Shown here in pieces: positions 1 to 21,357 of a DNA stretch of 21,357 bases (positions are counted from its first letter, which is position 1; each line of letters starts with the position of its first letter). The stretch spans positions 1-21,357 of IMG/VR virus record IMGVR_UViG_3300015263_000342; one strand, written 5' to 3'. Position numbers and translations under genes: made by a program. The stretch comes from a virus. The notes under the pieces were generated by a model. That model was not told the DNA's origin. It saw only the letters and a program-made list of their open reading frames with translations, and ran no database searches.

Positions 1-350
1 AAAGGATCTTTAGCTTGGAATATCCAACTATCCCCATATCTACTAGCAGATTCGTAGGTTTGTGATTTTATATGAATATTGAATAGTCCCCATCTCATAT
101 CGGGATCAAAGCTCTTTTTCTTTTTAGAATAGACATTCATATCTGGAGGAATTATATTATGCCTACCACGTTGGAGATATATAAAAAATACTCCCCACTC
201 GGCAAGCTTTCCTATAAAGATATCTTGTTTAATCTTGTCGTAATTAAATTGCTTTCTTTTTTTATAGCAGTCTAAATTAGTAGAGATTACTCTATCCGCA
301 AAATGATCACACAGCTTTATAATGTCGGAATCTAAGAGATACTTGTTCAT
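1..350 (-). CDS. Possible PD-(D/E)XK-type nuclease, 3' end missing
   Basis: The frame is open for 116 codons from an ATG at 348-350 to the left edge, so the C-terminus lies outside the window. The visible part contains GKLAEWGV, then a lysine-rich stretch, FDPDM and, about 12 residues later, NIHIKSQ. An acidic residue followed by a short strand ending in H-x-K with Q two residues on resembles the D...(D/E)xK core of restriction-like nucleases, where the middle acidic residue is sometimes replaced. The upstream alpha-helix with a conserved Glu (KLAEW) also fits that fold. The start overlaps the stop of the micro-lipoprotein gene as ATGA, so the two are probably translationally coupled. The fold assignment is inferred from pattern only, and the missing C-terminus limits it. 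Confidence 0.6.
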   Translation of the reverse strand, partial: MNKYLLDSDIIKLCDHFADRVISTNLDCYKKRKQFNYDKIKQDIFIGKLAEWGVFFIYLQRGRHNIIPPDMNVYSKKKKSFDPDMRWGLFNIHIKSQTYESASRYGDSWIFQAKDP

Positions 351-463
351 CGATTAAAGGTTCCGTTTTCATGATTGCGGGAAATGTTTTCCTCTTTATC
401 AGTGGGAGTACGTTCATGAGTTAGAGCACAAGAACAAAGTAATAGAAGCATTAAGTATTTCAT
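347..463 (-). CDS. Micro-lipoprotein, 38 aa
   Basis: The protein opens with MKYLMLLLLCSCALTHERT: one Lys, a leucine run and a cysteine, which is the layout of a lipoprotein signal peptide. The lipobox would be LLLC or LCSC, so cleavage before Cys10 or Cys12 would leave a short hydrophilic lipid-anchored tail rich in charged residues. A GGAGG site at 471-475 lies seven bases before the ATG, which supports real translation. Its stop overlaps the next start (ATGA). Tiny outer-membrane lipoproteins in phages include o-spanins and superinfection-exclusion proteins. There is no partner i-spanin beside it, so exclusion or another envelope role is equally possible. Function is inferred. Confidence 0.65.
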   Translation of the reverse strand: MKYLMLLLLCSCALTHERTPTDKEENISRNHENGTFNR

Positions 464-465
464 TT

Positions 466-645
466 TTATTCCTCCGTATTAGTAATAACAAGTTCTTCTT
501 CTGGTCGAATTTGATAGCCGCATGCTAGTAGGAACTCTTTGAAATCAGATAAAATATCTGGCAAAGAAACAGCAACCGATTCTATCACAACATTCGTTGT
601 ATCGAACTGATTACTTTTATCCCTTTCTTTTTTAAAAACAAACAT
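466..645 (-). CDS. Hypothetical protein, 59 aa
   Basis: This small acidic protein has no recognised family. It carries a basic N-terminus (VFKKERDK), a central hydrophobic segment (VVIESVAVSLPDIL) that looks like a beta strand and helix, then FKEFLLACGY and a Glu-rich end with EEELVIT. The start is well set: GGAGG lies in the end of the upstream gene and the ATG overlaps its stop as TAATG. The stop is three bases before the micro-lipoprotein start region. The layout suggests a small globular cytoplasmic protein. No function can be given. Confidence 0.65.
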   Translation of the reverse strand: MFVFKKERDKSNQFDTTNVVIESVAVSLPDILSDFKEFLLACGYQIRPEEELVITNTEE

Positions 646-893
646 TATTCATCCTCCGGAATATATTCTCTCTTCCATTCGTACTCTAGATTTCTCACAT
701 AGTTACGAACCTCATCTTTACGAGAACCATGGACCTGTTTTACTAGCACATGTTCATCAACTTCTTTTTCGGTAAGAGGTCGTACACGAGGTTCCATATG
801 CTTCTCAACTAAAGCCAATACTTCGCTAGCATTTCCTTCGTGACCTATTAGCTGTTGCATTTCAGCTAGTAGTTGACTGCGTTTAATACTCAT
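645..893 (-). CDS. Hypothetical protein, 82 aa
   Basis: A charged, probably helical protein that begins MSIKRSQLLAEMQQLIGHEG and ends with an acidic PEDE tail. No catalytic or metal-binding pattern is visible. An AGGGAG ribosome site lies about six bases before the ATG. It overlaps the micro-membrane gene upstream (ATGA) and the 59-aa gene downstream (TAATG), so it is part of one tightly packed minus-strand operon. The family is not recognised. Confidence 0.75.
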   Translation of the reverse strand: MSIKRSQLLAEMQQLIGHEGNASEVLALVEKHMEPRVRPLTEKEVDEHVLVKQVHGSRKDEVRNYVRNLEYEWKREYIPEDE

Positions 894-955
894 GGGTGTC
901 TCCCTACATAATCTAGTAGTATTAGCATTACAATTAAAACTATTATACCCTTCAT
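890..955 (-). CDS. Micro-membrane peptide, 21 aa
   Basis: The peptide is MKGIIVLIVMLILLDYVGRH plus Pro, which is a single hydrophobic segment flanked by Lys and by a short polar end. The ATG forms TAATG with the stop of the upstream 57-aa gene, and the TGA forms ATGA with the next gene. Such perfect nesting between two genes supports real translation despite the length. An in-frame ATG four codons upstream (967) would add MERL. A one-pass inner-membrane location is inferred, and the role is unknown. Confidence 0.5.
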   Translation of the reverse strand: MKGIIVLIVMLILLDYVGRHP

Positions 956-1128
956 TAATCGTTCCATATTTTGTGAGCTTGTAAAGTCAACTCTGTTACT
1001 TTGTCCTGTCCAAGAATATTCATAGCCTGTTTCAAAATATAACTATCAACAAACCCATCTTCTTTGTGCCACATCATCTTATATTCAAGGAACTTTTTAA
1101 TAAGCTCCTCAGCCTCTTGCTCATTCAT
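955..1128 (-). CDS. Hypothetical protein, 57 aa
   Basis: A small soluble-looking protein beginning MNEQEAEELIKKFLEYKMMW and ending AHKIWND. Its helical, charged character with the LIKKFLEYK and LKQAMNIL segments suggests an all-alpha fold. The start lies eight bases inside the end of the upstream 73-aa gene and is preceded by a GGGTGGGAAG purine-rich site. Its stop overlaps the micro-membrane peptide start as TAATG. No known family is recognised. Confidence 0.65.
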   Translation of the reverse strand: MNEQEAEELIKKFLEYKMMWHKEDGFVDSYILKQAMNILGQDKVTELTLQAHKIWND

Positions 1129-1342
1129 CTTCCCACCCCTCTACTGTAATTGTATCTTCATATGGCATCAACTCCAAATCTCTACGTACAATAGTCTTCT
1201 CGTGGGTAGGTTTAAGAAGTTTTAAATCTTCTAATACAGTTAGAATTTCCTTAGCATGCTTGGTTTCATTGTACGAATAATGTCCGGTATTATACCTACG
1301 TAGCACTGAACCAACTAGATCAATTACCATACTTTTTTTCAT
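1121..1342 (-). CDS. Small helical protein, paralogue family member, 73 aa
   Basis: It begins MKKSMVIDLVGSVLRRY and ends TVEGWEDE. The plan is shared with the two tandem genes at 4701-4901 and 4888-5118: MK(K/R)S start, an I/V-rich first helix, a polar loop with N/D/G, a second helix ending in L-x2-L, a (L/P)P-type turn, and a Trp with acidic residues at the end. The three are likely paralogues that arose inside this genome. A CCGGAGGG site about eight bases upstream sets the start. The gene directly follows the broken membrane-protein gene at 1339-1550. Function is unknown. Confidence 0.75.
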   Translation of the reverse strand: MKKSMVIDLVGSVLRRYNTGHYSYNETKHAKEILTVLEDLKLLKPTHEKTIVRRDLELMPYEDTITVEGWEDE

Positions 1343-1550
1343 TGTAAGTTCCCTCCGGACTCTATTTGACTATTATAATGCTGAGCTATGGTTCTTTCAA
1401 AATCTTTCTCAATTTTCATAGTGAGCAGTAGTTCCTCAAGTTTAGAACGATGGATAAGTTCCTTGCCGAGGGCTTTCATAAGAAAGAGATTGATCAAACA
1501 GGAAAGGATTAATAGAGTAATTAAAATAGAGTAATTAAAACGTACATCAT
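1339..1550 (-). pseudogene. Small membrane-protein gene broken by a 14-bp tandem duplication
   Basis: An ATG at 1548-1550 has a GGAG site eight bases upstream and reads MMYVLITLF, then stops. Immediately inside is a perfect 14-bp tandem repeat (1513-1540). If one copy is removed, the frame continues without interruption to a TGA at 1339 and gives a 65-residue protein: MMYVLITLLILSCLINLFLM, a basic KALGKELIHRSK stretch and an acidic helical tail. That is a typical one-pass membrane protein, and its stop then overlaps the next ATG as ATGA, as elsewhere in this operon. The extra 14 bases shift the frame by two. The gene therefore appears inactivated, or the repeat is an assembly or sequencing error. 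Confidence 0.65.
1513..1540. repeat. Perfect 14-bp tandem duplication
   Basis: The unit tagagtaattaaaa occurs at 1513-1526 and again at 1527-1540, and a further two bases match on the left side. It falls inside the hydrophobic N-terminal segment of the small membrane-protein gene at 1339-1550 and shifts its frame. Exact identity of the copies suggests a recent event such as slipped replication. Confidence 0.9.
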
Positions 1551-1562
1551 TTAAAGTTCTCC

Positions 1563-1583
1563 AAAGCCCAGATTTTGCCCATA
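1563..1583 (-). repeat. Copy A of a leader motif ahead of a small membrane-protein gene
   Basis: On the minus strand this reads TATGGGCAAAATCTGGGCTT plus T. A near-identical copy lies at 15332-15353, in both cases a few bases after an upstream stop codon and just before a small membrane-protein gene. As translated from its ATG it gives MGKIWALENFK then a stop. It may be a leader peptide or a shared regulatory site. Confidence 0.5.
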
Positions 1584-1584
1584 C

Positions 1585-3894
1585 TTAGTGACCTTCTCGT
1601 AGGTTCTTAGCAACTTCCGGCTTAGCTACAAGAGGCATAGCTAACGTATTAGTGTCTTCCATGGATGATTGTACCACTGGTTTTACTTCTTCGCAAAGAT
1701 CCTCCCTACAAGTAGCTACTAGCTGATCGTGAATCTGTAAACTTACCCATGCGTCCATCTTATTTTCAATAAATTTCTTTGTCATAGCGATGGCTGCTCT
1801 GTTTACAATAGAAGTTGCAGTAGACTGAATGGGGAAGTTTAGTGCATTGTTTAGGAGATTATTATATTCTTTACGAATAACTTGAAGCTCCCCTAACGAA
1901 ACCCCGGTTTTTTGGGAAATTTTTCTAAGGTTACGAAAGTCGAGAATAGCATCTCCAAACTTGTCGTAAATTTCCTTTACTCTAGGAAGATGGCGAACTC
2001 TGCCAAACTTACTAGTAACTTTGCCAGTAGTTTTTACTTCTCGAAGATACTTGTCCATTTGTACTTTAAGTTTAGGAAATGCTTTAAAGTATCGGCGAAT
2101 GATTAACTCCGCTTCTTCTTCTGAAATGTTCAGACTTTTAGCGAGCTTAAAGGCTTTCATTCCATATCGAATACCGAGAGCGTAGGCTTTGGCATCTTGA
2201 CGAACCTGTGGGTATTTCTTTTTCAGGAAGTTCGGAGCCTTCTTGTCAGCGGAAGCGTCGGAGATTCCTTGCGCCATGATAGCAATTACTGAGTACATAT
2301 CTAGGTTGTCGGTAAAGATTCTAATGAGAGCTTCATCTCCAGCATCGTCAGCGAAACAACGTGGCTCAAGAGATTCATAATCGTCGTCGATAAACTTATA
2401 ACCCGGAGGAGGAATTACTAGTTCCCGAATGGAATCGTTATACTTCTTTACTAACACATGCTCAACGCTGTCTTCATCCTTTGGACGAGGAAGTTGTTGG
2501 AAGTCACTAGAGTATCTGCCAGAAGTAGTACCATGTTGCTTGAAGGTAGGATAGTAAACTCCGTCTTCATGGTTCTCAAGAAATCTATCGTAATAGCTAC
2601 TCTTAATCTTGTTAAGCTTGTTATAAACTCGAAGCTTTTCAGCCCAAGGATGATCCTTAGAAATACTTTCAACAAAATCTTCATTGAATTGCGGAGATCC
2701 TTTGGCTGTTTTTGTAAGAGGCTCGATCCCCATGTAGTTAAATACTAAATCCCCGATTTGAGTCTTGGATTGAATGTTAATTAAGTACTCTGTCTCATTA
2801 TCTTTTTTTAGTAGATTACATCTAATATCCCAAATAGAATTATGACCTAAATAGTGTGCATCATTAGTTAATAGAAATTTCTTCCAGCAACTATCTGGTA
2901 AAGCTTCAATTGTTTTTTTGTTAATCAGAAATTTTCCATTCGTTCCAGTAGGTAGTTCTAGACCTGCATAATCACAAAGCTCCTGAGCAAAAGAACCTTT
3001 ACACGATACTGAATATTGTTCTAATTTAGTTTGAATATAATTACTCCAAGCTGGAGTGTTGTATAAAGCTTCCACAACTTCTTTTTCATATTCAAGAATA
3101 TCTGCAGTAATTCCTGCGTGAAGTTCCTGTAGTCGAGGTAAATCAATGTGAACTCCACGATGCTCCATGCGAATAGTGACATACTTCTGTAGAGGCATTA
3201 CTTCTTGATTGTAAAAGAAATCGTGAAGGTTTTCTTTAATGAGACGTTGCTCATTATGTTGGAACAAACGTAAGGTTAAGTCAACGTCAGCACAAGCATA
3301 CTTAGAGATGATATCCAGATCACCTTTATAGATATCTTTCTGTTTATCGACCCACTTACCACCGTTCTTAATTACAGAATCTTTAAGCTCCATCTGTTCT
3401 TGATTGGCGAAGTCTTGAGAGTCAAGTCCAAGCTCAACAGCCTTTCGAGTACAGACTTCTTTAAGAGCGAATGGACCTTCTTCGTTCAGAGTGTGTTCCA
3501 TTAATTGAGTATCAGCATGTAGACTTGATAGAAGGTTAAATTTAAAATAGTTTATAGTTACTCTAATATCAAAAGAAGCATTGTGCATTATGAGTTTTTT
3601 AGTCTTCAATATACTAAGAAGTTCATCGCACCTTTCTTTTGTATAAAAGGAATGAGTCATGAGGGAGTGAATATATTTATTCCAAAAAAATACTGGGAAG
3701 TAGTATCCTATTTTAGGTTTTCCAGTAAAGGAAAATCCAATAACTTTTTCCTTGCGAACATTAAGTCCTGTAGTTTCTGTATCATAAGCTACATACTCCG
3801 ACTCTTTAAGATGATAGATTGCTTCTTCTAACTTCTCTTCGCTGTCAATTAAAACATATTTCTTACCAAAAATTACGTCGTCTAGTGTGCTCAT
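1585..3894 (-). CDS. Family A DNA polymerase with 3'-5' exonuclease domain
   Basis: This 769-residue enzyme copies the phage genome. The N-terminal DnaQ-like proofreading domain has motif I YDTETTGL (D38, E40), motif II HNASFD (D109) and motif III YACADVD near residue 200. The polymerase domain has motif A DDDYESLEPR, in which the catalytic Asp and the Glu are kept, motif B RQDAKAYALGIRYG, and motif C IHDQLVATC. Two positions are unusual: the O-helix residue equal to E. coli Phe762 is Leu, and motif C has HDQ where HDE is usual. There is no 5' nuclease domain, as in T7-type enzymes. An AAGGA site five bases before the ATG sets the start, which overlaps the upstream 75-aa gene by 32 bases. The family is certain; the effect of the two substitutions is inferred. 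Confidence 0.97.
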   Translation of the reverse strand: MSTLDDVIFGKKYVLIDSEEKLEEAIYHLKESEYVAYDTETTGLNVRKEKVIGFSFTGKPKIGYYFPVFFWNKYIHSLMTHSFYTKERCDELLSILKTKKLIMHNASFDIRVTINYFKFNLLSSLHADTQLMEHTLNEEGPFALKEVCTRKAVELGLDSQDFANQEQMELKDSVIKNGGKWVDKQKDIYKGDLDIISKYACADVDLTLRLFQHNEQRLIKENLHDFFYNQEVMPLQKYVTIRMEHRGVHIDLPRLQELHAGITADILEYEKEVVEALYNTPAWSNYIQTKLEQYSVSCKGSFAQELCDYAGLELPTGTNGKFLINKKTIEALPDSCWKKFLLTNDAHYLGHNSIWDIRCNLLKKDNETEYLINIQSKTQIGDLVFNYMGIEPLTKTAKGSPQFNEDFVESISKDHPWAEKLRVYNKLNKIKSSYYDRFLENHEDGVYYPTFKQHGTTSGRYSSDFQQLPRPKDEDSVEHVLVKKYNDSIRELVIPPPGYKFIDDDYESLEPRCFADDAGDEALIRIFTDNLDMYSVIAIMAQGISDASADKKAPNFLKKKYPQVRQDAKAYALGIRYGMKAFKLAKSLNISEEEAELIIRRYFKAFPKLKVQMDKYLREVKTTGKVTSKFGRVRHLPRVKEIYDKFGDAILDFRNLRKISQKTGVSLGELQVIRKEYNNLLNNALNFPIQSTATSIVNRAAIAMTKKFIENKMDAWVSLQIHDQLVATCREDLCEEVKPVVQSSMEDTNTLAMPLVAKPEVAKNLREGH

Positions 3895-4090
3895 TTAGTT
3901 CCTTATGAATCGTTTCCTTGACTCTCTGTAACTTATTATACGCTCGCACATATCGTTTGAACAACTCATTATTTGTCTGAGCATCTGGGTCCATACATAA
4001 CTCTTCAGCTAAGTTGTCATGCAATACTTGTAGCTTATCCAAGGTTACATCGCCTTCGTTTAAAGTTTCCACTTCAAGTAATCTCTTCAT
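3863..4090 (-). CDS. Hypothetical protein, 75 aa
   Basis: A charged, helical protein that starts MKRLLEVETLNEGDV and ends NEHTRRRNFW. The heptad-like spacing of Leu in DKLQVLHDNLAEEL and the later YNKLQRVKETIHKEL suggests a helical hairpin or coiled coil. It overlaps the polymerase start by 32 bases and the upstream 65-aa gene by four bases. Its position directly before the polymerase might point to a replication-related partner, but that is context only. No family is recognised. Confidence 0.7.
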   Translation of the reverse strand: MKRLLEVETLNEGDVTLDKLQVLHDNLAEELCMDPDAQTNNELFKRYVRAYNKLQRVKETIHKELNEHTRRRNFW

Positions 4091-4284
4091 TCTTTTTCCT
4101 CTGTTTTAGCAACAGGTTCCGTCCACCAGTCAGTAGCTTCCAGATCAGCTTGTGACCAGAATCTTTGAGATAAGTCTAACATAGCATAGTCAACATCTCT
4201 GCGCAAGTCTCGTATATACCAGCCGTCTTTATACTTACGCCTGTTGAATGGGTATCCTGAGTTACGAGCTTCGAGATAGGTCAT
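4087..4284 (-). CDS. Hypothetical protein, 65 aa
   Basis: The protein is rich in aromatic and charged residues: RRKYKDGWYIRDLRRD, then LSQRFWSQADLEATDWW and a KTEEKE tail. No motif is recognised. The abundance of Trp, Tyr and Arg would suit nucleic-acid or protein binding, which is inference. Both ends overlap neighbours by four bases (ATGA), so it is a member of the same operon. Confidence 0.7.
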   Translation of the reverse strand: MTYLEARNSGYPFNRRKYKDGWYIRDLRRDVDYAMLDLSQRFWSQADLEATDWWTEPVAKTEEKE

Positions 4285-4520
4285 AAATTTCCATTTCTTC
4301 TAAAAGCACAGTCGTAAACTTTTCCTGCAGTATAATAATAAACAACATCAAATGGTGCTTTTCTAAGCTGTTCTATGTACGCAGAATTACCAGTCAATAC
4401 CTGCTGTCTAAGTTTTTCATTGCACTTTTCTAATTCGTCAAATTTATGACCTTTATATCGACCATATTGGTACGAAGAAGAAATACTTAATACTATAAGT
4501 ATAATGTACGTTACCTTCAT
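4281..4520 (-). CDS. Membrane-anchored or secreted small protein, 79 aa
   Basis: An N-terminal hydrophobic segment (KVTYIILIVLSISSSYQYG) follows a single Lys and could be a signal anchor or cleavable signal peptide. The rest is hydrophilic: a charged helix FDELEKCNEKLRQQVL, then APFDVVYYYTAGKVYDCAF. Two cysteines could pair outside the cytoplasm. The layout of short anchor plus periplasmic helix resembles small phage envelope proteins, including i-spanin-like ones, but nothing proves that. It overlaps both neighbours by four bases. Confidence 0.65.
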   Translation of the reverse strand: MKVTYIILIVLSISSSYQYGRYKGHKFDELEKCNEKLRQQVLTGNSAYIEQLRKAPFDVVYYYTAGKVYDCAFRRNGNL

Positions 4521-4708
4521 AGCCAGCCAATGTGTACAAGACTCTTAGCGTCTACCTTAAATGTTTTATCTTTGCTTTTCAAAGCCATGCCAAGCTTTTT
4601 AGAACGCATCACATATATTGTCATCGTGTGTCTTCTTGTATCAACTTCAAACATACCAGTGAAGAGGAGTAGTTCGTTGTTAATTGGGCAGTATAATACT
4701 TCAGTCAT
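4517..4708 (-). CDS. Hypothetical protein, 63 aa
   Basis: The start is placed at the ATG at 4706-4708, because GGGAG lies seven bases upstream of it; a longer frame reaching 4726 lacks such a site. The protein (MTEVLYCPINNELLLFTGMF onward) alternates hydrophobic and polar residues and looks like a small beta-rich domain, with a basic RSKKLGMALKSKDK stretch and an end at HIGWL. It overlaps the preceding paralogue gene by eight bases. No family is recognised. Confidence 0.65.
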   Translation of the reverse strand: MTEVLYCPINNELLLFTGMFEVDTRRHTMTIYVMRSKKLGMALKSKDKTFKVDAKSLVHIGWL

Positions 4709-4901
4709 TCTCTGGCTCCCAAGCATTTGTTGTCATCATAGGGCTGTAGTCTACTATATATTCCGGAGGAAGCATGCCAATTGCTTCTAATCGTTTAAGT
4801 ATTCTACTAGCATCTTGTTCATCTCTGCCATCATCGCAGTAATGATTACCAGTTAGACGTAATACGTTTACTATGTGTGTAACAGCTTCACTTCTCTTCA
4901 T
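4701..4901 (-). CDS. Small helical protein, paralogue family member, 66 aa
   Basis: It begins MKRSEAVTHIVNVLRLTG and ends NAWEPEND. The first seven residues are identical to those of its immediate upstream neighbour (4888-5118), and both continue through a polar loop to a helix ending LExxGMxPP. The gene at 1121-1342 is a more distant relative. The tandem pair probably arose by gene duplication and diverged. It overlaps the neighbour by 14 bases. Function is unknown. Confidence 0.75.
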   Translation of the reverse strand: MKRSEAVTHIVNVLRLTGNHYCDDGRDEQDASRILKRLEAIGMLPPEYIVDYSPMMTTNAWEPEND

Positions 4902-5118
4902 TATCCCATCCTAATACTATCCATTGAGGTATGTCAATATGTTCTACAAATACTTGAAACATAGGGTCAGGACAGGCTTGTATAGTTGTATCTGGAGGAT
5001 ACATACCCAAGCTCTCCAAATGATGTAGAATAGCTTCTTCCAGTTCTCCATAGCCATTATCCTTACCATTCATAGCAAGTATCTTGCGTATCTCTTCTAC
5101 TGCTTCAGAGCGTTTCAT
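4888..5118 (-). CDS. Small helical protein, paralogue family member, 76 aa
   Basis: It begins MKRSEAVEEIRKILAMNGK, then LEEAILHHLESLGMYPPD, and ends LGWDNEEK. It is the upstream copy of a tandem pair with 4701-4901, sharing the MKRSEAV start and the LES(L/I)GM-PP turn. Compared with its sister it has a longer C-terminal part containing a Cys-Pro and FVEHIDIPQW. An AGGAAG site lies before the start, inside the end of the 60-aa gene. No known family is recognised. Confidence 0.75.
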   Translation of the reverse strand: MKRSEAVEEIRKILAMNGKDNGYGELEEAILHHLESLGMYPPDTTIQACPDPMFQVFVEHIDIPQWIVLGWDNEEK

Positions 5119-5297
5119 TTCTTCCTCTTTTTCCCAAGTCTCTTTTTAGTCCTATCGTCCAGTATACTTTTCTTTGCAGCATCAACCAAATCATTCAATG
5201 GATCAGGCACTCCGTTCTTTCTATTCTCGTCAGCTTTCTCACAGCGTTTCTTAGCATGTTCTGCAAGTAGTTTGATTATGCCATCAATATCGTTCAT
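5115..5297 (-). CDS. Hypothetical basic protein, 60 aa
   Basis: Begins MNDIDGIIKLLAEHAKKRC and ends in a strongly basic tail (DRTKKRLGKKRKK), which could bind nucleic acid. The middle is polar (NRKNGVPDPLNDLVDAAKKS). An AGGAAA site lies five bases before the ATG. It is the first gene after a 125-base non-coding stretch (5298-5422), so it may be the first gene of a sub-operon. The function is unknown. Confidence 0.65.
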   Translation of the reverse strand: MNDIDGIIKLLAEHAKKRCEKADENRKNGVPDPLNDLVDAAKKSILDDRTKKRLGKKRKK

Positions 5298-5422
5298 AGT
5301 TTTTCCTATAAAAAGGATTTAAAGGCTGCACCTTAAGGTTACATTTACCTTGCCCAACTGTAAGCAAGCACCTACCGTTTATCTAGAATTGTCCCACGCA
5401 CCAGTCGAAGGACAAACGGCTC
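5298..5422 (-). other. Non-coding stretch with inverted repeats, possible structured leader
   Basis: No frame with a ribosome site is seen here. On the minus strand, TTGTCC and GGACAA can pair across about 15 bases, flanked by CCGTT and AACGG. CTTGC...GCAAG follows, then AAGGT-7 nt-ACCTT and AAGG-5 nt-CCTT back to back, ending shortly before the ribosome site of the 60-aa gene. Such density in 125 bases suggests an RNA structure in the 5' leader of the next gene, or a small RNA. It matches no riboswitch class I know, and no T-rich terminator tail is present. Confidence 0.4.
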
Positions 5423-5767
5423 CTATTCTTCTACTATTGTATCATTAAAATAATTTACTTCCAAATCTCTCATATGACTTAAGATATATTTAAGATTAGC
5501 TAAATCTAAAAAAGACATAGTGATCTCTTTTCCGTCTCGCAATTTAATCGTTACTTCAGGTTTACCCAATGTATTGCAAATATCATATACTTTAAAAGAC
5601 AACCTAGTTTCATTTGGATTAGTCCACAATCCACCATCATTCTTTATCTTGAACTTGCGACAGAAGTTTAGTCCTTCACCGGAAGTTTTCATTATGATCT
5701 TGCTAGGAAGCTGTAAGTCGTCTTTTTGTTTTGGACAGATTTCTTTTATTCGTATTTTCTTTTTCAT
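5423..5767 (-). CDS. Hypothetical protein, 114 aa
   Basis: Very basic N-terminus (MKKKIRIKEICPKQKDDLQ), then a segment that looks beta-rich: LSFKVYDIC, KPEVTIKLRDGKEITMSFLD, and a helix LANLKYILSHMRDLEV. The strand-GKE-strand-LDLANLKYIL pattern suggests a small alpha/beta domain. No catalytic pattern is visible. It overlaps the upstream 131-aa gene by four bases and is the last gene before the non-coding stretch at 5298-5422. No family is recognised. Confidence 0.75.
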   Translation of the reverse strand: MKKKIRIKEICPKQKDDLQLPSKIIMKTSGEGLNFCRKFKIKNDGGLWTNPNETRLSFKVYDICNTLGKPEVTIKLRDGKEITMSFLDLANLKYILSHMRDLEVNYFNDTIVEE

Positions 5768-6159
5768 CCCATAAACCTTTCGTTAATTATCTTGCCCAAC
5801 TGAGCAAGCTCCTCTGCATCTAAGAATATCGAATAGTCGCTATCGTCGTTAAGTCTTATACCATGATCTGTCAAGCTAACTTCATAAGCTCCAACTTTAC
5901 CTAGTGGAATATGCAAGAAACGAGATAAGTATTTAGCTATGTCATCGTCGGTTGCAATACGCCAATTGTAAGGCTTAGTGAGGTACATTTCATTTTCATA
6001 GGCTAACCAATTCTGACCATCCCTTACTAAGTCATTACAGCTGTAACGAAACTCACCTCCAATAGAAATACCTCCAGATTCAACAACCATACACAAGCCG
6101 TTGTGAAAACGGTCTGAGCAAATTATGTCACCGGGTTTGAATTTGTCTTGGAATTTCAT
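5764..6159 (-). CDS. Hypothetical protein, 131 aa
   Basis: The N-terminal third (FKPGDIICSDRFHNGLCMVV, then GEFRYSCNDLV) looks like a small beta barrel of the SH3 or KOW type with the F-x-P-G-D-x-I opening common in such folds. The second half has a helix (DDDIAKYLSRFLHIP), then VSLTDHGIRLND and a final helix EELAQLGKIINERF. An AGAGGG site precedes the ATG. Its end overlaps the 114-aa gene by four bases. The fold is inferred; the role is unknown. Confidence 0.75.
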   Translation of the reverse strand: MKFQDKFKPGDIICSDRFHNGLCMVVESGGISIGGEFRYSCNDLVRDGQNWLAYENEMYLTKPYNWRIATDDDIAKYLSRFLHIPLGKVGAYEVSLTDHGIRLNDDSDYSIFLDAEELAQLGKIINERFMG

Positions 6160-6167
6160 TTAGCCCT

Positions 6168-6404
6168 CTAATTATAAGGTAATCCTAGAATACCCGCTAT
6201 TCTATTTTTATAAAAAGTTACTAAGTTATTGTCGCCAATTCTCCTCGATACTTCTAAGGCTACAAATAATTCAGGTAACTCTGTATTAGAGAATCTATAG
6301 TCTATGAGCTTTCTTATTTCATCAAATACTTCATCTGTAAACATTTTGTCATTAGACAAATACAACTCGTTTCTTATTTTTTTATTCTTTATTGTGTTAT
6401 CCAT
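6168..6404 (-). CDS. Hypothetical protein, 78 aa
   Basis: Starts MDNTIKNKKIRNELYLSNDK and is probably all-alpha: DEVFDEIRKLIDYRF, LPELFVALEVSRRI and LVTFYKNRIAGILGL. No motif is recognised. It overlaps the end of the intein-split gene by eight bases. There is an eight-base gap to the next gene. Confidence 0.65.
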   Translation of the reverse strand: MDNTIKNKKIRNELYLSNDKMFTDEVFDEIRKLIDYRFSNTELPELFVALEVSRRIGDNNLVTFYKNRIAGILGLPYN

Positions 6405-7944
6405 TCTTTACCTCTCCACAATGCGGGCATTTATAATGGTCGCTGGTGGAATCTTTGTTACAGCTTTTACACCAGCTCCTCCACATCTTAGCACACTCTA
6501 TGGCAAGTTCGCAAGGGAGTAATTCTCTTGGAGCGTCATTAATAATTTCTTTGCGTATGTGTGGATACTTAGCGACTACTGTAGTGAAAGCATATTGCAG
6601 TACAAGTTTCTGCCAGAAGTTAATGATTGGAGTTAGAAAGCGTAATGGTTGATAGTCTAAATCAAAGCACCATAGCCATTTAGGATACTGGGAATAGACG
6701 TAGCCGGGATGGGTAAATGAATGGAGAGTGCCATCGCAGAAGTAAAGGGAGAATCTCAAAGAGTTACCACAAAAAACAGCTTTGCCATTTCTCCTAACTA
6801 AAAGTATATGGTTAGGTACTTCAACACAATAAACTTTACCAGAATAATCAATAACTTTTTCTTGGTTTTCTATTTTTTCAAAAGTGTCGTGAGAGTTGGG
6901 TGTTATGTGTGTGTTGGAATTTTTTAACCAATTTATCTCATATACTCGGTGTTTAGATTTAACCTGTCTTCCTTTTATATAACCAAAATGGTCGCTTCTT
7001 ATTCTATTGGAAGTTCTAAAAGAAGTATTCGCTTTAATTAAAAGTTCACAAATATCATCAGATAACGTCTTTGAAATTGTGGTTAATACATGAGATGTTT
7101 TATTTTTATGCCCATCCCCTAAATATAAGTTTTTTAAAAAAATAGTGATTTGTCTCGGTGATAAGTTTTTTATAAAGTCTGGTGCTTTTTTATTCAAAGC
7201 AAGCTTACCGCATTCCTTATCTAAATAAGAAGCAAGATCTTTATTGTATATATTTATAGTTCCTCTTTTTTTAAATATGTGAGGTTTCAAACCTAAACTA
7301 GAAATTATATTAGCAACCAATTCCATTTCTTTATCATTTTTATAATTTAAACAAAAAGTTATTTGGCTTTTTTTAGAAGTACAACCTTCAGCAACATACC
7401 ATCCAAGTAATGCTAAAAAATTATCCGCTTCAAAAATTAAGTCATCATTCACTTTAATTTGTTGTATTTCTTTTCCTTCCCATTTTCCACCTTTTTTAAA
7501 AATCTTAGGAACTCTGTAATACTTTTCATAAGTCGCAAATTCATACGGAAATTCTTTTCTCCCTGTATTCCCTACTCCGCCATTAGTAGGTGCTTTTGCT
7601 AAATATAAAGAATGATTGGTTGTAACGAGTAAATCAACTCCTCTAGTGTTTAAACTATACATCTTACCATTATAGTTGTATTCAAAATAATGACTAGCTC
7701 TTTGATAAAATAAATTATCATTCTGATCTAACGACATAAATAAATCTTTTTCTATGTCAACATCCTTAAAATATTTCCAACCATTAGATGTTAATACTTC
7801 AGTTTGATCATCATAACACCCATACTTTTCTTTGCTATGTACGCCAATTCTTCCATAGCGTTTCATTATACGTCTAAGCTCAGATTCTGCTTTGTATAGT
7901 GAGTCCCAGTCAAAGTCTTCATCTCCCCAATAGTGTGTAGGCAT
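6397..7944 (-). CDS. Intein-containing phage protein with C-terminal zinc ribbon
   Basis: The 515-residue precursor contains an intein (6763-7818). Removing it leaves a 163-residue mature protein: 42 N-terminal residues (MPTHYWGDEDFDWDSLYKAE to SKEKYG) joined to a part starting SLRFSLYFCDGTLHSFTHPG. The joined region, KYG-SLRF with DGTLHS and PGYVY next to an aromatic helix, belongs to a phage protein type of unknown function as far as I can tell. The mature protein ends in a four-Cys zinc ribbon (CKSC...CPHCGE). The start was set at 7942-7944 because GGAGGGG lies five bases upstream; a longer frame starts at 7959. The gene follows the 80-aa zinc-ribbon gene. Role unknown. Confidence 0.85.
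   Translation of the reverse strand: MPTHYWGDEDFDWDSLYKAESELRRIMKRYGRIGVHSKEKYGCYDDQTEVLTSNGWKYFKDVDIEKDLFMSLDQNDNLFYQRASHYFEYNYNGKMYSLNTRGVDLLVTTNHSLYLAKAPTNGGVGNTGRKEFPYEFATYEKYYRVPKIFKKGGKWEGKEIQQIKVNDDLIFEADNFLALLGWYVAEGCTSKKSQITFCLNYKNDKEMELVANIISSLGLKPHIFKKRGTINIYNKDLASYLDKECGKLALNKKAPDFIKNLSPRQITIFLKNLYLGDGHKNKTSHVLTTISKTLSDDICELLIKANTSFRTSNRIRSDHFGYIKGRQVKSKHRVYEINWLKNSNTHITPNSHDTFEKIENQEKVIDYSGKVYCVEVPNHILLVRRNGKAVFCGNSLRFSLYFCDGTLHSFTHPGYVYSQYPKWLWCFDLDYQPLRFLTPIINFWQKLVLQYAFTTVVAKYPHIRKEIINDAPRELLPCELAIECAKMWRSWCKSCNKDSTSDHYKCPHCGEVKNG
6763..7818 (-). mobile_element. Intein with LAGLIDADG homing endonuclease, 352 aa
   Basis: The element begins at Cys43 of the precursor (CYDDQTEVLTSNGWKYFKDV, splicing block A) and has block B with the TxxH motif (LLVTTNHSLYL). 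Two LAGLIDADG-like motifs follow (LLGWYVAEGC and FLKNLYLGDG), typical of a homing endonuclease domain. The C-terminal blocks F and G read KVYCVEVPNHILLVRRNGKA then VFCGN, followed by Ser as the first C-extein residue. The last residue is Asn as required, but the usual penultimate His is Gly. That variant appears in other phage inteins from my memory. The insertion point is inside a well-formed KYG-SLRF region. The sequence is visibly more A/T-rich than its neighbours, as expected of an acquired element. Confidence 0.93.
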
Positions 7945-7946
7945 TA

Positions 7947-8189
7947 CTACCCCTCCCAAGTCCCATTACAGTCAGGACATCTCCATCCTACTGTACGATC
8001 TCTTTTCATAGAATACAAGCCAATTGCTCGCCCCCAACGATTAGCTTCGCCATATTCTTCCCAGCCTTCATAACTTGCTGCATAAGCTAAAGCTTCATCC
8101 ATTGACTTGCCTTGGCTAAGTGGATAGTCGATAACTAAGCCGCCGTCTAGATTAGCGTTACAGTGGGGACAAAAACCGTTGATGTTCAT
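7947..8189 (-). CDS. Small zinc-ribbon protein, 80 aa
   Basis: Two CxxC pairs frame the protein: FCPHCNANLD at residues 7-10 and WRCPDCNGTWEG at the end. Between them lies a helix-rich part (DEALAYAASYEGWEEYG). The two pairs would bind one zinc ion and bring the ends together. The ATG lies in the end of the next upstream gene region, with its stop seven bases before the intein-gene ATG. Similar small zinc proteins are common in phages. The partner is unknown. Confidence 0.8.
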   Translation of the reverse strand: MNINGFCPHCNANLDGGLVIDYPLSQGKSMDEALAYAASYEGWEEYGEANRWGRAIGLYSMKRDRTVGWRCPDCNGTWEG

Positions 8190-8435
8190 TTAATATACCT
8201 CAAAAGTTTTTGGTTCGGGGTATGACTTTTCGCCATTAAACTTAGTCCAAACCACTTCGTCTTTGTGTTGCTGGCAAACCATAACCCAATTAATAAACGC
8301 TGTCATATCCTCGGGATAGTCTTCCCAAGGTACAATATACATGTTATGGTGATCAAAAGCAAACTCTTTTGTGTCAAGATTGTAAGTGGCTACTAGGTTA
8401 CGCCAGATAAAATATACTTCGTTTTCTTTTTTCAT
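8190..8435 (-). CDS. Hypothetical protein, 81 aa
   Basis: Rich in aromatic residues: EVYFIWRNLVATYNLDTKEF, IVPWEDYPEDM and FINWVMVCQQHKDEVVW. The alternating pattern suggests a small alpha/beta fold. No catalytic motif is visible. It overlaps the upstream 130-aa gene by four bases, and its stop abuts the next start, so it is clearly in the operon. Function unknown. Confidence 0.7.
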   Translation of the reverse strand: MKKENEVYFIWRNLVATYNLDTKEFAFDHHNMYIVPWEDYPEDMTAFINWVMVCQQHKDEVVWTKFNGEKSYPEPKTFEVY

Positions 8436-8824
8436 TCTTCACCTATCTCTTTCAATACTTGTCTAGCAAGTTTACCGCCAACCGCAATACCAGCCTTATC
8501 CCACGGTTCATAATGGTCTGCGCCAGTAATTACTCCTGAGATAATTGAGTCGTGTACTCCATCGGCAGCGTCCCAATTATTTGTATCAGCGTAAAACTTC
8601 AAAGCTTCCACAAGCTTCTTCTTATCTTCCTTCAGCTTATCTAGTGTAGCAATTAGCATCTCGTCATGAGCTTGGAGAGTTTCGTATGCGTTTTGTAGAT
8701 GCCTAGCACCTGCTAAGAATCCGGCAATAAACGACACTGCATCAGGCACTCCACCTTCTGTATCTTGCGATTGCTGATCACGGAAAGCTTTTCTGGCTGC
8801 GTCTTTGATTTCTTTGAGGTTCAT
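8432..8824 (-). CDS. Hypothetical protein, 130 aa
   Basis: Mostly helical: NLKEIKDAARKAFRDQQ, VSFIAGFLAGARHLQNAYE, and a coiled-coil-like MLIATLDKLKEDKKKLVEAL. This is followed by HDSIISGVITGADHYEPW and a C-terminal helix. The LDKLKEDKKKLVEALKFYA pattern is often seen in small phage proteins with no assigned job. It overlaps the small gene at 8821-8979 (ATGA) and the 81-aa gene downstream. No family is recognised. Confidence 0.75.
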   Translation of the reverse strand: MNLKEIKDAARKAFRDQQSQDTEGGVPDAVSFIAGFLAGARHLQNAYETLQAHDEMLIATLDKLKEDKKKLVEALKFYADTNNWDAADGVHDSIISGVITGADHYEPWDKAGIAVGGKLARQVLKEIGEE

Positions 8825-8979
8825 TTTAGTTTCTCCGTATAAGGTTTACCAAGTCCAATCTCTATTGTAAAGAATGGCAACACAATAGAGATACTTACCG
8901 CATAAGGGAAAGTATCAATTGCGATTCCAAAGCCAAAGAACTTAGTGAAGTGAAACTCTAGTCTATCAGGTGCTCCCAT
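8821..8979 (-). CDS. Small conserved-type phage protein, 52 aa
   Basis: The protein, MGAPDRLEFHFTKFFGFGIA then TFPYAVSISIVLPFFTIEIG, is rich in beta-branched and aromatic residues. FTKxFGFGI followed by a hydrophobic LPFFTIEIG segment resembles a small protein seen in many tailed phages. A GGAG site lies seven bases before the ATG. The stop overlaps the next start as ATGA. It could be a small beta-sheet protein or membrane-associated; the function is unknown. Confidence 0.7.
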   Translation of the reverse strand: MGAPDRLEFHFTKFFGFGIAIDTFPYAVSISIVLPFFTIEIGLGKPYTEKLK

Positions 8980-8980
8980 A

Positions 8981-9250
8981 TTATTCTCCTAGGATTTCTC
9001 GAATCCTTACGTTCACATCTAGTATAGCATCTTCGTGAGTAAATGGCGATAACTCGTTTTTTATTTCACGAAGAAAAGATTTAAGTTTATCTAACTGAGT
9101 ATCGTTTTCAACAACCTTTAAACTATTTATATCTAGTGTAGATAGAAACCCATTAGCATCATTCTTCACGACAGCAATTCTATCTGGAAGAAACGCAATG
9201 ACTTCACCTGTCATCCAAACTTCACCGTTAAAATAACTTGTCACTCGCAT
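8981..9250 (-). CDS. Hypothetical protein, 89 aa
   Basis: The N-terminal half is beta-rich (MRVTSYFNGEVWMTGEVIAF, then DRIAVVKNDANGFLSTLD) and may be a small SH3-like barrel. The second half is a charged helix (LDKLKSFLREIKNEL) and a C-terminal helix INxRIREILGE-like. An AGGAGG site lies six bases before the ATG. It is the first gene after the large non-coding stretch, so it may use the read-through of the promoter at 9728 or its own. No family is recognised. Confidence 0.7.
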   Translation of the reverse strand: MRVTSYFNGEVWMTGEVIAFLPDRIAVVKNDANGFLSTLDINSLKVVENDTQLDKLKSFLREIKNELSPFTHEDAILDVNVRIREILGE

Positions 9251-9273
9251 GTCATCCTCCTAAAATCCTAAAT

Positions 9274-9296
9274 AAAAAAGCGAGCCGCAACCTCAC
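9274..9296 (-). terminator. Probable intrinsic terminator of the large RNA
   Basis: On the minus strand, GTGAG and CTCGC pair (one G-T) around a seven-base loop and are followed at once by TTTTTT. The stem is short, so termination may be partial and allow read-through into the 89-aa gene that starts 24 bases later. Confidence 0.5.
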
Positions 9297-9721
9297 AACT
9301 TCCAGCGTTTTCTATTTAGCGAATAGCTGCTACGAGGTATGTGACACCTTTGTAAGTTTAAGGTTATTCGCTGCGGTTACAAACTAACAAACTCCCGCCC
9401 CGCTATCCTACCTTGAGTCGGCGTAGGACACCCATGACAAGAAGAGATTTTTCTCTACTTCAAGAATTTGCGTAGCCTCTACCCTACGCTCGATGTATCT
9501 GATTTCCAACCAATCAAGTACACGTAAATCCTCCTTGAACCTCTTTTGGACTGAGGAGTATTTCTACCGCTTGTCAAGTAATGTGTCTTTCCACAACGTC
9601 ACCGACTTAAAGCTGCGCAACTTTTCGGCTATCGGTCACCTTTCCATCCCTACTCGTTCATCATTTGCTAAACGTAAAGCCGAAGCATTTACTAACTACA
9701 CAAAGAGAGGACCCTCGGGCT
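9274..9721 (-). ncRNA. Candidate large structured non-coding RNA, about 450 nt
   Basis: This is the only long stretch without a usable gene on the dominant strand: minus-strand ATG frames in it are very short. It is dense in hairpins: a UUCG-capped stem GTAAATGCTTCGGCTTTAC; ACCGA...TCGGT enclosing AAAG...CTTT; CCTC...GAGG; GCGTAG-8 nt-CTACGC; AGAGA-AAAA-TCTCT; TCCTAC...GTAGGA; AGCGAATA...TATTCGCT. A TGATATAAT extended -10 box at the end of the primase gene and a hairpin plus T-run at 9274-9296 bound it. The 5' GAATAGC could also pair with GCTATTC near the 3' end. I see no RNase P, tmRNA or group I core. Classes such as ROOL, GOLLD or HEARO cannot be judged from memory. Confidence 0.7.
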
Positions 9722-9727
9722 ATTCTT

Positions 9728-9736
9728 ATTATATCA
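9728..9736 (-). promoter_or_regulatory. Extended -10 promoter before the large RNA
   Basis: TGATATAAT on the minus strand matches the extended -10 consensus TGnTATAAT exactly. It overlaps the stop codon of the primase-helicase gene. There is no good -35 hexamer at 17 bases, which an extended -10 promoter can do without. The start would fall near 9721. The same nine bases occur at 13118-13126. Confidence 0.5.
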
Positions 9737-11698
9737 AAATAAATCAATATCTCCACCATCTTTAGCCGCTTTCTTGGCATCTCGAACTTCTTTGAGTTCC
9801 ATTCGTTCGATATCCTCTAGCTCTCTTATATTACCAGTAAGTCCGTCCCAATGCAAATCTGCTGAGAACAATCTGCCCGATCTATTCTTCACGCAATCAA
9901 TCGAGAAGAACTTATCTGTCTCTGGAGTACGTGAGCTATACCCCGGACGGTGGATCGTAAGGATAGCAGTACAAGCCTGAGCAATAGCCGACGAACCTTT
10001 AGCTGCATTGTATGACAATAGAGGCTCGTCAATTGTACTAGACATCTTATTAGGTTGTAGGAATACTAGCACAGCTTTGTTCATATTAATAGCAATCTCT
10101 CGTAGTCCTTGGATAACTGCCGCACTTCCTTGTGTGGGATCAGAAAACTTTGATTGTACTAGCTCCAAGTAATCTACTACAATTAGTCGGAAGTTAACTC
10201 CAAGCTTCTTCTCCGTATTGATAATGGTCTGCCTCATCTCTTCAATACTCTGTCCAGTTTTAAATACAAAGCGTACATTCTTGTACTGATCAGACACAGC
10301 TTTGGCTAGCTTTTGCTGTTCTTCCTTGCTTCCCTCTTTGTAAACTTGGTATAACTTATCTCTATCGAGCTTCGTATGCTTTTGAATAAGCTTTTGAAAT
10401 ACGTCATACTTTGACATATCAAAGCTGAAAAACATAGAACTATCGCCAAGCATTGAAGTATTGTTAAGAATATTAATACCAACAGAAGTCTTACCAACGC
10501 CCGGAGGACCAATGATCCCATACAATCTCCCTACTTGTACATGAAGGTTATCATCTAGACATTTAATACCGAACTTAAGAGTGTTCTTATCAATGTCTTT
10601 TGCATATTGGATAAACAGTTCTGCTGTCTCATCAATACCATGTACATCTGTATCATCTTCTGACTTAGCCGTAGCCGGAACAAGAGTAGAAAGTCTCTGC
10701 AACAATTCATCATTGGCAACAGAGTACACGCCTCCTTTCCATGTCGGGGAATAGATTTGAGCGATGATGTTTTTATAAATCTCACCCTTCGGAAACTTAT
10801 CTTCGCCTACTCTCTCGGATTGTAGTTCAGCCGCAGACTTTAGAAAGTGATATGTCTGAGTCTCATTAAACCCTAGAGACTTAAAGGTAGAACCTAAGAT
10901 CATGAGGGCATGACTACGTTCGCCTTGTTCAAAGAAACCTAGAGAAAGCAGGTACTTTTCTGGAGTTAAGAACTTTGGTTTATCTGCCCAGCTAACATCC
11001 GAGATATCGTAAGCCACCTTCATTTTGGCAGTAACTTCTACTTTAGGAGCCTGCATCTTCAACGTATTAATCTTTGCGTTTGATTTAGCTTGAGTAAAAA
11101 TAGTCTTAAAACTATTCACATCGTCCCAAGATTCTTTTGCTGCTTCTTTAATCTCATCGATGGTAGCATCTCCAAGTCCATTAAAATTAAGAGGGGTTTT
11201 GTAAAGCCCTGTGTCTTGATGCTTACTCAAAGGCAAACGTAAGATTCTATTGGCATTATAGATTTGTCTGTCCAGAGTTTGCAATCCTTCCCCAATATTA
11301 AGGCAGAGATTCTTTACTTGCGTGGGAGTAAACAGTTCGTCTTGGAAGTTAACCTCAACTTGGAACCCTTTCTTTCCCGAAAAGAATAGAGCAATGTTAG
11401 AACTCTCTAGTCCGTACACTTTAACTAGGCGAGCACATAAAGTATGAGCGTCTTCCTTTGCTGCCTCTAGGTTATCAGCACTATCAAAATCCCAATACAA
11501 TTTATTAGTAACAGTGTCTGTAATACCAGCAACGGTTCCAGTTTTTTTAAAGGCATTATACTGCTCGTCGTTATAGAGAAAAGCAGAAGTGTAATAATCT
11601 TTATTCAGATCAATACCTTTATACACATCAGAGTTTACTGGAACAAGGATACCTTTATCTTGAACTCCACGACAGACACGAATATAATTCATGTTCAC
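9734..11698 (-). CDS. AEP primase - DnaB-type helicase fusion
   Basis: Of 654 residues, the N-terminal part is an archaeo-eukaryotic (AEP) primase: LYWDFDSAD gives the metal-binding D70 and D72, FFSGKKGFQVEV (107-117) the second motif, and NRILRLPLSKHQDTG near 150 a third conserved R...S.H..TG-type segment. The C-terminal part is a RecA-fold replicative helicase with Walker A GPPGVGKTS near residue 400 and Walker B LIVVDYLELVQ. It would unwind the fork and lay primers for the neighbouring family A polymerase. It ends GGDIDLF, an acidic tip that resembles SSB tails and the end of the Erf protein. GGAGG lies upstream, four bases from a GTG (11698) and ten from an ATG (11692); either could be the start. 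Confidence 0.93.
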   Translation of the reverse strand: MNMNYIRVCRGVQDKGILVPVNSDVYKGIDLNKDYYTSAFLYNDEQYNAFKKTGTVAGITDTVTNKLYWDFDSADNLEAAKEDAHTLCARLVKVYGLESSNIALFFSGKKGFQVEVNFQDELFTPTQVKNLCLNIGEGLQTLDRQIYNANRILRLPLSKHQDTGLYKTPLNFNGLGDATIDEIKEAAKESWDDVNSFKTIFTQAKSNAKINTLKMQAPKVEVTAKMKVAYDISDVSWADKPKFLTPEKYLLSLGFFEQGERSHALMILGSTFKSLGFNETQTYHFLKSAAELQSERVGEDKFPKGEIYKNIIAQIYSPTWKGGVYSVANDELLQRLSTLVPATAKSEDDTDVHGIDETAELFIQYAKDIDKNTLKFGIKCLDDNLHVQVGRLYGIIGPPGVGKTSVGINILNNTSMLGDSSMFFSFDMSKYDVFQKLIQKHTKLDRDKLYQVYKEGSKEEQQKLAKAVSDQYKNVRFVFKTGQSIEEMRQTIINTEKKLGVNFRLIVVDYLELVQSKFSDPTQGSAAVIQGLREIAINMNKAVLVFLQPNKMSSTIDEPLLSYNAAKGSSAIAQACTAILTIHRPGYSSRTPETDKFFSIDCVKNRSGRLFSADLHWDGLTGNIRELEDIERMELKEVRDAKKAAKDGGDIDLF

Positions 11699-11710
11699 AT
11701 TACCTCCAAA

Positions 11711-11735
11711 GAAAAGGCGGGTTGCCCCGCCCTTT
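11711..11735 (-). terminator. Intrinsic terminator before the primase-helicase gene
   Basis: GGCGGG-GCAA-CCCGCC forms a perfect GC-rich stem with a tetraloop, followed by TTTTCTTT on the minus strand. It sits between the 98-aa gene and the primase-helicase ribosome site. It should separate or tune the recombination genes against the replication gene. A weaker T-rich end on the other strand could make it bidirectional. Confidence 0.88.
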
Positions 11736-11736
11736 A

Positions 11737-12033
11737 TTATTTAATCTTAGCAACCAATCGTTTTACAAAGAACTTGGGAATCTTCTCCATCGTCTTCTTG
11801 ATACTTTCGATTTGCTCATCATTCATTTTACCAGAGTTAATCATACGATTAAACTTTTCTTTCGGATCTTCCAATTCGATAATAGTATTTGTAGTAATGA
11901 GCTTTAGGATATCTTCCTTAGCTGTTACCTTGATATAGTATCGTGGCTTCTCATTTGGATCGTCTGGATTCTTCTTAGGTGAGAGAAGCATTTCCCCGAA
12001 GTCTCTGCGTAGTGGCTTATTATTGAATGACAT
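11737..12033 (-). CDS. Hypothetical protein, 98 aa
   Basis: A basic protein: MSFNNKPLRRDFGEMLLSPK, a Pro/Asp/Asn-rich linker, a strand YYIKVTAKEDIL, then TTNTIIELEDPKEKFNRM and a Lys-rich helical end. An AAGGAGGAACT ribosome site precedes the ATG. It lies just after the Erf annealing gene and just before the terminator, so it is the last gene of that unit. The position hints at a recombination or replication accessory role, such as an SSB partner, but no motif shows this. Confidence 0.75.
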   Translation of the reverse strand: MSFNNKPLRRDFGEMLLSPKKNPDDPNEKPRYYIKVTAKEDILKLITTNTIIELEDPKEKFNRMINSGKMNDEQIESIKKTMEKIPKFFVKRLVAKIK

Positions 12034-12042
12034 AGTTCCTCC

Positions 12043-12693
12043 TTATAGGTCGATATCATTTGTATCAACTCCACTATCTTTAGCTACGACAGTAGGAGTT
12101 GGTTTTGGTTTATTAAACGATACAGTTTTCTTTGCTGGTGCAGAAGGTTGGCTAGCTCCCTGTGCTTGTGTGGCTTGAGGAAACGCTGGCTCCTTAGACT
12201 TCGCTTGTACTTCTTCGACAATGTTCTTCTTAGGAGGAGTCTTGAAGTTATTCTCATGATCTCTAGACTCTTCATTATCAGTAGATTCCAGTACGAAATT
12301 TTTTAGAAACACGTACTTAACTGCCATACTTTCAGCCTTGCCAACTGCCTTATCACCACTGTCAAAAGCATAGGCAAAACTCTTGCAGACTTCACGTTCT
12401 TCTGGCTTATCGGCATTGATGAAAGTAACATCAACCCACACATCAGCTCGATACTCTAAAGCAACATCTCCATATTTATTAGTCTTCTCTCTAGAAGAAA
12501 CTTCTACTCGCTCTACAGATACTTTAGTAATGATGCCGTGATCAGCCAAAGGCTTGTGCAAGAGTCTAGCTACATCATCATGATTAACCGCAGAATATGA
12601 TCTACCATTTCCCATACTGATACTAGCACCTTTAAACACGGTTTCAACTTCCTTCATAATGGAAGCCATCTTTTGGTATAGATTTTTACTCAT
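12043..12693 (-). CDS. erf: Erf-family single-strand annealing protein
   Basis: The N-terminal 150 residues match the ERF family: NLYQKMASIMKEVETVFKGA, SYSAVNHDDVARLLHKPLAD, GIITKVSVERVEV, then VDVTFINADKPEER and the FAYAFDSGDKAVGKAESMAV segment that is the family hallmark. Such proteins anneal complementary single strands in phage recombination and circularisation. A Pro/Ala/Lys-rich linker leads to an acidic tail ending NDIDL, close to the end of the primase-helicase. It lies between an IF2-N-like gene and a small unknown gene and near a RecB-like nuclease, forming the usual nuclease plus annealase set. The gene symbol is used in the family sense only. Confidence 0.92.
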   Translation of the reverse strand: MSKNLYQKMASIMKEVETVFKGASISMGNGRSYSAVNHDDVARLLHKPLADHGIITKVSVERVEVSSREKTNKYGDVALEYRADVWVDVTFINADKPEEREVCKSFAYAFDSGDKAVGKAESMAVKYVFLKNFVLESTDNEESRDHENNFKTPPKKNIVEEVQAKSKEPAFPQATQAQGASQPSAPAKKTVSFNKPKPTPTVVAKDSGVDTNDIDL

Positions 12694-12694
12694 A

Positions 12695-13093
12695 TTAATT
12701 TACCCCCATCTTAATTCCTAGTTGTTTACGAAATTCTAGCAATGAATCCCCAAGTGAAACTTCTCTAGCCTGACTCACTATCTCAACAGAAATAGTTCCA
12801 TCGGCATTTAAATTAGCGTCCACTACAGCAATAAGACTTCCTCCTTCCTTCAGTTTGATAAGAAGAACGTTCGGGTTTACTGGATCTTTCTTCTTAACTT
12901 GCTCAACAGCAGGAGTTTGTTGTTCTGCATTCCCGTCCAGCAAAACTACTAGCTTATCAAGATCTTCCTGAGTTAGTCTTTTAGCGTGTGATCCCGCATC
13001 GAATCCCACAGCTTGAACTTTCTTTACAAATTCCCCAACAGGTTCTCCTCTTTTCTTAGCCAATTCTCCGACAGTCATTACATAAATAGACAT
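12695..13093 (-). CDS. IF2-N-like HTH domain protein, 132 aa
   Basis: Residues 6-55 (MTVGELAKKRGEPVGEFVKK, then GFDAGSHAKRLTQEDLDKL) match the small N-terminal domain of initiation factor 2 (IF2_N): V-x-ELAK, a helix, a G-hydrophobic turn, then S-H...L...D...L. A Gln/Lys/Pro linker leads to a C-terminal part with NPNVLLIKLKEGGSLIAVV and a final helix. In IF2 the domain is a short helical module that can contact nucleic acid or the ribosome. The protein is not a translation factor, since no GTPase domain is present. The second of two tandem ATGs was chosen (AGGAG five bases upstream). An extended -10 box lies at 13118. It opens the annealase operon. Confidence 0.7.
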   Translation of the reverse strand: MSIYVMTVGELAKKRGEPVGEFVKKVQAVGFDAGSHAKRLTQEDLDKLVVLLDGNAEQQTPAVEQVKKKDPVNPNVLLIKLKEGGSLIAVVDANLNADGTISVEIVSQAREVSLGDSLLEFRKQLGIKMGVN

Positions 13094-13117
13094 CATTTCT
13101 CCTTTGTCTCTTGGTAT

Positions 13118-13126
13118 ATTATATCA
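13118..13126 (-). promoter_or_regulatory. Extended -10 promoter for the annealase operon
   Basis: TGATATAAT on the minus strand, identical to the box at 9728-9736, lies about 25 bases before the start of the IF2-N-like gene and after the nuclease stop. No clear -35 is visible. It would drive the IF2-N-like, Erf and 98-aa genes up to the terminator at 11711. Confidence 0.45.
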
Positions 13127-13147
13127 CCATAATTACTATACCACATA

Positions 13148-14021
13148 TCAATCTTCCTGTTTATAAATATGCTTATCAAAATAACCACGATGACAATGGG
13201 AGTAGAACTCACATCTTCTCCCAAAGCTGAAGCAGCTAGAAGTATTCTTTTCAAACACATTATCTTTTATCTTATGCAAGGTATCTATAAACTTCATCAA
13301 GACCTCTTCTCTTCTCTCTTGATTTATATGATCAATTATAATTTGAGTTTTAAAATTCTTTTTGTTTAAAGTTAAGTATCCAAATTTTAAAATTCTTTTT
13401 GTTTAAAGTTAAGTATCCAAAAGATTTAATATCAGGGAATCCAGAAGCATACAAAGCTAGTTGATCCTTAGTCTGTACAGCGTTCTTTGCATACGGTTCG
13501 CTTGTAGTTTTGTTATCAAGTAATGCGTGGTGGACAGTGCCATCAGCAGCTTCTATCATAGCAATCAAATCTAACTTCCCATAAATACTATCGTCCGTTT
13601 CATTTCCGTCTTCGTCATAACCTTTGATTGTTACTTCTTCTTGAATCGAGATAACCTTTTTAATCTTAGGGAATATCTCTTTATGGTAAGCATCTAATAA
13701 CTTATGTCCTTTGTACCGCAAAGATAAAAAGTTCTGCTCCGCAATGGGAAGCTCTCTTTCGGAGGTATTCAAAAGAGAACTGTCTAAGTCCGACTTATAG
13801 TACTCGATAGTTACATCTTTGTATTTACTCCATTCGGAATCAAATACATCGTGGAAGTTATCTTTCCCAATAAGAAGTTCATTCAATGCCAAGTCAAGGG
13901 CATTGCCAAATGCTAGAGCAGAACTAAGTAAAGACGAACGATATCGCATTACATAGTGCAGGTAATATTTATAACCGCATTGTTCGTACTTTTCTCTTGC
14001 CGAAAAACTTAATCGTGTCAC
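13148..14021 (-). pseudogene. RecB/Cas4-like PD-(D/E)XK nuclease, frameshifted by a 37-bp duplication
   Basis: As it stands, the frame from 14021 stops at 13350 after 223 residues. The kept part has C15 in KYEQCGYKY, then GKLDLIAMI, ALLDNKTT and QLALYA, the D...DxK...Q core of the family. A perfect 37-bp tandem duplication (13348-13421) adds one base to the frame. If one copy is removed, the frame runs on to a TGA at 13148 and gives 278 residues. The restored end contains CFSFGRRCEFYSHC, the C-x6-C-x5-C that with C15 would bind the iron-sulphur cluster typical of AddB/Cas4-type nucleases. The shortened protein keeps the active site but loses three of four cysteines. The family is clear; whether it still works is open. 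Confidence 0.85.
13348..13421. repeat. Perfect 37-bp tandem duplication
   Basis: Two identical 37-bp units lie head to tail at 13348-13384 and 13385-13421. They encode FGYLTLNKKNFK in the first-read frame. As 37 is not a multiple of three, the second copy is read in another frame and ends the nuclease at TTT TAA. The lack of any difference between copies suggests a recent event or an assembly error. Confidence 0.95.
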
Positions 14022-14410
14022 TCAGCGTCTCCCAAATCTGCTTTACATTTTGGGCAAACGTAAAACTTTATTCCTCCTGCGCTATTGATATATGCGCCTT
14101 TGTGGTCACAGCCTTTTGGAATTGGAGGAGGTATGTGAGATGGGCTAATTCCTCTAAATAAAATCTTAGATATCTTCACTTGTCCTTGGTAAACATTTGA
14201 ACCAAGTGTCCAGTCAAAATCATTATCATCGCCAATGACTGTGTATCCAGCATCTAATTTTTTTAGAACATCTTCAAAGGACTCATAGATATTATGAGTA
14301 TTAAAAATATAAAACTCATATAGTTCTTGAGTAGTTAGTTCGGATGTATTATTATTCGACGTATAATATACCTTGTATTTTTTTTCTAAGTTGTCGTACA
14401 TATCAAACAT
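14018..14410 (-). CDS. Zinc-ribbon-tailed hypothetical protein, 130 aa
   Basis: The start was set at the ATG at 14408-14410, with AGAGG five bases upstream; the longer frame to 14446 covers the end of the small membrane gene. The protein begins MFDMYDNLEKKYKVYYTSN, has an acidic middle (YTVIGDDNDFDW) and ends with a Cys/His pattern: GCDHKGAYINSAGGIKFYVC then PKCKADL. C-x2-H...C-x2-C would bind one zinc. It overlaps the nuclease start by four bases, so the two may be translated together. No family is recognised. Confidence 0.75.
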   Translation of the reverse strand: MFDMYDNLEKKYKVYYTSNNNTSELTTQELYEFYIFNTHNIYESFEDVLKKLDAGYTVIGDDNDFDWTLGSNVYQGQVKISKILFRGISPSHIPPPIPKGCDHKGAYINSAGGIKFYVCPKCKADLGDAE

Positions 14411-14418
14411 ACTAACCT

Positions 14419-14562
14419 CTAAGATAAAAGAAAGCCGAGAAGACAAAGCAATAGAGAACTTCCAGATAAGAAGAATACTTTATCTTGCTTGTCTGTCTTG
14501 ATTAAATATGAGGCTCGTAGTGCAAGAAGAAATCCTGCCACAGCCAAAACCTTGCCCGTCAC
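14419..14562 (-). CDS. Two-pass micro-membrane protein, 47 aa
   Basis: Reads GTG-TGKVLAVAGFLLALRASYL, then a charged turn IKTDKQDK, then VFFLSGSSLLLCLLGFLLS. This gives two hydrophobic helices joined by a basic loop. GGAG lies seven bases before the GTG, which overlaps the upstream stop as GTGA. The end falls just before the next ribosome site. The hairpin layout resembles small holin-like or membrane-modulating phage proteins, but no family is recognised. Confidence 0.65.
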   Translation of the reverse strand: MTGKVLAVAGFLLALRASYLIKTDKQDKVFFLSGSSLLLCLLGFLLS

Positions 14563-14837
14563 AAAGCAGCTCCAACGCTTCGTAGATGCGCTTTGACTTG
14601 TTCAATTTTTACTTGAACTTCTTTTTCTCCAAGTGCAGGAAGAAGTCCAGTTACGATAACTTCAATAAGCTCCTCACTAAGTCGGAACTCTTCTGGGATA
14701 TCAATAGTGATATCAACCTCTTGAGTTCCTTCTTCTTTATTAGAAAAGATTGTATAAGAATTTACAGCATTGATATCTCGCTCAATCAAATTGAGGGAAT
14801 CTTTTGAAATGTAAATCTTACGAGTAATTCTTTTCAT
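14559..14837 (-). CDS. Hypothetical protein, 92 aa
   Basis: A charged protein with an N-terminal basic strand (MKRITRKIYISKDSLNLIER), a central acidic strand EVDITIDIPEEFRLSEEL and a C-terminal helical part EVQVKIEQVKAHLRSVG. An AAGGAG site precedes the ATG. It is flanked by two micro-membrane genes with which it overlaps or nearly abuts. Function unknown. Confidence 0.7.
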   Translation of the reverse strand: MKRITRKIYISKDSLNLIERDINAVNSYTIFSNKEEGTQEVDITIDIPEEFRLSEELIEVIVTGLLPALGEKEVQVKIEQVKAHLRSVGAAL

Positions 14838-14838
14838 G

Positions 14839-14943
14839 TTAACTCCTTGTAATTAAATATATAATTAATACGTCTAAGGCAAACCCAACAGGAAGTGCTA
14901 TCCCCATTGGAACCTTGAAGACCATGTGTAGTAATGATATCAT
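14839..14943 (-). CDS. Micro-membrane protein, 34 aa
   Basis: The sequence MISLLHMVFKVPMGIALPVG then FALDVLIIYLIT is almost wholly hydrophobic with one Lys and one Asp. It would cross the membrane once or sit as a short hairpin around the PMG/PVG turns. Its ATG overlaps the upstream stop as ATGA, GGAG lies seven bases upstream, and its stop is just before the next gene. The role is unknown. Confidence 0.6.
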   Translation of the reverse strand: MISLLHMVFKVPMGIALPVGFALDVLIIYLITRS

Positions 14944-15125
14944 ACAATCTCCTCATTAACAATTACTGCCAATATTCTACAATCAGGCATTGCTTTCTTA
15001 AAAGTTTCTCTATTTATTTCAACAAGCAATCTAACTTCTTCTGTCCACTCAGGAAAGAATAGTTCAGTAGTTTCTTTTTTTTCTTTTGACATTGCGTTTT
15101 GTATAATAAATTTAATACCGACCAT
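14940..15125 (-). CDS. Hypothetical protein, 61 aa
   Basis: A small mixed protein: MVGIKFIIQNAMSKEKKETT, then FFPEWTEEVRLLVEINRETF and CRILAVIVNEEIV. No metal-binding or catalytic pattern. It is flanked by the 62-aa membrane protein upstream and the 34-aa membrane protein downstream, and overlaps the latter by four bases. Function unknown. Confidence 0.65.
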   Translation of the reverse strand: MVGIKFIIQNAMSKEKKETTELFFPEWTEEVRLLVEINRETFKKAMPDCRILAVIVNEEIV

Positions 15126-15126
15126 G

Positions 15127-15315
15127 TTAGTCCTTTTGTTTCATGAACTTATCGAAATCCTTTTCGACTTTTTGTTTTGATTGCGGAGTAATTCTAATCA
15201 GAACTTCTACTAATGCCGACCTTCCATCTTTAGATATAGAACGAAGAACATCCATAAGAAGAATACCTAGCCCGAAAAACAATAACATAACTAGCGAATA
15301 AATAATTACTGTCAA
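15127..15315 (-). CDS. Single-pass small membrane protein, 62 aa
   Basis: The start is TTG at 15313-15315, chosen because AAAGGA lies six bases upstream and no ATG fits. The N-terminus TVIIYSLVMLLFFGLGILLM is a membrane helix, and the rest is a charged cytoplasmic tail (DVLRSISKDGRSALVEVL, then QKVEKDFDKFMKQKD). It follows copy B of the leader motif (15332-15353). With one base fewer in that motif an ATG frame MGGIWALTKGR would join straight onto this protein, so a frameshift is possible. The plan is like the broken gene at 1339-1550. Confidence 0.65.
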   Translation of the reverse strand: MTVIIYSLVMLLFFGLGILLMDVLRSISKDGRSALVEVLIRITPQSKQKVEKDFDKFMKQKD

Positions 15316-15331
15316 GCTGCGTCCTTTAGTT

Positions 15332-15353
15332 AAAGCCCAGATTTCCGCCCATA
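15332..15353 (-). repeat. Copy B of a leader motif ahead of a small membrane-protein gene
   Basis: Minus strand TATGGGCGGAAATCTGGGCT plus TT. It matches copy A (1563-1583) in TATGGGC, ATCTGGGCTTT and position: right after an upstream stop and right before a small membrane-protein gene. From its ATG it reads MGGNLGFN then stops. Copy A has one base less in the middle. Confidence 0.5.
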
Positions 15354-15354
15354 T

Positions 15355-15693
15355 CTACATGAGCTTTAGCATGTTTACCAACTCCGTAACATACCGCATA
15401 CCATTCTTTGTACACAGTTTAAGGTGTTCTTTCATCGGCTGGAACACTACCCCATTAGGAGTGACAATGGCGATGGTGTTAGAGGCAACCTGTTGCTTCT
15501 TCGATACAGCGTCCACTTGCCATGCCCTATTGTGCATGTTCGCCTTCTTCACTTCTATGAGTAGCACCTCACCTTTCTTCATGGCAATGATGTCCACTCC
15601 TTCGTGAGTCTGATCTCGCTGCTTACTCAAAGTAAACCCATTATCTTTCAACACTTTACGCACAAAGCTTTCTGCCTTATTCTTTTTCATCAT
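15355..15693 (-). CDS. PD-(D/E)XK nuclease, resolvase or restriction-like
   Basis: At 112 residues this is a minimal nuclease domain. KAESFVRKVLKDNGF is the first helix, EGVDIIAMKKGEVLLIEVKK carries the D...E-x-K active site (D49 region, then E and K in IEVKK), and QVDAVSKKQQVASNTIAIVT the following helix and strand. This layout fits archaeal-type Holliday junction resolvases, Mrr-like and Endonuclease-III-type restriction folds alike. A branch-resolving role would suit its place near the recombination genes. GAGGG precedes tandem ATGs, and the first one overlaps the upstream stop as ATGA. Confidence 0.8.
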   Translation of the reverse strand: MMKKNKAESFVRKVLKDNGFTLSKQRDQTHEGVDIIAMKKGEVLLIEVKKANMHNRAWQVDAVSKKQQVASNTIAIVTPNGVVFQPMKEHLKLCTKNGMRYVTELVNMLKLM

Positions 15694-15920
15694 GCCCTCT
15701 TAATTAACTTTATGAGAACCTCTTGCGATACTGAGAACTTACACAACATCTCCTTAAGACAACGCTCTGTAACGTCCTCGCCTGTCTTGTGCGCTACGAA
15801 CTTAATATTGTAGCCCGCATCTATCATCTGCTTACACTCGCTTAGATTGATATATCGTGAAGCGTCATGCGAATAAAGCTTTCTATTCTTATAATATGTT
15901 ACCACAAATTGCTTATTCAT
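15690..15920 (-). CDS. PhaR-N-like DNA-binding domain protein, 76 aa
   Basis: YYKNRKLYSHDASRYINLSE, then MIDAGYNIKFVAHKTGEDVT and ERCLKEML match the pattern of the PHB/PHA accumulation regulator N-terminal domain: (Y/K)-x-NR(K/R)LYD...SRYV(T/N)L, then KTGEDLT...L. In PhaR proteins this domain binds DNA. Here it is the whole protein plus a short tail, with no PHA-granule part. It could be a phage DNA-binding regulator or a decoy of the host one; both are inference. A GGAG site lies eight bases before the ATG. It overlaps both neighbours by four bases. Confidence 0.7.
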   Translation of the reverse strand: MNKQFVVTYYKNRKLYSHDASRYINLSECKQMIDAGYNIKFVAHKTGEDVTERCLKEMLCKFSVSQEVLIKLIKRA

Positions 15921-16204
15921 TTCAGCGTCTCCTCTTTTCTTTTGAATCCTTCCATAACAATTACATCTGAATCAGTACGGTATATCACATAGTCCATATG
16001 ATATGGCTGTTTGTTTAACCAGTATAACATACCGTACATCGTTTCAAACTTGGGGCTTACCTTACGTCTACCCGATAGGATGATGCGTCTAGGTATTTGG
16101 TAACGAATCACCGCTACATATCTAGGCTTCTCAAACTTTGCATCTGGAAGAGGGAAGTCTACTACCATCGAACTATAGTTTGGGTATTTCTTTTTAGAAG
16201 TCAT
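15917..16204 (-). CDS. Hypothetical basic protein, 95 aa
   Basis: Lys/Arg/Tyr-rich: SKKKYPNYSSMVVDFPLPD, then PRYVAVIRYQIPRRIILSGR, KVSPKFETMYGMLYWLNKQ and a strand DYVIYRTDSDVIVMEGF. A small alpha/beta fold with a basic surface is likely. No active-site motif is visible. It overlaps the 60-aa gene upstream by 11 bases and the PhaR-N-like gene downstream by four. Family not recognised. Confidence 0.7.
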   Translation of the reverse strand: MTSKKKYPNYSSMVVDFPLPDAKFEKPRYVAVIRYQIPRRIILSGRRKVSPKFETMYGMLYWLNKQPYHMDYVIYRTDSDVIVMEGFKRKEETLK

Positions 16205-16376
16205 AATCTTTATCCTTGTAGTTTTCTATTTTACCTTTCGCCAATAACTTTTTTCCTTCTCTAATTTGGAAAGCAGTTCCTACTGAGGAAGCCCTTGCAA
16301 AGATGAGAGCATCGGTTAAGTTATTGAAGTCATGTGTAGAAGTTTTATTTTTTAGTTTAAGAAACACTGTAATCAT
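16194..16376 (-). CDS. Hypothetical protein, 60 aa
   Basis: Strand-helix-strand layout: MITVFLKLKNKTSTHDFNNL, TDALIFARASSVGTAFQIRE, GKKLLAKGKIENYKD. The DALIFARASS helix followed by FQIREGKKLLAKG strand pair suggests a tiny alpha/beta domain. It follows the rIIB-like gene with an ATGA overlap, so the two are coupled. Function unknown. Confidence 0.7.
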   Translation of the reverse strand: MITVFLKLKNKTSTHDFNNLTDALIFARASSVGTAFQIREGKKLLAKGKIENYKDKDYDF

Positions 16377-17209
16377 AGAGTCTCTCCACAGTTAGGACAA
16401 TAGTTATCCCCAGCTACATCAGGTTCCCCACAAGAAGGACAGCTACCATCGTCCTCAAACTCAACCTCTGGAAGTTCGCAGAGATATTCTCGTTTGTATG
16501 CTGATGTAACTAATGGCTTGTCGATCAGTCCTTGTGATTCAGCTACAACCTTGAAGCGACATACTCGCATCTTAGTACCGTTGTAATCAGTAGGTACTGC
16601 AACAACGTCAGCAGGGTCAACCTCAACGTCAAGCAGCTTATCATCTCCCGATGCAAACGACTGAGCGTAGCTCATTGTCGCAACGTGAAGTCCGTGGGAA
16701 CATACATTGTTCGGGTTATCATCCACCTTAGATCGGTCAATCTGCACAACATTACCCACTGAGTTATCCATCTTACCAGTATGCTTATCAAGGAAGTCAT
16801 TACGTACTGCACGATAGGCAATGAAGTTTCCTTCGGTTGTGATAGGATGTCCGTTATGTTCGAGAAACTTGTAAAGCATTTGTCTGCTATTAAAGCTTGG
16901 GTTGTTCTTAAGCTTAGCCCAGAACTTTAGTAGCGGTTCAAACGGAAGATTGTTATTGAAGAAGTCAAGCACTCTAGTTGACAATGATTCGGGCAGAGCG
17001 TCGCCATCAACATGAACTAGTCCATCAATAACTTCGAAACCTCGCTCACTAAGAGAGTCAGCAATAGACAACAAAGGAATAATCTCGTCAAGTTTACCCT
17101 CCTTGATTTTCTGAATGACTTGATCGTAACGACCATCAGCTTTGTTAATTGTTGTTGTCTTACCTGCATGATTAAGGATAAGACTTTGTGGTAGAATAAT
17201 GTAATTCAT
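16373..17209 (-). CDS. rIIB: rIIB-like protein with C-terminal zinc ribbon
   Basis: The 278-residue protein matches the rIIB-like family: FLEHNGHPITTEGNFIAYRA, VRNDFLDKHTGKMDN, VQIDRSKVDDNPNNVCSHGL, then HVATMSYAQSF and the DVVAVPTDYNGTKMRVCRF segment. In T4, rIIB acts with rIIA at the membrane and affects lysis and exclusion by lambda Rex; its exact chemistry is not known. An added zinc ribbon lies at the end (SCPSCGEP...NYCPNCGE). The start was set at 17207-17209, with GGGAG six bases upstream. One small gene separates it from rIIA. The gene name is used in the family sense. Confidence 0.88.
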   Translation of the reverse strand: MNYIILPQSLILNHAGKTTTINKADGRYDQVIQKIKEGKLDEIIPLLSIADSLSERGFEVIDGLVHVDGDALPESLSTRVLDFFNNNLPFEPLLKFWAKLKNNPSFNSRQMLYKFLEHNGHPITTEGNFIAYRAVRNDFLDKHTGKMDNSVGNVVQIDRSKVDDNPNNVCSHGLHVATMSYAQSFASGDDKLLDVEVDPADVVAVPTDYNGTKMRVCRFKVVAESQGLIDKPLVTSAYKREYLCELPEVEFEDDGSCPSCGEPDVAGDNYCPNCGETL

Positions 17210-17210
17210 A

Positions 17211-17363
17211 CTATGCTCCCATGTATACAAGTTGATCGTATACTTTGTTAAGTGTTGTAATCATTCTTTCAAAGTGATTATATTCATCAAGTGATCCACT
17301 ATCTTTTTGCTTGTCTCGTAGGTCTTCGATAACCGATCCTAAACTTACAATTAGTTCCCCCAT
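17211..17363 (-). CDS. Hypothetical helical protein between rIIA and rIIB, 50 aa
   Basis: Start set at 17361-17363, because AGGAG lies seven bases upstream; the frame open to 17399 has none. The protein, MGELIVSLGSVIEDLRDKQK then EYNHFERMITTLNKVYDQLV, is two amphipathic helices and likely a helical hairpin. It sits one base from the end of rIIA and just before rIIB, so it may work with that pair. No family is recognised. Confidence 0.65.
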   Translation of the reverse strand: MGELIVSLGSVIEDLRDKQKDSGSLDEYNHFERMITTLNKVYDQLVYMGA

Positions 17364-17364
17364 A

Positions 17365-19236
17365 TTATTTCTCCTTCGATTGTTTGTTAATTTCGTCAAT
17401 TACAATTTGTGAACTGTTATTAGAATAGTAGCCTAAGCTAGATAGTACAGTAATCAGAGGATACTTTTTAACTAGATCATTGAACTCAGACTTCATAACA
17501 TCATGCTCCGCTTTGAGTGTAGGAAAGTTAGCGAACAAGTATCTTTGCATTGGATCAGTTGATTTCTTACGCTTGAATTTCTTAAGAACACTAACCTTCT
17601 CCCATCCATGAGGAAGATTATCTAATCCTACCACATCATCTTTGTTTTTGGATAGTAGGTATTTTTTGCCTTGCTCAATAGTCATACCTTTTTTAAGAAC
17701 AATATCTTTGTTGCACTTAGGAACATTAATTACAGTAAGAAAGTTTGATAGTTCTTTGGCTTCTTCTGTAGATTCGTCTACGAATACAACAGGCTTATCA
17801 TAATTGTTTAGCTTCTCAACAGTCCATTGTGACCTTGTACCATTACTCTCGATTGCCCAACAGATAGCATCTCTTGTACTCTTTTGTGTACGTTGTGCAG
17901 TTTTCTTGGGAGGTAATGGTAGACTATCTGCGTCAAGTCTATTAGTAAAGATAATATCTTGGAAAGGAATGTTAGCAATAGCATCTGCACTTACAAGTAC
18001 CTTGTCTTTATTTGTCTCAAGGTAGTGATTAAGTTTACGTGCAAGATTGTTGCCGTTGTCTGTGCTAGTATAGATCATTACAGTAAAATCTAATCGTACT
18101 GACTTAGCTAGTTCGTAGTGAACAGAGGCTCGTCGTCCTCGTCTTACATACCTATACTCAATAGATTGTGGACATACTACTGAACCTTTTGTCATCGTAT
18201 GACCCGAACCTAAGTCAATATCAAGTCTTTCAATTTGTTCAAAACATGAATAAGTTTTCTTGTGTTCAAGTCGTTGCTTCAAAGGAAGCGAAGCATTGTT
18301 GATTCTCGAATTGATAATGCCTTCGATCTTACTACGACAATCAGCTAACATCTTATCTTGATATGCCTTGTTCTGATCGTTGTTTTCAAGACGTTCTCTT
18401 GATGAAGCAATCTTGAAATGTCCATTATTCACGTTAATAGTTACAATACTGTTACCAGAATGTAAGGTATTAACTTTTCTATTCCAGTAAGGATAGCCAG
18501 AGGAAGTGCTGTCTTCCATCAAATCATATTCGATGCCATCAATTAAATAAATTGTACGAGATTCGCTACCATGAGAATCAAAGATTGTCATATTGCCGAG
18601 CGTCAAAGTCGGGCTTAGTTGGTGAATATCTTTGCTACCAATGAACTTAATAGGCTCTTGCCAAAAACGTACACAGCGTTGTACTGCATTACGAAACTCA
18701 GGAATATCTTTGGGCTTAACACCGATTGAAATTTCCACCCCATTAGATTCCTTCGTAAGTTCCTTACTAATTAGATTAACTCCGCCATCGTCTGCAAGAT
18801 GTGCGACATAAATGTATTTAGTTCCATTGACAAATGATGTGATAGTAAAGCTATCAGTATAACTGAAGGCAGACTTAGCACCAATACCAAAGCCACCAGT
18901 TTGAGTATTAGTATTCCTTTTAGTTGATGAACCATAGTTTACGAAGATATTTTCCATGCGGTCAGGAGTAATGCCTACACCATAATCACGCACCTTGAAT
19001 ACGGGATCAAGTGTATTAGGTACAGTGATCTCGATAGCTTGTTTGCCCCATGTACCAGCTTCTCTCATAGCATCTCTACCATTACATACATACTCTTGTA
19101 CGAGTGTACGAATCGGATAAGCATATAGCTTACTCAGGATGTCAACTACCAGTCGAACATCAGAGATACCAAAGTTGAGAGCTTTCGTTGGCTCGACGTT
19201 TGAATCGATCTTTACTGCGTTGTTGTTTATAATCAT
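17365..19236 (-). CDS. rIIA: rIIA-like GHKL ATPase
   Basis: The 623-residue protein has the Bergerat ATP-binding fold: N box VQEYVCNGRDAMREAG (E48, N52, D55), G1 box RDYGVGIT (D84, G86, G88) and the lid GGFGIGAKS at 114-122, in the order seen in MutL, gyrase B and Hsp90. Residues around 200-300 form a second domain, followed by a family-specific long C-terminus. That is the layout of phage rIIA-like proteins. GGAGG precedes the ATG by six bases. The neighbour order rIIA, small gene, rIIB is in one operon. The role is likely host-membrane or exclusion related as in T4, but that is by analogy. Confidence 0.9.
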   Translation of the reverse strand: MIINNNAVKIDSNVEPTKALNFGISDVRLVVDILSKLYAYPIRTLVQEYVCNGRDAMREAGTWGKQAIEITVPNTLDPVFKVRDYGVGITPDRMENIFVNYGSSTKRNTNTQTGGFGIGAKSAFSYTDSFTITSFVNGTKYIYVAHLADDGGVNLISKELTKESNGVEISIGVKPKDIPEFRNAVQRCVRFWQEPIKFIGSKDIHQLSPTLTLGNMTIFDSHGSESRTIYLIDGIEYDLMEDSTSSGYPYWNRKVNTLHSGNSIVTINVNNGHFKIASSRERLENNDQNKAYQDKMLADCRSKIEGIINSRINNASLPLKQRLEHKKTYSCFEQIERLDIDLGSGHTMTKGSVVCPQSIEYRYVRRGRRASVHYELAKSVRLDFTVMIYTSTDNGNNLARKLNHYLETNKDKVLVSADAIANIPFQDIIFTNRLDADSLPLPPKKTAQRTQKSTRDAICWAIESNGTRSQWTVEKLNNYDKPVVFVDESTEEAKELSNFLTVINVPKCNKDIVLKKGMTIEQGKKYLLSKNKDDVVGLDNLPHGWEKVSVLKKFKRKKSTDPMQRYLFANFPTLKAEHDVMKSEFNDLVKKYPLITVLSSLGYYSNNSSQIVIDEINKQSKEK

Positions 19237-19245
19237 AACTTCCTC

Positions 19246-19404
19246 CTAAAATTCTGATGGAATATTAATATCAATTCTATCGGATATATTTAAGTCAAAC
19301 ATTTCTTTATCTAATGCTTTAATACCTTCCATTCCATAAAGAAAAACTATGAGAGTTTTATCTTCTACCTTCTCTAAGAAATCAATTAGTTCTTGAACAG
19401 TCAT
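19246..19404 (-). CDS. Hypothetical protein, 52 aa
   Basis: The sequence MTVQELIDFLEKVEDKTLIV, then FLYGMEGIKALDKEMFDLN and a C-terminal strand RIDINIPSEF. The opening helix with T-V-x-ELI-x-FL-x-K and a following strand is common in small phage proteins of unknown use. An AGAGGAGGAAC site lies before the ATG, and the start overlaps the upstream stop as ATGA. It is just ahead of rIIA. Confidence 0.7.
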   Translation of the reverse strand: MTVQELIDFLEKVEDKTLIVFLYGMEGIKALDKEMFDLNISDRIDINIPSEF

Positions 19405-19589
19405 AGTTCCTCCTCTAAGTTTTTGTTATCATCTAAATATCTAGGATCAATATATCCCACTGGCAAATAAGATTCTAAGTCATTCGTAGATATGTTGTCT
19501 AGTAGAATTTCAAGGGCAGAAATTTCCTCATCGAGAATGTCTCTTTTTATTTGAGCAATTACTGCGTCAATTAAATCAGATTTAGTCAT
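19401..19589 (-). CDS. Hypothetical helical protein, 62 aa
   Basis: Begins MTKSDLIDAVIAQIKRDILD, continues EISALEILLDNISTNDLESY and has a tail ending NKNLEEEL. It is acidic and probably all-alpha. GAGGAATAATT precedes its ATG. It overlaps the 52-aa gene downstream by four bases. Function unknown. Confidence 0.7.
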   Translation of the reverse strand: MTKSDLIDAVIAQIKRDILDEEISALEILLDNISTNDLESYLPVGYIDPRYLDDNKNLEEEL

Positions 19590-19591
19590 AA

Positions 19592-19726
19592 TTATTCCTC
19601 ACATCTAGTACATCCTGCACCATTACAGCGAGAACATACGTGGTCATCTTCATAGTCGTACTCACTTGAATCGTGGACGTTGCAGTACTTACACTCTCCA
19701 CAATCACACAATCTTTCTTCGTTCAC
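19592..19726 (-). CDS. Cysteine-rich micro zinc-finger protein, 44 aa
   Basis: Starts at GTG, overlapping the upstream stop as GTGA, with GGAG eight bases upstream. Reads MNEERLCDCGECKYCNVHDS, an acidic stretch SEYDYEDD, then HVCSRCNGAGCTRCEE. Eight cysteines form two clusters: C-x-C-x2-C-x2-C and C-x2-C-x4-C-x2-C. The second cluster resembles the DnaJ-type CxxCxGxG repeat. Two zinc ions could be held. The role is unknown; a protein-binding or regulatory task is plausible. Confidence 0.65.
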   Translation of the reverse strand: MNEERLCDCGECKYCNVHDSSEYDYEDDHVCSRCNGAGCTRCEE

Positions 19727-19935
19727 TGTTGTTTCTCCTCAGTGTAAAGTTTACTTTCTATCAAAGCCAAGTCTTTCTCATACTGTAACCACATGGCTAC
19801 CTCTTCGAGTTTCCAATCAGATTGATTGAACAATTCGATAGCTTGAGTTATAGTGTTAATTCTTTCTACTAGTTTTTCCATAGCTTGAGTATCATTGTCA
19901 ACACTTAAGCCTCCATCCAATAGTCTAAATTTCAC
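19723..19935 (-). CDS. Hypothetical coiled-coil-like protein, 70 aa
   Basis: A GTG start at 19933-19935 with AAGGAGAA five bases upstream. Reads VDNDTQAMEKLVERINTITQ, then AIELFNQSDWKLEEVAMWLQ and YEKDLALIESKLYTEEK. The spacing of Leu/Ile suits two helices forming a hairpin or coiled coil. It is divergent from the plus-strand HNH gene, which begins about 35 bases away. Its stop overlaps the zinc-finger gene as GTGA. Family not recognised. Confidence 0.7.
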   Translation of the reverse strand: MKFRLLDGGLSVDNDTQAMEKLVERINTITQAIELFNQSDWKLEEVAMWLQYEKDLALIESKLYTEEKQQ

Positions 19936-19969
19936 AGCGTTCTCCTTTTATAATTTAACAAATGTTATT

Positions 19970-20332
19970 ATGAATTGCATAACGTGTAACAATAAGCTAA
20001 CTGGTAAACAAAAAACATTTTGTTCTATAAAGTGTAAAAATTCACACCACCAATCCTACGCCTCTCAAAAAAACAGAGGTAAAGATAGAAAGACTCGGTT
20101 AATTAAACTGTTTGGTGGCGGTTGTACGAAGTGTGGATATAAAAATAATTACTCAGCACTTCATTTTCATCATATCAAAGACAAACTTTTTAAATTGGAT
20201 GCGAGAAATTTATCCAATAGAACATGGAAAGTCTGCATAACAGAAGCAGAAAAGTGTATTTTACTTTGTGCTAATTGTCATGCGGAAGTTCACAATCCCT
20301 CTTTAGATATTGGTAGTGAAGATGGGATTTGA
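19970..20332 (+). CDS. HNH homing-type endonuclease
   Basis: The only plus-strand gene. The 120-residue protein opens with a Cys finger (MNCITCNNKL then FCSIKCKNSHH), then has a basic linker GKDRKTRLIKLFGGGC, C-x2-C (CTKC), the HNH catalytic part SALHFHHIKDKLFKLDARNL, and the final ILLCANCHAEVHN. This is the usual build of free-standing phage HNH nucleases that cut DNA at a home site. A longer frame begins at 19895 but overlaps the opposing gene; the ATG at 19970 starts directly at the finger. No ribosome site is clear. The last 22 bases overlap the 3' end of the tRNA gene. The sequence is A/T-rich and looks acquired. Confidence 0.9.
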   Translation: MNCITCNNKLTGKQKTFCSIKCKNSHHQSYASQKNRGKDRKTRLIKLFGGGCTKCGYKNNYSALHFHHIKDKLFKLDARNLSNRTWKVCITEAEKCILLCANCHAEVHNPSLDIGSEDGI

Positions 20333-20386
20333 ACCCATTTTGTAGTGCTTATAAGACGACCTGCGATAACCAACCGCCCCTTCACC
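20311..20386 (-). tRNA. tRNA-like gene, possibly tRNA-Ile (UAU), 76 nt
   Basis: Reads as acceptor GGTGAAG/CTTCACT, D arm GCGG-TTGGTTA-TCGC with GG in the loop, loop CTTATAA (anticodon TAT), a five-base variable loop ACAAA, T arm ATGGG-TTCAAAT-CCCAT, discriminator A and encoded CCA. Total length is exactly 76. Odd points: bases 8-9 are GG in place of T-R, and the anticodon stem GGTCGT/GCACT pairs only with a bulged C. It may be degenerate or an isoform decoding AUA, a codon that is frequent in this A/T-rich genome. An alternative 96-nt reading starts at 20406 with acceptor AGTGGGG. The HNH stop lies in the T loop. Confidence 0.7.
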
Positions 20387-20406
20387 AATTGAACTACAAC
20401 CCCACT
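20387..20406 (-). other. Apparent 5' fragment of a second tRNA
   Basis: Minus strand AGTGGGGTTGTAGTTCAATT, followed by GGT, looks like the first part of a tRNA: an acceptor strand, TA at positions 8-9, GTTC and the AATTGGT D loop. It runs straight into the 76-nt tRNA and has no matching 3' half. AGTGGGG could pair with CTTCACT as another acceptor 5' strand. This looks like a recombination or insertion remnant. Confidence 0.5.
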
Positions 20407-20412
20407 CTAAAA

Positions 20413-21156
20413 CTAGGCGACCTTTTGAGCCGCCAGATCCCACAGCATTGTATTGATTTCAGTTTGCGTAATCATACTGTTGACTCGACGTACCGCCTTA
20501 TCTTTACGTTTACCATCTTGCTCAAGGATAACTCTCGCACCACCTCGAATAAGATTCTCTTGTACTACGTTCATCACAGTAAAGAGATCGTTAGCTTTAT
20601 CCTCGGCACGATGGACAGGCATCGAGAACGATTCAATCTTAACATCACCTAGTCGTTTCTGTAAAGCCTCACGTTGGAAGGCAAGAATTTCCGCATCAGT
20701 TAGCTTGGTAGCTTTTAGTTTATCAATGGACTCGGTTAACTTGTGAGCCTGAGCAACGATGTAATTAATTGCTGCAATCAAACGCTCATCGAAGTCATTA
20801 CCTGAGTGACGAACTCTTACAGGTTCGATGATGTTACTACCTACAACTAGACCATTGGAACAGATGAATCGGAAGAAACCCAACTGCAACACTACACTAC
20901 TAGACCCATCATGCGAGTTGGTAAGTAGTAGTTGAGGGACTCCATCAGATGTTGCTTTGAGCAGAGGACTAGTGAATACTGCTCTATGCTTCTGATATCC
21001 TTGACGTTCTTTCTTACGTACCTTCATGGCTACAAAGTTATCCATTTTAAATCCGAGTTCTTCGATACGTTTTACCATGTCACTAGTCTTCGCAAGTTTA
21101 TACTTGTCTGATAGTGTGTGGAATTTTTGGTCAAGTGTGTTGATTTCTGTTGTCAT
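20413..21156 (-). CDS. DUF932 phage/plasmid-type protein
   Basis: A 247-residue member of the DUF932 family, known from phages and plasmids but with no proven role. The hallmark is in the middle: PQLLLTNSHDGSSSVVLQLG then FFRFICSNGLVVG, followed by VRVRHSGNDFDERL. After it come helical parts (YIVAQAHKLTESIDKLKATK) and a C-terminal segment rich in Arg/Lys (EQDGKRKDKAVRRVNSMITQ). The start was set at 21154-21156, with AAGGATT seven bases upstream; a longer frame reaches 21183. The stop is seven bases before the tRNA region, so both may share a transcript. Confidence 0.85.
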   Translation of the reverse strand: MTTEINTLDQKFHTLSDKYKLAKTSDMVKRIEELGFKMDNFVAMKVRKKERQGYQKHRAVFTSPLLKATSDGVPQLLLTNSHDGSSSVVLQLGFFRFICSNGLVVGSNIIEPVRVRHSGNDFDERLIAAINYIVAQAHKLTESIDKLKATKLTDAEILAFQREALQKRLGDVKIESFSMPVHRAEDKANDLFTVMNVVQENLIRGGARVILEQDGKRKDKAVRRVNSMITQTEINTMLWDLAAQKVA

Positions 21157-21236
21157 GTTGAATCCTTTTGTGTGAAGCGTCATGCTTCGGTTAAGTTAAT
21201 TCTAATCGAGTCTTTCAATTAAATCTAGTAGGCAAA

Positions 21237-21357
21237 TTATTCTATCTCGTAAGTCACACCTTCAAACGTAATGGACTTCAAAGTGTTGACGTTAATAGTC
21301 CGATACTCTTCAGACTGTAGATCAAAAACAGTCAGGTAATTCAATGCTTCTGCATCA
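21237..21357 (-). CDS. Hypothetical protein, 5' end missing
   Basis: Only the last 39 codons or so are inside the window, open to the right edge. The visible end (LNYLTVFDLQSEEYRTINVN, then TLKSITFEGVTYEIE) has the strand-turn-strand pattern of a small beta barrel: a YRT-x-N-V strand followed by I-x-F-x-G-x-x-Y. This plan is seen in several phage proteins of unknown use. Its stop is 80 bases before the DUF932 start. The full gene lies mostly outside, so no function is given. Confidence 0.6.
   Translation of the reverse strand, partial: DAEALNYLTVFDLQSEEYRTINVNTLKSITFEGVTYEIE

Follow-up and report, generated by a model that had tools for sequence, protein, structure and literature searches.

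The stretch from 9721 to 9274 on the minus strand of an IMG/VR virus record of 21,357 bases (the whole of which was analysed and is called the window) is, as judged from comparison with related contigs, a conserved structured noncoding RNA. We put at roughly 55% the probability that it represents a mosaic phage RNA, which would be transcribed from its own promoter, would form a homodimer or a larger assembly through a pseudoknot module, A, and would end in a further module, T. The preliminary description, made from the letters of the window, had read it as a structured minus-strand RNA of about 450 nt, and this core interpretation is supported by homologues and by compensatory changes, the test which that description had itself proposed. 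The modular build, a palindromic loop, the insertion of a tRNA in one relative and a widespread 3' module were unseen at that stage.

The locus comprises the following features (contigs carrying relatives are given as L numbers).

9734-11698, minus strand: upstream gene for a primase/DnaB-like helicase, stop codon at 9734-9736
8981-9250, minus strand: downstream gene for an 89-aa protein of unknown function, start codon at 9250-9248
9274-9721, minus strand: putative transcript with predicted ends, placed by the lack of a frame and by homologues in L003, L009, L019/L042, L131 and L008/L010

The gap between the two genes measures 483 nt on the minus strand and contains 9-11 stops per frame on the coding strand, leaving no usable frame, as had been noted for this noncoding stretch in an otherwise gene-dense phage. 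A conserved protein frame, named at the outset as grounds for refutation, was not found, since no frame is kept in the relatives. The 89-aa gene has its own Shine-Dalgarno site (AGGAGG at 9256-9261), and a search for relatives of its protein returned none. ARAGORN and Rfam gave no tRNA or tmRNA in 9251-9736, with neither a tRNA nor a tRNA remnant detected in 9274-9721, and PADLOC on the six neighbouring window genes gave nothing convincing, only a weak PtuB-like match (E 0.013). The window DNA polymerase shares at most 45% identity with its named-phage counterpart (the best being in Flavobacterium phage immuto), suggesting that the window and its relatives are uncultured phages. Elsewhere in the window, an intein with a LAGLIDADG-type domain (6397-7959, minus strand) splits a small phage gene whose homologue in L003 is uninterrupted (...KEKYG/TLRFSVYF), and an HNH-like ORF, recognised by eye, lies at 19895-20332 on the plus strand, almost all other genes being on the opposite one.

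Searches of IMG/VR by sequence pattern and by covariance model gave relatives in about 30 uncultured-phage contigs, all sequences being metagenomic. The helicase has six relatives in viral contigs, of which that of L003 (84% identical) is accompanied by a related stretch in the same place. Pattern scans from conserved pieces gave L008/L010, L009 and L019/L042, then L131 and L075, and module B was found without the rest in L139/L144/L146. The gene contexts are the helicase, a ribonucleotide reductase-like gene (L009, by eye), small genes (L019, L008) and a structural-type gene (L075, by eye). The modules are shuffled between copies: on the 3' side of the same helicase there is nothing in L004, T alone in L002, A-tRNA-B-T in L003 and A-linker-B-T in the window. 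Relaxed patterns for A and B mostly matched other DNA or matched by chance, blastn against named phages and plasmids gave no relative, a scan of genome contigs gave nine matches, of which the four examined looked unlike the window RNA, and model R3 found no match in 398 bacterial genomes of one arbitrarily chosen phylum. A literature search with the module sequences returned nothing relevant.

Module A carries the prediction of self-assembly.

9578-9646, minus strand: module A, an H-type pseudoknot with an inner hairpin, then a second hairpin; covariation
9640-9638/9629-9627, minus strand: stem S1 of A, GGY/RCC, varying by wobbles only
9636-9632/9605-9601, minus strand: stem S2 of A, ACCGA/UCGGU; covariation
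9624-9609, minus strand: inner hairpin, in the third loop of the pseudoknot
9614-9619, minus strand: palindromic 6-nt apical loop of the inner hairpin, candidate homodimer kissing loop
9595-9582, minus strand: second hairpin of A, with a GARAGA loop; covariation

The crossing of GGY/RCC with ACCGA/UCGGU defines the H-type pseudoknot. In an alignment of seven sequences from six lineages (N taken as a missing base), 97.8% of the cells were paired over 14 pairs, compared to 27-42% in slid versions, and both sides had changed in eight of the 14, as in ACCGA/UCGGU to ACCAA/UUGGU or in the stem of the GARAGA loop, which occurs as UGUG/CACA, GAAG/CUUC and UGUA/UACA. A second count for the module gave 98.2%, again with eight pairs altered on both sides. 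Covariation reached 0.418 against 0.167 in shuffles (0/500), a value that overstates independence, as does the other 0/500 for this module, since the shuffle statistics ignore relatedness and the six lineages are all related. A covariance model of A (R2) gave one clear copy each in eight of 32 phage records, scoring 70.7 bits in the window.

At the apex of the inner hairpin, the loop sequence is UGCGCA for the window, UCUAGA for L008/L010 and UGAUCA for L003, L009, L019 and L131. All 21 of 21 cells are self-complementary, with a covariation of 0.762 against 0.158 in shuffles (0/500), the variation comprising three forms only. The two central bases covary as AU, UA and CG and are adjacent, so that they could not pair within one chain. 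The same pattern of covarying palindromes has been read as intermolecular pairing in loop L21a of GOLLD and L9.3 of OLE (PMC12286853), and the cryo-EM study of GOLLD, ROOL and OLE describes symmetric kissing loops whose cores switch between GGCC, GAUC and AGCU (PMC12286853). It is therefore probable from the loop sequences that module A pairs with itself in trans.

Upstream of module A lie two further features.

9728-9736, minus strand: extended -10 promoter-like box TGATATAAT (TGGAGA, 16 nt, TATAAT with TG)
9639-9721, minus strand: 5' domain, common only to the window and L019/L042

The TGA within TGATATAAT is the stop codon of the helicase. TATAATA occurs at the same position in L003 and is missing in L002/L004; a perfect TATAAT marks the 5' boundary in the window, in L003 and, in a different gene context, in L131, which suggests a promoter, while L019 has no -10 box. 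The box and the hairpin with six T that had been proposed to delimit the RNA are both present, although neither exceeds chance by count: promoter-like matches across the whole region numbered 6 against 3.4 by chance, and one hairpin-plus-six-T, at 9288-9274, was found against 1.0 expected in shuffles. Counting the window and its relatives, module A is preceded by three different 5' domains.

The middle of the RNA combines its most variable and its least variable parts.

9429-9581, minus strand: variable linker, about 150 nt of hairpins of the window's own
9406-9428, minus strand: hairpin UCCUAC/GUAGGA, adjoining module B on its 5' side
9348-9405, minus strand: module B, UAGCGGGGCGGG...AGCGAAUAACC, nearly invariant

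In place of this linker, L003 has a tRNA-Val between A and B (ARAGORN; Rfam 43.8 bits), L131 a T module and L008/L019 short hairpins, and in L009 the linker is near-absent. The hairpin before B becomes UCCUAUG/CAUAGGA in L009. Module B is a probable H-type pseudoknot, with GCGG/CCGC and UUAGUUU/AAACU as predicted stems. L009 carries it twice, and in the diverged copy GCGG/CCGC is replaced by CUGG/CCAG and the second stem by the 9-bp UUGUUAGUU/AACUAACAA; the preservation of both stems supports the pseudoknot on thin covariation. The tandem duplication (L009 2630-2870) also takes in the beginning of T, and both copies are in a single RNA. tRNA-like sequences lie 3' of the modules in L003 (6380-6535) and L144 (about 3630-3770), with matching acceptor and T arms and a long insertion between the arms (GGGGATG...CATCCCC), and were called by neither ARAGORN nor Rfam.

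Module T has the widest distribution.

9272-9352, minus strand: module T, an H-type pseudoknot with a GCU-triloop hairpin (R1 67.0 bits, R3 62.2 bits)
9349-9346/9338-9335, minus strand: stem S1 of T; covariation
9344-9340/9297-9293, minus strand: stem S2 of T, UCACA/UGUGA, fixed by the search pattern
9288-9280, minus strand: GCU-triloop hairpin GCG-GCU-CGC, after the variable third loop of the pseudoknot
9279-9274, minus strand: U run (six T), directly 3' of the triloop hairpin

Two covariance models applied to whole records found T 33 times, in 25 of the 32 phage records and at one to three copies per record, a count that is no frequency for phages at large because the records had been chosen for the modules or for helicase relatives. 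The smallest copies, of about 46 nt (L002, L133), read NNGGU-G-UCACA-U-ACCNN-loop-UGUGA, then the GCU-triloop hairpin. Pairing reached 91.7%, with a covariation of 0.364 against 0.122 in shuffles (0/500). S1 changes from GGU/ACC to AGU/ACU and CGU/ACG, and its third pair, free of the search pattern, is paired in 26 of 28 copies (0/20000 permutations). Both-sided change was seen at all four pairs of the triloop stem, whereas the invariance of S2, imposed by the search itself, carries no information. T shares the strand of the preceding gene and in 18 of 28 copies is at most 30 nt past the stop codon of that gene; the preceding genes include the helicase, a DUF932 gene and a D5-like regulator. 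A U run of at least four was present in about 15 of 25 copies and missing in about ten, so that T may not act as an intrinsic terminator in every copy.

In at least ten phages, T follows a gene of 63-75 aa for a D5-like regulator (phrog_323, E 2e-6), the phages with this arrangement being L073, L074, L076-L079, L083, L089, L090, L093 and L133. Other short noncoding stretches whose 5' parts are unrelated also end in T, at L081 8460-8640, with TTGACA-17-TATATT upstream, and at L091 735-880. The window itself has a tRNA gene, missed by ARAGORN (20314-20386, minus strand; Rfam 36.4 bits), directly 3' of its DUF932 gene, a position occupied by a T module after the DUF932 relative in L124.

Energy folding was uninformative. 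The 486 nt folded to -135 kcal/mol with a z of -0.90, the modules taken singly gave z values of -1.9 to +0.6, none of these significant, and energy folding sometimes favoured other folds than the comparative helices. It is thus covariation between relatives that places the feature beyond chance. The local stems listed in the preliminary description fared accordingly: the one capped by UUCG exists at 9679-9686, their stability does not exceed chance, and several, confined to the window, fall in the variable linker. A proposed long-range pairing of GAATAGC (9719-9725) with GCTATTC (9321-9327) was not upheld, as the GCTATTC partner is absent in L003, L009 and L019. In cmscan, neither ROOL nor GOLLD appeared at gathering thresholds or when the E limit was relaxed to 10, pointing to a new family; all Rfam matches up to this E were chance ones (L31 leader, sR28, and PhrS with E 0.24 in L009).

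The main rival is a cis-acting intergenic element of the helicase operon mRNA, concerned with stability, processing or translation and giving no free RNA, which we regard as unlikely but deserving of serious attention. In keeping with it, T stands 3-30 nt past the stops of many unrelated genes, often just before the next start, the promoter box is absent in L019 and before many T copies, and the downstream gene retains its own Shine-Dalgarno site. However, the modules recur beside unrelated genes (helicase, ribonucleotide reductase, D5-like regulator, DUF932) and thus serve no one gene in particular, several long forms have a perfect TATAAT at the 5' boundary, and the tRNA inside one copy points to a processed RNA. 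That tRNA-Val could also be taken to indicate the precursor of a tRNA-type stable-RNA array, with the modules as spacers or processing signals and a window copy that lost its tRNA. The tRNA-like sequences 3' of L003 and L144 would agree with this, as would the window tRNA after the DUF932 gene where L124 has T, but most copies are tRNA-free, including 9274-9721, and selection on structure acts on A and T themselves, leaving such a precursor improbable.

We give very little weight to an RNA like the pseudoknots of type III toxin-antitoxin systems, binding a phage or host ribonuclease; several pseudoknots do occur within one predicted transcript, yet PADLOC gave no toxin-like neighbour among the six window genes, and the modules are unlike one another rather than repeats. 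Least probable of all is chance structure in a neutral spacer or a decayed gene, with which an energy z of -0.9 would be compatible but which is contradicted by the compensatory changes in A and T, by the near-invariance of B across contexts and by the absence of any conserved frame in the relatives.

For a mosaic phage RNA, the extended -10 box over the helicase stop codon would probably drive transcription, and the pseudoknot modules A, B and T, joined through the variable linker, would form a transcript with the GCU-triloop hairpin and the U run at its 3' end. With module A pairing with itself in trans, the RNA may work as a homodimer or a larger assembly in the manner of GOLLD, ROOL and OLE. 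T is probably a shared 3'-end module, placed after many genes and RNAs, that terminates transcription and guards the 3' end, and a T unit in front of which modules were added seems to have given rise to the long RNA. More tentatively, at somewhat less than even odds, these RNAs would constitute a new family of phage RNAs that self-assemble; their pseudoknot modules, along with tRNAs in some cases, would be swapped as cassettes in the gaps behind genes, and their dimer specificity would switch between lineages.

The covariance models of GOLLD, ROOL, OLE and STAXI in Rfam do not match the window RNA, hence membership in these families fails, and the likeness to them may lie in a possible way of working. 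GOLLD is a large structured phage RNA with a conserved 3' part, a variable 5' part and a linker that sometimes contains phage tRNAs (PMC12286853). It resembles the window family in its palindromic loop with a switching core, its linker tRNA and its conserved 3' and variable 5' parts; palindrome switching recurs in the window family in a different hairpin, as a candidate kissing loop. The window RNA differs in length (about 450 nt against about 800), in its sequences and helices and in its 3' part, which consists of two pseudoknots. ROOL is likewise phage-borne, rich in pseudoknots and near tRNAs, with a disordered linker that lacks conserved sequence (PMC12286853), but has different helices. 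OLE forms a dimer partly held by a sequence-switching palindromic kissing loop (PMC12286853), as is predicted for the window RNA, but belongs to Gram-positive extremophile bacteria. STAXI has tandem pseudoknots near DNA-handling genes (PMC2864571), repeating one pseudoknot where the window RNA has three different ones. T resembles the bacterial REP elements and L17 downstream element as a structure in the 3' UTRs of many genes, and differs from them as a pseudoknot with a GCU triloop, in one to three copies per phage and with no Rfam match.

GOLLD and ROOL are found in phages and their self-assembly was shown only recently. The window family is smaller and modular, with palindromes that differ by lineage, which makes its predicted dimer specificity accessible to simple mutation. 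Module T would represent a 3'-end element general to phages and missed by existing libraries.
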